A DNA stretch of 64,000 nucleotides, taken from contig JAITDN010000003.1 of NCBI GenBank assembly GCA_031282525.1, positions 1-64,000 on the forward strand, written 5' to 3'. Below are positions 1-64,000 of the stretch, in pieces. The first letter of the stretch is position 1. The number at the start of each line of letters is the position of its first letter. Both the position numbers and the translations under genes were made by a program. This DNA is from Candidatus Endomicrobiellum basalitermitum. GTDB taxonomy: Bacteria > Elusimicrobiota > Endomicrobiia > Endomicrobiales > Endomicrobiaceae. The notes beneath the pieces are model-generated. The model did not search any database, had not been told where the DNA came from, and saw only the letters and a list, made by a program, of their open reading frames with translations.

Positions 1-200
1 TTTATCAGAGAAACCTGTAAAAACAAAAGAAGGACTTGAAGTAGTACCATTAAAAGTAGTAAAAGCATGTCTTCCAGATCCAAAAACTCTTGCCCCTGAT
101 TATGTTGGAAATACCTGTAAAAATATATTTTATAAGTTTTTATTATTTTATTGTCCGATAATAAATATTATGTTAAGTACATTTAATTTTTTATATATTA
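1..200 (+). pseudogene. Saccharopine dehydrogenase-like 3' fragment (broken, cut by window edge)
   Basis: An open plus-strand frame runs in from the left edge (frame starting at base 2). Its first ~39 codons read like the end of a LYS1-type saccharopine/carboxynorspermidine dehydrogenase: an EPV-like segment, then VVPLKVVKACLPDP and a TLAPDYVGNTC segment, where family members continue with a conserved glycine-rich stretch. Right after the cysteine at about base 117 the frame turns into an AT-rich low-complexity tail and stops near 200, so the conserved C-terminus is lost. I read this as a truncated or frameshifted gene; the 5' part lies outside the window. The family call rests on a short match from memory and is moderate at best. 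Confidence 0.45.
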
Positions 201-517
201 TAAACAGTAAAGTAAATTATTAATATTAAAAAATTTGTGTTTGTAAATATAAATAATTTTGATTATAATTATATTTAACTTTAATAGTTGTAAAATATCA
301 CTCACAAAAAGCAAAAAAATGACTATTAAATTGGAGACTAAACTGAATAATGAGATATTGGGTCTTCTTTTGGTTGGTTTTGTTCCTGAAGTAAATCCTT
401 TGTGTGATAGGAAACAAATAATCAATAATCAAACTACTTAATATATTAAATATAATGGGTGATTGTTGATTTTATTGGTTATTTAAATTTTTGCAAATTA
501 TAAGAAATAAAAATTAT
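201..517. other. Gene-free AT-rich spacer
   Basis: About 300 bases between the broken left-edge gene and asd. Short frames exist on both strands (60 to 75 codons), but they have the composition of AT-rich noncoding DNA and match no family I recognise. It may be further decay of the left-edge gene region. Confidence 0.4.
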
Positions 518-1549
518 TTAGAGGAGTTTATTTTTTATAAGTGTTTCCGCAATTTGGACTGTATTTAATGCTGCTCCTTTTAATAGATTATCTGATACAA
601 CCCAAAATGTTAAGGCATTATTTTTTGTTGAAATATCTGAGCGAATTCTACCAACATAAGTTAGTTGCGTATTTTCTGCAAATAATGGCATAGGATATTT
701 TCGCTTTTCGGGTTCATCCAAAAGCTTAATTCCATTAGCTTTTGATAATAATTCTTTTGCTTGCTCAGGAAAAAGAAGTTTTTCAGTTTCAATCCACACG
801 CTCTCAGAATGAGAACGAAAAACCGGAACTCTTACACATGTTGCGCTAACCTCTATCGAATTATCTCCCATAATTTTTTTTGTTTCATTCGTCATTTTCA
901 TTTCTTCTTTTGTATATCCGTTTTCCGTAAAAATATCTATTTGTGGTATTAAGTTAAAAGCTATTGGATAATAAAACTTATTATTAGTATTAGCTTCTAA
1001 ATTTTTTTTATCCTCTCTGCTCCAAGTTTTTATTTGATCTTTAAGTTCATCAATGGCTTTTTGTCCTGCTCCAGAAACTGCTTGGTATGTTGAAACAATA
1101 ACTCTTTTTATTTTTGCAAAATTATGTAAAGGTTTTAAGACTACTACCATTTGAATTGTAGAGCAATTGGGATTTGCAATGAGTTTTTTCTCTTTTTTTA
1201 AGTCATGAGGATTTACTTCAGGAACAACCAATGGAATATTTTTATCCATTCTCCATGCACTTGAATTATCTATGACAAAACTTCCGTTATCTACAAAAAT
1301 AGGAGCAAATTCTTTTGAAACTTTCACTCCCGCACTAAATAGAGCAATGTCAGTATTTTTGGTACTATTTTTTGTAAGTAATTCAACTGCGAACTCTTTG
1401 TTTTTATATATTAGTTTTTTACCTATAGAACGTTTTGAAGCTAAAAATTTTATGTCTTCTATAGGAAAATTTCTATTTTCAAGCGTTTTAATCATTTCAA
1501 GTCCAACTGCTCCAGTGGCACCTACTACTGCTATTTTGTATTTTTTCAT
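518..1549 (-). CDS. asd: Aspartate-semialdehyde dehydrogenase
   Basis: Reduces aspartyl phosphate to aspartate semialdehyde with NADPH, the branch point to lysine/diaminopimelate, threonine and methionine. The 343-residue protein has the usual length. It opens with the Rossmann motif GATGAVG (residues 10-16), carries the catalytic cysteine in ANPNCST (Cys129), the VSGAGQ loop near residue 160, and the substrate-binding region around RVPVFRSHSESV. A GAGG-type ribosome-binding site sits about 8 bases before the ATG. Upstream on the same strand lies a dead leuA. Diaminopimelate supply for the peptidoglycan genes further along (murE, murF) would depend on this step. Confidence 0.96.
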   Translation of the reverse strand: MKKYKIAVVGATGAVGLEMIKTLENRNFPIEDIKFLASKRSIGKKLIYKNKEFAVELLTKNSTKNTDIALFSAGVKVSKEFAPIFVDNGSFVIDNSSAWRMDKNIPLVVPEVNPHDLKKEKKLIANPNCSTIQMVVVLKPLHNFAKIKRVIVSTYQAVSGAGQKAIDELKDQIKTWSREDKKNLEANTNNKFYYPIAFNLIPQIDIFTENGYTKEEMKMTNETKKIMGDNSIEVSATCVRVPVFRSHSESVWIETEKLLFPEQAKELLSKANGIKLLDEPEKRKYPMPLFAENTQLTYVGRIRSDISTKNNALTFWVVSDNLLKGAALNTVQIAETLIKNKLL

Positions 1550-1714
1550 AATTTTTCCTCTTTTCCTTATACTACCATTAATCTAGGAGAATTTCTCCTG
1601 TTTTTGTAAATTTTATTGAACTGAGTTGTAAAGTGCAGTGCCACATCTGATTATATTATATAAAGCGTAAAAATGATATCTCCTTTGACACTATCCACCT
1701 AGTTAACTTTCCCT

Positions 1715-2253
1715 TTGAATTGTGTTGGCAGCATATATAACAGCTTCAATAACCCTACATAAGAAATCCATATTTGATCTTCCTGCATCTTCAGCGGAAA
1801 ATTCTATATCTTTTACATAAACTCTTAGCATACTTAGTGGCTTTTATAGCCATGTCTAAAACTTGTGCTCTAGTTTTACCTAACTTTTTTCCTATATGTA
1901 AGTCAGAAGTTGCCAAAAATATGTGTATTCTTGGTTTCTTGTTATATTATATTTTACGGCATCCCAACACCCAACATGTATTTATGTCTTTTTCAGAAGT
2001 TCTACATAACCTCTGCAATCGAAGATGTTTTAATCTGTTGTGATATAGTTTTTACAGCTTTAAAGTCTTCATGACTAGAAGAGGGGAATCCAGTCTCAAT
2101 AACATCTACACCTAAAGTTGCAAGCTGATTTGCAATTAGCAGTTTTTTTCTTTTAAATTCATGCTTGCGCCAGGAGACTGTTCCCCATGTATCAAAAAAG
2201 ATTAATTTATCTTTGTTTATTTTATTTATTTTTTGTTCAATCATATAACTCAT
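1715..2253 (-). pseudogene. leuA: 2-isopropylmalate synthase pseudogene (frameshifted, truncated)
   Basis: Reading the minus strand across several frames recovers LeuA in order. First comes a start with FFDT (near 2190), then in a shifted frame [10 protein letters not shown] (2160-2186); a few codons between them, normally TLRD, are missing. Next is [21 protein letters not shown] (to about 2060), and an in-frame TGA or other stop near 2043. After that a displaced frame reads [16 protein letters not shown] (about 1860-1925), and [21 protein letters not shown] follows (about 1740-1805). Homology then fades. At least three frame disruptions and loss of the C-terminal two thirds make this a clear pseudogene. 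It could have been the related citramalate synthase, but the [10 protein letters not shown] wording favours LeuA. Confidence 0.85.
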
Positions 2254-2614
2254 ATTGCAGTTTTATACTGTATTTATAGTAAGTATGATTTTATGTTATT
2301 GTTATATGCTAGATTGTATTATTTTTCAATAGGTAAACATATTTTTACAAAATGGGCATTTAGTCACCATGAAAAAAATCTATATTTCTCTTTTATAATT
2401 TTTTTGAAGAAAGATCACTCGCCATAATAAGAGATAGAGAATTTATCTTGGAATATATTGTGATTATTGGGAAATAGTAGTTCTATTTTTCATCAAGTGT
2501 TTTTTACCAATAAGTCTCGACGAAATTACTATTCTATTGATTTTTGAGCTCTTTAATTTTTCCGGAATTTCAATAGTTATAAAACTATCTAGAAGATTAT
2601 TATCTTTATATTTG
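2254..2614. other. Spacer with an unassigned open frame after spoIID
   Basis: No intact gene. On the minus strand a 58-codon open frame (2464..2637, first codon TTG) overlaps the last codons of the SpoIID/LytB gene in another frame and ends at TAA. It contains IPEKL followed later by ISSRLI, loosely like the N-terminus of QueA, which often follows ruvB in bacteria. The resemblance is weak and the rest of QueA is absent. Confidence 0.3.
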
Positions 2615-3874
2615 TCATTTATAAGTAATCCTTTCAACTTTTGTTTCAGGATAATAATAGTTTAGTATTTGTTTATAAGTTTTTCCTTTTTCTGCCATGT
2701 TTTTAGCACCCCATTGGCATAAACCCACTTTATGTCCCCAGCCATTACCTTTAAAATAAAATTTGTTACCATCTAGCTTTATGAAATTAAAGTCATGACT
2801 TTTTATTTGCCATGCGTCTATTATAAGTCTAAACTCATACGCGTTTATAGAAAGTTTTCCATTAGAATGTAATATTTCTAGTTCTTTTGCAGTACCTGTA
2901 GGCATTTTCTCTTTCACTTTAATGTTTTTGATTTTTCCTATATTGTTATTTGAAAGTTTTTTTCTTATAAAAATTTCATCTATACTGCTTTCCCATTTCG
3001 CATGGGGGCTGTCGTAACAATAATCACATTTTACGCCTTTTAAGTAAGGAGGTATATATTTCCAGTTCCATATATATTTTGGATTTTCTGTATGTCCGCC
3101 ACAGTTTGCGTGAAAGACAGCTTGAGCAAGTTTCCCATCATAGACTAAAACTTCACATTGAGTTTCTAAAATTGCTTTGTTGCATGAATCAACTTCAACT
3201 TTTGCTCCACCGTAAACCTGACAATGAGTTGTAGAACAAATGTCAAAACCTTGATCAGGATTAGAATGTTTATTTAGATTTGCAATAGAGTATGTTCTAC
3301 TTGCTACAGCTTGAGTTTTTAGTGCTTCTATACACCAATTAGACCCTACTTCCATAGGCAGAACTCCTTTTAAGTAATCTTCAATAGGTAAGACATTGAT
3401 AATATTTATTTTGTTTTTTATCTTTTTTACTATGAGATATCCTCTATAGGGATTGGAATCAGCAAAAATTATACCATTTAAAGATTCTATCTTTAAAGGC
3501 AGAGATAAGATATGTTTTCCCACGCAAACACCTTCTTCAGAACAGAAAATTCTAATGTTACCTTTAGTAAACTTTAGTTTTTTGTTTGATGCGTCTAATA
3601 TAAAGAAACCTTTTGAACTTCCTGTTGTAAAAGCAGAAGTGTTAAGTATTATACCGACGTTTACAGTTTTTTTAGTTGCGTCTAATTCACATATGCATAA
3701 ATTATTATATGTAAATAAGATAGTTAATATTATGAAAAATCTATAAACATTTATATTAAAATATTTCACTGATATTTTTGAAAAAGATTTGATTATTTTG
3801 TACGTATATTTTTTAATGATCAATGGAAATACGAAATTTGATGATTTATTCATAGTTTTTGACATAACTCTCAT
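2615..3874 (-). CDS. SpoIID/LytB domain protein (putative lytic transglycosylase-like)
   Basis: A 419-residue protein with a hydrophobic segment at about residues 45-60 (FFIILTILFTY), likely a signal anchor, so the product should be exported. The SpoIID/LytB domain follows: LPIEDYLKGVLPMEVGSNW carries the glutamate that corresponds to the catalytic one of SpoIID, then ALKTQAVASRTYSI, a CSTTHCQVYGG segment, and near the C-terminus GWGHKVGLCQWGAKNMA. In endospore formers SpoIID cleaves denuded glycan; in Gram-negative bacteria members are thought to remodel peptidoglycan. The N-terminal 40 residues before the hydrophobic segment are basic, and several in-frame ATGs exist, so the true start is uncertain. 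It lies downstream of ruvB. Confidence 0.9.
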   Translation of the reverse strand: MRVMSKTMNKSSNFVFPLIIKKYTYKIIKSFSKISVKYFNINVYRFFIILTILFTYNNLCICELDATKKTVNVGIILNTSAFTTGSSKGFFILDASNKKLKFTKGNIRIFCSEEGVCVGKHILSLPLKIESLNGIIFADSNPYRGYLIVKKIKNKINIINVLPIEDYLKGVLPMEVGSNWCIEALKTQAVASRTYSIANLNKHSNPDQGFDICSTTHCQVYGGAKVEVDSCNKAILETQCEVLVYDGKLAQAVFHANCGGHTENPKYIWNWKYIPPYLKGVKCDYCYDSPHAKWESSIDEIFIRKKLSNNNIGKIKNIKVKEKMPTGTAKELEILHSNGKLSINAYEFRLIIDAWQIKSHDFNFIKLDGNKFYFKGNGWGHKVGLCQWGAKNMAEKGKTYKQILNYYYPETKVERITYK

Positions 3875-4196
3875 TATTTTGTTGGATTTTTATTTTTGAT
3901 AAAGAACTGACACTATTTCACTATTCTACTAAGTTTTCTTATATATATATCTTTTGCTGCTAAAATTTATCATTTACTTATTTTACCTTATATATGATTA
4001 ATATTTTTGCGTATAATACAATACATTTTTGTCTTAAAGAATTTATTTCATCATAGAAATATTTTCTGAAGTTTCTATATAAATGACAGTTTGTTTTACT
4101 ATGTCATGCTTTTGATTTTTATAAGGACTTGAAAGAAAAATTTTATTTATCACAAAGTATTTCTATGTATGAAGCAAAACTTTTTTGATATTAGAT
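3875..4196. other. Gene-free spacer between spoIID-type gene and ruvB
   Basis: About 320 bases with no recognisable gene or RNA. It is AT-rich, with many stops in all frames. It should hold the 5' leader of the SpoIID-type gene, but I see no confident promoter. Confidence 0.4.
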
Positions 4197-5207
4197 CTAA
4201 TATTTATTTACTTGTTTAACTTTACCAATATGTTTATATCCAATTTCAGTAACAACCCTACCTCTTGGAGTTCTTGCAATAAAACCTGATTTAATTAGAT
4301 AAGGTTCATAGATATCAGCTATAGTATCAGATTCTTCCGATATAGCACTTGCGATGGTATCAATACCCACAGGTCCACCATTAAATTTTTCAATTATAAC
4401 AGTGAGAATTAGTCTATCAATTTTATCTAGTCCAGCACTGTCAACTTCTAAAGCATTCAAAGCTTCTTTTGCTGTCGTATAAGTAATTTTACCATCTTTT
4501 ATTTCAGCAAAATCCCTTACTCTTTTTAGAAGTCTGTTTACTATTCTTGGAGTTCCTCTTGAGCGTCTTGCAATCTCTTCACTCGCTTTTTCGTCAATAG
4601 AGATATTCATTATCATAGCTGATCGATTAGCTATTTGTATAAGTTCTTTTACATCATAGAATGCTAAGTGTTCTATGATTCCAAACCTATCCCTTAGTGG
4701 ACTTGATAAAAGTCCTGCTCGTGTTGTCGCACCTACTAATGTAAAACGAGGAACAGGTAACTTAATTGTTTTTGCTGAAGGACCTTGTCCTATTATAATA
4801 TCAAGCTCGAAATCTTCCATGACTGGATATAGAGACTCTTCTACAAGATGATTCATTCTATGGATTTCATCTATGAAAAATATTTCACCTTCAGAAAGAT
4901 TCGTGAGTATTGCCGCTAAGTCTCCTATTTTTTCTAGGACAGGACCTGATGTTATTCTTAAATTACATCCCATTTCTTTTGCAATTATATGAGAAAGAGT
5001 TGTTTTCCCAAGTCCTGGCGGGGCATAAAATAAACAATGATCCAAAGTTTCATGTCTTTTTTTAGAAGCTTCTATAAAAATTTTAAGATTTCTTTTAAGT
5101 TTTTTTTGACCTATAAAGTCATTAAAACTTTGAGGTCTTAAGGAATTCTCTGTTTTATCTTCTTCAATGTATTTTGAAGTTTCAGTAATTCTTTTTAATT
5201 CATCCAT
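4197..5207 (-). CDS. ruvB: Holliday junction branch migration ATPase RuvB
   Basis: The motor of the RuvABC complex; hexameric rings pull DNA through a RuvA-bound Holliday junction. The 336 residues are full length. Visible are the Walker A region APPGLGKTT (about 62-70), Walker B with IDEIHR (about 112-117), the sensor/arginine-finger region [18 protein letters not shown], and the C-terminal winged helix with [13 protein letters not shown] and FIARTPRGR. It is the last gene of a yebC-ruvC-ruvA-ruvB series on this strand, 51 bases after ruvA. Confidence 0.98.
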
Positions 5208-5258
5208 TTTTTTACCTTTTATTTATGGACTTTTTTCACGTAACAAGTGAAAAATGCT

Positions 5259-5879
5259 TTACAAATATTGTAATGACATTCTTATCAAATTTTCCAAAGT
5301 AATGTTATTATTGCAATGTTCATAAGCAGTGTTTACTGCAATTTTTGCTTGTTGCTCTTTGTATCCTAAAGCTATAAGACTTGCTATAGTTTCTAAAATT
5401 ATTGTATTTTTACCTTTATTTACTTCTACTTTATCATTATCCTCATTAGAGATATTTATTGTAGATATTTTATCTTTCAAAGCAACGATAAGTTTGTCAG
5501 AAGTTTTTTTTGTGAAACCAAATATTTTATTTAATATTAAAAAATCTCTTGAAATTATTGCAGTTTTAAAATCTGTAAGTGATATAGAAATTTTATCCAT
5601 ATATTCCAAAGCCTTTTTTGCACCAGTTCCTGGAACTTTTTCCTTTATAAATAAGTACATTTCCCTTTCATTTTTTGTTAGAAACCCATGTAGATAGATA
5701 GGACCACCATACATTCCTGTTGTATTTTCGACAATGTATATTTTTAATAAATTGCCAATTGCTGGGAATTTTGAAAGAGTAGAGAGTGGGACTGATATAC
5801 TATAACCTGTTCCATTTATCTCAAGAGTTATAATCTCTTTTGATTTTGAGTTAAAAATCCCGTATAAATAATCTATCAC
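5259..5879 (-). CDS. ruvA: Holliday junction DNA-binding protein RuvA
   Basis: Tetrameric junction-recognition subunit that loads RuvB. Length 206 is normal. The N-terminal OB fold is recognisable (MIDYLYG..., GTGYSISVPLSTL). The two helix-hairpin-helix motifs are diverged: PGTGAKKALEY and FGFTKKTSDKLIVALKDK replace the usual GxGxKxA patterns. The C-terminal domain that contacts RuvB ends the protein (LIALGYKEQQAKIAV). The start codon is GTG. It stands between ruvC and ruvB. Confidence 0.95.
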   Translation of the reverse strand: MIDYLYGIFNSKSKEIITLEINGTGYSISVPLSTLSKFPAIGNLLKIYIVENTTGMYGGPIYLHGFLTKNEREMYLFIKEKVPGTGAKKALEYMDKISISLTDFKTAIISRDFLILNKIFGFTKKTSDKLIVALKDKISTINISNEDNDKVEVNKGKNTIILETIASLIALGYKEQQAKIAVNTAYEHCNNNITLENLIRMSLQYL

Positions 5880-5945
5880 GTATGATTCCTTAAAGATGTA
5901 AATAAGTTGTAAAATTGGGATACATCAAGTGAAAACATATAAGCT

Positions 5946-6422
5946 TTACTGTTTTATACTACTAATATGGCACATTGCTATTGCGAGTGCATCTGCAGCA
6001 TCATCAGGGGTTGGTATATTTTCAAGTTTTAGAAGAGTTTTAACCATATATTGAATCTGACGCTTATCTGCCGATCCATATCCTGTTAGTGCTATTTTTA
6101 CGAGTTTAGGATTATACTCAAAAAGTGGTATCTTATTTAAAGATATTGTTAAAATAATAACACCTCTTGTCTCTCCAAGAGATACAATGCTTTTTGATGT
6201 TTTTAAGAAAAATAATTTTTCTATGGCAACAACATTAGGTTTATATTTATCTATAATAGACTGAAGTTCTGTGTTGATGTTTAGAAATCTTTGTGTCATA
6301 GGCGTAGAGTGTGTTGTTTTTATACAACCATACTCCACTAGATTGATTTTATCTCTAGAAAATGCTTCTGTAACGCCCCAACCAGTAATAGAAAGACCAG
6401 GATCAATCCCAAGCACTATCAT
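5946..6422 (-). CDS. ruvC: Crossover junction endodeoxyribonuclease RuvC
   Basis: Resolves Holliday junctions by paired nicks. The RNase H-like acidic residues are all present: Asp7 in GIDPGLSITGWG, a glutamate near residue 68 in VVAIEKLFF, and the two aspartates of PDDAADALAIAMCH near residues 139-142. Length 158 fits. It starts 20 bases after the yebC stop, consistent with one transcript. Confidence 0.97.
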   Translation of the reverse strand: MIVLGIDPGLSITGWGVTEAFSRDKINLVEYGCIKTTHSTPMTQRFLNINTELQSIIDKYKPNVVAIEKLFFLKTSKSIVSLGETRGVIILTISLNKIPLFEYNPKLVKIALTGYGSADKRQIQYMVKTLLKLENIPTPDDAADALAIAMCHISSIKQ

Positions 6423-6442
6423 TATTATTCATACCAGAATCA

Positions 6443-7201
6443 TCAAACTCTCAATTTCTCCATATTCTCATTAGAAATGTCAAAATTTGAATAGACGTTT
6501 TTAACATCATCATGTTCTTCTAGGGCATCTATGAGATTTAACATATGTATTGCATCGTTACCTGAAAGAGAAATATAAGTTTGAGGAATCATAGTGACTT
6601 CGGCTGATGAAATAGATATCTTTTTTTTTAAAAAATTATTTTTTACGTCTTCAAAAATTGAAGGAGAAGTAATAATTTCATATACGTCGCTATTTGCTTC
6701 GCTTTTGAAGTCTTCTACTTCTGCTTCTAAAACTGTGTTCATTATGACTTCTTCATCTTTTATTGAAGATTTGCTAATACTTATATAACCCCTTCTATCG
6801 AACATCCAACCTACACAGCCGACTTCAGCGAGATTTCCATTGTATTTTGTAAAGATTTTTCTTATGTCTGATGCCGTTCTATTTTTATTATCAGTTGTTA
6901 CCTCGACAATCAGTGCTACTCCAGAAGGTCCGTATCCTTCATAAATCATTTCTTCATAGATAGCACCCGGTAACTCGCCTGTACCTCTTTGTATAGCTTT
7001 TTTTATATTATCCAGTGGCATATTTGCTTCCTTAGCATCTTCTATAGCCTTTCTCAGACGTGTATTATTTTCAATCTGTGGACCACTTTCTTTGGTTGCC
7101 ACCACAATTTCTCTAATAATTTTTGTAAAAATTTTGCCCCTTTTAGCATCTGTTATAGCTTTCTTGTGTTTAATACTAGCCCATTTATTGTGACCTGACA
7201 T
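6443..7201 (-). CDS. yebC: YebC/TACO1-family protein
   Basis: Member of the YebC/PmpR family, known both as DNA-binding regulators and as translation factors that ease stalling at difficult peptide sequences. The 252 residues include the hallmark N-terminus SGHNKWASIKHKKAITDAKRG, the GPSGVALIVE segment, and DNKNRTASDIRKIF. It is first in the series with ruvC, ruvA and ruvB, a common arrangement. Which role applies here cannot be told from sequence. Confidence 0.95.
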   Translation of the reverse strand: MSGHNKWASIKHKKAITDAKRGKIFTKIIREIVVATKESGPQIENNTRLRKAIEDAKEANMPLDNIKKAIQRGTGELPGAIYEEMIYEGYGPSGVALIVEVTTDNKNRTASDIRKIFTKYNGNLAEVGCVGWMFDRRGYISISKSSIKDEEVIMNTVLEAEVEDFKSEANSDVYEIITSPSIFEDVKNNFLKKKISISSAEVTMIPQTYISLSGNDAIHMLNLIDALEEHDDVKNVYSNFDISNENMEKLRV

Positions 7202-7243
7202 ATTTTACTCCTTAGTTCATGCTTAATTTGTGATGATGTAAAA

Positions 7244-7678
7244 TTATAATGAGCTATATTTTTTATGTCTGAGTTCCAATCCAGATTTTAAGTCAATTAC
7301 AGCTTTTTTAAGTTGAGACTCCATACCTGTAGATATAGATGTAAATTCTTTTCTTTTCTTTTTAATATCACTTGCGAGTTTAATTGCCTCTTTAATTTTT
7401 TCCATTCTTTCTTTTTCTTTATCAGATTGCACTGCAAATTCAGCAACCACATTGACATTATTATCTGTAATTTCTATAAAACCACCACTAACAATAATCT
7501 TTTTTATATCTTTTATAGTATTAATTTCTATTTCGCCACTATTTAATTTAGTTACAATATTTATATGACCTGGTAGTACAGTAATTATACCACTTGTAGT
7601 TGGAAAAGAAACAGATATTATATCCTCCTTTAATATAATACCTTCTGGTGATAGAATTTCTATTTTAAGCTTATTCAT
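7244..7678 (-). CDS. atpC: ATP synthase F1 subunit epsilon
   Basis: Part of the central stalk, coupling rotor to catalytic head and able to inhibit hydrolysis. The 144-residue protein has the N-terminal beta sandwich (LKIEILSPEGIIL, then GIITVLPGHINIV) and a charged helical C-terminus (KEKERMEKIKEAIKLA). It is last in the atpBEFHAGDC order, 136 bases beyond atpD. Confidence 0.94.
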   Translation of the reverse strand: MNKLKIEILSPEGIILKEDIISVSFPTTSGIITVLPGHINIVTKLNSGEIEINTIKDIKKIIVSGGFIEITDNNVNVVAEFAVQSDKEKERMEKIKEAIKLASDIKKKRKEFTSISTGMESQLKKAVIDLKSGLELRHKKYSSL

Positions 7679-7814
7679 TCTTTCTCATTTACCGTACTTT
7701 AGTGAATTTTATATATTTAGAAAATAGTACAAGTGAGTACAAAAAAGCACCTCTATATCCATTTGGATTTTACAATTTATTTTATCTTAAAATATTTTAT
7801 TAAATAAATCTTTG

Positions 7815-10068
<2,254 letters not shown>

Positions 10069-10148
10069 AGTATTTTGAATTACGTGGTATCTATTAAAAA
10101 AATAGTTAATAGATTTTTTAAAGCCTTAATAATCAGTATTTATTTGTT

Positions 10149-11666
10149 TTAATATAAAGATGCTTTCCACTCCTTTATTTCTTGTTCAAGTTCTTTTTTT
10201 AAATTATTGTCTATTTTTGTTCCTGTAGAAAGTTTTTTAACAGTTTCAGGATAAGTCTTTTTAATAAATTTTATCATTTGTTGCTCTAAAGAGGTAACTT
10301 TATCAACGTCGACATCATCGAGTAAACCAGATGTCACGGAGAAAATTGATATTATTTCAGAAAGTTCATCGTAAGGTTTATACTGTGGTTGTTTTAAAAT
10401 TTCGTTAATCCTTTTGCCTCTTTCAAGTCTTTTCAGTGTTTCTTCATCTAAATCATTCCCGAATTGTGTGAAAGCTTGTAACTCTCTAAACTGTGAAAGT
10501 TCTAATCTTAAAGGTCCTGACAATTGTTTCATTGATTTAGTCTGAGCTGCTCCTCCTACGCGTGAAACAGAGAGCCCAACATTAATCGCTGGGCGGATTC
10601 CTGAATTAAATAAATCAGATTCTAGATATATTTGTCCATCAGTAATTGAAATAACATTTGTAGGAATGTATGCAGATAGATCATTACCTTGAGTTTCAAT
10701 AATAGGTAATGCCGTTAAAGTTCCTCCTCCTTTTTCATCTGACATTCTAGCAGCCCTTTCTAAAAGTCTTGAATGTAGATAAAAAATGTCACCTGGATAC
10801 GCCTCACGCCCAGCAGGTCTTTTGATTGAAAGAGAAATCTGCCTATATGCCCACGCATGTTTTGTCAAGTCATCGTAAACAACCAGAACATCTGCACCTT
10901 TATCCATAAAGTATTCTCCTATTGCACAAGCCGCAAGAGGGGCAATGTATTGCATTGAAACTGGATCTGATGCTGTGGCTGCAACTATAATAGTGTAGTT
11001 CATTGCCTCTTCATCTTTCAATTTTGCTGTAAGTGATGCCAAATTAGACTTTTTTTGTCCAATAGAACAATATATACATACTACTCTTTTTGGGTTAATA
11101 TCAAGTTTTTTTTGGTTTATTATAGTGTCTATTGCTATTGCTGTTTTACCTGTCCCTCTATCTCCTATTATAAGTTCTCTTTGACCTCTTCCTATTGGGA
11201 TCATTGCATCAATAGCTTTTATACCGGTTTTTAAAGGTCTGTCTACTGAACTTCTGTGAATAATGCCTGGAGCTATTTTTTCTACGGGATAATAAAATGC
11301 ACCTTCGTGTTTTAGTTCTTTACCATCTATTGGCTGTGCTAAAGTATCTACAACTCTTCCCATTATTTTGTCAGAAACAGCAATATTCAGAACTTTTCCT
11401 GTAGATTTTACTTTCATTCCACGCACAATATGACCTGAGTTTTTGAGTAAAACTATTGAAACATAATCTTCGTCAATATTTAAAATAAATCCTAAAGATC
11501 CATCTTCAAAATTTATTTCTTCATAATATCCTGCGTTAGAAAGACCTGAAGCTCTTACGATTTCATCCTCAACACTTTCAATAATTCCAAAATTTATGAG
11601 CTCAGGACTTATCTTTACAGAATATAATTCTTTTTCAATTTTTTGTATTATTTCCTCTGGTTTCAT
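10149..11666 (-). CDS. atpA: ATP synthase F1 subunit alpha
   Basis: Regulatory nucleotide-binding subunit of F1. Length 505 is normal. The P-loop GDRGTGKTAIAID is at about residue 169, DDLTKHAWAYR and the arginine-finger region SVSRVGGAAQTK are present. Its ATG overlaps the atpH stop by four bases (ATGA), which suggests translational coupling. Confidence 0.97.
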   Translation of the reverse strand: MKPEEIIQKIEKELYSVKISPELINFGIIESVEDEIVRASGLSNAGYYEEINFEDGSLGFILNIDEDYVSIVLLKNSGHIVRGMKVKSTGKVLNIAVSDKIMGRVVDTLAQPIDGKELKHEGAFYYPVEKIAPGIIHRSSVDRPLKTGIKAIDAMIPIGRGQRELIIGDRGTGKTAIAIDTIINQKKLDINPKRVVCIYCSIGQKKSNLASLTAKLKDEEAMNYTIIVAATASDPVSMQYIAPLAACAIGEYFMDKGADVLVVYDDLTKHAWAYRQISLSIKRPAGREAYPGDIFYLHSRLLERAARMSDEKGGGTLTALPIIETQGNDLSAYIPTNVISITDGQIYLESDLFNSGIRPAINVGLSVSRVGGAAQTKSMKQLSGPLRLELSQFRELQAFTQFGNDLDEETLKRLERGKRINEILKQPQYKPYDELSEIISIFSVTSGLLDDVDVDKVTSLEQQMIKFIKKTYPETVKKLSTGTKIDNNLKKELEQEIKEWKASLY

Positions 11667-11999
11667 AAATTCTCTTTTATATCCTTTAAGATTCTTTCTA
11701 TTACTCCTGAAATACTGTAATCCAAGATGAAATCATCATACTCAAAACGTATACCACCTACTATATTATCATCATCTTGTTTAAATAAGACTTTTTTATT
11801 AGGAAACATCGTATTGATTTTCTCTTTATTTATATTACTTAATTTTCCAGAAAAATTTACTATAACGTTATTGTGTTTAATTCCTTTTGATAATAAATTT
11901 AAAAATAATTTAAGTTCTTGTCTTGAAAGATTGGAAAAAATCCAGTCCAAATATGTTGAAGAAAGATTGTCATATTTTATGACAGAATCCACAAGTTCT

Positions 12000-12019
<20 letters not shown>
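11663..12019 (-). CDS. atpH: ATP synthase F1 subunit delta, short form
   Basis: Links the peripheral stalk (b subunit) to the top of F1. At 118 residues it is about 60 shorter than usual delta chains. The C-terminal signature is visible (VGGIRFEYDDFILDYSISG followed by a final helix). The N-terminal six-helix bundle that binds alpha is compressed to about 60 residues. Position between atpF and atpA supports the call. It overlaps atpF by 20 bases and atpA by four. I do not see an upstream extension carrying the missing part. Confidence 0.8.
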
Positions 12020-13472
<1,453 letters not shown>

Positions 13473-13651
13473 TAAAATTTACCCAATAGTACAAGTAAAT
13501 ATGAATATATATTGTTAATTGTAAATATAAAATGTTACCTTTAGTTTAAATGTACTACTTCCTAAACAAGAAAACGCATTATTAGAATATCATCAATTAT
13601 TTATAACATTTTCATTATTTGTCAGCTATAAATTTATTTACTTCAGCTTTG

Positions 13652-13680
13652 ATTGTACTTGTTAAAAAGTATTTAGTCAA
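13652..13680 (-). promoter_or_regulatory. Candidate promoter of the ATP synthase operon
   Basis: On the minus strand TTGACT (13675-13680) and TACAAT (13652-13657) are separated by 17 bases, a near-consensus housekeeping promoter. It lies between tRNA-Thr and atpB and would give a leader of about 170 bases. Confidence 0.6.
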
Positions 13681-13687
13681 TATTGCA

Positions 13688-13760
13688 AGCCGATGAGAGG
13701 ACTTGAACCCCTGCCCCATTGCTTACGAAGCAATTGCTCTACCAACTGAGCTACATCGGC
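13688..13760 (-). tRNA. tRNA-Thr (anticodon CGT)
   Basis: A 73-base cloverleaf: acceptor GCCGATG paired with CATCGGC, D arm GCTC/GAGC, anticodon stem ATTGC/GCAAT around loop TTCGTAA, and a T arm with GTTCAAGTC. The CCA end is not encoded. It lies 37 bases downstream of tRNA-Phe, probably one transcript. Confidence 0.95.
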
Positions 13761-13797
13761 ATGTTTAAAACTAACCTTTATAAACTGCATAAAAATA

Positions 13798-13870
13798 TGC
13801 TGAGGGACAGAATTGAACTGTCGACACCAGGTTTTTCAGACCTGTGCTCTACCAACTGAGCTACCTCAGC
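13798..13870 (-). tRNA. tRNA-Phe (anticodon GAA)
   Basis: A 73-base cloverleaf: acceptor GCTGAGG/CCTCAGC, D arm GCTC/GAGC, anticodon stem CAGGT/ACCTG with loop CTGAAAA, and T stem GACAG/CTGTC. Discriminator A, no encoded CCA. Confidence 0.95.
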
Positions 13871-13927
13871 ATATTCTAAAAATACTGGTTACTAATTATT
13901 TTACAAAAATTCCAAATGGATTTTAAA

Positions 13928-14215
13928 TTAATCTTTTTTGCTAAGTTCTTCAAAAATCTTTTTCCCATCTTCAAAAGCTTCATTTATTTTATCTTTCCCA
14001 GAATATATTTTATCACGACTCTCTTTATAAAACTTGTGGCTAGTCTCCTTAAAGTCATTTCCCAAATCGTTAACTCTATCTACTATTTCTCCACCTAATT
14101 TTTTGATATTGTTTCTGGTTTCTTTGCCTGATTTTGGAGCATACAATACCCCCAGAAGGGTTCCTAATAAACCACCTAAAATAAAACCTAAAAGAGTGTC
14201 CTTATTGTCACTCAT
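13928..14215 (-). CDS. YtxH-domain small membrane protein
   Basis: A 95-residue protein with a glycine-rich hydrophobic segment (residues 8-25, LGFILGGLLGTLLGVLYAP) followed by SGKETR and a long charged helix. This is the YtxH/general-stress-protein pattern: a membrane anchor plus amphipathic tail, molecular role unknown. It follows a DUF948-type protein by 15 bases; the two families are often neighbours. Confidence 0.8.
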   Translation of the reverse strand: MSDNKDTLLGFILGGLLGTLLGVLYAPKSGKETRNNIKKLGGEIVDRVNDLGNDFKETSHKFYKESRDKIYSGKDKINEAFEDGKKIFEELSKKD

Positions 14216-14230
14216 TCTCTCCCCACCTCC

Positions 14231-14503
14231 CTATTTCTTGATAATTTTAGAAAGAGTATAAAATAAAACTGATGAAACTGAGGTAAGCAGAGACGAGAAT
14301 CTTCTGCATATTGACGTAAATTTGTTTGAAGTTCTATTTATAAAATCCAGTTCAATATTAATTTTTTTTACTGTATTTTCAATTTCTCTAGCAGTTTTTT
14401 TTATTTGGACTAAAGCAATAATCAGATAGATTGTTCCTATAAGCGCAGATACTCCTATCAAAATGGCTACTATAACAATGATTAATGATTCTATTGGCTT
14501 CAT
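14231..14503 (-). CDS. DUF948-type membrane protein
   Basis: 90 residues: an N-terminal membrane helix (about 7-33) and a charged helix with KIQ/EIENTVKKINIELDFINRT, then a second weakly hydrophobic end. Shape and adjacency to a YtxH gene match the DUF948 family, whose function is unknown. Confidence 0.65.
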   Translation of the reverse strand: MKPIESLIIVIVAILIGVSALIGTIYLIIALVQIKKTAREIENTVKKINIELDFINRTSNKFTSICRRFSSLLTSVSSVLFYTLSKIIKK

Positions 14504-14555
14504 AACTAGTCATTCTAATAAAAACTTATATTTATGTCAAAGGTTTTTTTTATAA

Positions 14556-16580
14556 CTATTTTTTATGCTTAAAAAGTTTGCCAGATTCTATATTTTTTAA
14601 TTCAAACATTTTGTTTCTAAGGACAGATGCAGATTCAAAATCAAGATTATCAGCAGCTTTTTTCATCTCTAACTCTACATTTTTTATTATTTCATTAATA
14701 TTTTTTGGGGTTTCTTCGCACTCGTATTGTTCTTCAGAGATAATATGCTTTATTGACTTATCTCTTGATAAATTTTTAAATTCATCAAGTTCCTGGATAA
14801 TTTTGATTATTGATTTAGGTTTGATATTATTTTTTCTATTATATTCAAGTTGTTTCTTACGTCTTCTATTCATTTCTTTTAAAGCTTTTTGCATTGAATC
14901 TGTTATGGTATCTGCATAAAAAATAACTCGTCCCTCAATATTCCTTGCTGCTCGTCCGCAAATCTGAATGAGTGTAGACTTTGAGCGTAAAAACCCCTCT
15001 TTATCAGCATCTAAGACAACTACTAATGATACTTCTGGTAAATCTAACCCTTCCCTCAAAAGATTTATTCCTACTAAAATATCAAAATGCCCGAGACGCA
15101 AATCTTTGAGTATTTCTATTCTTTTTAAAGTATCTATTTCTGAATGAAGATATTCAACCTTAAATCCTTTTTCTTTTAGATAGGCTGCTAAATCTTCAGA
15201 CATATTTTTTGTAAGTGTTGTAATTAAAACCCTATGTTTTTTCTTAATATTTTTTTTTAGTTCTTGTATTAAATCTTGTATTTGTCCATTTATAGGACGT
15301 ATAATAACCTCTGGATCTAATAGGCCAGTTGGTCTTATAATTAAATCCACTACATGTTTTTTACTTCTTTTAAGTTCGTAAACACCTGGGGTAGCCGAGA
15401 CCATCATAAATTTTTTTATGAGTTTTTCAAATTCTTGAAATTTTAACGGTCTGTTATCTAATGCAGATGGTAATCTAAAACCAAAATCTACGAGTGTCTG
15501 TTTCCTACTTTTGTCACCTTCATACATTCCTCTTATTTGCGGAAGTGAAATATGTGATTCGTCGGCTATTATTAAAAAGTCATTATTTTCTTGTAAGAAG
15601 TAATCTATAAGAGTTGTTGGTCTTGTTCCGGGAGGACTTCCTGATAGATGTCTTGAATAATTTTCGATTCCACCGCATAAACCAGTTTCTTTCAACATTT
15701 CCATATCATACTTTGTTCTTTGTTCAAGGCGTTGTGCTTCAATAAGTTTGTTTTGTGACTTTAATAATTTAAGTTGTTCATTCAATTCTTCTTGTATATT
15801 TTTTAAAGCTTTACTAATTTTGTATTCATCAGTGACAAAAAGTTTTGCAGGATAAATATATATTTTATTTTTTTTATAAAGTGTCTGATATGTTATTGGA
15901 TTAAACTCCTTAATACTTTCAATTATGTTGCCATAAAATTCTACTTTTATGGCAGTTTCAAGGTAGGCTGGGAAAATTTCCAGAGTATCACCTTTAACTC
16001 TAAAAGTTCCCCTTTTAAGTTCGAGTTCATTTCTTTTGTAGTGACTTGCGATTAATTCAGATAAGAGTTTGTTTATAGATTTTTCTTTTTCAACGATTAT
16101 TTCGATACACATATTTTGATAATCTTTTGGAGTGCCTAAATTATATATACATGATACAGAAGCAACTACAACTACATCTTTTCTTTCAAGAAGAGATGCA
16201 GTTGTTTTTAAACGTAACCTATCTATATGCTCATTTATTGAAGCGTCTTTCTCTATATATGTGTCACTTGAAGGGAGATAGGCTTCTGGTTGATAGTAGT
16301 CGTAATAAGATATAAAGTATTCTACGGCATTGTTTGGAAAGAAAGCTTTAAATTCAGAATAAGTTTGTGCTGCTAGAATTTTATTTGGTGATATTATAAG
16401 TGTAGGTTTTTGGAGTTTTTCAATGATATTTGCCATGACAAATGTTTTTCCAGAACCTGTAACACCAAGTAAAACTTGTGAATTTTTACCATTTAAATAA
16501 TTGTAGTATAGTGAATCTATAGCTTCTGGTTGACCACCAGCAGGCTTAAATTTTGAAATCAACTTAAATTTATTTTCCAT
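14556..16580 (-). CDS. uvrB: Excinuclease ABC subunit B
   Basis: Damage-verifying helicase-like subunit of nucleotide excision repair. 674 residues, full length. The Walker A motif GVTGSGKTF is near residue 40, the beta-hairpin region YYDYYQPEAYLP near 92, DESH in the helicase core, the SATPG motif, the motif VI region QICGRAARN, and the C-terminal UVR motif (DFESASVLRNKMFELK) that binds UvrC. It stands alone between a decayed stretch and the DUF948 gene. Confidence 0.98.
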   Translation of the reverse strand: MENKFKLISKFKPAGGQPEAIDSLYYNYLNGKNSQVLLGVTGSGKTFVMANIIEKLQKPTLIISPNKILAAQTYSEFKAFFPNNAVEYFISYYDYYQPEAYLPSSDTYIEKDASINEHIDRLRLKTTASLLERKDVVVVASVSCIYNLGTPKDYQNMCIEIIVEKEKSINKLLSELIASHYKRNELELKRGTFRVKGDTLEIFPAYLETAIKVEFYGNIIESIKEFNPITYQTLYKKNKIYIYPAKLFVTDEYKISKALKNIQEELNEQLKLLKSQNKLIEAQRLEQRTKYDMEMLKETGLCGGIENYSRHLSGSPPGTRPTTLIDYFLQENNDFLIIADESHISLPQIRGMYEGDKSRKQTLVDFGFRLPSALDNRPLKFQEFEKLIKKFMMVSATPGVYELKRSKKHVVDLIIRPTGLLDPEVIIRPINGQIQDLIQELKKNIKKKHRVLITTLTKNMSEDLAAYLKEKGFKVEYLHSEIDTLKRIEILKDLRLGHFDILVGINLLREGLDLPEVSLVVVLDADKEGFLRSKSTLIQICGRAARNIEGRVIFYADTITDSMQKALKEMNRRRKKQLEYNRKNNIKPKSIIKIIQELDEFKNLSRDKSIKHIISEEQYECEETPKNINEIIKNVELEMKKAADNLDFESASVLRNKMFELKNIESGKLFKHKK

Positions 16581-16728
16581 AATATTAACTTGTTTATAAT
16601 TATGTTTGTGACTGGGAAATTATCAAAAAGATATCCTATATTTACTATGGTATGGTTAGGTCTGTTTTTCTATTATTGTAAGCACGTATAATATTCGTCT
16701 GATAATTTATAAAAGGAGGTTCATTTTT

Positions 16729-16905
16729 TTATCTACAATAAATAGCTTCAATTTTTTCAACATAATCATTTAATTCTAAAGGAATCACTATAATTACTGA
16801 AATATTTAAATTCGAACATATATTTTTAAAAGATTTTTTTCTTTTCAATATTACTTCATCAATTTCTCTTGTTACAATTATTAAACGAGTATACTCTATT
16901 AGGTC
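16729..16905 (-). pseudogene. Unassigned coding remnant (possibly IspD-like)
   Basis: A minus-strand open frame without an own start reads VDLIEYTRLIIVTREIDEV, then KNICSNLNIS and VIIVIP, ending at TAA (16729). The alternation of hydrophobic strand, basic loop and helix looks like real protein, and the wording loosely resembles the middle of IspD (a cytidylyltransferase), but key motifs are absent. It follows directly on the surE remnant. Confidence 0.3.
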
Positions 16906-17202
16906 TACTTAGGCCACAATGAGTTGCAAGTGATGAGATTCCTTTTGCTTCATTTGTTCTGGAATAAATTAGATCTATGACTAAAATCTATTTTGTTTCA
17001 AAAAATTAACCCATATTTTATACACAATCAATGGAGGTAACACTTTTATACCTTTCTAGTATTATACTATATTCCGTGCCTGACATTTGACTTTTGGTGA
17101 TAATGACATATGTATTTTTACAAATTCTGGAAAGTTCTTTAATCAAAGGATCAAATCATGACTTTTTATGCCGTTGTCATTTGGAGTTAAGATTTTATGC
17201 AT
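16906..17202 (-). pseudogene. surE: 5'/3'-nucleotidase SurE pseudogene
   Basis: Starting at an ATG at 17202, which overlaps the murG end, the minus strand reads MHKILTPNDNGIKSHDLI, the SurE N-terminus with NDDG changed to NDNG. It then stops and resumes in shifted frames with KELSRICKNTYVIITKSQMS and GTEYSIILER, with TSIDCV and FLKQN, and finally IYSRTNEAKGISSLATHCG, matching the order in SurE (PxxQxSGxxxSITLxxP, GTPADCV, SGTVGAAxxG). At least three stops or frameshifts separate these blocks and the C-terminus is gone. Confidence 0.8.
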
Positions 17203-18254
17203 TTTAGTATTTCATTAACTATTAATTCTTGTGGAAATTTAATAGTATTTTTAACCGCATCATTTCTTATATTTTTTTTTATTGTATATATGGCTTTGTT
17301 TAAATTTTCTTCTGTGAGATTTTTTTCCTCAATTATTGTGACTTTACCATTTTTTTCTATTTCTTTTGCATTCCAATATTGGTGATTGTTAGTAGCATAA
17401 GGATAAGGAACCAAAATTGCTGGTTTTTCTAAAGCTTTGAGTTCAAGTATTGTGCTTGCACCCGAACGACATATAACAATATTACTTGCAGCATAAGCGT
17501 TAGCTATGTTATGCATATAATCAAAAACTCTGTAATCTGGGTTATTTTTGACATTTTCTTGGATTTTAATGTAGCTTTTTAATCCAACTATGTGTAAAAC
17601 TTGGAATTTATCTTTGATGTATAAATCTAACAAGACTCTGCATATAATATCATTGAATTTAGTTGCACCAAGACTCCCACCAAAAACTAAAATTGTAAAA
17701 ATTCCGTTTTTTAATTTTAGTTCTAATACTGCTTTTTCTTTTGAAACTAATAATATATCTTTTCTGATAGGACAACCTGAAACGATAGCGTTTTTGAGAT
17801 TTCCTTTAAAACTTGGAAGACTTACAAACGTTTTATCCACTATTTTATTTAAGAGTGTGTTTGCTTTACCTGGAATGACATTCTGCTCGTGTATGAAAAT
17901 TTTTTTACTTAATATTTTTGCTGCAATAAGTACTGGTATTGTCATGTATCCACCTGTACCGATTATAGCTAAAGGATTCAATTTTATAATTTGTTTTAAT
18001 GCTTTAAAAAGGGAAAATTTCGTTTTGATTAAAAACATCAAAAATTTGAACGAAATTTTTCTCGGCATTCCTGATATATTAAATTCAATATATTTGAATT
18101 GACTATTTTTTAATATTTCTGATGATATTGGATTGTTACTTATGAAAAAAATAGGATCATAACCTTTATTTTTAAATTCTTCTGCCAATGCTATACCTGG
18201 GTAAATATGTCCTCCTGTTCCGCTTGAAGCAATAATTATATTTTTACTTTTCAT
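17187..18254 (-). CDS. murG: UDP-N-acetylglucosamine transferase MurG
   Basis: Converts lipid I to lipid II at the inner face of the membrane. Length 355 is normal. The N-terminal loop SSGTGGHIYPGIALAEE, the second G loop GTGGYMTIPVLIAA, and the nucleotide-sugar site with GGSLGATKFN and ICRSGASTILEL are visible. Its ATG overlaps the ftsW stop by four bases, so it is coupled to the cell-wall operon. The dead surE start overlaps its 3' end. Confidence 0.97.
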   Translation of the reverse strand: MKSKNIIIASSGTGGHIYPGIALAEEFKNKGYDPIFFISNNPISSEILKNSQFKYIEFNISGMPRKISFKFLMFLIKTKFSLFKALKQIIKLNPLAIIGTGGYMTIPVLIAAKILSKKIFIHEQNVIPGKANTLLNKIVDKTFVSLPSFKGNLKNAIVSGCPIRKDILLVSKEKAVLELKLKNGIFTILVFGGSLGATKFNDIICRVLLDLYIKDKFQVLHIVGLKSYIKIQENVKNNPDYRVFDYMHNIANAYAASNIVICRSGASTILELKALEKPAILVPYPYATNNHQYWNAKEIEKNGKVTIIEEKNLTEENLNKAIYTIKKNIRNDAVKNTIKFPQELIVNEILKCIKS

Positions 18255-19402
18255 TTTGTATTATTTGTTTTTCTTTCGTATTGTGATAGATTTATTAATA
18301 TTCCTGCAGCTGCCATAGTTATAATGAGTGATGTCCCACCGAAAGATATAAATGGAAGTGGTAATCCTTTTGCTGGGAATACTCCAGTGGCAACGGAAAT
18401 ATTTATAATAGCTTGAAAAACAATCAAAAAAGTTATTCCTAGACATAAATATTGTGAAAAAATATCAGGCATATATTTGCTCATTTTTATGCCTCTAAAA
18501 AATAAGTACATAAAAAATGCAAGAACTGTACTAGTGCCAAGAAAACCAAGTTCTTCTCCAATTATTGGAAAAATAAAATCGGTATGTGCTTCTGGAAGAT
18601 ACATAAGTTTCATTTCACTTTTACCTAATCCTTTTCCAAAAAAACCTCCAGAACCCAATGCATTTAACGATTGTTTTACTTGATAGGAAGACATATTGAT
18701 ATTTATAAAAGAAGCAATATAATCTTTGAATCTTATGAGTCTATATGGTTTTCTTATAATTTCTTCAGTTACGAAAATAAGTGTTGTTATAAAGCCAGTA
18801 AATACAACTTTTATTTTTATTCCTGCACAAAATAGCATCGCAAAGCAAACACCCCCTATTAGAATAGGTGTTCCCAAATCAGGCTCCAGAGCGATTGGAA
18901 AAACTATAATTAAAATAGTAAATACAAGTGCTAGTAGAGATTTAGATTCTTTGATCAAATTTTTTTTTCTAGATATGAAGTTAGCTGTAGTTAGTATTGT
19001 AGCAATTTTAGCTAGTTCTGAAGGTTGTACGCTAAAATAACCTATTCCTAACCATCTTTTTGCCCCTAATCGCGAACTGCCTAAAAATAGGACTGCAATG
19101 ACTGAAATCAATGAAAACAAGTAAATCCATTTTGTATATTTTTTATAAAAATTATAACTAATCAAAAAACTTGTTATGAACATTAATATGAATCCAACAG
19201 TGATCCAAAGCATTTGTTTTAGAAAAAGTTTATATGGACTTGCCCATCTTAATTCTGCCATAATATTGCTTGATGAAAATACCATAAATGAGCCAAAGAT
19301 AATACATATGCATATTAAAATTATAAGATTAAAATCATATTTATTTAAGTCAATCTTAGACATCATTTTTTTTATTATAGTGTTAAGTTTTATAGATATC
19401 AT
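18251..19402 (-). CDS. ftsW: SEDS glycosyltransferase FtsW
   Basis: Septal peptidoglycan polymerase working with FtsI. 383 residues with about ten membrane helices. The family signatures are present: GAKRWLGIGYFSVQPSELAK in the middle, then ALGSGGFFGKGLG, LPEAHTDFIFPIIGEELG and the C-terminal LPLPFISFGGTSL. It sits between murD and murG, the usual place for ftsW rather than rodA. Confidence 0.96.
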   Translation of the reverse strand: MISIKLNTIIKKMMSKIDLNKYDFNLIILICICIIFGSFMVFSSSNIMAELRWASPYKLFLKQMLWITVGFILMFITSFLISYNFYKKYTKWIYLFSLISVIAVLFLGSSRLGAKRWLGIGYFSVQPSELAKIATILTTANFISRKKNLIKESKSLLALVFTILIIVFPIALEPDLGTPILIGGVCFAMLFCAGIKIKVVFTGFITTLIFVTEEIIRKPYRLIRFKDYIASFININMSSYQVKQSLNALGSGGFFGKGLGKSEMKLMYLPEAHTDFIFPIIGEELGFLGTSTVLAFFMYLFFRGIKMSKYMPDIFSQYLCLGITFLIVFQAIINISVATGVFPAKGLPLPFISFGGTSLIITMAAAGILINLSQYERKTNNTK

Positions 19403-19574
19403 TAGTTATTGTAATTATCTCTAAAATTTTTTTAATAATATGTTTTAGTAGAAAATTTATTACGGAATTAAAATTACAGATTTTGTAAATATAATGATTA
19501 CTGCCAAGTTCTTTTTATGTTTTATATGATTTGTTAATAAACAGAGCTATTATATATTAAAACTTAGATAAAAT

Positions 19575-20891
19575 TTATGCATCTAAACCCCACACAGCTT
19601 TTTTAAACACCTCACCTCGTTCTTCAAAATTTTTAAATTGGTCGAAAGAAGCGCATGCTGGAGAAAGTAGAACTGTATCTCCTATAACGGCAGTTTTAAA
19701 TATTTGTTTTACAGCATTTTCTACATCGTTACAATATATAAATGCAGTATAATCATTTAAATCTTTTTTGATTTTGCTAGATGCTTCGCCAATAAGAAAA
19801 ATTGATTTAACTCTTTGTTTTACAAGTTTTTTTATAGGAGTGTATGTGTTTCCTTTATCGCGTCCCCCCATGATTAGCAAAATGTCTTTATTAAAGGATT
19901 CAAGTGCAACTCTTGTTGAATCAACATTTGTTGATTTTGAGTCATTGTAATAGTTTACTCCGTTTAAAGTCCTTACAAATTCTATCCTATGCTTTACACC
20001 TTTATATTTTGAGATAACTTTCTCTACAATTAACGGATTTATCTCTAATACATAAGAGGCTGCTGTTGCTGCTAAAATATTTTCTATATTATGCATGCCA
20101 ATAATATTAATTTTGGGCTTTATCACAATATTTTTATCTTCAATATTTATAATTATATTGCCGTTATTGTAAAATATCCCGTTTTTTATGTGATTTTTGC
20201 TAAAAAAAATTACTTTTGCCTTAGTCTTTTTAGATATTTTTCTACAAATTTTATCATCATAATTTATTATTGCAAAATCTATATATTTTTGGTTAACCAG
20301 TATATTTTCCTTTGCTTTTATATATGCATTAATTGTTTTGTGATGCTCAAGGTGATCAGGAGATATATTTAATAATATTGATATATTTGGCTTGAAATAC
20401 GGAGTGTCTTCGAGTTGGTAGCTTGAAAGCTCAATTGTAATAAAAGTATTTTCCGTAGTTTTTAAAGCTTTATCTGACAATGGGTAACCTATATTCCCAG
20501 AAACTATAGAATCTTTATGTACTGCTTTTACTATTTTTGAAACTAGATCAGTTGTAGTAGTTTTTCCATTAGTACCAGTGATGGCTATGATTTTCCTATA
20601 TTTTGAATTTTTAAGAGAGAAAGTGAGTTCACTTATAATTTTTATGTTTTTTTTTCGAGCCTTTTTTAAAATAGGAACATTTAAATTAATCCCAGGACTT
20701 TTTATAATAACGTCTGAATTTAAAATTTTATCTGAATGACCTCCGAGTTCTTTTATTATTTTTTTGTTTAAATTTCTTGTTTTTATTTCTTTGCTATCAC
20801 TTGCAAAAACGTTATATCCCAATTTTACTGCAAGATTTGCAGCTGCAATGCCACTTTTGCCCAAACCCAAAATTCCTATGTTTTTTTTCAT
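19575..20891 (-). CDS. murD: UDP-N-acetylmuramoylalanine--D-glutamate ligase
   Basis: Adds D-glutamate to UDP-MurNAc-L-alanine. The start at 20891 gives MKKNIGILGLGKSGIAAA, the natural N-terminal Rossmann motif, and lies 8 bases after the mraY stop. An upstream in-frame start (20957) would overlap mraY and add a non-conserved 22-residue leader. The ATP loop GTNGKTTTTDL, the central-domain region ILLNISPDHLEHH, YNDSKSTNVDST and the final LLSPACASFDQFKNFEERGE are all present. Confidence 0.96.
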   Translation of the reverse strand: MKKNIGILGLGKSGIAAANLAVKLGYNVFASDSKEIKTRNLNKKIIKELGGHSDKILNSDVIIKSPGINLNVPILKKARKKNIKIISELTFSLKNSKYRKIIAITGTNGKTTTTDLVSKIVKAVHKDSIVSGNIGYPLSDKALKTTENTFITIELSSYQLEDTPYFKPNISILLNISPDHLEHHKTINAYIKAKENILVNQKYIDFAIINYDDKICRKISKKTKAKVIFFSKNHIKNGIFYNNGNIIINIEDKNIVIKPKINIIGMHNIENILAATAASYVLEINPLIVEKVISKYKGVKHRIEFVRTLNGVNYYNDSKSTNVDSTRVALESFNKDILLIMGGRDKGNTYTPIKKLVKQRVKSIFLIGEASSKIKKDLNDYTAFIYCNDVENAVKQIFKTAVIGDTVLLSPACASFDQFKNFEERGEVFKKAVWGLDA

Positions 20892-20899
20892 TTTTATAT

Positions 20900-21991
20900 C
20901 TATCTCAATTTCAGTGATGCAAAAGAAAATATTGCGAGAATTATACCAGTTATCCAAAACCTTGTTGTAATTTTCGTTTCAGACATTCCAAGCATTTCAA
21001 AATGATGATGTATTGGCGCCATTTTAAATACTCTTCTTTTTGTTCTTTTGTAATAAAATATTTGTATAAGCACAGAAAGTGTTTCAATAAAAAAAACACC
21101 TCCTACAAAAACTAAAATTAGTTCCTGTTTTATAAATACTGATGTTATACCTAGTATTCCACCTAAAAATAAACTCCCAGTATCACCCATGAAGACTTCT
21201 GCGGGGTATGAGTTGTACCACAAAAATCCAAGGCATGATCCTACAAGTGCGAATAGAAAGATTGATATTTCTCCAGCTCCAGTTACATTTATAATTTTCA
21301 AATAACTTGCTATATGTGAGTGACCAGCAAAGTATGCAAATAAGGCGAGTGTAAAAGCCGAAATAGTTATATTACCTACTGCAAGTCCATCAAGTCCATC
21401 TGTTAAATTTACAGCATTTGAGCTGCCTATAACTATGATAACTACTAACAGCATATATAAACAATGAAGATTCAAAAAAAAATTTTTTAAAAATGGAACA
21501 TTTACTAATGTTGTAAATTCTGAATTTTGAGGGAAAAAACTTAAATATATGGCTAATAATGCAGAGAAAATTGCTTGCCATAGAAGTTTACATTTTTTTG
21601 AAAGTCCTTTTGTATTTTTTTTCTTAATTTTTAAGTAATCATCATAAAATCCTAAAAAAGCAAGCCAGGTGGTTCCTATTAAAAGCCAAATAATAAATCT
21701 GTTGTCAAGTCTAGCCCATAATAGTGTAGACAGAGTTAATGATAAGAATATTAGAATTCCTCCCATGGTTGGGGTATCATTTTTTTTTAAATGTATACTA
21801 GGTCCATCAATTCTTACAACTTGTTTTATCTTAAAATTTGATAATTTATTTATTATGTAAGGACCGGTAATGAAACAAATTAAAAGGCTTGTCAAAATAG
21901 CTCCACCTGACCTAAAGGTTATATATTGGAAAATTTTAAATGATTTACTCGTAAATGTGTTAGTTAAATAGGAAAAAATGTGATATAGCAT
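20900..21991 (-). CDS. mraY: Phospho-MurNAc-pentapeptide transferase MraY
   Basis: Transfers the muropeptide to undecaprenyl phosphate, forming lipid I. 363 residues, about ten membrane helices. The catalytic acidic motifs are visible: GFYDDYLKIKKKNTKGL, NAVNLTDGLDGLA, GDTGSLFLGG, and the cytoplasmic APIHHHFEMLG loop. It begins two bases after murF. Confidence 0.97.
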   Translation of the reverse strand: MLYHIFSYLTNTFTSKSFKIFQYITFRSGGAILTSLLICFITGPYIINKLSNFKIKQVVRIDGPSIHLKKNDTPTMGGILIFLSLTLSTLLWARLDNRFIIWLLIGTTWLAFLGFYDDYLKIKKKNTKGLSKKCKLLWQAIFSALLAIYLSFFPQNSEFTTLVNVPFLKNFFLNLHCLYMLLVVIIVIGSSNAVNLTDGLDGLAVGNITISAFTLALFAYFAGHSHIASYLKIINVTGAGEISIFLFALVGSCLGFLWYNSYPAEVFMGDTGSLFLGGILGITSVFIKQELILVFVGGVFFIETLSVLIQIFYYKRTKRRVFKMAPIHHHFEMLGMSETKITTRFWITGIILAIFSFASLKLR

Positions 21992-21993
21992 TT

Positions 21994-23400
21994 TTAGATA
22001 TCTCTTTGCTTTAGGATGTTATGAAATCTTGTATAAATTTCTTCTAGTTTCATGCCTCTTGAGGCTTTAAATAAAAATACAGAGATATGATCAATAGGGA
22101 TTTGGTTAAGTTTTTTTAAAATAATATTTGTTTCTTTTGTATAAAAAACGTTTTTATTAACTAAAGCTTCTTTTGTATATGAACTCATTTCGCCTATAAG
22201 ATAGATAGAGTTTATGTTTTTTTGGGTATTGATAAATTTTCCAAGCTCGAAATGATAATCAATTGATTTATTGCCAAGTTCAAGCATATCACCAAGTACA
22301 AGATTAATTTTTCTATAAATATAATGTTGTGATACTGCTTGTATTGTTTCTCTCATTGAAGATGGATTTGCATTATAGGCATCATTTATTAAAACAACAC
22401 CACTTTTAGTTGTAATAGTTTCCATACGCATTTTAGGTAGTCTAAAGTTCTCTATACCATGTTTTATTTCATCAAGAGAAAATCCAAAGTTAGATGCACA
22501 AGCAGCAGCAGCTAAGGCATTTGACACATTAAATTTTCCTCTTGCTGGCATTTCGATTTTTATTGATTTTTTATTATAAAAGAGTTCAAAATCTATTTTA
22601 TCAAAAGATAATATTATATTTTTCGCACAAATATCTGCCTCCGTATCACAGGCAAAAGTGGTAACTTTATGACTATTTTGTATTTTGCATGCTTTTTTTA
22701 GAAATTTATCGTCATTATTTATAATAACAACACCGTTTTCTCTTACATTATCAAATAAAATCTTTTTTTCTTTAAATACACCGTTAGGTGAAATAAAGGT
22801 TTCCAAATGTGAAAAACCTATATTTGTTATAATTCCCGCATTTGGTCTTACTATGTTAGATAATATTTTAATTTCGCCATGTGAAGATGTTCCCATTTCA
22901 AAGACAGCATACTTAAAAATCGAAGTTAGATTAAGTACTGCAAGAGGAAGCCCTATCCTATTATTGAAATTGTTTTCATTTGAAAGAGTCTTGGCTTTTT
23001 CATTAAAAATTGAAACTAATATTTCTTTAGTGGTAGTTTTACCGTTTGATCCTGTTATGCCGACTATTTGTGTATTTTGAAATCTAGTAATATATGTTTT
23101 TGCAAGTTTACCGAGAGCAATAAGTGTGTCGTCTGTTTTAACAATTGAAAAGAAGTTTGATGGAATTTTTATAGAATCAACTTCGCTTTTTGAGCATACT
23201 ATTGCTGCTGCGCCTTTGAGAATTGATTCTTTTATAAAATTGTGACCATCATAACGATTTCCTTGTATTGCAAAATATACATCACCCTCTTTTATTGTTC
23301 TTGAATCTATAGAAATACCTGTTATAGGGAGATCAAGATTGCCTATTATAAACTTTCCGTCAATAGCTTGTATTAAATCTCTGAGATAAAATAACTCCAC
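21994..23400 (-). CDS. murF: UDP-MurNAc-tripeptide--D-Ala-D-Ala ligase
   Basis: Adds the D-Ala-D-Ala dipeptide. 468 residues: N-terminal domain (GISIDSRTIKEGDVYFAIQGNRYDGHNF), ATP loop GITGSNGKTTTKE, NIGFSHLETF, INDAYNANPSSM, and the C-terminal domain with LVLGDMLELG. The start is GTG placed directly after the murE TAA, with an AAAGAG ribosome-binding site inside murE, so translation is likely coupled. Confidence 0.96.
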   Translation of the reverse strand: MELFYLRDLIQAIDGKFIIGNLDLPITGISIDSRTIKEGDVYFAIQGNRYDGHNFIKESILKGAAAIVCSKSEVDSIKIPSNFFSIVKTDDTLIALGKLAKTYITRFQNTQIVGITGSNGKTTTKEILVSIFNEKAKTLSNENNFNNRIGLPLAVLNLTSIFKYAVFEMGTSSHGEIKILSNIVRPNAGIITNIGFSHLETFISPNGVFKEKKILFDNVRENGVVIINNDDKFLKKACKIQNSHKVTTFACDTEADICAKNIILSFDKIDFELFYNKKSIKIEMPARGKFNVSNALAAAACASNFGFSLDEIKHGIENFRLPKMRMETITTKSGVVLINDAYNANPSSMRETIQAVSQHYIYRKINLVLGDMLELGNKSIDYHFELGKFINTQKNINSIYLIGEMSSYTKEALVNKNVFYTKETNIILKKLNQIPIDHISVFLFKASRGMKLEEIYTRFHNILKQRDI

Positions 23401-24933
23401 TTAAAAAGTAAACTCTTTTTGTTTTATTTGTTTTGATGTGATTTTTTGTCTTTTTTTTATATCAATATATTTTTCAGCAATTTTAATATCATTGAAGTTG
23501 ATTTTTTCAGTGCCTATAATTTGATAAGTTTCGTGTCCTTTACCAGCAATTAAAATAATATCGTCTTTACTTGCCATCATCAAAGCTTCTTTTATAGCTG
23601 TCTCTCTATCTATTATCACTTTATAATTCTCTCTGTTGGATTTTTTTATTCCAGTTTCTATATCTAAAATTATTTGATATGGATCCTCTGTTCTTGGATT
23701 ATCGGATGTTACAAAAACAAAATCACTCATTTCTGAAGCAGTTTTACCCATTAATGGTCTTTTTTCTCTATCTCTATTACCACCGCAACCAAAGACAATA
23801 ATAATTCTTTTAAATTTTAGGCTTTTTAGGACTTGTAGAACATTTTTTAGAGCATCATTAGTATGTGCATAATCAATGACTACTTCAAATCCCATTCCCT
23901 TTGTATCAATTTTTTCGAGTCTTCCGGGAATATTTCTTAGGTTATTTAAACCTTTAAGAATTTTTTCTAAAGAAATTCCATTATAAATAGCAACAATAAA
24001 AGCTGCTATAGCATTGTAAATATTATGCAAACCCATATGGTTTATTTCGACTTTTACCTTTTCATTATTAAAAAATAAATCGAATATAGTACCTTTGTTT
24101 GTAATTATAATATTTTCAGCTTTAAAACCTGTTGTATTTTTTTCTACAATAGAATAAAATTTCATTTCTGCATTAATTTTTGTTTTTGATAATTTTTTTC
24201 CATATGGGTCATCAATATTTATTACGGCATACTTTTTTGTTTTTTTTGTATACATCCCTAATCTTTTAAATAATATAGATTTGGCTTTAAAATAGTTATT
24301 CTCATTTTTGTGAAAATCTAAGTGATCTTGCGTTAAATTTGTAAAAACTGCTATATCGAAATCTATACCATATACTCTACCTAAACTTAAGGCATGTGAG
24401 GATACTTCCATTATAAGATATTTAATATTATTATCTACCATTTCTCTCATAATTCTGTAGATATCTAATGATTGCGGTGTTGTATTGTCTCCATTAATAA
24501 CTTTGTTTTTATATCTGTAATTAATTGTACCTATGATTCCACAATCAATATTTGAACTGATGAATATACTTTCGAGCATATAAGTAGTAGTTGTTTTGCC
24601 ATTTGTGCCGGTTATACCTATAATATTTAACTCTTTATCTGGATAGTTGTAGAATTTTGCACAAAAAAGTGACATAAAATAAAGGATATCTTCAACAATA
24701 ACTTGAGTTATATTGTTGTTAGTGTCATATTTTGTATTTGTAATAATTACAGAAGCACCTCTTAGTATTGCTTCGCTTATGTATTTTCTTCCGTTAGTAT
24801 TATAACCTGGAAGAGCAAAAAAAGCATAATTTATATCTATTTTCCTAGAATCGTATGATATTTCAGACACTTCGATATTGTCATCACCTATAATAATTAC
24901 ATTTTCATTTTGTAAAAGATTTTTTAATTTTAT
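23401..24933 (-). CDS. murE: UDP-MurNAc-L-Ala-D-Glu--diaminopimelate ligase, non-standard start
   Basis: Adds the third stem-peptide residue. Present are GITGTNGKTTTTY, TNLTQDHLDFH, VVIDYAHTNDAL and the DNPRTEDP motif, whose DNPR sequence is that of meso-diaminopimelate-type enzymes. The start is odd. The first conventional start codon is a GTG at 24870, but homology-like sequence continues upstream in frame (KLKNLLQ, then VIIIGDDNIEVSEISYDSRK). It begins at ATA AAA TTA at 24933, where other MurE proteins have ATG, with GAGGG nine bases before it. I therefore place the start at the ATA (511 residues). If ATA is not used, the protein would begin at the GTG and lack 21 residues. Confidence 0.9.
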   Translation of the reverse strand: MKLKNLLQNENVIIIGDDNIEVSEISYDSRKIDINYAFFALPGYNTNGRKYISEAILRGASVIITNTKYDTNNNITQVIVEDILYFMSLFCAKFYNYPDKELNIIGITGTNGKTTTTYMLESIFISSNIDCGIIGTINYRYKNKVINGDNTTPQSLDIYRIMREMVDNNIKYLIMEVSSHALSLGRVYGIDFDIAVFTNLTQDHLDFHKNENNYFKAKSILFKRLGMYTKKTKKYAVINIDDPYGKKLSKTKINAEMKFYSIVEKNTTGFKAENIIITNKGTIFDLFFNNEKVKVEINHMGLHNIYNAIAAFIVAIYNGISLEKILKGLNNLRNIPGRLEKIDTKGMGFEVVIDYAHTNDALKNVLQVLKSLKFKRIIIVFGCGGNRDREKRPLMGKTASEMSDFVFVTSDNPRTEDPYQIILDIETGIKKSNRENYKVIIDRETAIKEALMMASKDDIILIAGKGHETYQIIGTEKINFNDIKIAEKYIDIKKRQKITSKQIKQKEFTF

Positions 24934-24958
24934 AGTTTGTATCCCTCTTAATTAATTT

Positions 24959-26674
24959 TTAATCGTCTTTTATAATATTTAAATATTGAGCTGTTCTTTT
25001 AGCTATATTTGCAAAAACTGGTGATGCAACTGAAGAAGCATAATAGTTTGTGCTTTTTGGTTCATCAATGATAACGAGTATTACAATTTTTGGATTCATT
25101 GCAGGTACCATACCACAAAAGGAAGCAATATAATATTTGAGAGAATAGGTTTTCGTTATAGGATCAAACTTTTGTGCTGTTCCGGTTTTTCCTCCAACAG
25201 TATATCCGGGGATTTTTGCGCTTTTGCCAGTACCAAAATCTACAACATTTTTTAAAAGTTTCTTTAATATTTGTGCAGTTTCAATTGAAATCACTCTTCG
25301 TATTTCTTTATGATTACAAATATTCTCAACCGTTTTGATGTCACTTTTTTCTATATATTTTACAGAAGGTTTTACTAATATTCCATCGTTTGCAATAGCA
25401 GAGAAAGCATTTATCATCTGAATTGCTGTAACTCCTATACTTTGTCCAAAAGAAATTGTTGGTAGAGATAAGGCATTCCATTTTTTAATATCTTTTAAAA
25501 GCCCTTTTGTTTCATCTGGCAGATCGATACCTGTTAAAGAGTAGAATCCAAATTTTCTTATATATCTATATAAATTCTCTTTTCCGAGTTTTTGTGCAAT
25601 TTTTACCATAGCTATGTTCGATGATTGTTCTAAAGCTTTACTTAATGAAACACAGTCTTCAATTTTGTGATTGTCTTTTATGGTGTGATTTGCAATTTTA
25701 TATCTCCCATTTTCTAAATAAAAAACATCTGAAAGTTTTATTTTTTTTTCTTCTAATGCCGCGGAAACAGTGACGATTTTAAAAGTTGATCCAGGTTCAT
25801 AAATATCACTTATTGCTGAATTTTTTAAAATTTCAATATCCTTAATTTTAACAGAAGAGTCGAAATCAGGTAAAGAAACCATTGCAAGAATATTTCCAGT
25901 TTTAGGATCCTGAACTATACATATAGCTTTTTTTGCTTTATATTTTTCAAAGGTTTTTCGTAGTTCTTGCTCTGCTATAAACTGTATGGTACGGTCTATA
26001 CTAAGTTTAATATTCTGTCCACAAATTTTAGTTTTGTCCACAAATTTATCTCGTATTATATGTCCGCGCCCATCTCTTCTATTTTTGGTTACAATGTTGT
26101 TTCCTGATAAAACTTCATTATAACTTTTTTCAATACCTGCTAAACCATTTCCACTATAACCTGTTATCCCAAGAATATGGGCAAGAAGTTTTCCCTCTGG
26201 GTATTGTCTTATATATTTATTTTCAAATCCGACACCTTTTAATTTTTCATTTTTGATCTTATCGACAAACTTTGTGTCGACATTAAAAGCGATTGGAACA
26301 TAAGATGTTTTTCCAAATTCATCTAAATTTTTCTCTTTAACATTTATTCCGTTTTTAGATAAAATATTTTTTAATTTGCATAAATCTTCTATTATTTTGG
26401 GATCGAGAAATATATTGTATTTTTTTATACTTGAAGCAAGAATATTTCCTTTTGAATCTAAAATGTCACCACGTTTTGCTATTTCAACATTTTCACGATT
26501 TATCATTTTCTCAACCGTAGTATTTATTTTAGTGTGTAAAAAAATTTGAATAAGTATAAGTTTTATAAATAAAATAAAAAAAAATATAAAAACTACAAGT
26601 GTAAGTAATATTTTTCTATCAATTTGTTTCATATTTTTTATCATATGAATATGTTGCTTAAATTTATAATTCAC
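24959..26674 (-). CDS. ftsI: Septal penicillin-binding protein (FtsI/PBP3 class B transpeptidase)
   Basis: Cross-links peptidoglycan at the septum together with FtsW. 571 residues: a membrane anchor at about 22-45, the dimerisation domain with REN-like region (RGDILDSKGNILA), then the transpeptidase domain with the active-site serine in EPGSTFKIVT, SSN in EQSSNIAM, and KTG in VGGKTGTAQK. The gene follows ftsL and precedes murE, the standard order. A second possible start lies at an internal ATG just before KQIDRK. Confidence 0.95.
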   Translation of the reverse strand: MNYKFKQHIHMIKNMKQIDRKILLTLVVFIFFFILFIKLILIQIFLHTKINTTVEKMINRENVEIAKRGDILDSKGNILASSIKKYNIFLDPKIIEDLCKLKNILSKNGINVKEKNLDEFGKTSYVPIAFNVDTKFVDKIKNEKLKGVGFENKYIRQYPEGKLLAHILGITGYSGNGLAGIEKSYNEVLSGNNIVTKNRRDGRGHIIRDKFVDKTKICGQNIKLSIDRTIQFIAEQELRKTFEKYKAKKAICIVQDPKTGNILAMVSLPDFDSSVKIKDIEILKNSAISDIYEPGSTFKIVTVSAALEEKKIKLSDVFYLENGRYKIANHTIKDNHKIEDCVSLSKALEQSSNIAMVKIAQKLGKENLYRYIRKFGFYSLTGIDLPDETKGLLKDIKKWNALSLPTISFGQSIGVTAIQMINAFSAIANDGILVKPSVKYIEKSDIKTVENICNHKEIRRVISIETAQILKKLLKNVVDFGTGKSAKIPGYTVGGKTGTAQKFDPITKTYSLKYYIASFCGMVPAMNPKIVILVIIDEPKSTNYYASSVASPVFANIAKRTAQYLNIIKDD

Positions 26675-26761
26675 AAATAAGTAATTTATTCATTCACATT
26701 GAAAATATATAAAAGTTAGAAAAAAAATTATTAAAAATAAATATATATTAAAGAATAAAAA

Positions 26762-27013
26762 TTAGTCAATATAGACTATAGAATTTTCATCTGGAGTTGA
26801 AAGATTTTTTTCTTTAGCAATTTTGTCCATTTTCTCAAGTGCAAGTATTGAATTGATTTTTAATTTTAAAGAATCATTTTCTGAGTTAATATTGTCGTAT
26901 TCGGACTGCAGCCTACTTACTTTATAAGCGTACCTTATGGAAGTATTTTGTTGCCAAAGATAAATAAAAATACTTAAAATTATTATTATAAGCAGTAAAA
27001 ATGGTTTATACAT
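26762..27013 (-). CDS. ftsL: FtsL-like cell division protein
   Basis: 83 residues: one N-terminal membrane helix (about 4-18), then a coiled coil (YKVSRLQSEYDNINSENDSLKLKINSI) and a short tail with LEKMDKIAKEKNLS. Sequence is poorly conserved in this family; the call relies on this topology and on position between rsmH and ftsI. It overlaps rsmH by eight bases. Confidence 0.8.
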   Translation of the reverse strand: MYKPFLLLIIIILSIFIYLWQQNTSIRYAYKVSRLQSEYDNINSENDSLKLKINSILALEKMDKIAKEKNLSTPDENSIVYID

Positions 27014-27896
27014 TTATTTTCTCTGCTACCCTCATTTTTGCGCTCCTACTTTTGTAATTGTTTTGTATCTCTTTCTTTGAAGGTGTAATAATTTTTTTTG
27101 TAATTATTTTGTATACTTTATAATTAGAGTTGTGTTTAAAATTCTTTTTTACTATCCTATCTTCTAGAGAGTGGAAACTTATTATAGCTATTCTCCCTCC
27201 CGTATTTAATAATCTAGGAGTATCTAGTAATAAAGCTTCCAGATTTTTAAGTTCATTATTTATAAAAATCCTTAAAGCTTGAAAAACTTTTGTTGCTGGA
27301 TTTTTTTTACCATTGATTCTTTTAACAGAATGTATTATTTCTTGAAGTTTAATCGCAGTGTCTATTATCATTGTTTTTCTGCGTAGAACGATAGCTTTAG
27401 CAATTTGTCTAGATTTGTATTCCTCTCCATATGTATAAAAAATATCAGCTAAATCTTCAGATGAGTAAGAGTTAATTATTTCTTTTGCTGTTAATTTATT
27501 TCTATTGTCCATTCTCATATCAAGAATATCAGAATTAAAAGAGAAACCTCTCACTAAATTTCCTAATTGTTTTGATGAGACTCCTAAATCAGCTAAAACA
27601 CCATCAACTTTACTTACATTTATTTTTAATAAGAATTTCCTTATATTTTTGAAATTTTCTCTTATAAATATTACCCTGCCTTTAAGAAGATTTTCTTCTT
27701 CAAAAAATCTTTTTGAGACATCCTCATCCCAGTCAAAAGCAATTATTTTAATATTTTTGAAGTTGTTGAGTAAGTGTAATGTATGTCCTCCATCTCCAAA
27801 AGTACAATCAATATATAAACCATTAGGGTTGTTTACTAAATAATTTGATACTTCTAGAGGCATTACTGGAATATGATTCATTGTATTATTGTGCAA
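27006..27896 (-). CDS. rsmH: 16S rRNA m4C1402 methyltransferase RsmH
   Basis: N4-methylates C1402 in the ribosomal P site. 296 residues: HIPVMPLEVSNYL, the SAM motif DCTFGDGGHTLHLL, VDGVLADLGVSSKQL, RGFSFNSDILDMRMD, and FHSLEDRIVKKNF. First gene of the division cluster here; no mraZ lies upstream, where the RNase P RNA gene is found instead. Confidence 0.96.
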   Translation of the reverse strand: MHNNTMNHIPVMPLEVSNYLVNNPNGLYIDCTFGDGGHTLHLLNNFKNIKIIAFDWDEDVSKRFFEEENLLKGRVIFIRENFKNIRKFLLKINVSKVDGVLADLGVSSKQLGNLVRGFSFNSDILDMRMDNRNKLTAKEIINSYSSEDLADIFYTYGEEYKSRQIAKAIVLRRKTMIIDTAIKLQEIIHSVKRINGKKNPATKVFQALRIFINNELKNLEALLLDTPRLLNTGGRIAIISFHSLEDRIVKKNFKHNSNYKVYKIITKKIITPSKKEIQNNYKSRSAKMRVAEKINV

Positions 27897-28007
27897 ATTA
27901 ATTAATTAATGAGAAAATTATGCAATAAAAAGCTTTGATATAAGATTTTATAAAAAGAATAAGAGCAAGTATGTTACACACTCTATATAGTTAATCAGTA
28001 TTATTCT

Positions 28008-28355
28008 AGAGACGGATTGTACACCGAATTTTGTCTTTTAAAATGAGGATTAAAAGTGCAATCATTTCTCTGCCGTTAAAATCACTTTTAGCGGTCAAGC
28101 GACTATAATTCAGTCTTGCTTTATAGTAAGGCTTTAGCCGTTTCACTTTTTGCATTGCTGCAAAAACTTATCCTTTTGTATGTTATTAGGATATTTTTTT
28201 TGTTTCCAAAAAAAACGTCTCTGTTCGCACCTCTACTCTTGAGAGCGATAGGGATTACCTACTACCATTTTCTGCAATATCATTTTCTGCAGCTAAAGTT
28301 CGGACTTTCCTCTTTACAATAAAATTAAGTGTAAAGCGATTGCATATCCGTCTCT
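28008..28355 (-). ncRNA. rnpB: RNase P RNA (bacterial type A-like)
   Basis: Catalytic RNA that matures tRNA 5' ends. The two ends pair (AGAGACGGAT at the 5' end with ATCCGTCTCT at the 3' end, stem P1). The conserved block GAGGAAAGTCCG is at 28301-28312, and the 3' conserved ACAAAATTCGG at 28024-28034, one base off the usual ACAGAATTCGG. Total about 348 bases fits. It starts 12 bases beyond the zinc-ribbon gene stop. A TATATATATA run lies directly upstream and may belong to its promoter. Confidence 0.95.
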
Positions 28356-28367
28356 ATATATATATAA

Positions 28368-29087
28368 TTAATTTTTTAATAGTATTCTAGAGCAATTATC
28401 GCAAAATACAAGTTCATGATATTTTTGTATTTGATTTATTAATTGTGGCCTTAATAACATTCCGCAACCTCCGCAACTTTCACCATCAATTATACAAATC
28501 ACTTTTTCGTTACGACCATCATCAAGTAACCTTTCGTATTGTGATAATATAGTTTTATTAACTTTTAGTTTTTGTTTTTCCCTTTCTTTTTCTATTTCAC
28601 TTATTTCTTTTTCAAGTTTTTCCGTAAATCTTTTAAATTCATATATTTCATTTTTAACTTTTTGTTCAATTTCTTTTAATTCATTCTCATTGGTCTTAAC
28701 AATTATATATTCTTTATCTATTTTTTCCATAAGTTCCAAAATTTCGTCTTCAAGGATATTTTTGTATTCTTTTGTTTTTTCTATTTCTGAAAGTAATGTT
28801 TTGTAAGTATCGTTTGATTTAACAATATTTAATTCCATTAAATATTTATTAATTTTTTTTTCTTTTGAGTCAAGTAATGTTTCCTTCTCATTTTTTAAAG
28901 AGTTTAGTCTAATGAAATTCTCCTTTCTAATTTTCAATTTAATCTTTTTGTTTTCTAACTCTAAAACTTTCTTTTTCTCTTCAATTTCAAAAGGAATTTT
29001 ATTGATTTTTTCTCTGAGATTATATATTTCGACATCGTGTTTCTGTAATTCGTATAATAGCTCTAAATCTTGCTTTAAATTTTCCAT
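28368..29087 (-). CDS. Coiled-coil protein with C4 zinc ribbon
   Basis: 239 residues. About 180 residues of charged coiled coil are followed by a C-terminal zinc ribbon with two cysteine pairs (CGGCG...CDNC) and the family wording GESCGGCGMLLRPQ. This is the architecture of the C4-type zinc ribbon family (PF02591-like), seen in many bacteria next to rnpB; function unsettled, with nucleic-acid binding proposed. Confidence 0.85.
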   Translation of the reverse strand: MENLKQDLELLYELQKHDVEIYNLREKINKIPFEIEEKKKVLELENKKIKLKIRKENFIRLNSLKNEKETLLDSKEKKINKYLMELNIVKSNDTYKTLLSEIEKTKEYKNILEDEILELMEKIDKEYIIVKTNENELKEIEQKVKNEIYEFKRFTEKLEKEISEIEKEREKQKLKVNKTILSQYERLLDDGRNEKVICIIDGESCGGCGMLLRPQLINQIQKYHELVFCDNCSRILLKN

Positions 29088-29115
29088 TTATACCTTTAAT
29101 ATATCTAGAGTTGAT

Positions 29116-29187
29116 TGGGTAGTACAGGACTCGAACCTGTGACCACTCACGTGTGAGGAGAGTGCTCTTCCACTGAGCTAACTACCC
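29116..29187 (-). tRNA. tRNA-Val (anticodon CAC)
   Basis: A 72-base cloverleaf with acceptor GGGTAGT/ACTACCC, D arm GCTC/GAGC, T arm ACAGG/CCTGT. The anticodon loop CTCACAC gives CAC. The anticodon stem CTCTC/GTGAG holds a U-U mismatch at position 30-40, where CTCAC would pair fully. Discriminator A, no encoded CCA. Confidence 0.9.
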
Positions 29188-29259
29188 CCGTTTAAGTATA
29201 TAGCAGATTTTATGAATTCTACAATCCCAAAAACTCCCGATTTATAAATATCTCTTATT

Positions 29260-29333
29260 TGGGCCTGGTAGGACTTGAACCTACGACCATTCGATTATGA
29301 GTCGAGTGCTCTAACCAACTGAGCTACAGGCCC
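29260..29333 (-). tRNA. tRNA-Ile2 (anticodon CAT, lysidine type)
   Basis: A 74-base cloverleaf: acceptor GGGCCTG/CAGGCCC, T arm GTAGG/CCTAC. The anticodon loop is CTCATAA within GACTCATAATCG, the motif of isoleucine tRNAs whose C34 is changed to lysidine by TilS, not of methionine tRNAs. A C-A mismatch closes the outer end of the anticodon stem. No encoded CCA. Confidence 0.9.
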
Positions 29334-29490
29334 AATAGGCAAATATAAGTGTCTAACTACGACCATTTTAAATTATACTCAAAAAAACGACATCAAGTCA
29401 AATAAATTTTTTCTGGTTATTTAAAGAACTATAGTAAAAATATTACTTTGTATTAATTTTTGTTTTAATATTTTACTATTAATGATAAAG

Positions 29491-31389
29491 CTATTTTATA
29501 GAATTGATCCATTCATTAGCGCTGCTTTCAGTTGCCATTCTCCAATCACTACGTGGAGAAAGAGATATTGTTCCAACTTTTATTCCATCTGGTGCACAGT
29601 TACGTTTAAACTGATTTGCAAAAAAGCGCTTAATAAAAATTTTGAGATGTTTTTTTATTTCCTCTTTACTATATTTATCTTTAAAAGCTTTTGTAGCAAG
29701 CATAAGAGTTTTGTCTGGAGTTTGTCCAAAGCGTAAAGTATAGTATATAAAGAAATCGTGAAGTTCAAATGGTCCTATTATATCTTCAGTTTTTTGTGAA
29801 ATTCTCCCTTTGTCTGCTGGAAGAAGTTCAGGACTGATTTCTGTGTTTAGAACAGAAAGTAAAGCTTTTTTATATTTTTTAACTCTTTCAGATTCATAGG
29901 ATATTATATATCTTATGAGAGTTTTGGGTATTGAAGAGTTTACGGCGTACATAGACATATGATCCCCATTGTATGTACACCAACCGAGTGCATTTTCAGA
30001 TAAATCGCTTGTACCAATGACTAAACCTTTTTCTATATTAGCTATATCCATTAAAATTTGCATACGTTCACGGGCTTGTGCATTTTCATATGCAATGTCT
30101 GTATTCCCAATATGTTTTATGTTGTTTAAATGATTTTTAAGTATTTCGTTTATTGGAATTTTTCTGATTTGTATTTTAAGTGCCTTTGCAAGTTTTGAGA
30201 CGTTTTCCATAGTTTGTGTACTTGTACCAGGTCCAGGCATAGTAATAGCTATTATGTCTTTTTTGTTTCTATTTAAAATTTCATAACTTCTTAATATAAC
30301 TAAGAGTGAAAGACAGGAATCAAGTCCACCAGAAACACCAATTACTGCATTGAGTCCTGTAAGTTTTAATCTTTCTGCGAGGGCTCTTGACTGTATTTGA
30401 AGTATGAGTTCTGCTCGAGTGGATACAGATTGTAGATCATTTGGAATAAAAGGTAAAGGAGAAATATGGCGTATAAGTTTTGTGCCCATATTGTCAAAAT
30501 TGAATTCCACTATATGGTAGCTACTAGTAATTGAATTGATTTTAAAAACATTAAGTCTGCGACGTTCATAGGCGAGTTGACAAGTGTCTATTTCACATAT
30601 TGTAAGTCCGTTCTCAAAAAGTTTACTCTCAACAAGAATTTTACCATTTTCAGCTATAATACGATGACCTGAAAAAATTATATCACTAACCGACTCACCG
30701 CTTCCAGCAGAAGCATAAACATAACCTGCCAATAAACGACCACTTTGTGATTTTATGAGAGTCTTTCTGTATTCACTTTTCCCTATAAGTTCATTAGACG
30801 CGGAAAGGTTTACAATAATTGATGCTCCAGCTTGAGCGTGACGATTAGATGGTGGAGATATTACAAACATATCTTCACATATTTCCGCAGAAATTTTGAT
30901 ATTTTCATTGTTTTTAGCTTCAAAAATTATATTTGTTCCAAAAGGTACGTTTTGTCCACATAAATTTATAGAGTCTGAGACATTTTTAGTTGGAATAAAA
31001 TAACGAAGCTCATAAAATTCAGCATATGATGGCAAAGCGGTTTTAGGCACAATACCCAAAATTTTTCCATTTTGAAAGACAACAGCACAAGAATAAAGTT
31101 TCTCTTTGTGTAAAATTGGAGATCCAACAAAAATAAGAGCTTTTTTATCAAGAGTAGCTTTACATATTTGATTGATGGCATCGCTGATTGAACGTATTAT
31201 AACATCTGACAGAAATAATTCTCCACATGTGTATCCTGTTATGCATAGTTCAGGAAAAACTAAAAGCTCAACACCGTAAATATTTGCTTTTTTTATAAGC
31301 TTTATTATTTCTATAGCATTTGCTGAAGGGTTTGCTAGTTTTATATTGGGTGTTGCTGCTGCCGTTTTAATAAAACCATATTTCATCAT
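29491..31389 (-). CDS. nadE: Glutamine-dependent NAD+ synthetase
   Basis: Last step of NAD synthesis: amidation of deamido-NAD with ammonia from glutamine. 632 residues. The N-terminal nitrilase-type glutaminase has the Glu-Lys-Cys triad region (FPELCITGYTCGEL, KTALPSYAEFYE, SAEICEDMFV). The C-terminal synthetase has the ATP loop GVSGGLDSCLSLL and GTSDLSENALGWCTYNGDHMS. It begins eight bases after priA ends. Confidence 0.95.
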   Translation of the reverse strand: MMKYGFIKTAAATPNIKLANPSANAIEIIKLIKKANIYGVELLVFPELCITGYTCGELFLSDVIIRSISDAINQICKATLDKKALIFVGSPILHKEKLYSCAVVFQNGKILGIVPKTALPSYAEFYELRYFIPTKNVSDSINLCGQNVPFGTNIIFEAKNNENIKISAEICEDMFVISPPSNRHAQAGASIIVNLSASNELIGKSEYRKTLIKSQSGRLLAGYVYASAGSGESVSDIIFSGHRIIAENGKILVESKLFENGLTICEIDTCQLAYERRRLNVFKINSITSSYHIVEFNFDNMGTKLIRHISPLPFIPNDLQSVSTRAELILQIQSRALAERLKLTGLNAVIGVSGGLDSCLSLLVILRSYEILNRNKKDIIAITMPGPGTSTQTMENVSKLAKALKIQIRKIPINEILKNHLNNIKHIGNTDIAYENAQARERMQILMDIANIEKGLVIGTSDLSENALGWCTYNGDHMSMYAVNSSIPKTLIRYIISYESERVKKYKKALLSVLNTEISPELLPADKGRISQKTEDIIGPFELHDFFIYYTLRFGQTPDKTLMLATKAFKDKYSKEEIKKHLKIFIKRFFANQFKRNCAPDGIKVGTISLSPRSDWRMATESSANEWINSIK

Positions 31390-31397
31390 TCCTCTTT

Positions 31398-33383
31398 TTA
31401 GATTAAATCTGATGGCATAACCTCTATACCTATAAAACTCCCAACTGATTGCTTAAAATTTCCCAAAAATTCTGCAAGTTTTAATATATTATTTTTACTG
31501 CCTTTAATTATTATATGTTTTTTATAAATATAATTAAGTTTTGCAATGTATGCTGAAACAGGGCCTAGAATTTCCAGTTCTAATTTATACTTTGCAACTA
31601 AATCTTTAAGAAAAAAAAAGAGTTTCTCTGAATCTTCATCAACTTTTCTACATTTTTTGCCTCTTATAGAAACTTTTGCAATATAACAAAATGGGGGATA
31701 AGATAGCCTCTTTCTTTGTTCTATTTCAATTTTATAGAAAGATTTAAAATCGTGTTTTTTTGCATATTCTATAGCATAGTGATGTGGATGATTTGTTTGA
31801 ACTATAACATTACCTCTAGTATTTCCCCTACCAGTACGTCCCGAAACTTGTGTTATTAGTTGGAAAGTTTTTTCAATAGATTTAAAATCTGGTATATACA
31901 AAGATATATCTGCATCAATGACACATACTAAACTTACTTTTGGAAAATCAAATCCTTTTGCTATCATTTGTGTGCCAATTAATATATCGTACTCTTCGCT
32001 TTTTATCCCGTTATAAGCTCTTTCGTAATTTTTCTTAGAAGATGCCGTGTCGCCATCAAGTCTAAATATTTTTGCGTACTTAAAAAGTTTTTTAAGTTCA
32101 TCTTCAACTTTTTGTGTTCCTGAACCAAAAAATGTTACATTTTTACCTTTACAGAGAGGACATGATACTGGTAGATACTTCATTTTGCCACAGTAATGGC
32201 ACTTAAGTGAATCTGGGTTTCTATGAAAAACCATTGAAATAGAACATCTTGGGCATTGATAAACACTATTACATTTTTTACATACAATTGATGTAGAATA
32301 TCCTCTACGATTTAGAAAGACAATTATTTGCTCTTTTCTAGCCAAAACTGTTGATATTGCCTTTATTGTTTCTGGCAAAAATGAACTTGTCTTAAAAATT
32401 CTATTTTTTAATGTTAAAACTTTTACTTCTGGAAGTTCTTTATTATCTATTCGTTTATTTAGTTCTATTAAATTTACATTTTTATCCATTGCATCTTTAT
32501 AGCTTTCAAGTGAAGGAGTTGCTGAACCTAAAATCACAATCGCATTTTGATACTTACCTCTCCATTTAGCAATTTCTCTAGTATCATAAGATGGTTTTTG
32601 TTCTTGTTTATATGTATGCTCGTGTTCTTCATCAATGATTATAAGTCCTAAGTTTTTAAATGGAGCAAATACTGCCGACCTTGCCCCTATTATTATTTTT
32701 ATGTCTCCATTTATTGCTTTTAAGAATAGACCGTATTTTTCGTTATTGCTTATACCGCTGTGCCATATTCCAACATTTTCATTAAATCTTGCTATCATAA
32801 CATTTGAAAATTGTGTTGTTAGAGAAATATCAGGAATAAGCATTATAGTACTTTTATTTTGTTTCAAAGCATATTCTATAGCATTAATATATACTTCAGT
32901 TTTTCCAGAAGCAGTTACTCCATGAATAAGAAAAGAACTATAAACATTTTTATTCAAATTTTCATTTATTAAATTTATAGCATCATTTTGTTGTTTATTT
33001 AGAGTATATTTTTTATCTTCTACTTTTTTTTCTATATTTTTGTTTTTAAAGATTCTCTTACTAGGCTTCATCGAAGTAGGTATTATTGATGAGAGTGCTT
33101 CACCTAGTGAACAAACATAATTTTTTGAAATATATTTTGAAAGCTCTATTGCTTCATCTGTAATAAGATTATTTTTGTCTATAATTTCAATAATATGTTT
33201 TAATTTCAAAGTATTACTGCTTTTAATATTTCTATAAGAAATTGCATAAGCAGTTAAAATCTTTTTACCAAAGGGAACCTTAACTCTCTTTCTAATTATA
33301 TCTTCTGAATTTATGTTATTAAGCGGCAGATAATAAAATGCTTTATTTATAGGAATAGGTACAACTACTTCTAAAACTATCAT
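31398..33383 (-). CDS. priA: Primosomal helicase PriA
   Basis: Restarts stalled replication forks by loading the replicative helicase. 661 residues. Helicase motifs: HGVTASGKTEVYI (Walker A), IIIDEEHEHTYKQ (DEEH box), LGSATPSLES, and VSGRTGRGNTRG. The inserted zinc region has eight cysteines (CKKCNSVYQCPRCS... CHYCGK... CPLCK). It overlaps the uracil-DNA glycosylase start by four bases. Confidence 0.96.
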   Translation of the reverse strand: MIVLEVVVPIPINKAFYYLPLNNINSEDIIRKRVKVPFGKKILTAYAISYRNIKSSNTLKLKHIIEIIDKNNLITDEAIELSKYISKNYVCSLGEALSSIIPTSMKPSKRIFKNKNIEKKVEDKKYTLNKQQNDAINLINENLNKNVYSSFLIHGVTASGKTEVYINAIEYALKQNKSTIMLIPDISLTTQFSNVMIARFNENVGIWHSGISNNEKYGLFLKAINGDIKIIIGARSAVFAPFKNLGLIIIDEEHEHTYKQEQKPSYDTREIAKWRGKYQNAIVILGSATPSLESYKDAMDKNVNLIELNKRIDNKELPEVKVLTLKNRIFKTSSFLPETIKAISTVLARKEQIIVFLNRRGYSTSIVCKKCNSVYQCPRCSISMVFHRNPDSLKCHYCGKMKYLPVSCPLCKGKNVTFFGSGTQKVEDELKKLFKYAKIFRLDGDTASSKKNYERAYNGIKSEEYDILIGTQMIAKGFDFPKVSLVCVIDADISLYIPDFKSIEKTFQLITQVSGRTGRGNTRGNVIVQTNHPHHYAIEYAKKHDFKSFYKIEIEQRKRLSYPPFCYIAKVSIRGKKCRKVDEDSEKLFFFLKDLVAKYKLELEILGPVSAYIAKLNYIYKKHIIIKGSKNNILKLAEFLGNFKQSVGSFIGIEVMPSDLI

Positions 33384-34141
33384 ATTTCACCTGTCTCTAA
33401 ATAACGTATTACTTTTTTCATATCTTCCCAGACAGCTTTTTTTAGGTTGGGATTTCTTAGAAGAGCGGCGGGATGAAAAGTAGGAATAAGTTTTATCCCT
33501 TTGTATTCCTTTAATTTTCCTCTTATTTTGCTAATAGGTTCTTCATTATTTAAGAGTCCTTTAGTAGAACATGCTCCTAAAGTGACGATTATCTTAGGTT
33601 TAATAATTTCAAGTTGCATATCCAAATAAGGTATACATGTTTTCATTTCTTCAAGTGATGGACATCTATCATTTGAGCGTTTTTCAGGATTATCTGGATC
33701 AATCATAGGATGACATTTAACTATATTTGAAATATATACGGTCTCTCTCTTGTAATTCATAGCTGATATAATTTTTGTTAAAAGTTGTCCAGCTCTTCCT
33801 ATAAAAGGTTCTCCTTTATGATCTTCATCATATCCAGGACCTTCACCGACAAACATTAAATTAGCGTTTACTGTTCCGCTTCCAAAAACTGCATTTAGAC
33901 GAGTTTTCCCCAAAGAACATTTCTTACAACGGCTAACTTTTTGTTTTATATTGTTTAATTCTTCTCGTGGATTTATATTTTCTGTATAGGAAAGTTGATA
34001 TGTAGATTTTATAAAACTACTCTCATTTGATAAAACATCTGCAATGGTAGTTTTATAAATTTCATCTTCTCCCCAGTTATTATATTCTTCAATAGATATT
34101 CTAGCAAGATGCAATATTTCTAAATATTCTGATAGTTTCAT
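33380..34141 (-). CDS. Family 4-type uracil-DNA glycosylase
   Basis: Removes uracil from DNA. 253 residues. A short N-terminal extension precedes the domain CKKCSLGKTRLNAVFGSG, FVGEGPGYDEDHKGEPFIGRAGQLL, SNIVKCHP and TFHPAALLRNP. The four cysteines (CxxC, then two more in KCHP and TCIPYLD) are the iron-sulfur ligands of the thermophile-type family. Its first 41 bases overlap the end of coaB in another frame. Confidence 0.92.
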   Translation of the reverse strand: MKLSEYLEILHLARISIEEYNNWGEDEIYKTTIADVLSNESSFIKSTYQLSYTENINPREELNNIKQKVSRCKKCSLGKTRLNAVFGSGTVNANLMFVGEGPGYDEDHKGEPFIGRAGQLLTKIISAMNYKRETVYISNIVKCHPMIDPDNPEKRSNDRCPSLEEMKTCIPYLDMQLEIIKPKIIVTLGACSTKGLLNNEEPISKIRGKLKEYKGIKLIPTFHPAALLRNPNLKKAVWEDMKKVIRYLETGEI

Positions 34142-34775
34142 CTATAATTTTTTCCGCAATAAATTTCTTGTTTTTATTTTTTATTTCTAAAATATTATTA
34201 TTGCTTATTATGTATGCTGTGATAACTTTTGAGTTAAACGATTCTTTGTTGTTAGCAACTACAATATCAAGTTTTTTATTTTTTAGTTTAATTTTGGCAG
34301 TATTCACCAAATTTTCGGTTTCAAGAGCAAATCCAACTACAACTTGATTTTTCTTATTCTTACCACAATACTTTATTATATCAGGATTTTGCTTAAACTC
34401 TATTGATATCAGTGATTTTTTTTTCTTAATTTTATGTCTATAAGTTTTAACCGGTCTATAATCTGCAACAGCTGCAACACTTATAATTATATCGGCCTTG
34501 TTGAAATTTAATTTTATTTCTTTGAACATTTCTAATGCTGTTGTAACTTTTATAAGTTTTACATTTCTTGGGAATATATTTACTGGTCCTGAAATAAAAA
34601 TAACTCTATACCCTTTTCTTGTGATAGCATTGGCAAGAGCGTTTCCCATCTTTCCTGATGATTCATTACTTATAAATCTCACTGGATCAATATACTCTTT
34701 AGTAGGTCCAGACGAAATAAGAAACGTAAGCTTTTTTTGATATTGTTGTAAAAGTTTATTTATATTTTTATACAA
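34101..34775 (-). CDS. coaB: Phosphopantothenate--cysteine ligase (separate CoaB)
   Basis: Joins phosphopantothenate and cysteine, second step from pantothenate to coenzyme A. 224 residues equal to the C-terminal half of the usual CoaBC fusion: SSGPTKEYIDPVRFISNESSGKMGNALA, then SVAAVADYRP, GFALETENL and VVANN. The start is TTG and overlaps the coaC stop (TTGTATAA, eight bases, shifted frame). The 3' end overlaps the glycosylase gene. Both halves look intact. Confidence 0.93.
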   Translation of the reverse strand: MYKNINKLLQQYQKKLTFLISSGPTKEYIDPVRFISNESSGKMGNALANAITRKGYRVIFISGPVNIFPRNVKLIKVTTALEMFKEIKLNFNKADIIISVAAVADYRPVKTYRHKIKKKKSLISIEFKQNPDIIKYCGKNKKNQVVVGFALETENLVNTAKIKLKNKKLDIVVANNKESFNSKVITAYIISNNNILEIKNKNKKFIAEKIIDETIRIFRNIASC

Positions 34776-35310
34776 GGTTAATTAAAAATGATACAATAGT
34801 TTCAATAGAAGCAAGTATCCCATTACCATAATTGCCACAAGCAAGTTCCCCATTTTCAGGCATAACAAATTTGTATCCGTAACTTTTCAAAATTTTGATG
34901 TTATTTTGTGTAGCTTTATGATTAAACATATTTGTGTTCATTGCAGGGCATATTACAATGTTTGCTTTTGAGGCTAGTACGGTACATGTAAGTAAATCAT
35001 TTGCTCTGCCACAAGCAAATCTTGCTATTATATCAGCAGTAGCTGGAATAACAATAACTAAATCAGCTTTTTGAGCAAGTGATATATGGTTTATTTCCCA
35101 TTTATCAATATGTTTGAACATGTTCTCATGAATTTTGTTTTTTGACAATGTTTGCAAAGTAAGTGGTGTAATAAACTGGTGAGCATTCTTTGTTAAAATA
35201 CATTCAACATTTGCTTTGAAATCAGTAAGTTGCCTTATAATGTCACAACTCTTGTAGGCTGCAATCCCACCACAAATACCCAAAATAATATTTTTATTTT
35301 TTAGAAGCAT
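34768..35310 (-). CDS. coaC: Phosphopantothenoylcysteine decarboxylase (separate CoaC)
   Basis: Flavoenzyme that decarboxylates phosphopantothenoylcysteine to phosphopantetheine. 180 residues matching the N-terminal half of CoaBC: GICGGIAAYKSCDIIR, the catalytic-histidine region KWEINHISLAQKADL, ADIIARFACGRANDLL and PAMNTNMF, and a C-terminal NGELACGNYGNG with the active-site cysteine. Normally fused to CoaB; here it ends at a stop overlapping coaB. Confidence 0.94.
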   Translation of the reverse strand: MLLKNKNIILGICGGIAAYKSCDIIRQLTDFKANVECILTKNAHQFITPLTLQTLSKNKIHENMFKHIDKWEINHISLAQKADLVIVIPATADIIARFACGRANDLLTCTVLASKANIVICPAMNTNMFNHKATQNNIKILKSYGYKFVMPENGELACGNYGNGILASIETIVSFLINLV

Positions 35311-35344
35311 AAAAATATTTCAACATCCCATTTTATTTCACTTT

Positions 35345-35539
35345 TTATTTTTTATGATTTGCAACATTTCTTATAACGTTACTTAGTGCTTTATTTATAA
35401 GTTCAATTTGTGTGAGTTTTCTATATTCCTCACTTTGTCTCATTATTTTAATCTGTTCTAATGTAAGTTTTACAACTTCATATCGTCCTAACTTGGACAT
35501 TGATATCATTGACTCCAATTGTGTTTCTATTGATTTCAC
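35345..35539 (-). CDS. rpoZ: RNA polymerase omega subunit
   Basis: Small assembly subunit of RNA polymerase. 64 residues with the omega pattern: GRYEVVKLTLEQIKIM, then a helix with KLTQIELINKALSNVI. Position next to coaC (dfp) matches the common rpoZ-coaBC-priA order. Confidence 0.85.
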   Translation of the reverse strand: MKSIETQLESMISMSKLGRYEVVKLTLEQIKIMRQSEEYRKLTQIELINKALSNVIRNVANHKK

Positions 35540-35602
35540 TTTTATATATATCTCCTAATTAAAATATTTTTTTGAGATAATTTTGGATCGCTGTAAAAAC
35601 AA

Positions 35603-35676
35603 TCGGGAAGGCGGGACTTGAACCCGCAACCTCCTGCTCCCAAAGCAGGCGCGATAGCCAATTACGCTACTTCCCG
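35603..35676 (-). tRNA. tRNA-Pro (anticodon TGG)
   Basis: A 74-base cloverleaf: acceptor CGGGAAG/CTTCCCG, anticodon stem CCTGC/GCAGG with loop TTTGGGA, T arm GCGGG/CCCGC with TTCAAGT. Discriminator A, no encoded CCA. The first ten bases also serve as the 3' end of rdgB. Confidence 0.95.
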
Positions 35677-36275
35677 GACGAGTTTAATAGTTTTCTTATA
35701 ATTTTTTTAGCCTTTTCTAAGGCTTTTGCTCTGTGACTTACAGAATTCTTTACTCTGGGGCTGAGTTCTGCTAAAGTTTTCTTATACTTAGGGATATAAA
35801 AAACAGGATCATATCCAAATCCGTTAACTCCTACACAATTTGTTATTATACCAAATATTTCTCCGGCTACCAATAATATTTTACCATTAGGGTTTGAAAT
35901 TGCAATGACTGTTTTAAATTTTGCTGTTCTTTTTTCTTGAGGAACATTTTTTAGTTCCTTGAGTAATTTTTTATTATTTTCATAGTCAGAGCATTTTTTG
36001 CCAGCATATCTTGCTGAATAAACACCTGGGTTACCATTTAAAAAATCAACTTCAATACCTGAATCGTCTGCTATAGTCCACTTTTTAAAAAAACTTGCCC
36101 CTTCTCTTGCTTTTTTTGAAGCGTTTTCTTCAAGTGTTTTTCCATCCTCTATTGTTATGGGGTAAGAAGGAAAAGAAGTCATAGGCAAAATTTCAACATT
36201 TAAATCGTTTAATATTAACTTAATTTCTTTTACTTTGTGTATATTGCTAGTAGCAAGAACTATTTCGTTTATCAT
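35667..36275 (-). CDS. rdgB: XTP/dITP diphosphatase (RdgB/HAM1 family)
   Basis: Removes non-canonical purine nucleotides such as dITP and XTP. 202 residues: LATSNIHKVKEIK, the active-site region ADDSGIEVDFLNGNPGVYSARYAG, FGYDPVFYIP and a C-terminal SHRAKALEK. The stop codon TAG is formed by bases 8-10 of the downstream tRNA-Pro, so the two genes overlap by ten bases. Confidence 0.96.
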   Translation of the reverse strand: MINEIVLATSNIHKVKEIKLILNDLNVEILPMTSFPSYPITIEDGKTLEENASKKAREGASFFKKWTIADDSGIEVDFLNGNPGVYSARYAGKKCSDYENNKKLLKELKNVPQEKRTAKFKTVIAISNPNGKILLVAGEIFGIITNCVGVNGFGYDPVFYIPKYKKTLAELSPRVKNSVSHRAKALEKAKKIIRKLLNSSGK

Positions 36276-36331
36276 TTTTTAATTTTACATAAATTATATA
36301 TAAGAATTATCTATTTTAGTTAAGTTTTATT

Positions 36332-38986
36332 TTAAATTAAAGAATTTAAACTCTTATTGATCTTTTCAATTTTCAACTTTGCTTCGTCGAGTCTTGTTTT
36401 AGTCTTCTCTATTTCAGTTTCAGGAGCTTTTTTAATAAAACTTTCATTATTTAGCTTTAATGTTACTTTTTCAATTTCTTGATTTGTAAAGATGATTTCT
36501 TTTGTAAGTCTTGCTTTTTCTTTTTCAATATCAATAAATCCTTCTAATGGTAAAAATATTTCAATATCTCCTATAATTATGACTGCAGAATTCTTAGGTT
36601 TTGCAATATTGTTGTAGAACTGCATTGATTTAATTTTAGCAAGCTGCTTTATATAATTTTTGTTTTCTCTTATGATTTCTATTTTATCATTATCACACAA
36701 AGTATTAAATGAAGCTTCAATTTGCACTGTAGGGGGGATATCCATTTCACTTCTCAACGTTCTTATTTTTATGATTATATCTTGGATAGTATTCATTTTA
36801 CATATAGAAGATTTGCTATAAGAATTTTCAGGAATTGGGAATAAAAAACTTTCAGCTATTATTTTTTCATTTTTATTTAATATTTGCCATATTTCTGATG
36901 TTATGAAAGGGATTATTGGAGACATTAATTGCAGTATTGATTTTAGTATATAAACAAGTATTGATAGAACTTGTTTTTTTATATTTAAGTTTGTTGATGT
37001 TATACGTATTTTTGAAAGCTCTATATACCAATCACAGTATTTTGTCCAGAAAAAGTCGTAAATTTCTCTTACTGCATTATCAACGTTGTAAGCTTCGTAA
37101 GCTTTCTTGATTTTTGTGGATGAATTTATGAATTCCGTTATAATCCATTTATCGGAAAGTTCGATAGGTTGAATGGCATTGTCAAGTTTATCAACTTCTT
37201 TAAGATTTAGTGTCACAAACCTTGATGCATTCCATATTTTATTTATGAAATTTCTCGCTGCTAAAAACGATGTGTTTGAAATTTGCATATCTCTTCCAGG
37301 AGTAGCAGCTTGTGCTAAAGCGAACCTCAATGCATCAGTACCATATTGATCTATGATTTTAAGTGGATCAACAACATTAGCAAGAGATTTTGACATCTTT
37401 TTACCATGTCCATCTCTTATTATTCCATGAATAAAAATATTATCATATGGAATTTCTTTCATAAATTCTATTCCAAACTGTACCATTCTTGCGACCCACA
37501 AATACAGAATTTCATGTCCTGTAACTAAAACAGATGTTGGGTAAAAATATTTTAATTCTTTGTCATTCTCATCTTCACCCCAATTAAAGACACTTATTGG
37601 CCATAGAGCTGAAGAAAACCAAGTATCCAAAACGTCCTCGTCCTGAATAAATTTTTTTCTTTTACAGTAGGGGCACTCTTTTGGCTTATCAAATGAAGCA
37701 ATAGGTTTACAGTTGGTTCGGTCGTCTTTTTCATTGATACAATAATAAACCGGTATTCTGTGCCCCCACCATATTTGACGGCTTATGCACCAATCTCTCA
37801 AATTTTCAAGCCATAGAATGTAAGGTTTTTTCCACGATTGTGGATGGAAAAAGATTTTTTCGTTGTTTGCTGCTTCAATTGCTCTTTTAGACATATCATG
37901 TACATCTAAAAACCATTGCTCTGACATTAACAATTCTATCTTTGTAGAGCATCTATAACATTTTCCAATTGAATGGTCATAATCGTCTATTCTCACCAAG
38001 AAATTTTCAGCAGCTAAATCTTCAATGACTTTTCTTCTTGCTTCTTCAATATTTAAACCTTGATATTTGGATGGAACATTTATCATTTTTCCATTTATGT
38101 CAATTATTTCTACAATTTCAAGTTTATTTCTTCTTGCTATTTCATTATCACTTGCATCGTGCGCAGGAGTAACTTTAACAACGCCTGTTCCAAAGGATTT
38201 ATCGACAATTGAATCTGTAATTATCTTTATTTCTCTATCTATCAAAGGAATTTTCACTGATTTTCCTATTAAATTTGTATATTTTTTATCTTCTGAGTTA
38301 ACTGCCAGAGCAGTATCACCAAAAATTGTTTCTGGTCTCGTTGTCGCAACAACAATAAATCCCTTAAAATTAATTAAGGGATATTTTATATACCATAAAT
38401 TGCTTTTCTCATATTCATATTCGATTTCTATATCAGATAATGCAGTTGCACATCTAGAACACCAATTTACAAGCCTTTTCCTTTTATATATAAGACCTTT
38501 ATTAAATAACTGTATGAATGCCTTTTTGACAGCTTTTGAGCGACTTTCATCCATTGTAAAAGCTACTCTGTCCCAGTCTAAACTACAGCCAAGTTTCTTA
38601 AGTTGATCTAATATCACATCACCAGTTTTAATTCTCCATTCCAGCATTTTTTGCAAAAATCTTTCACGACCTAAATCATGCTTTGTCTTTCCTTCATTTT
38701 TTTTAAGAAGTTTTTCAACAATATTTTGCGTTGCTATACCACCATGATCTGTTCCAGGAACCCATAAAGTATTATAGCCTTGAAGTTTTTTAAACCTAAT
38801 TATGGTATCTTGCAAAATATTATTTAAAGCATGTCCCATATGAAGGTGTCCAGTTACATTAGGAGGTGGGATAACTATTGTAAAAGGTTTTTTTTTACTA
38901 TTAGGTTTTGCAGAAAATGTTTTATTTTCTACCCAGTATTTATACCATTTTTCGTCAATTTCTTTGGGGTCGAATTTTTTTTTCAT
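36332..38986 (-). CDS. valS: Valyl-tRNA synthetase
   Basis: Class I synthetase charging tRNA-Val, with an editing domain. 884 residues. The HIGH-type motif is in PPPNVTGHLHMGHALNN (about 40-56), the editing domain in ATTRPETIFGDTALAV and TPAHDASDNEI, the KMSKS loop in GHGKKMSKSLANVVDPL, and a C-terminal coiled-coil arm (IEKEKARLTKEI). A CxxC pair (CPYCKRK) probably binds zinc. Confidence 0.97.
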   Translation of the reverse strand: MKKKFDPKEIDEKWYKYWVENKTFSAKPNSKKKPFTIVIPPPNVTGHLHMGHALNNILQDTIIRFKKLQGYNTLWVPGTDHGGIATQNIVEKLLKKNEGKTKHDLGRERFLQKMLEWRIKTGDVILDQLKKLGCSLDWDRVAFTMDESRSKAVKKAFIQLFNKGLIYKRKRLVNWCSRCATALSDIEIEYEYEKSNLWYIKYPLINFKGFIVVATTRPETIFGDTALAVNSEDKKYTNLIGKSVKIPLIDREIKIITDSIVDKSFGTGVVKVTPAHDASDNEIARRNKLEIVEIIDINGKMINVPSKYQGLNIEEARRKVIEDLAAENFLVRIDDYDHSIGKCYRCSTKIELLMSEQWFLDVHDMSKRAIEAANNEKIFFHPQSWKKPYILWLENLRDWCISRQIWWGHRIPVYYCINEKDDRTNCKPIASFDKPKECPYCKRKKFIQDEDVLDTWFSSALWPISVFNWGEDENDKELKYFYPTSVLVTGHEILYLWVARMVQFGIEFMKEIPYDNIFIHGIIRDGHGKKMSKSLANVVDPLKIIDQYGTDALRFALAQAATPGRDMQISNTSFLAARNFINKIWNASRFVTLNLKEVDKLDNAIQPIELSDKWIITEFINSSTKIKKAYEAYNVDNAVREIYDFFWTKYCDWYIELSKIRITSTNLNIKKQVLSILVYILKSILQLMSPIIPFITSEIWQILNKNEKIIAESFLFPIPENSYSKSSICKMNTIQDIIIKIRTLRSEMDIPPTVQIEASFNTLCDNDKIEIIRENKNYIKQLAKIKSMQFYNNIAKPKNSAVIIIGDIEIFLPLEGFIDIEKEKARLTKEIIFTNQEIEKVTLKLNNESFIKKAPETEIEKTKTRLDEAKLKIEKINKSLNSLI

Positions 38987-39098
38987 TAAAGACCTCTTAA
39001 AAAGTTAAAGAAGAATTATACTAAAAAATTATTACGTTGTATATGAATATACTGACTAAGTAGAAATTAACTTTCCATATACGGATGATTACTAATTT

Positions 39099-39126
39099 TT
39101 GCCATTCAAAGAAATTATAATATAAT
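39099..39126 (+). promoter_or_regulatory. Candidate promoter upstream of the DJ-1/PfpI gene
   Basis: TTGCCA (39099-39104) and TATAAT (39121-39126) with a 16-base spacer, pointing at the plus-strand gene. The predicted leader would be about 145 bases. The AT-rich background makes chance -10 matches common. Confidence 0.35.
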
Positions 39127-39276
39127 CTAGGCTCTAAGCGTTTAAGTTTTAGTAATATGCTACAATCAGATAGATGAAAAAGTAAGTAATGAAGTTTTTG
39201 TGTTATTATTTAAAGTTTCTTTTGATTATAAAATTTTGTGTAATTCATCAAATTTTGAAAAAGAGTGTTGATTAAA

Positions 39277-39786
39277 ATGAAAAAAATTATATTTGTAACT
39301 GCTCCTGAGGCATTTAGAGATGAGGAATATTATAAACCTAAAAAAATTCTTGAAGAAGTAGGTATTGAAGTAATAACTGCAAGTTTAAAAATAGGAGAGC
39401 TTAATGGTAGTTTTGGATATAAGGCAATGAGTACGTTTACAATCCAAGATATTAGTTTAAATGATTTTGATGCAATAGCATATATTGGTGGTAATGGATC
39501 AAATGTATTTTTTGATAATCTTTATGCTTTAGAACTTGCAAACAACTTTTTCAAATCTAAAAAACCTATAGCTTCAATATGCATAGCAGGTGTAATTCTT
39601 GCAAACGCAGGTATTTTAAGAGATAGAAAAGCAACAGTTTTCAGTGATGGAAAAGCATCCCTAATAAAGAGAGGTGCCATATATACTGGAGTGCCTTTGG
39701 AGATTGATGGGAATATTATTACTGCAAATGGTCCAGAAGTTGCAGAAGACTTTGGAAGAGCTATTGTAAAGGTGATGAATAATTAA
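39277..39786 (+). CDS. DJ-1/PfpI family protein
   Basis: About 169 residues of the class I glutamine amidotransferase-like fold. Visible are the N-terminal strand KKIIFVTAP, the glycine turn AIAYIGGNGSN, and the nucleophile elbow IASICIAGVILANAGIL with the reactive cysteine. The usual His partner after the cysteine is Ile here, as in some family members. Roles in the family range from protease and chaperone to glyoxalase and cannot be told apart. I chose the ATG at 39277, which has AAGAG upstream; an in-frame GTG at 39265 is the alternative. Among few plus-strand genes in the window. Confidence 0.85.
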   Translation: MKKIIFVTAPEAFRDEEYYKPKKILEEVGIEVITASLKIGELNGSFGYKAMSTFTIQDISLNDFDAIAYIGGNGSNVFFDNLYALELANNFFKSKKPIASICIAGVILANAGILRDRKATVFSDGKASLIKRGAIYTGVPLEIDGNIITANGPEVAEDFGRAIVKVMNN

Positions 39787-40239
39787 TTTTTCATTTTTTT
39801 TGTAAGGAATTTAGGCTAAGGTATCTGAGGTTTTTACTATATTTACCACAAATACCCAAGGTAATGGGGATTCTTTATAGCTTATAATTCCGTTTTAAAA
39901 TCAAAAGTATAATAATAGGAGCTCGATATTGCTTACCTTGAGAAGTCACAAAGAATCTCTATTAAGTATAAGTATATTTTATTTATTTTATAGAAAGTTT
40001 TTTTCTGGAAACGATATCATACTCGAGCTATAAGAAAATTTTCCTGTTTATCTCTGATTCAATTTCCATAGAAAAATTATTAACTTTCAATATAAACATA
40101 AGTTTCATAATAACGTTGATCTATTACAGTTCATAAGCTTTGATTAAATATTTTTTTTTCACAAAAATGTCCAACATTGAGATATAAACATACTATATAC
40201 AATCTTGTATCCACATCTATTGATATAATTTTCATCAGA
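39787..40239. other. 450-base gene-free stretch
   Basis: Lies between convergent genes (DJ-1/PfpI and the transketolase C-terminal chain). I see no open frame of useful length, no RNA gene and no convincing terminator. Its length is unusual for this compact window and suggests a gene decayed beyond recognition. Confidence 0.4.
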
Positions 40240-41184
40240 TTATTTTCTTTTAAGAATTTTTAAAACTGCATCCACAATATTTAAGTCTTTTAATCCAAAT
40301 TTGCAAATTAGATCATAAGCATTCCCAGATTCGCCAAACCTATCGTTGATCCCAATCATTTCGACTGGGACAGGATAATTTTTTACTAGTACTTCAGAAA
40401 CTGCAGATCCAAATCCTCCATAAATTTGATGTTCCTCTACAGTTACCACTACTCCACATTCTTTTGCAGCATCAATAATTATTTTTTCATCTATAGGTTT
40501 AATAGTATGTATATTTATAACCTTTGCTTTTATGCCTTTTTGTTCTAAAATTTTAGCAGCCATTAAAGACTCATATACCATTGTTCCACAAGCCATAATT
40601 GCAACATCATCACCATCTCTTAAAATGTTTGCTTTGCCTATCTCAAAAGGAGTGTCTTCATTCGTGAATATTGGTGTGTCTTCTCTACCATATCTTATAT
40701 AAACAGGTCCATCTATGCCAGCACTTGCTATCACAGTTTTTTTTGCCTCAATAAAATCGCATGGTACTATGACTTTCATTCTAGGAAGGCACCTCATTAT
40801 AGCAATTTCCTCTAAAGCCTGATGCGTTGCCCCATCAGGGCCGACCATAAGTCCAGAATGTGAGCCAGCTATTTTTACATTTAAATTCGAATAACATACT
40901 GTAGTTCTTATTTGTTCCCATGGTCTTCCAGTTGAAAAAATTCCATAAGTTGATACAAATGGAATAAATCCAGCGATAGCAAGCCCAGATGCGATTCCTA
41001 TCAGATTATTTTCTGCTATACCAACATTAATAAATCTTTCAGGGAAGCTTTTCTGAAAACTATTTATTGAAACTGAAGAAACAGTGTCAGCTCCTAAAAC
41101 AAAAATTTTAGAATTTTTTTCACCGATTTCAACAAGAGCTTCTCCAAAACCAAATCTTGTAGCTTTTTTTCCGTAAACTTTCAC
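40240..41184 (-). CDS. Transketolase, C-terminal subunit
   Basis: 314 residues with the pyrimidine-binding and C-terminal domains of a two-chain transketolase: RFGFGEALVEIGEKN, NVGIAENNLIGIASGLAIAG, STYGIFSTGRPWEQIR, then MVGPDGATHQALEEIAIMR. The glutamate in GIAENN would activate thiamine diphosphate. Pairs with the N-terminal chain 29 bases upstream to move two-carbon units in the pentose-phosphate pathway. Confidence 0.93.
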   Translation of the reverse strand: MKVYGKKATRFGFGEALVEIGEKNSKIFVLGADTVSSVSINSFQKSFPERFINVGIAENNLIGIASGLAIAGFIPFVSTYGIFSTGRPWEQIRTTVCYSNLNVKIAGSHSGLMVGPDGATHQALEEIAIMRCLPRMKVIVPCDFIEAKKTVIASAGIDGPVYIRYGREDTPIFTNEDTPFEIGKANILRDGDDVAIMACGTMVYESLMAAKILEQKGIKAKVINIHTIKPIDEKIIIDAAKECGVVVTVEEHQIYGGFGSAVSEVLVKNYPVPVEMIGINDRFGESGNAYDLICKFGLKDLNIVDAVLKILKRK

Positions 41185-41213
41185 TTTATTATTTTCCTTT
41201 TTTTAATTTTAAT

Positions 41214-42053
41214 CTATTTTACTTTCACTGTGCAATCTTTTACTATTTCAGCTAGAGCTTTCTCGGTTAATTCCTTCGAAGGTATCTTACCGTGCCATTC
41301 AGCGATATTTTCCATAAAGGAAATTCCTTTGCCTTTAATAGTTTTTGCTATTATAACTGTAGGTTTTTCTTTTTCAGTTTTAAATTTTATATACGCCCTA
41401 TCGATTTCTTCTAAATTATGTCCATCTATCTCAATAGTATTCCATCCAAAAGCTTCGTATTTATCTATTAATGGTTCAACATTCATTACACTTTTTGTAG
41501 CACCATCTATTTGCAGACCATTATTATCAATAATTGCACATAGATTATTGAGTTTATAATGAGCAGCAGACATGGCAGCTTCCCATATACTGCCTTCTTG
41601 TTGTTCCCCATCTCCCATAAGTACATAAACTCTATTGTTTTTGTTTATTTTTTTGATTCCTACGGCAATTCCTGATCCAATTGATAAACCATAGCCTAAA
41701 GAACCAGTAGATATTTCTATTCCTGGGAGCTCTTTGTCTTTTGCTGGATGCCCCTGGAGTCTACTCCCGATTTTCCTTAAAGTATTTAATTCGTTATGAT
41801 TGAAACATCCAAGTTGTGCTAGTATTGCGTAAAGAACAGGACAAACATGTCCTTTAGATAGAATAAAGTAGTCTCTATTGGGATCTTTTGTATTTTTAGG
41901 ATCAAATTTCATATGCTTAAAATATAAAGACACTAAAAGTTCGACAGATGATAAACTACCACCAGGATGTCCAGAACCTGCACTATAAAGCATTTCAATA
42001 ATATCTTTTCTAATATTGACACATGTTATATTTAAGTTTGAGATTTCAGACAT
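41214..42053 (-). CDS. Transketolase, N-terminal subunit
   Basis: 279 residues with the thiamine diphosphate-binding domain: LYSAGSGHPGGSLSSVELLVSLYF, DYFILSKGHVCPVLYA, and the cofactor motif GDGEQQEGSIWEAAMSAAHYKLNNL ending in DNN (metal ligands). Two-chain transketolases are frequent in Firmicutes, Elusimicrobia-like and archaeal genomes. It precedes its partner gene. Confidence 0.94.
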   Translation of the reverse strand: MSEISNLNITCVNIRKDIIEMLYSAGSGHPGGSLSSVELLVSLYFKHMKFDPKNTKDPNRDYFILSKGHVCPVLYAILAQLGCFNHNELNTLRKIGSRLQGHPAKDKELPGIEISTGSLGYGLSIGSGIAVGIKKINKNNRVYVLMGDGEQQEGSIWEAAMSAAHYKLNNLCAIIDNNGLQIDGATKSVMNVEPLIDKYEAFGWNTIEIDGHNLEEIDRAYIKFKTEKEKPTVIIAKTIKGKGISFMENIAEWHGKIPSKELTEKALAEIVKDCTVKVK

Positions 42054-42173
42054 TTTTGTATAACTCCTTTTTAATTATTACTCCAACAAAATATGCTTTC
42101 TACTTAATTTCGAATTATGCTAAGAAAATAGAGGATCTTAACATAACATAAGAATATTAAGCTTGAAACAATT

Positions 42174-42626
42174 TTAATATTTTTTTTCAATTTCTTTAAT
42201 TTTTTTTATTCTCTTGGAATGCCTTTCTTCAAATTGAGTTTCAAGAAAAATTTTTATTCTGTAACAAATATCATCTAAAGTGGCAGTTCTTGATCCCAAA
42301 CATATAATACTTGCACCATTATGTTGAGCTGCAAGTTTTGCGGTATTTTTATCCCAGCAAGTCGCTGCAATTACACCTTTAATTTTATTTGCAGCAATAG
42401 ACATACCAATTCCTGTTCCACAGATAAGGATTCCCTTATCTGCTCTTTTGGAAAGAATAGCTTTTGCTACTTTTAAAGCAAAATCAGGATAATCGCAACT
42501 AGTGTTTCCATTGAAACCAAAATCTTCAATTTCATATCCAATACTCTGTAAATAATTTTTTACTTTATCTCTTATTTCAGTAGCACTATGATCAGTGCCA
42601 AAAGCTAGTTTCTTAATCTTGTACAT
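42174..42626 (-). CDS. rpiB: Ribose-5-phosphate isomerase B
   Basis: Interconverts ribose 5-phosphate and ribulose 5-phosphate. 150 residues of the RpiB/LacAB fold: FGTDHSATEIRDKV, DYPDFALKVAKAI, the catalytic-cysteine loop ICGTGIGMSIAANKIKGV, and the RIKKI tail. The neighbouring transketolase acts in the same pathway. Confidence 0.95.
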   Translation of the reverse strand: MYKIKKLAFGTDHSATEIRDKVKNYLQSIGYEIEDFGFNGNTSCDYPDFALKVAKAILSKRADKGILICGTGIGMSIAANKIKGVIAATCWDKNTAKLAAQHNGASIICLGSRTATLDDICYRIKIFLETQFEERHSKRIKKIKEIEKKY

Positions 42627-42665
42627 AGCAATTTTTTTTCCACCGGTATAATAATTATTATATAT

Positions 42666-43421
42666 TTACTTAAAGTATCTAATAAGTTTGGTGAAAGATT
42701 CAGCCTCTAAGCTTGCTCCCCCTACCAACCCACCATTAATATCTGGTTTCTTCATAAGATCCGATACATTATTTGGATTTATAGAGCCACCGTAAAGAAT
42801 TCTTACTTTATCAGCAATGTTTTTACTGTACATTTTCTCATATATTTTTCTTATAAAGCAATGCATTTCTTGAGCTTGCTCTGGAGATGAAGTTTCCCCT
42901 GTTCCTATAGCCCATATAGGTTCATAAGCTATAACTATTGATGATGCTTGTTCTAATGTAAGTCCAAATAAACCTTCTCTTACTTGTTTTTCTATAACCT
43001 TAAAGGCTACATTATCTTCTCTTTCTTTAAGAGTTTCTCCTACACAAAGTATTGGTGTAAGAGTAGTTACAAAGGCTGCTTTTGTCTTTTTGTTTATAAT
43101 CTTGTTAGTTTCAGTAAAATATTGCCTGCGCTCCGAATGACCTATTATAGCGTAGGAACAACCTATATCTTTTATCATTGTTGGAGAAATTTCTCCAGTG
43201 AATGCACCATTTGATTCCCAAAAGAGATTTTGTGCCCCTAAATTAATATTTGAATCCCTAGTTTCATTATTTACTGCATAGAGTGCCGTAAAAGGAGGGC
43301 AGATTAAGATTTCAATGTCTGTTACATCAGAAATTGTGTTTTTAAGGATTTTTACAAACTCAATAGCTTCTGAAACAGTTTTATTCATTTTCCAATTTCC
43401 TACCATTAGCGGTTTTTTCAT
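42666..43421 (-). CDS. tpiA: Triosephosphate isomerase
   Basis: Interconverts dihydroxyacetone phosphate and glyceraldehyde 3-phosphate. 251 residues: NWKMNK with the active-site lysine, the electrophilic histidine in IIGHSERRQYF, the catalytic glutamate in AYEPIWAIGTG, and the phosphate loops LYGGSINPNN and GLVGGASL. Its ribosome-binding region is a pure A9-G9 tract. Confidence 0.97.
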   Translation of the reverse strand: MKKPLMVGNWKMNKTVSEAIEFVKILKNTISDVTDIEILICPPFTALYAVNNETRDSNINLGAQNLFWESNGAFTGEISPTMIKDIGCSYAIIGHSERRQYFTETNKIINKKTKAAFVTTLTPILCVGETLKEREDNVAFKVIEKQVREGLFGLTLEQASSIVIAYEPIWAIGTGETSSPEQAQEMHCFIRKIYEKMYSKNIADKVRILYGGSINPNNVSDLMKKPDINGGLVGGASLEAESFTKLIRYFK

Positions 43422-43428
43422 AAAAATA

Positions 43429-43446
43429 CCCCCCCCCTTTTTTTTT
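43429..43446 (-). repeat. A9-G9 homopolymer pair before tpiA
   Basis: On the minus strand nine A (43446-43438) are followed by nine G (43437-43429) and seven bases later by the tpiA ATG. The G run occupies the Shine-Dalgarno position. It is by far the longest G run seen in this AT-rich window. Confidence 0.9.
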
Positions 43447-43615
43447 ATTATAAACTCTCATAACAATTTATGAACTACATCTATTATAGTTCCATCACCC
43501 CCGTTACCTCGGAAACAATAAATATATTTTTAATTGATTTCGTAATTATTGTTATAAAATTATATATAAAGCAAATAAGAATAACGGTACTCTAGAATTC
43601 TTAACTTTTATCATA

Positions 43616-44983
43616 TTAATTATTTTTAAGATACTTTTTTATTCCTTCCGCTGCTTTCTTACCCATCCCCATTGCTTCTATAACAGTAGCTCCACCAATA
43701 ATATCTCCTCCCGCGAAAATACCTGGCAGTGAAGTCATAAGACTATCATCAGTTATAATGTACCCATGGCTGTCGACAATTAAACCATCAACAAGTGATG
43801 GTAAAGTTGGATTCGGATGTAACCCTAAAGCTAAAATGACCATATCAGTTTCTATTATATAATCGGATCCAATAATTTTACTAAGATACCTTCTTCCTAA
43901 ATTATCAACTTCCCCAAGCTCTGTCTTCATACATTCAATAGCTTTAACAAATCTTTTTTCATTCCCTATGAATCTTAATGGATTTGTTGAAGTTATAAAC
44001 TCTACACCCTCTTCTTTTGCATGAATTCGCTCTTCTTTCCTTGCTGGCATTTCATTTTCAGTCTTTCTGTAAACAAGTTTAACATTTTTTGCACCAAGTC
44101 TTAATGCTGTTCTTGCTGCATCCATCGCTGTATTTCCTCCTCCTATAACTACAACATTCCTGGCTTTATATATGGGTGTATCGTAGTTGGGAAAATCAAA
44201 AGAATGCATAAGGTTTACACGAACTAGGAATTCATTGGCAGAATAAATATGGTTTAAATTTTCGCCTGATATTTTTGGGAATATAGGGAGTCCAGCCCCA
44301 GTTGCAATAAATATGGCTCCGTACCCTTCGTCAAATAATTCCTTTATTGTTTTTGTTCTTCCTATGAAAGTATTTAGAATTATTTTTATTCCAAGTTTCT
44401 TTAAATTGTATAATTCTAAATCTAGGACATCTTTAGGTAGTCTAAATTTTGGGATTCCATAACGCAAAACTCCACCAGCATTGTGTAAAGATTCGTAAAC
44501 TGTAACATTGTATCCCATTTTTAGCAAATCACCGCCACAGGCTAACCCAGCGGGACCTGATCCTACAATAGCGATTTTAATATCTTTTTTATTAATTATT
44601 ACATCATTTAAATCATCTCTAGCTGTAGTATCTGCTGCATATCGTTCTAAATTTCCAATGCTAACACTTTCATTTTTTTTCGCTAGAATACAAAATTTTT
44701 CGCACTGATTTTCTTGAGGGCAAACCCTACTGCATACGGCAGGAAGATTATTTTTCTGCTTTAAAACTATTACAGCCTGTTTAGGGTTATTATTGGAGAG
44801 ATATCTTACAAACTCAGGTATATTAATTCCAACAGGACAACCATGAATACACAACGGTTTTTGACATTGCAGACATCTTTTCGCCTCTTTTAGCATTTCA
44901 CTTTGAGTATAACCACAATTTACTTGTTCAAAATCTTTTTTTCTAATGTTTGGATCCCTTTCGGGCATTTTTACTTTTTGCAA
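43616..44983 (-). CDS. nfnB: NfnB-like / glutamate synthase small-chain-type FAD/NADPH oxidoreductase
   Basis: 455 residues of the GltD-like family. The N-terminal cysteine-rich domain (CLQCQKPLCIHGCPVGINIPEF, CSRVCPQENQCEKFC) binds two 4Fe-4S clusters. Then follow an FAD motif (VGSGPAGLACGGDLLKMG), a NADPH motif (VVIGGGNTAMDAARTA) and a C-terminal FAD contact (GIFAGGDIIGGATVIEAMG). Adjacent to and overlapping by 13 bases with an NfnA-like chain, which identifies the pair as an NADH-dependent reduced ferredoxin:NADP+ oxidoreductase rather than glutamate synthase; no large GltA chain is nearby. Confidence 0.88.
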   Translation of the reverse strand: MQKVKMPERDPNIRKKDFEQVNCGYTQSEMLKEAKRCLQCQKPLCIHGCPVGINIPEFVRYLSNNNPKQAVIVLKQKNNLPAVCSRVCPQENQCEKFCILAKKNESVSIGNLERYAADTTARDDLNDVIINKKDIKIAIVGSGPAGLACGGDLLKMGYNVTVYESLHNAGGVLRYGIPKFRLPKDVLDLELYNLKKLGIKIILNTFIGRTKTIKELFDEGYGAIFIATGAGLPIFPKISGENLNHIYSANEFLVRVNLMHSFDFPNYDTPIYKARNVVVIGGGNTAMDAARTALRLGAKNVKLVYRKTENEMPARKEERIHAKEEGVEFITSTNPLRFIGNEKRFVKAIECMKTELGEVDNLGRRYLSKIIGSDYIIETDMVILALGLHPNPTLPSLVDGLIVDSHGYIITDDSLMTSLPGIFAGGDIIGGATVIEAMGMGKKAAEGIKKYLKNN

Positions 44984-45816
44984 CAGTTACACCCCTGATT
45001 ATGTTTAAATTTATTAATCGCTATCTCTTCAAGATTTTTAAATAAGCCTAACCTAGAAATAAGCTCTTCCCAATTCACCAAACTAGCATCAAATTCAGGA
45101 CCATCAACACAAGCGAATTTAGTTTCATCATTAATAGTAACCCTACATGCTCCGCACATTCCAGTACCATCAACCATGATAGGATTTAAAGAAACTATAG
45201 TTTTTATATTTTTGCTTCTTGTGATTTCAGATACAGATTTCATCATTGCTACTGGTCCTATAGCATATACTATATCTATTTTCTCTTTGTTTATAACCTC
45301 TTTTAAAATATCTGTAACATATCCTTTTATTCCATATGTCCCATCATTTGTAGCAAAAAAAATAGAGTCACTTTGTTGTCTTAATTCATCTTTAAGTATT
45401 ATTAAGTCTTTGCATCTGGCACCTACTATGGTGATGATTTTATTCCCCACATTTTTTAACTCTTTTATAACAGGTACAACCCCAGCTACTCCAACACCTC
45501 CGGCAACTGAAACAAGAGTACCGTATTTTTTTATCTCTGTAGGATATCCTAAGGGACCCATAAAATCTTTTATGCATTCTCCTGCAGAAAGAGAAGCGAG
45601 TTGCATTGTAGTTTTACCTACTTCCTGAAAAATTATTTTCACTAAACCTTTCTCTAAATTTGTTCCAGCTATAGTTAAAGGAATACGCTCACCCGTATCG
45701 TTAATTCTGAGTATAACAAACTGTCCAACTTTTGCATTTTTCGCAATATTTGGAGCATAAATTTCATAGCTTTTTATTTTTGGTCCAATTTCTTCTGTAT
45801 TTATAATTTTATACAT
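44971..45816 (-). CDS. nfnA: NfnA-like / sulfide dehydrogenase-type flavoprotein subunit
   Basis: 281 residues of the ferredoxin-NADP reductase family: GQFVILRINDTGERIPLTIAG (flavin site), VAGGVGVAGVVPVIKEL (nucleotide site), and a C-terminal 2Fe-2S domain with MVDGTGMCGACRVTINDETKFACVDGPEFD (cysteine and aspartate ligands). A cysteine cluster (CNCCKK) ends the chain. Partner of the next gene in an Nfn-type complex. Confidence 0.88.
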   Translation of the reverse strand: MYKIINTEEIGPKIKSYEIYAPNIAKNAKVGQFVILRINDTGERIPLTIAGTNLEKGLVKIIFQEVGKTTMQLASLSAGECIKDFMGPLGYPTEIKKYGTLVSVAGGVGVAGVVPVIKELKNVGNKIITIVGARCKDLIILKDELRQQSDSIFFATNDGTYGIKGYVTDILKEVINKEKIDIVYAIGPVAMMKSVSEITRSKNIKTIVSLNPIMVDGTGMCGACRVTINDETKFACVDGPEFDASLVNWEELISRLGLFKNLEEIAINKFKHNQGCNCCKK

Positions 45817-45972
45817 TTTTTACCTTTAACGCATACTACTTATTAAAATATAACTTACTATAAAAACCACTAAATACACATTTCATTTATATAATTATAT
45901 AATTTTAATCTAAACCAAGATGATAATTTTCAAAATATAAATATAAAGAATCAGAACTCAAATTTAGGATTC

Positions 45973-47130
45973 TTAGGGTATTATTCTTCTAAATTTTCTT
46001 TTTCCTATCTGTAATGTAAATTTTTTTTTATAATTAATAATAAAATCTTCAAATAATTTTTGCGAATCTATTTTAATACCTCCCTGTTTTATAAGGCATC
46101 TAGCTTTATTTCTGCTCGACACCATACCACTTTTAACAAGTAAATCAGATAACCTCACTCCTACTTCTTTCATTTGATATTCTTCTATATTACCTGGGAT
46201 ATTCTTTTCTGAAAAAATTTTACTAAATTCTTCTTCTGCTTTTATAGCTTCCTCTTTACTATGGTACTTTTCCACAATTTTTTTAGCCAATTCTGTTTTT
46301 GCATCTTTAGGGTGCATAGCCTTAACAACACTTAAATTTGTTTGAGTAAGAAGTTCATAATATCTGTACATAATGGGATCTGAGATTGACATTATCTTTC
46401 CAAACATATCTTTAGGAGAATCGTTTAAAGCTATATAATTATTATAAGATTTTGACATTTTCTTAACACCATCTATTCCCTCCAAAATTGGCATTGTAAT
46501 TATTATTTGAGTATCTTTAATTCCATAATCTCTTTGTATCTGTCTACCTAAAAGAAGATTAAATTTTTGATCGTTACCACCAAGCTCTATATCTGCATTT
46601 AAAGCTACAGAATCATACGCTTGGAGCAAAGGATAAAGGAACTCTATAATACTTATTGGCTTATCTTCCTTATATCTTTTTGCAAAATCATCTCTTACAA
46701 GCATTTGAGCTACTGTACTTTTTGAAACAAGATTTAAAAGTCCTTCTACACCGATTTTATTGAACCATTTACTGTTGTAGGTAACTTCAGTTTTTTTTTC
46801 TTCTAAAATCTTGAAAATTTGATCAGTATAGGTTTTTATGTTTACTTTTATTTGTTCATCTGTTATAGTAGGTCGAATTTCAGATCTACCAGATGGATCG
46901 CCTATTTTTGCAGTAAAATCTCCTATTAAAAATATTATTTTATGTCCTAGATCTTGAAAAATTTTTAATTTATTTATAATAACGCTATGACCTAAATGCA
47001 AATCTGGAGCAGTAGGATCAACTCCTAATTTTATTTTTAATTTCTTACCTGAAGCCAGTTTTTTTTTTAGCTCTTCAATGGAAATAATATCAACTGTCCC
47101 ACATATAATCTTTTTTAATATATTATCCAT
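45973..47130 (-). CDS. tyrS: Tyrosyl-tRNA synthetase
   Basis: Class I synthetase, 385 residues of the TyrRS subgroup with HIGH as HLGHSVII and KMSKS as [24 protein letters not shown] is typical. The C-terminal S4-like domain ends with [16 protein letters not shown]. Confidence 0.96.
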
Positions 47131-47371
47131 AAATTAACCTTCCTAAGCTTAATTACCCCCTATTTAACTTTATCATTAAGATGACAGAATATTTAAAATG
47201 GAAGCCGAGAAATTTAAGACTTTTTATAATTATTATAAATAGAGTAAAATCAACGTAAACTATGCCTTAAGTATTATCTATTTATTTATTATTAATAAAA
47301 TTTTTTCATCATATATAATATTTTCATATTATTCTGAATTTTAATGTATTATTTAGTTATTATAGCTTAGA

Positions 47372-47800
47372 TTATGAAATACTGGTATTATCAACTGCAA
47401 GAGCGAATTTTATTGCCCCTGCTTTTTTAGCTTTGTCTATAAAATGTATTATGTGCTCATATTGAACTTGCTTATCGCCTTTTAGAATGATAGCTCTGTT
47501 ATGATTTGAAGATAAAAGATTGTATATGGTGTCCTCAATAGTTAAATTGTCGACTTCTTCTCCTTCTATATAAATACATCCATCTTTTGAAATCAAAACT
47601 TCAATATTTGTTTTTGAGTTATCTTCACTAGTAGATGACATTTGCGTTTTTGGAAGATTAACTTTTATAGATGGTGTATGTGGTGTAAGCATCATAGGCA
47701 TGGTTATCATAAAAATAATAAGAAGAACAAGCATAATATCGGTAAATGGTGTTATATTGATCTCTGACATAACAATACTTTTTTTTCTTTTTATAGTCAT
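47372..47800 (-). CDS. tolR: TolR/ExbD-family protein
   Basis: 142 residues: short cytoplasmic N-terminus, one membrane helix with the essential aspartate (NITPFTDIMLVLLIIFMI), and a periplasmic domain with ILKGDKQVQYEHIIHFIDKAKKAG. With TolQ it forms the proton-driven motor of the Tol system. It starts one base after tolQ ends. Confidence 0.93.
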   Translation of the reverse strand: MTIKRKKSIVMSEINITPFTDIMLVLLIIFMITMPMMLTPHTPSIKVNLPKTQMSSTSEDNSKTNIEVLISKDGCIYIEGEEVDNLTIEDTIYNLLSSNHNRAIILKGDKQVQYEHIIHFIDKAKKAGAIKFALAVDNTSIS

Positions 47801-48433
47801 CTATTCTTTTTCACTTCTCAGAATATCTTTAATTACAGAAGAACAATACTCCATATCTACAACGAATCTATCTATAAGTTTTATAAAAAAATTATATGCA
47901 ATAACTGCAGGAATTGCCACAAAAAGACCTGCTGCAGTTGCAATAAGTGCCCCCGAAACACCCTCAATAATAACTGATATATTACCTCCCAAATCTATTC
48001 TTGAGATATCATGAAATGCTCTTATAATACCTAAAACCGTACCAAAGAGTCCTATGTAAACAGAAATATTTCCGAGTGTCCCTAAAACAACAGTAAAACG
48101 TTCAAGTTTTACTGTTTGAAACATTATTTCTCTCTCCATAGCTTCGCCCAAATTACCTTCATTTTCTTTAAAAGCGAGAATACCTGCTTTTACAACAGAG
48201 GCCATGGGAGAGTTAATAGTATCACAGAAATTGATAGCTTCATCAAATTTGTTTATTTTTATTTCTTTCATTAGTTTATCTAAAAGTCGAACTTTTGTTA
48301 TTTTAAATTTTCTCCAAAATTCAACTGATTTAAAACAAATAACCATTATTGAAAGAATCGATGCCCCCAAGAGAACATAAAGAGTATAGCCTCCCATATT
48401 TATTACATCTAAAAAACTTTTACCTTCAAACAT
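47801..48433 (-). CDS. tolQ: TolQ/ExbB-family motor protein
   Basis: 210 residues with three membrane helices: the first near residues 12-30, the last two in [24 protein letters not shown] and [21 protein letters not shown]. The GLFGTV and pore-lining threonine/proline residues fit the MotA/TolQ/ExbB family. Context (tolB, pal) supports TolQ. Confidence 0.93.
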
Positions 48434-48471
48434 AATATTTACACATCCTTTCTACTTAAATTTAATCTAGC

Positions 48472-49788
48472 TTAGCTTAAGATTGGTGACCACGATGGGG
48501 TGTAAGAAGTGCCTGGTATTTCTACAAGCTTTCTTGTACCTGAACCATCAATTGCTATTATATAAATTTCTCCTCTTCCAGATCTATTTGAATAGAATGT
48601 TAGAAACCTTCCATCAGGAGACCATGTAGGATTTTCATTGTTTCTTTGATTATATGTAAGTCTCGTGACCTTTGTACTAGGTAAATCGTATATACACAAA
48701 TCATAGTTACCTCTTGCTTGTTTCATTGTAAAAGCAATTTTATCACCACGTGGTGACCAAGCTGGAGAATCACAATAGCCATTTGTAGTAAGCCTTCTTA
48801 CATTCCCACCACTAACATTCATTATATAAAGTTGAGGGTATCCTGACCTATCTGAGATAAACACTATCTCCTGACCATTAGGAGCAAAAGATGGACTGGT
48901 ATCGATATATACATTTTCAGTCATTCTTCGTAGTAGTTCACCACGCATATTTATCATATATAGATTTGGATATCTACCTTTAGATAAAGTAAGAATTATT
49001 TTCTTCCCATCAGGAGAAAATGAACCTGTAACATTTAATCCTTGATACTTTGAAATGATACTACGTTTGTTTTCAAGAAGATCTAACACAAATAAATCTG
49101 GGTTATTATATAGATAACTTGTATAAATTATTTGACCTCCACCTGGAGACCATTTAGGAAGAATATTTATTTTATTGTCTTTTGTTAATCTTCGCAAATT
49201 ATACCCATCGTAATCTACAACATACAACTCTTTGAATCTTGTACTATCATTCACAAAAACTATTTTTGAACAGGCTATACCAATTTCACCTTTGATCCTC
49301 CTTATAATTTCATCACTTGCTTTATGAGCCAAATATCTATAATTTGAATGCTTATGTTTATAACTATGCTTCCATATTATTTCACCCGTAAAAACATCAA
49401 TTACTTTTATTTCAAGAACGAGGTCGCATCCATCATCATTCACAGAGGCGGTAATAAAAATTGTTGTTCCATTTTTTCTTAAAGAAAATAATTGTTCCTT
49501 GGAATCATCATTTGATACAATTTGTATTATATTGAAATACCTAGAAAGAACAAGATCATTTTTAATAATTTTTTTAATAAGTTTTGCTAATTTTATAGTG
49601 TTTTCATTTTTATCTACAACGTTAAAATGTCCTATGGCTATATCGGATCTTTTAGTAGTTGCACAAAGAGAAAGATAAATATCATTATTTGCATACGCTG
49701 TCACCGTAGAAAAGAAAATTACAAAAATAATATATAAGATTAAGAAATGTATTTTTTTTATTAAATTAATCTTTACATTTAAATTCAA
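48472..49788 (-). CDS. tolB: Tol-Pal system protein TolB
   Basis: Periplasmic beta-propeller that binds Pal. 438 residues: signal peptide (about 1-34, cleavage near AYA-NND), N-terminal domain, then about five repeats with the pattern SPxWSPxGxxIxFxS and LYIMN (e.g. PKWSPGGGQIIYTS, PAWSPRGDKIAFTM). It overlaps the upstream TonB/TolA-like gene by 23 bases. Confidence 0.95.
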   Translation of the reverse strand: MNLNVKINLIKKIHFLILYIIFVIFFSTVTAYANNDIYLSLCATTKRSDIAIGHFNVVDKNENTIKLAKLIKKIIKNDLVLSRYFNIIQIVSNDDSKEQLFSLRKNGTTIFITASVNDDGCDLVLEIKVIDVFTGEIIWKHSYKHKHSNYRYLAHKASDEIIRRIKGEIGIACSKIVFVNDSTRFKELYVVDYDGYNLRRLTKDNKINILPKWSPGGGQIIYTSYLYNNPDLFVLDLLENKRSIISKYQGLNVTGSFSPDGKKIILTLSKGRYPNLYMINMRGELLRRMTENVYIDTSPSFAPNGQEIVFISDRSGYPQLYIMNVSGGNVRRLTTNGYCDSPAWSPRGDKIAFTMKQARGNYDLCIYDLPSTKVTRLTYNQRNNENPTWSPDGRFLTFYSNRSGRGEIYIIAIDGSGTRKLVEIPGTSYTPSWSPILS

Positions 49789-50500
49789 AATAAACTCCTA
49801 AAATGTTATTCACATAATCCTCAGGTAAATCTGGGAAAGGCATCGCCCTCTGTATTGTATCTAAAGCGTATTTATCATATTCACTATTCCCTGAGGATTT
49901 TTTAATAGAAATATTAGAAATCGAACCATTTCTATGAATTTTAAAATATACAATCACTGTGAGTTGGCAATAATTTTCAACCCATTTCCATTGTTTACTT
50001 ATCTTTTTTACCACTTCCCCCGCGTAATAAGAATATTTAAAATCTGGAGTGTCAAATGAAAGCATTCCAACTCCATACTGTGAAGTTGCTTCAATAGGAA
50101 TTTTAGTGGGATTCAAAGGTTGAAATTCTTTAACATTATTACTATTTTCTGAAGTTCTCATAACATAGTTTTCTTGTTTTTCTTTTTTTATAACAATATC
50201 TTCTTTTCGACTATGGTTACTAAAAATTTCTGTTTTATTTTCATTTTCATATTTAGTATTTAAAAGTTTAGATTTTTTGCTAAAAGTCATAATTTCAGAT
50301 CTGTCAACCAATTCATCTTGAGGTTTAGAATAAAAAGAAACTTCTATTGGTACAGACAAAAACATCGGTTTTTCTCTAACATTAAAAATAAGATAAATAA
50401 AAATAAGATGAAAAAAAATTGAGACCAATAAATAAGGAAATAATTTATCTTTATTAGTCATTAATCTCTTATTAGCAGTATCACGATTCATTTTTGTCAA
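49766..50500 (-). CDS. TonB/TolA-like energy-transducing protein
   Basis: 244 residues: one N-terminal membrane helix (residues about 22-41, LFPYLLVSIFFHLIFIYLIF), a low-complexity charged middle, and a C-terminal TonB-type domain (VIVYFKIHRNGSISNISIKKSSGNSEYDKYALDTIQRAMPFP). Position between pal/cpoB and tolB suggests it is the TolA of this Tol system; it lacks a long helical stalk. Confidence 0.82.
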   Translation of the reverse strand: MTKMNRDTANKRLMTNKDKLFPYLLVSIFFHLIFIYLIFNVREKPMFLSVPIEVSFYSKPQDELVDRSEIMTFSKKSKLLNTKYENENKTEIFSNHSRKEDIVIKKEKQENYVMRTSENSNNVKEFQPLNPTKIPIEATSQYGVGMLSFDTPDFKYSYYAGEVVKKISKQWKWVENYCQLTVIVYFKIHRNGSISNISIKKSSGNSEYDKYALDTIQRAMPFPDLPEDYVNNILGVYFEFKCKD

Positions 50501-50966
50501 GTATTCTTAGACATTCGTCCATATGAATACGGGCTTCAGGTACTTGTGTGTCATTAGGATATTTATTTATAAATGATTCAAATCCGGAATACGCAAGCTC
50601 ATACCTTTTTGCTAGATAATCGCCATAAGCACGTCCATAGATGGATGAAGATAAAGCAAATTCATCATTATTTTCCTTCATTAAATGTAATTTGCTTAAT
50701 GAAGAAACTTTATTTTGTAAATCTTGAATTGAAGCGTCAAATACTGCACAATCAGTATTAACTTTTGTATATAAATCAGCGTAATTTTGTTGAAGTTCCC
50801 TACATTTTATATGCAACTGTGACATTTCATCCATTAAACTTGCAATTTTACTGTGACTTGATAAACTACAACACCCTGTAGCAAACATTACAAAACATAT
50901 TACATTTAACAAACTTACACTTAAAATATAGTTATTAAAAATTTTTAATAAAATTTTAAACTGCAT
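50481..50966 (-). CDS. CpoB/YbgF-like periplasmic protein, short
   Basis: 161 residues. A hydrophobic N-terminus ends in FATGCC (probable lipoprotein or signal cleavage region), followed by a coiled coil (about 40-95) and only one clear TPR-like repeat (YGRAYGDYLAKRYELAYSGFESFINKYP). CpoB usually carries several TPRs over about 250 residues, so the C-terminus is shortened. It overlaps the TonB/TolA-like gene by 20 bases. CpoB coordinates septal wall synthesis with Tol. Confidence 0.72.
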   Translation of the reverse strand: MQFKILLKIFNNYILSVSLLNVICFVMFATGCCSLSSHSKIASLMDEMSQLHIKCRELQQNYADLYTKVNTDCAVFDASIQDLQNKVSSLSKLHLMKENNDEFALSSSIYGRAYGDYLAKRYELAYSGFESFINKYPNDTQVPEARIHMDECLRILDKNES

Positions 50967-50992
50967 AACAATGTGTTTCTATTATCCTTAAT

Positions 50993-51490
50993 TCAATATT
51001 TTTTTATTTCTACTCTTCTATTTTTTGACCATGCTAATTCATTGCTTCCCAATTCAGCAGGTTTTTCTTTTCCATATGAAATAGTCGCAATTCTATTAGA
51101 TGAGATTCCCAGCTTAGTATAATATTCTTTGATTCTCAAAGCTCTACGTTGACCCAGGGAAAGATTATATTCAGTTGTACCTCTTTCATCTGTATGCCCC
51201 TCGAGAATAATTTTTATTTTGGAATTACTTATTAAATAGGCCGCGTTTTCCTTCAAGGTTTCGATTGAACATTCTGTTAAATCACTTTTGTCAAATTCGA
51301 AATACACAGTCTTAAGATTAATATCCTTGTTAGAATCGACTCTTGTAGATGGTTCTTCATCATCAAAAGTAGCCGTTTTTTCAGCACCTGTGGATTCATA
51401 GGAGTAGGGTCCTTGCTTAATATTCTGTCTTTTACAGCCCATAGTAAAAATAAATACATTGATTAGTGCAAATAATAAAAACTTTTTCAT
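50993..51490 (-). CDS. pal: Peptidoglycan-associated lipoprotein Pal
   Basis: 165 residues: a lipoprotein signal (FIFTMGC, lipidated cysteine near residue 19) and an OmpA-type peptidoglycan-binding domain (VYFEFDKSDLTE, ILEGHTDERGTTEYNLSLGQRRA, SYGKEKP). Anchors the outer membrane to peptidoglycan. First gene of a reordered tol cluster, with GGAGA just before its ATG. Confidence 0.95.
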   Translation of the reverse strand: MKKFLLFALINVFIFTMGCKRQNIKQGPYSYESTGAEKTATFDDEEPSTRVDSNKDINLKTVYFEFDKSDLTECSIETLKENAAYLISNSKIKIILEGHTDERGTTEYNLSLGQRRALRIKEYYTKLGISSNRIATISYGKEKPAELGSNELAWSKNRRVEIKKY

Positions 51491-51635
51491 ATAAAATCTC
51501 CATTTTAAATTGTTACCTTACTCATTATTTCGAATCCACCGGTCTATTCTAACATTTTTTTCTATTAATAATCACATGCTTCTCAAAGCTTACTTATATA
51601 ACAACTCTTACATAACTAATCTAATAAAACAACAT

Positions 51636-52598
51636 TTAAAATATGAATTTTATCAATCTATTAAAATCTGATAATGTGCCTATCTTATTAAATATCTCAC
51701 GTATTTTCGCTGCATTAGGTAAGTTTCTAATATAGTAATTAACAATCTTTCTAATTACAATAAGTCCTTTTTTTTCTCCATAATGTTCTATAGAATATCC
51801 AATATGCTTCTTTAACCATATCATTCTTTCTGTTTTCGATGACGAAGATAATTTATTGCCGTTATTAAAAAAGTCTACAAGCCCCTTGAATATTGAATAA
51901 TTGCCTATAGCGCCACGTCCTATCATAATTCCTTTGCAATTCGGTATTCGCATAAAACTAATGGCGGTTTTTTCATCAATAATACCACCATTTGCAATTA
52001 TTGGAATTTTTGCATCCCTACAAGCATCAGCAAATAACTTCAAATTAGGAATGCCAGAATGTCTTTGCGATACAGACCTAGCATGTATTGTAAGCATTTT
52101 TACTCCACAACTTTGAGCTATTTTGACAATCCCAGAAGCTACGTTTTCTTCTGGTAAAATTCCTATGCGAATTTTAGCTGTGACAGGAATATCAACACTT
52201 TTTACAACGTACTCTAAAATCTTTGAAACAAGTTTTTCGTTACTAAGAAGTTTAGAACCTGCGCCAGTTTTCACTATTTTATTTGCAGGACATCCCAAGT
52301 TTATGTCTATTATATCAATGTCCATATCTCTAATAGTTTTTGCTGCCTCTGCCATAATGTAAGCATCACTACCAAAAATTTGCACTGAAATTGGTCTTTC
52401 ATCATTCGATATTCTAAGAAGACTTTTTGTTTTCTTACTATTATATAGAATAGATTTTGCAGATACCATTTCTGTATAAACAAGGCTCGCTCCACCACTT
52501 TTTGCAAGACGCCGTAAAGGAGAATCTGTTATTCCCGCCATAGGTGCAAGAATAATATTGTTGTCGAGTTCAACATTCCCAATATTTAATTTAGTCAT
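51636..52598 (-). CDS. dusB: tRNA-dihydrouridine synthase
   Basis: Flavin enzyme reducing uridines in tRNA. 320 residues: ILAPMAGITDSPLRRLA, QIFGSDAYIMAEAA, the catalytic loop NLGCPANKIVKTGAGSKLL with the acid cysteine, IHARSVSQRHSG, NGGIIDEKTA and IGRGAIGN. DusB subfamily by wording. It lies before tsaD. Confidence 0.94.
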   Translation of the reverse strand: MTKLNIGNVELDNNIILAPMAGITDSPLRRLAKSGGASLVYTEMVSAKSILYNSKKTKSLLRISNDERPISVQIFGSDAYIMAEAAKTIRDMDIDIIDINLGCPANKIVKTGAGSKLLSNEKLVSKILEYVVKSVDIPVTAKIRIGILPEENVASGIVKIAQSCGVKMLTIHARSVSQRHSGIPNLKLFADACRDAKIPIIANGGIIDEKTAISFMRIPNCKGIMIGRGAIGNYSIFKGLVDFFNNGNKLSSSSKTERMIWLKKHIGYSIEHYGEKKGLIVIRKIVNYYIRNLPNAAKIREIFNKIGTLSDFNRLIKFIF

Positions 52599-52673
52599 TT
52601 TTATTTTTTACTACTCACAGGTATTTGTAAATTCTATTTAAATAGATGAAATATTACAAACTTTAGCTCCATT

Positions 52674-53705
52674 TTAATTATACTGCCAATCTTCTAATTT
52701 TAGAGATGGATTAGATATAAATTGAACATCACTGTATTTGAAACCACACTTTAAGTATTTTAAATATGCCACGCATCCAATCATTGCTGCATTATCAGTA
52801 CAGTAAATAAATGGTGGAATAAAGACTTTTACTTTATTTTCACGACTTACTTTCAAGAACATTCTTCTTATTAGATAATTTGCACTTACACCACCGCCTA
52901 AAACAATTCTCTCTAAGTTAAATTCTTTCGCAGCCGCAAATGACTTAAAGCAAAGTGTTTCAGATATAGCTTGTCTAAAAGAAGCGCAAATGTTATTTAG
53001 ATGTTTTTCATTTTTAACCGGATTCACTTTGAGATAATTTAAAAGTGATGTTTTAATGCCTGAAAAAGAAAAATCCCAACTTCCCTTTAAATAAGGTCTC
53101 GTAAATCTAATTGCTTTAGGATCTCCTTTCTCTGCTCTTTCATCTACAATAGGTCCACCAGGATAAGAAAGTCCTAGCATTTTAGCTGCTTTATCAAAAG
53201 CCTCACCTACCGCATCATCTCTTGTTCCTCCTAATACTTTATATTTCCCAAAATCTTTCACTAAAATAAGCTCTGTATGACCACCAGATATTATTAAGCT
53301 TAAAAAAGGATGATTTATAGACTTATTTTTAATAAATGATGAGTAAATATGTCCTTCTAAATGATTTACTGGTATTAAAGGTTTTTTATAAATAATAGCA
53401 AGAGATTTCGCAACAATTGCACCTATAAGCAAAGCTCCTGCTAATCCAGGTCCAACAGTAAAAGCAATAGCATCTACTTTCTTTGAGAAATTATCGAAAG
53501 TTATCCCACTGCTACTCAAGGCTCGAGAGATTACAAGATTTATGTTTTCTATATGTGCACGACTTGCAAGTTCTGGAACAATACCAAAAAATTTAGCATG
53601 TATCTTTGTTTGTGAGGAAATTATAATTGATTTAACTTTTACTCCATTTGTAACTATGGATACAGAAGTTTCATCACATGAAGTTTCTATTGCAAGTACA
53701 TTCAT
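52674..53705 (-). CDS. tsaD: tRNA threonylcarbamoyladenosine synthase TsaD
   Basis: Transfers the threonylcarbamoyl group to A37 of ANN-reading tRNAs. 343 residues: AIETSCDETSVSI, VGPGLAGALLIGA, metal-binding NHLEGHIYSS, LIISGGHTELI, GEAFDKAAKMLGLSYPGGP, and GGGVSANYLIR. Full length. Confidence 0.97.
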   Translation of the reverse strand: MNVLAIETSCDETSVSIVTNGVKVKSIIISSQTKIHAKFFGIVPELASRAHIENINLVISRALSSSGITFDNFSKKVDAIAFTVGPGLAGALLIGAIVAKSLAIIYKKPLIPVNHLEGHIYSSFIKNKSINHPFLSLIISGGHTELILVKDFGKYKVLGGTRDDAVGEAFDKAAKMLGLSYPGGPIVDERAEKGDPKAIRFTRPYLKGSWDFSFSGIKTSLLNYLKVNPVKNEKHLNNICASFRQAISETLCFKSFAAAKEFNLERIVLGGGVSANYLIRRMFLKVSRENKVKVFIPPFIYCTDNAAMIGCVAYLKYLKCGFKYSDVQFISNPSLKLEDWQYN

Positions 53706-53770
53706 ATCATAATTTTTAAAATATACAAATTAATACTTTGTGTTGTGTCAACAAAATATAAGTGTCTGCT

Positions 53771-54184
53771 TCAATTTAGATTTTTTGAACGTATAAAGGT
53801 TATATTATAATAATTTTTGCTAGGGGAATAAAATTTGTACGTAATAGAACCATCTCTATTATTTACCTTATTTAAACCTATTCCAATTGAACGAGCGATT
53901 CTCCTAAATTTTTTTTCAAGGAATTGCATAGTCCTACCAGAATTAAGTTTTATCGTTTTGTAAAATTCACTCCATCTAGTTGTCTTTGTGTTTCTATCCA
54001 TAATATATTGACTTGAAATATCATCTTGAATAATACCATTTGAAATTAAAACATTAACTATTTTTTTATCTATCATTATCTCTACAGGTACTTTCTGTTT
54101 TTGCATAAACTGCAAAGAAAACCACCATATACTCATACCAAAAAGAAATAATATTATCATGTATATTTTAATCCATATGTTCAT
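53771..54184 (-). CDS. Unknown membrane-anchored protein
   Basis: 137 residues, no family I can name. An N-terminal membrane helix (about 8-26) is followed by a compact basic domain with WSEFYKTIKLNSGRTMQFLEKKF and a final strand-rich end (SITYKFYSPSKNYYNITFIR). Some divergent polysaccharide deacetylases carry a similar N-terminal domain with a W-x-E segment and sit near M23 peptidase genes; here no deacetylase domain follows, since tsaD begins 65 bases later. That link is only a suggestion. Confidence 0.6.
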   Translation of the reverse strand: MNIWIKIYMIILFLFGMSIWWFSLQFMQKQKVPVEIMIDKKIVNVLISNGIIQDDISSQYIMDRNTKTTRWSEFYKTIKLNSGRTMQFLEKKFRRIARSIGIGLNKVNNRDGSITYKFYSPSKNYYNITFIRSKNLN

Positions 54185-54299
54185 TTTTTCTATTTACCAC
54201 TACACTTTTCAATTAACTTTAGTTACCTATATCAATTTTTTAGAGATACTAAATAAATGTTCTATTTAATTTTTACAATTTACAACAAAATATTATTGC

Positions 54300-55529
54300 C
54301 TATTGAAACCATAACACTGGATTATCTGAGATTCTATTATATCTTACTTCAAAATACAAAACACTGTTTTCTCCAGCATCTAATTCTGCAATAACTGTAC
54401 CTTTTGAAACTTTTTGATTTTCCTTCACAAGAATATTACTTAATAGGCCGTAAACACATAAAACTGAATCCCCATGATCTATCATAATAATTTTTCCATA
54501 AGAACGAAATTGTCCTGTAAAGATTACGACTCCAGATTCGACACTCTTTACTTGACTAAAATCAGTTGCCTTTATCTTTATACCATTACTAATTACATAA
54601 GTATCAAGTTCAGGGTGTTTATTTTTACCAAAATTTACAATAACTTTTCCATTTATTGGCCATAAGAGTGTTTTTTTTCTCCTAATCTTAGACAGAGTAT
54701 CTGTTGAAGATCTTTGCTTACTTATTATATTCATTTTGTTTATTAACGTTTGTAAAGCTTTGGCACTTTCATTTAAAGCCTTTATTTCTTTTTCAGCAGC
54801 AAGTCTCTTACTAAACGTGGTTTTTAAAAGTATTTTTTTTTCTTTGAGTTCATTTCTATTTCGTGTTTCTAGTTTTTTTTCTTGCGATTGCAAATCCAAA
54901 ATATTTTTTTTAGATTTTTCCCACTTTTTTATATTTGCTGCGGAAATCTTTACTATATTTTTTTCTTTTTCAAAATTCCTCTTCTTATACTCCAAAGATT
55001 TGCGTCTTATTTTATATTTTACAGGATCTTGTTCATAAGAAAACCTAAAATTCATTTTATTAAAAAGCATTATTTCTTTAAATATAACCTTATTTAAATT
55101 AACGCTTCTTACTAATGCAGAGTTATAAATTTTCGAAGATCCCCCAAGATTATTCTGTATAATTTTCATATCTTTTGAGCACTTAGAAAGTTTTTTTTCA
55201 TTTTGTTCTATATTTTTATTTATAGATATTAATTCTTCTTTAAAAATCTTTTCCTGCAAGACCAATTTATCTTTTTTAAGCTGTTTTTCTTTTATAGATT
55301 TTTTTATTTCTGAAAGTTGTTTTACCCGACTATTAATGTCTTTACTCTGTCCACCAAACATTGATATAAAAGGATAAAATAATAGAAAAAATAAAATAAA
55401 TACTTTCATAAATACAAGAAAATCTTTATGTTTTGTTCTTCTAACAATAAGATTCAAAAAATATAAATAAATTTTTGAAAATAACAGTCGTCTTATAATG
55501 TAATTTAAAACGTTAATCTTTATTTTCAT
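54300..55529 (-). CDS. EnvC-like coiled-coil protein with degenerate M23/LytM domain
   Basis: 409 residues. A hydrophobic signal segment (about 38-60), long coiled coil (about 68-270), and a C-terminal LytM domain (LLWPINGKVIVNFGK to EVRYNRISDNPVLWFQ). The zinc-binding HxGxD is ISNGIKI here, and the HxH pair is replaced too (one VCVYGL), so metal binding and peptidase activity are unlikely. EnvC of E. coli is likewise inactive and activates amidases under FtsEX control. The start overlaps the ftsX end by 17 bases. Confidence 0.88.
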   Translation of the reverse strand: MKIKINVLNYIIRRLLFSKIYLYFLNLIVRRTKHKDFLVFMKVFILFFLLFYPFISMFGGQSKDINSRVKQLSEIKKSIKEKQLKKDKLVLQEKIFKEELISINKNIEQNEKKLSKCSKDMKIIQNNLGGSSKIYNSALVRSVNLNKVIFKEIMLFNKMNFRFSYEQDPVKYKIRRKSLEYKKRNFEKEKNIVKISAANIKKWEKSKKNILDLQSQEKKLETRNRNELKEKKILLKTTFSKRLAAEKEIKALNESAKALQTLINKMNIISKQRSSTDTLSKIRRKKTLLWPINGKVIVNFGKNKHPELDTYVISNGIKIKATDFSQVKSVESGVVIFTGQFRSYGKIIMIDHGDSVLCVYGLLSNILVKENQKVSKGTVIAELDAGENSVLYFEVRYNRISDNPVLWFQ

Positions 55530-56337
55530 ACCAGTTTAATATAATTCCAAGAGCTGCTACAAAAGGTACTACTGATAGTAACGTAATCTCATTGATCAAT
55601 AGAGGATAATCCATATAAGTACAAACGATCCAAAAAATAAGAAATGCAAACATTGAATATGATAAATATAAAAAGATATCTATAACGAACTTTTTTATAC
55701 TTAACTTGTACTCTATAATAAAAAAAATGCATTTAAATGTAAACAAAATAAAAACAGTAATTCCAAAAATGAGAAAAATTTTTTTTTGAAAGGAAAGCAA
55801 GCTTTTAGTTTTCAGATATTGTTCAAAAATAGACATATCAAATACTACTTCATCAACACCTGAAATTTTCTCTAAAGTTTTTTTCATATTTAATATTAGA
55901 TTTTTTTTAGGAATAGTTCTAAAGATAGCTATAGCATACGCTTGAATAGACGATTTAATATCACTTGAAATATCTTTTAAAATGGGGTCTTTTTTAATAG
56001 CCCTTGAATATGCCTCACTCGCGCTTACATACTCCTTTATAAATACTAAATTTGTTGCTTTAATCTCCTCTATAATATCCATATCTTCTTTAGAGGAATT
56101 TTCATTAAAAAAGATAACTATGTTAAGATTTCTATATAATGTCGCAGAATAATTCTTAATTTGATAATAATGTCTGGAAACTAAAATACAAAAAAAACAT
56201 AAAAGTGTAACAGCGGTAAATTTTATTATATTATTTGCTATTTTTATGACAGATTTTTCACATATCATTTCACACCCCATACAAAAATAATTTTTAAAAG
56301 ATGCAAGAGAAGCTATAAAGTCCCTTAAATATGTCAA
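55513..56337 (-). CDS. ftsX: FtsX-like permease subunit
   Basis: 274 residues with four membrane helices: one near residues 38-54, three near 185-265, and an extracellular domain between. The domain contains NIVIFFNENSSKEDMDIIEEI and YVSASEAYSRAIKKDP, the FtsX extracellular wording. FtsEX signals across the membrane to EnvC, encoded next. No ftsE gene precedes it; trpS does, 27 bases away. Confidence 0.88.
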   Translation of the reverse strand: MTYLRDFIASLASFKNYFCMGCEMICEKSVIKIANNIIKFTAVTLLCFFCILVSRHYYQIKNYSATLYRNLNIVIFFNENSSKEDMDIIEEIKATNLVFIKEYVSASEAYSRAIKKDPILKDISSDIKSSIQAYAIAIFRTIPKKNLILNMKKTLEKISGVDEVVFDMSIFEQYLKTKSLLSFQKKIFLIFGITVFILFTFKCIFFIIEYKLSIKKFVIDIFLYLSYSMFAFLIFWIVCTYMDYPLLINEITLLSVVPFVAALGIILNWYENKD

Positions 56338-56364
56338 TACATATGTTATTAAGTCATAATTGCC

Positions 56365-57339
56365 TTAAAATTTTAATATTTTATAGATTTCTTCCATAGT
56401 TTTTTGTGCAATTTCTATAGCTTTTTGGCATCCTGTAGAAATTACATTTTCCAAATAAGCTTTATTGGCAATTATATCTTTCCTTTTTTCAGACAAAGGT
56501 TTCATAAATTCAGAAAGCATCTCAATTAATTGTTTTTTACACAATACACAACCTATTTTACCTGTTCTACATTCTTCTTCTCTATTTTTGTAATCTCTAT
56601 TTAATACTTTATTAAATGAGAAAACAATACAACCATAAGGATGACCAACATCATCTTTCTTAATTTTTAAAGGATCTGTAAACATACTTTCAACTTTATC
56701 TTTTATAACATCATTGCTTTCACCTAATAGAATTGAATTATTATAAGATTTTGACATTTTTCTCCCGTCTAAACCTATGAACTTAGCAGTTTTCGTAAGT
56801 CTCTCCTGTGGTTTAATAAAAAATTCACCATAGAAGCTGTTAAATCTTTTTGCTATCTCGCGCGTGAACTCTAGATGCGATATTTGATCTTCACCTATTG
56901 GAACAATATCTGACTTATACAGCAAAATATCTGCAGACATTAAAACAGGGTAACCTAAAAAACCATAATTATGTAAATCTTTATTTTTAATTTTTTGTTG
57001 TTCTTTGTACGTAGGACATCTATAAAGCCGTTTCAAAGGAGTTAACATAGAAAGTATTAAAAATAATTCACTATGTTGAGGTATTTTTGATTGTTTAAAG
57101 AGCACAGCCTTATGAGGATCTATACCTATAGTAATCCAGTCAGCTACCATATCCAAAGTATTTTTGTCAATTTTTGAAGTATCAGAATAATTTGTAGTCA
57201 AGGCATGTAAATCGGCAGACATATAATAACACTCGTATTTATCCTGTTGGAGCCTAACCCAGTTCTCTAATACACCAAAATAATGACCCAAATGAAGCCT
57301 TCCTGTCGGACGCATGGCTGAAAATACTCTTTCAGGCAT
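56365..57339 (-). CDS. trpS: Tryptophanyl-tRNA synthetase
   Basis: Class I synthetase of about 324 residues. MRPTGRLHLGHYFG (HIGH region) and [13 protein letters not shown] (KMSKS) are visible, as are GYPVLMSADILLYK and GEDQISHLEFTREIA. I set the start at the ATG at 57339, which has AAGGAA just upstream. A TTG nine codons earlier (57366) is possible but adds an unusual leader. Confidence 0.96.
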   Translation of the reverse strand: MPERVFSAMRPTGRLHLGHYFGVLENWVRLQQDKYECYYMSADLHALTTNYSDTSKIDKNTLDMVADWITIGIDPHKAVLFKQSKIPQHSELFLILSMLTPLKRLYRCPTYKEQQKIKNKDLHNYGFLGYPVLMSADILLYKSDIVPIGEDQISHLEFTREIAKRFNSFYGEFFIKPQERLTKTAKFIGLDGRKMSKSYNNSILLGESNDVIKDKVESMFTDPLKIKKDDVGHPYGCIVFSFNKVLNRDYKNREEECRTGKIGCVLCKKQLIEMLSEFMKPLSEKRKDIIANKAYLENVISTGCQKAIEIAQKTMEEIYKILKF

Positions 57340-57366
57340 ATAACTTTTTTCCTTGTCATAATTCAA

Positions 57367-57797
57367 TTTCTAGCAAAAATACCCATAAAAAACTTATTAT
57401 TCAATTATAAAATCACAAATTTTTACGTATTACGCATTATGATGAATATTTTTATTAAAATCAAGATTTTCTTAAATAAAAATAACTCTTGAGAAATATT
57501 AAATTAAAATAATAAATATCAAAGGACCATTATAACAAAAAATATTTATTCTTTATTTTAACATCAATCAACATCACACAACTTGATTTATATAAAAATC
57601 ATTGTTATAAATAGATTTTTATATTATAACATAAAAATAACTCTCAGCAATTTTATGTTTTTCTGATTTTTTTTGTAAAGTTAGTTGATAAATTAACTAA
57701 CTCTAATATTGATTTTTATAACATAAAATTATAGAATTTTTGTGTAATTAATGTATTAGTTAGAAGATATATTATAATTTTAAAAGTATTAGATATA
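57367..57797. other. Divergent AT-rich intergenic region between trpS and mnmG
   Basis: 430 bases, more than 80 percent A+T, no gene. It contains a direct repeat of GATTTTTATA...AACATAAAA (57614-57636 and 57711-57728, differing by a small insertion). An inverted partner lies at 57651-57659 (TTTTATGTT), and a perfect inverted repeat AGTTAGTT/AACTAACT spans 57679-57702. The divergent promoters of trpS and mnmG must lie here. Confidence 0.6.
57679..57702. repeat. Perfect inverted repeat upstream of mnmG
   Basis: AGTTAGTT, eight-base spacer GATAAATT, AACTAACT. It could be an operator or a leader hairpin about 95 bases before mnmG. Confidence 0.6.
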
Positions 57798-59576
57798 ATG
57801 GAAGAGAAATACCATATAATTATTATTGGAGCAGGACATGCTGGTTGCGAAGCCTCTTTGGCATGTGCAAGATTAGGCTTAAAAACACTCATAATAACAC
57901 TTAATGTCGATTCAATAGCAAGAATGCCATGTAATCCAGCTATAGGTGGAATTGCGAAAGGGCAAATGGTTAGGGAAATTGACGCTTTAGGTGGTGAGAT
58001 GGGGAAAATAACCGACCTTGCAGGTTTGCAATTCAAAATATTAAATGGTTCAAGAGGACCTGCAGTTTGGTCACCTAGAGCGCAGTGTGATAAAGAGCTT
58101 TACTCAACTTTAATGTCAAAATCCCTCCAAGATCAAATAAATCTAGATATATTACAATCTGAAGTCACATCTTTAATAGTAAAAAACAATAGAGTATGTG
58201 GTGTAAAAATACTTACAAACGAAGTAATAAATGCAGAAGCTGTAATAGTAGCTACGGGAACTTTTTTAAGAGGTAAAATACATCTTGGAAATATGCACTT
58301 TGATGGTGGAAGATTTAATGAACACCAAGCATCATATCTTTCAAAATCTCTTATTGAAGATTGTGGAATAAAACTCGGAAGGTTTAAAACAACAACCACT
58401 CCTAGAATTAATGCCCTCTCAATAGATTGCTCAAAAATGTTAAAGCAATCCGGAGATAAAAAACCTATACCTTTTTCCCACTTTACAGAAATTGAAAAAT
58501 GGAGAAGAGATCTTAGACAGCTTTCATGTTGGCTTACTTATACCAATAAAACAACACATAAGATAGTTAGTGACAATCTTGCTCTCTCGTCTATTAATAT
58601 AGGAGAAGTAAATAGCAAAAGTCCAAGATATTGTCCTGCCATAGAGGAAAAAATAGAGCGTTACCCTGAAAAAACGGATCATCACATTTTTGTAGAACCT
58701 GAGGGTTATAATACTAACGAAGTTTATTTAAATGGACTCTACACTGGACTTCCATTCAATTTACAACAACAAATGATAAATTCAATAGTTGGTCTTGAGA
58801 ACGCTAGAGTAATAAGATATGGGTATGCTATTGAGTACGATTATTCAGATCCTTTACAAATAAAAAAAACTCTAGAAACAAAAACCATTGAAAACCTTTT
58901 TTTAAGTGGACAAATAAATGGAACAACAGGGTATGAAGAAGCAGCATCTCAAGGTTTTATTGCAGGTGTAAATGCCGGACTTAAAATTTTGAATAAATCT
59001 CCAGTTATACTTGAAAGAAATAAATCTTATATAGGAATACTTATAGACGATATAACTACAAAAGGTATGGATGAACCTTATAGAATGTTTACTTCTCGAG
59101 CAGAATACAGGCTTTCAATAAGAAATGATAATGCAGATTTAAGACTTATGGATATAGGAAAATCAATAGGTTTGATATCGGATAAAGTGTATAGAAAATT
59201 TGAACTTTATAGAAATACACTAACACAAATATACAAAGGCAAAACAGAAAATTTACCAACAAATGATGATTTATCACCATGGTCCTTTGAAAAAGTAAAT
59301 GAGGAAATTTGTATTTACAAAAAATATAAAGGTTACATTGAAATTCAAAATAAAACAACAAATAAAGTTAAAAAAAATGAAAATCGCAGAATTCCTGAAA
59401 ATTTTGATTATAATAAACTCGAATCACTTTCTGTGGAAACAAAGCAAAGACTTTTAAAAATACGTCCTCAAACAATAGGACAAGCTTCGAGGATACACGC
59501 AATAAAACCATCCGATATAGCAATACTAACTGTTTATCTTGAAAAAAAAAGAAAGGAAATTAAGGGAGAATATTAA
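57798..59576 (+). CDS. mnmG: tRNA uridine 5-carboxymethylaminomethyl modification enzyme MnmG
   Basis: FAD enzyme that with MnmE modifies the wobble uridine of several tRNAs. 592 residues: IIIGAGHAGCEASLACARLG (FAD), MPCNPAIGGIAKGQMVREIDALGGEMG, VVATGTFLRGKIHLG, GQINGTTGYEEAASQG, FTSRAEYRLSIRNDNADLRL, and the C-terminal helical domain that contacts MnmE. First of two plus-strand genes here with rsmG. Confidence 0.98.
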   Translation: MEEKYHIIIIGAGHAGCEASLACARLGLKTLIITLNVDSIARMPCNPAIGGIAKGQMVREIDALGGEMGKITDLAGLQFKILNGSRGPAVWSPRAQCDKELYSTLMSKSLQDQINLDILQSEVTSLIVKNNRVCGVKILTNEVINAEAVIVATGTFLRGKIHLGNMHFDGGRFNEHQASYLSKSLIEDCGIKLGRFKTTTTPRINALSIDCSKMLKQSGDKKPIPFSHFTEIEKWRRDLRQLSCWLTYTNKTTHKIVSDNLALSSINIGEVNSKSPRYCPAIEEKIERYPEKTDHHIFVEPEGYNTNEVYLNGLYTGLPFNLQQQMINSIVGLENARVIRYGYAIEYDYSDPLQIKKTLETKTIENLFLSGQINGTTGYEEAASQGFIAGVNAGLKILNKSPVILERNKSYIGILIDDITTKGMDEPYRMFTSRAEYRLSIRNDNADLRLMDIGKSIGLISDKVYRKFELYRNTLTQIYKGKTENLPTNDDLSPWSFEKVNEEICIYKKYKGYIEIQNKTTNKVKKNENRRIPENFDYNKLESLSVETKQRLLKIRPQTIGQASRIHAIKPSDIAILTVYLEKKRKEIKGEY

Positions 59577-59580
59577 GAGT

Positions 59581-59613
59581 TTTTCTACTTAAAATTGTAT
59601 TTTAAGTAGAAAA
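59581..59613. terminator. Long AT-rich hairpin after mnmG
   Basis: A perfect 15-base inverted repeat (arms 59581-59595 and 59599-59613, loop TGT) begins four bases after the mnmG stop. It could end or stabilise the mnmG transcript. A clean T tract is missing (GTCATTTATTT follows), so it is not a classic terminator. Confidence 0.6.
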
Positions 59614-59777
59614 GTCATTTATTTATCAGTAAAACTTTTTTTGTATATGATAGATATAATTTTTTATAAGAAAATTAAATAGAATAAATGTGATGGCGAT
59701 GGCAAACAATAAAACAGAATTATATGAAAAAAGGCAGTTAGGGGAGTTATTAAAAAATTAATATTTGGATATCAATT

Positions 59778-60530
59778 ATGGGAAATGAAACACTTTTCAA
59801 AGAATTTCATAGTTATGTAAAAAAAGATATCATATCGTTTTTCTCAAAAAAAATGTGTCAAAAATTTGAGATATATTTTAATGAAATTAATAAATGGAGT
59901 AATACGCTTAATCTTATCTCAATCAAAAATAAAAAAGATATAATATACAGGCATTTTTGCGACTCTTTATATGCCACAAAAGTTATAAATAGTATTACTA
60001 ATAACAAATCTTCATATTTAAATATTGCAGATATTGGAACAGGTTCAGGAATGCCAGGGATACCAGTGAAAATTTCACTTCCTGACATTAAACTTACATT
60101 AGTTGAATCTATAACAAAAAAATGTAGGTTTCTTGAAAATATAAATAATAAACTTAGGCTTAATATAAAGATACTAAATAAAAGAGCTGAGGAAATAGGA
60201 CACGACTTAATGTATAGGCAAAAGTATGATTTTGTTCTATCAAGAGCAGTAAGTAAATTCTCTCCTAATCTTGAAATTTCAATACCTTTACTGAAAGTCG
60301 GTGGACATTTTATAATTTACAAAACAAAAGAATCAATAGAAAATCTAAAAGAAGGAATTCCATCAATAAAAAACATTCTTAAATGTTTAGGAGTAAAACT
60401 TGAACAAACAATATTTTATAATTTACCTGAGCAAAAGTTGAATTATTGTGTTTTAATTTTTAAAAAATATAAAAATACTCCTTCCTTATTTCCTCGTAGA
60501 TCAGAAGAAATCTATAAAAAATCTTTATAA
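59778..60530 (+). CDS. rsmG: 16S rRNA m7G527 methyltransferase RsmG
   Basis: 250 residues. The RsmG wording appears in order: KFEIYFNEINKWSNTLNLIS, RHFCDSLYA, IADIGTGSGMPGIPVKISLPDIKLTLVES with the SAM site, FLENINNKLRLNIKILNKRAEEIG, and SRAVSKFSPNLEISIPLLKVGG. It follows mnmG by 200 bases, the classic gidA-gidB pairing; no parA/parB follows. Confidence 0.95.
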   Translation: MGNETLFKEFHSYVKKDIISFFSKKMCQKFEIYFNEINKWSNTLNLISIKNKKDIIYRHFCDSLYATKVINSITNNKSSYLNIADIGTGSGMPGIPVKISLPDIKLTLVESITKKCRFLENINNKLRLNIKILNKRAEEIGHDLMYRQKYDFVLSRAVSKFSPNLEISIPLLKVGGHFIIYKTKESIENLKEGIPSIKNILKCLGVKLEQTIFYNLPEQKLNYCVLIFKKYKNTPSLFPRRSEEIYKKSL

Positions 60531-60531
60531 T

Positions 60532-61419
60532 CTAAATCAGCATTCTTTTCATATCGGTTGGTAGTTCTGCAATAAATTCCATGATTTTCATGGTTTTAGG
60601 ATGTACAAAACTTATATTATATGAGTGTAGCATTTGCCTATTGAACTGTTTTCCATTAATTATTTTAGGACCACCATATTGTTGATCACCTACAACTGGG
60701 TGGTTTATATATTTCATATGACTTCTTATTTGATGTGTTCTACCGGTAATAATCCTTACTTCTAACAAAGTATAGCCGTCATTCCTTAAAATAGTCTTAA
60801 ATTCTGTAATAGCTATTTTTTTTGCAAGAGAATTCACTGTCATAAGTTTTCTATTTTGTTGCGATCTCCCTAATGGCGCTTCTATTTTTCCTCTATTTTC
60901 AATAATAGTACCTTTCACTGCAACATAATACATTTTTTTCACATCCCTATTTTGAAATTGTTCTGAAATATCAGTTTTAGTTTTTTCATTTTTTGCAAAA
61001 ATAATGGCACCTGATGTATCTTTATCAAGTCTATGCACCAAATATGGCTTATAATCCCCTTTAGAATATCCAACTAAAGCATTTATCAAAGTCCCTGAAA
61101 GATGACCACAACCTGGATGAACTACAATCCCAGCAGGTTTATTTACAACAATAATGTCAGTATCTTCATAAATAATATTGAGTTTTATATTCTCAGGTTC
61201 TTCTATCAATAACACTTTTCCATCTTCAAATTCAAATATTATAACATCACCGTATTTAAGTTTATAGCTTGAAGAAGAAGTAATTTTATTATTTACTAAA
61301 ATTTTCTTATTATATATAAGTTTTTGAAAATAAGAACGAGAATGATTTTTATATACTGAAGCCAAATAAAAATCTAATCTCTCCCTTTTAAATTTTTTAT
61401 ATATAACTTTTTTTTCCAT
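60532..61419 (-). CDS. rluD: RluD-family 23S rRNA pseudouridine synthase
   Basis: About 295 residues with an S4-like domain (RSYFQKLIYNKKILVNNKI) and the synthase domain: VVNKPAGIVVHPG, HRLDKDTSGAIIFAKNEKT with the catalytic aspartate, and RTHQIRSHM. Start chosen at 61419, ATG preceded by TAGGGG; it overlaps the lgt 3' end by 46 bases. An earlier in-frame start (61485) would overlap by 112 and adds hydrophobic residues that belong to the lgt frame. RluA/C/D cannot be separated with certainty. Confidence 0.93.
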   Translation of the reverse strand: MEKKVIYKKFKRERLDFYLASVYKNHSRSYFQKLIYNKKILVNNKITSSSSYKLKYGDVIIFEFEDGKVLLIEEPENIKLNIIYEDTDIIVVNKPAGIVVHPGCGHLSGTLINALVGYSKGDYKPYLVHRLDKDTSGAIIFAKNEKTKTDISEQFQNRDVKKMYYVAVKGTIIENRGKIEAPLGRSQQNRKLMTVNSLAKKIAITEFKTILRNDGYTLLEVRIITGRTHQIRSHMKYINHPVVGDQQYGGPKIINGKQFNRQMLHSYNISFVHPKTMKIMEFIAELPTDMKRMLI

Positions 61420-62165
61420 ATTATTAAAACCCCTACAATAAACAAAAAAACCGATATTATTTGTGAAATAGAAAAGCCAAGACAATGCATTCCTCTATAA
61501 TTATCACGAAAAAATTCAATAATAAATCTTGTAATAGCATAACTTACGAGATAAATTGCAAGAGATACTCCAACTATCCTACTATTTTTCTTAGAATAAA
61601 AATGTAGGAATATAAATAATAAAAAATTAGTAATAGACTCATAAAGCTGCGTTGGGTGGAGATTCACTCCTCTAACAGCTAAAGAATATTTGTCATTGAA
61701 CATTACAGCAAATGGTAGATTGCTTACTTTACCATAACAACAACCTGCAAAAAAGCAACCAATCCTTCCTATTGCGTGTCCTAAAGCCAACGCTGGAGCA
61801 AAAAAATCTCCTAATTTAAATAAAATTATTTCTTTCCTTTTTGCATTATATATCAACATAAATATTACTGCACTAATAAAACCCCCATAATAAACTAAAC
61901 CACCATTCCATATTTTAAAAATATCCAAGGGATATAAAACAAAATCTCTAAAATTTATAAAAACAAAAAACAATCTCGCACCAATTATAGCGAAAATAAC
62001 CATATACACAAATAAAGAATACAATTCATCATGTGAAACCAATTTTTCTTTTGATTTCTTTAATGAATATGAAAGGTAAAAAATCGTAATCATAAAAGCT
62101 AAGGCTACAAAAAAACCATAAGTGTAGATTTTGAAGTTTCCTAAACTGAAAAGAATTGGGTGCAT
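61374..62165 (-). CDS. lgt: Prolipoprotein diacylglyceryl transferase
   Basis: Adds diacylglycerol to the lipobox cysteine. 263 residues, about seven membrane helices. Conserved ALGHAIGRIGCFFAGCCYGK, HPTQLYES and RFIIEFFRDNYRG are visible. Next to lspA, the following enzyme in lipoprotein processing; Pal in this window is a probable client. Confidence 0.95.
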   Translation of the reverse strand: MHPILFSLGNFKIYTYGFFVALAFMITIFYLSYSLKKSKEKLVSHDELYSLFVYMVIFAIIGARLFFVFINFRDFVLYPLDIFKIWNGGLVYYGGFISAVIFMLIYNAKRKEIILFKLGDFFAPALALGHAIGRIGCFFAGCCYGKVSNLPFAVMFNDKYSLAVRGVNLHPTQLYESITNFLLFIFLHFYSKKNSRIVGVSLAIYLVSYAITRFIIEFFRDNYRGMHCLGFSISQIISVFLFIVGVLIIWKKKLYIKNLKGRD

Positions 62166-62167
62166 GT

Positions 62168-62641
62168 TTATGAGCGTCTATTTTTTTTGAATTTTAAAAC
62201 ATCAACAAAAATAATAATTATAGCAATACAAATACAACTGTCAGCAATATTAAACGATGGCCATCTTAGATAATTAACACCAAAATCAAGGAAATCTACG
62301 ACTCCTTTATAAAATAATCTATCTATAAGATTCCCAAAACCACCTGAAATTATTAGGCAAAAAGCATATCTTTGAGTTTTGTTGTGCATCTTAGTTAAAT
62401 TTCTACGAAACCATAGTGATACAATAACTAGAAGTGAGGATATTAAAAAAGAGAATAATGAATTTCTATATTTGAACATACCAAAAACTATACCTGTATT
62501 ACGAATATTTGTAATATTAAAAAAATTGCAAAATGGAATAATATTTATATAAGAGTTATAGTCTATAAATTTATCTACAAGAAATTTTGTAGACTGATCT
62601 AAAGCAATGATAATTATACTCAAAAATATCATTTTTTTCAT
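62168..62641 (-). CDS. lspA: Signal peptidase II
   Basis: Cleaves prolipoproteins before the lipidated cysteine. 157 residues, four membrane helices. The catalytic aspartates lie in GGFGNLIDRL and VVDFLDF...FNIADS; FNITNIRNTGIVFG is the typical N-terminal loop. ATGA overlap with the end of ileS couples them. Confidence 0.95.
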   Translation of the reverse strand: MKKMIFLSIIIIALDQSTKFLVDKFIDYNSYINIIPFCNFFNITNIRNTGIVFGMFKYRNSLFSFLISSLLVIVSLWFRRNLTKMHNKTQRYAFCLIISGGFGNLIDRLFYKGVVDFLDFGVNYLRWPSFNIADSCICIAIIIIFVDVLKFKKNRRS

Positions 62642-64000
62642 ACAATTGACAAAATCTCCCTACATCTAGAACATAAATTGTCTTTTATACCATCAATATA
62701 TTTCCAACATCTTAAACATTTTTTTAATTTCGATTTTGTTGCTTCTATAAAAAAATCACTTTCTTTACTTGAGAAGTTACATTTTATATCCCAGTTGCCA
62801 AGAATTAAGTTAATGAGCTTTAAATTTTTAAAAACCTCAGCATATTTCTGACCATAAATAATATTTAATGAAGCTTCAAGATTTGAACCTATAATTTTTT
62901 TTCGTCTCAATTTTTCATAAACTATTAATGCTTCTTTTCTTAGGTTAAGTATCTTTTCCCATTTTTCAATTAATTCATTTTGAAGAATATACTTATTGCT
63001 TACTATAGGGAAATCTGAAAGAAAAACAGATTCGTGTTGCTCACAAGTCAAATTCCGTATCTCTTTCCAAGCTTCCTCAGCAGTAAATGAGAGCACAGGG
63101 GATATAAGTCTTATTATGACTGAACAAATTTCAAACATTGCAGATATAGAACTTATTCTATCTTTAGTATATTTCTTATCACAATAGAGAATATCTTTTA
63201 AAACATCAAGATAAAACCCACTTAAAAAAACTGTACAGAAATTACCAATCAACATCATAGCTCTGTAAAATTCATATTTTTCATAAGCGCACACAACATT
63301 TAAAACAAGTTGCTGAAGATTATTTAAAGCATATTTATCTATTTCACTCATATCTTTAAAAGATAGTGCCTTTTCTATATTAAAATCATTAATATTTCCT
63401 AATAAAAATCTTATTGTATTCCTAATTTTTCTATAGGTATCACTTAATCCCTTTATAATTTCTTCGGATATTCTTATATCCTCTTTGTAATCACTTGAAG
63501 CTATCCATAGACGAACAATATCAGCCCCATATTTGTCTACGAGTTGCTTACTCGATATAACATTGCCAAGCGACTTCGACATTTTTTTGCCTTTTCCATC
63601 AACAACAAAACCATGTGTTAAAACACTTTTATACGGCACCTCACCTTTTATTGCAACAGATAGTATCATAGAGCTTTGAAACCATCCACGATGTTGATCA
63701 CTCCCTTCAAGATACAAATCTGCAGGATAATCTAAATCTTTATAGTTCTTGCTAGACAAAACAGCTTCGTAGGAAACTCCAGAATCAAACCACACGTCTA
63801 ATATATCCTCTTCTTTTTTAAAATTTATAGAATTGCATATAGAACACTTGGCATCAGTTTCTTTTAGAAAATCTCTTTCGTTCATATCAAACCATGAATC
63901 AGACCCTTTTTCCGCAAATAAAAGCAAAATTTTATCTATAATTTTAGAGTCAAATAATGGCTCTCCACATTCTCTACAATAAAACACTGGTATTGGAACT
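62638..64000 (-). CDS. ileS: Isoleucyl-tRNA synthetase, C-terminal part (cut by window edge)
   Basis: The open frame continues to the right edge without a start of its own (VPIPVFYCRECGEPL runs in). Visible are ILDVWFDSGVS, LEGSDQHRGWFQSS, the KMSKS loop GKGKKMSKSLGNVISS, the anticodon-binding domain, and a C-terminal zinc site CLRCWKYIDGIKDNLCSRC. The 5' part with the HIGH motif and editing domain lies beyond the window. Confidence 0.95.
   Translation of the reverse strand, partial: VPIPVFYCRECGEPLFDSKIIDKILLLFAEKGSDSWFDMNERDFLKETDAKCSICNSINFKKEEDILDVWFDSGVSYEAVLSSKNYKDLDYPADLYLEGSDQHRGWFQSSMILSVAIKGEVPYKSVLTHGFVVDGKGKKMSKSLGNVISSKQLVDKYGADIVRLWIASSDYKEDIRISEEIIKGLSDTYRKIRNTIRFLLGNINDFNIEKALSFKDMSEIDKYALNNLQQLVLNVVCAYEKYEFYRAMMLIGNFCTVFLSGFYLDVLKDILYCDKKYTKDRISSISAMFEICSVIIRLISPVLSFTAEEAWKEIRNLTCEQHESVFLSDFPIVSNKYILQNELIEKWEKILNLRKEALIVYEKLRRKKIIGSNLEASLNIIYGQKYAEVFKNLKLINLILGNWDIKCNFSSKESDFFIEATKSKLKKCLRCWKYIDGIKDNLCSRCREILSIV

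Follow-up and report, generated by a model that had tools for sequence, protein, structure and literature searches.

A Probable AUA Start Codon of murE in an Endomicrobium-Type Termite-Gut Symbiont

Organization of the murE Locus

The window, that is, the whole 64 kb stretch of DNA analysed here, lies at the very beginning of contig 4 in a MAG belonging to an Endomicrobium-type genus from the termite gut (719,205 bases in 4 contigs, 84% complete). On its minus strand, it carries a putative penicillin-binding protein gene followed by murE and murF (Table 1). The ftsI/pbp2-type name of the first gene is given from its position and sequence motifs. The murE product exceeds the curated cut-offs of both family models, NF001126 (E = 2.8e-170; 567 bits against a cut-off of 373) and TIGR01085 (E = 3.1e-153; 511 bits against 257), and contains the three Mur ligase domains PF01225, PF08245 and PF02875 (Mur_ligase N, M and C), identifying it as a member of the MurE family.

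Table 1. Features of the murE locus in the window, with the infC gene of the same genome.
Feature	Position	Strand	Remark
murF	21994..23400	-	GTG start; weak MurE/MurF similarity
murE CDS read from ATA	23401..24933	-	510 codons and stop TAA; no internal stop
GTG, codon 22, first canonical in-frame codon of murE	24868..24870	-	judged an internal valine
ATA at the native murE start position	24931..24933	-	comparison with relatives
Shine-Dalgarno GAGGG of murE	24943..24947	-	nine bases before ATA
In-frame TAA closing the murE frame upstream	24952..24954	-	sequence
Penicillin-binding protein gene (ftsI/pbp2 type), upstream in the operon	24959..26674	-	named by position and sequence motifs
infC (IF3) of the window's genome (L042)	G000:C4, about 234315-234824	-	start after extended Shine-Dalgarno

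On the minus strand, the sequence reads TAA(24954-24952) TTA AGA GGG ATA CAA ACT ATA(24933-24931) AAA TTA AAA AAT CTT TTA CAA, the murE frame being open from 24951; around codon 22 it reads GAA GTG(24870-24868) TCT. No ATG, GTG or TTG lies in frame between the upstream TAA and this GTG. The product would comprise 510 residues if read from the ATA and 489 if read from the GTG. A start further upstream, or a fusion with the preceding gene, is excluded by the in-frame TAA; the preceding gene lies in a different frame and ends with its stop 25 nt before the ATA. At the other end, the GTG of murF directly adjoins the murE stop TAA (23400-23403), so murF is probably translationally coupled to murE, as judged from this arrangement.

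The murE Start Codon in Related Genomes

Start codons were compared across the genus using the 29 other genomes in which the 5′ end of murE could be read. All of them carry a canonical codon at this position (27 ATG, one GTG and one TTG), and ATG is found in each of the three closest relatives (G046 (=L031/L134), G014 (=L002) and G042 (=L135)). It follows that the ATA is derived and occurs in the window's genome alone, and the comparison shows the change from ATG as a single G-to-A substitution in its lineage. In the genome L021, which belongs to a different family, the same alignment column holds ATA, but an ATG stands two codons before it. Among named genomes, Ca. Endomicrobiellum glyptotermitis (contig JAIRYQ010000002) is the closest, its MurE being 84% identical.

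Homology extends up to the ATA, where no canonical codon occupies the homologous start. Across the 20 codons separating it from the GTG, identity is 85% with either of the two relatives used for genome-wide comparison, and the NF001126 alignment begins at residue 2 of the ATA-started product (residues 2-21, KLKNLLQNENVIIIGDDNIE). The first-pass annotation, made from the sequence of the window, had proposed both that MurE-like sequence continues upstream of the GTG at 24870 back to the ATA at 24933 and that other MurE proteins have ATG in its place; the first proposal agrees with these matches, the second with the three closest relatives and 27 of the 29 genomes, the remainder being canonical too, and the alignment of codon 1 with close relatives confirms the ATG-to-ATA change. 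Being private, the ATA lacks the conservation among relatives that is seen for infC and ccpN. Conservation of a non-canonical codon is not strictly defining, as the AUA of Staphylococcus aureus citZ likewise occurs in one lineage only.

One base decides the ATA, and its source is a MAG. It could stem from an error in the consensus or assembly, or from a minority strain within a population that has ATG, and the lack of a second such case among 398 genes counts in favour of this. However, the assembly is contiguous, genes in it that look truly frameshifted are few (about four in some 400), the sequence around the ATA is clean, and G-to-A is common among the private changes in murE (9 of 57). We consider such an error or variant unlikely; as far as the assembly is trustworthy, the ATG-to-ATA change is real.

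Genome-Wide Context

The genome-wide comparison covered 663 kb of the window's genome and 592 kb of the nearest relative, and the orthologue scan, overlap-filtered to remove antisense shadow frames, yielded 398 pairs. Among these, murE is the sole long intact gene with a conserved N-terminus reaching many codons upstream of the first canonical start. Since it is the only clear case in the filtered set, the loss of its start is, on this comparison, more than chance. Exchanges among ATG, GTG and TTG were found at the start in 45 of 384 orthologue pairs, indicating that first-base changes of the start codon are tolerated and third-base ones are not, murE excepted.

A genome-wide move to ATA starts or an altered code can be dismissed: murE stands alone among the 398 pairs, 384 pairs have canonical starts, and the initiator tRNA of the window's genome has an ordinary CAU anticodon. 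In the initiator tRNA (G000:C3:50641-50716; nearest relative, G041:C2:69485-69560), A29-U41 replaces the usual G29-C41 of the three G-C pairs; the initiator tRNA of G014 retains G29-C41. The genes that are whole in relatives and frameshifted here (G000:C3:68727-69670; G000:C4:200754-201801, 204652-205431 and 227281-228624) are probable recent pseudogenes or assembly errors.

Selection on murE and Its N-Terminus

The omega of murE against the nearest relative (G041/G046) is 0.135, ranking 138 of 373, with a genome median of 0.153. By this measure, the gene as a whole is intact and under purifying selection. Codons 2-21, with dN 0.064 and dS 0.68 in the comparison with the nearest relative, show the same degree of conservation as the remainder of murE, and they carry no private nucleotide change wherever the three closest relatives share the same base. 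The substitution pattern thus shows an N-terminus translated until recently; a very recent mutation would leave this constraint silent on present translation.

Early inactivation, with murE expression being lost and the gene turning into a nascent pseudogene, would suit a reduced genome, and pseudogenes occur in host-associated relatives (PMC8809381). Against it, murE has no stop or frameshift, its omega lies under the genome median, and its private-change ratio (0.157) falls within the relatives' range of 0.10-0.17. The remaining mur/fts cluster is also intact, murF begins right at the murE stop, and no second MurE was found in the genome. We regard this inactivation as very unlikely. Intact and under selection, murE is most likely read from the ATA, a rare and weak start codon.

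Ribosome-Binding Signals and the Downstream GTG

The GAGGG had been placed nine bases upstream of the ATA in the first reading of the sequence, and it is indeed found there (24947-24943). Its duplex energy of -6.3 kcal/mol falls in the strongest third of 384 genes; these energies assume a canonical anti-Shine-Dalgarno, since no 16S 3′ end turned up in the parts of the genome analysed. The aligned spacing to the ATA is 8, which is workable, the commonest spacings in the genome being 4-7. The signal is moderate, with a 4-nt core match, and falls short of the extended Shine-Dalgarno of the S. aureus examples; an extended sequence is the usual companion of AUA starts and not a strict requirement.

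The same annotation had left two outcomes for the mutated gene, initiation at AUA or a restart at the GTG that removes 21 residues. The restart would yield a 489-residue protein without residues 1-21, whose N-terminal domain still has its conserved DSR motif. This GTG is the first canonical codon in the murE frame, and codon 22 is ATA in the three closest relatives and GTG in the window's genome. An AGGTGAT upstream of it has a duplex energy of -6.7. The Pfam Mur_ligase domain spans residues 22-69 when the protein is full-length and 3-48 when it starts at the GTG, TIGR01085 begins only at residue 19, and the short form loses just 3-9 bits; since the family models start near residues 19-22, the short protein could still be active. 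However, GTG at codon 22 is an ordinary valine in L003, L005, L010, L136 and L137, all with a normal upstream start, and the AGGTGAT codes for a common GD pair. Its aligned spacing to the GTG is 15, versus 8 for the ATA, and only 27 of 274 genes have a spacing of 15 or more. The absence of decay in codons 2-21 also argues against a restart, which appears improbable to us. Of the two outcomes, the sequence evidence thus favours AUA initiation and speaks against the GTG.

Apparent Non-Canonical infC Starts in the Same Family

In the family of the window's genome, infC appears to start at GUC, AUA or GUA. All 34 family genes located have GTC (22), ATA (9) or GTA (3) just after a strong, extended Shine-Dalgarno sequence, and none has ATG, GTG or TTG; the loci concerned are L034-L047 (L042 being that of the window's genome), L049-L051 and L146-L170. 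Close relatives differ by an indel that breaks the upstream frame, so the Shine-Dalgarno stretch is read as non-coding. In the window's genome, this signal ranks within the top 1% by strength. Elsewhere in the order, six genomes from other families have their candidate start one or two codons later, as GTA in five and ATA in one; L052, a more distant genome in the class, carries ATG at the corresponding position.

This comparative evidence (34 of 34 genes) indicates that near-cognate initiation is established in the lineage. A family-wide non-canonical start of infC would fit autoregulation by IF3. In Escherichia coli, infC starts with AUU. Other bacteria use AUC (Streptomyces; PMC5472188) or AUA (S. 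aureus; PMC13009471).

Interpretation of the murE Start

We consider it fairly probable, from the sequence comparisons above, that full-length MurE of 510 residues is still made after the ATG-to-ATA change, by initiation at the AUA. The codon would be read by the ordinary fMet-tRNA(CAU) and kept in register by the GAGGG, and ribosomes ending 25 nt upstream on the preceding gene may assist. Because the third base of AUA pairs poorly and IF3 discriminates against this codon, translation from it probably yields no more than a few tenths of what AUG would give. Such a reduced supply could suffice where the symbiont grows slowly and needs little of the enzyme.

AUA starts, noted as rare but real in the first-pass annotation, are documented in S. 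aureus, where they occur in infC, ccpN and the metabolic gene citZ, the last in one lineage only; for ccpN and citZ, AUA reporters reached about 10-30% of the AUG level (PMC13009471). Like citZ of the NCTC 8325 lineage, which is reported to be translated at a reduced level, murE is a housekeeping metabolic gene with a lineage-confined AUA; unlike citZ, supported by initiation-site profiling and reporters, its start is deduced from sequence, and its Shine-Dalgarno is weaker (PMC13009471). With the non-canonical infC starts, murE shares a near-cognate third base and an initiation that would depend on the Shine-Dalgarno sequence and IF3, whereas those starts are conserved and autoregulatory and the murE ATA occurs in a single genome, with no regulation indicated. 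A further parallel is Streptomyces sigR, whose GTC start is repressed by IF3: both are chromosomal genes other than infC with a non-canonical start, although the sigR start is conserved and regulatory and the murE codon differs (PMC5472188). The AUA of murE is thus most likely an uncommon case of an already known kind of gene start.

One may speculate that the AUA start was selected in this symbiont as an IF3-sensitive brake on peptidoglycan synthesis, MurE supply tracking IF3 activity. The discrimination against near-cognate codons that seems to operate on infC in the family would then act on murE too, but we find such a selected role very unlikely.

Gene finders would begin murE at the GTG, making the protein 21 residues too short, and will misplace the infC start in the family of the window's genome; the family-wide GUC, AUA or GUA start of infC suggests that such starts are routinely overlooked in these genomes. 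If real, the murE start would be a natural example of AUA having become fixed as the start codon of an essential enzyme, and it would show how much loss of initiation strength a symbiont tolerates.
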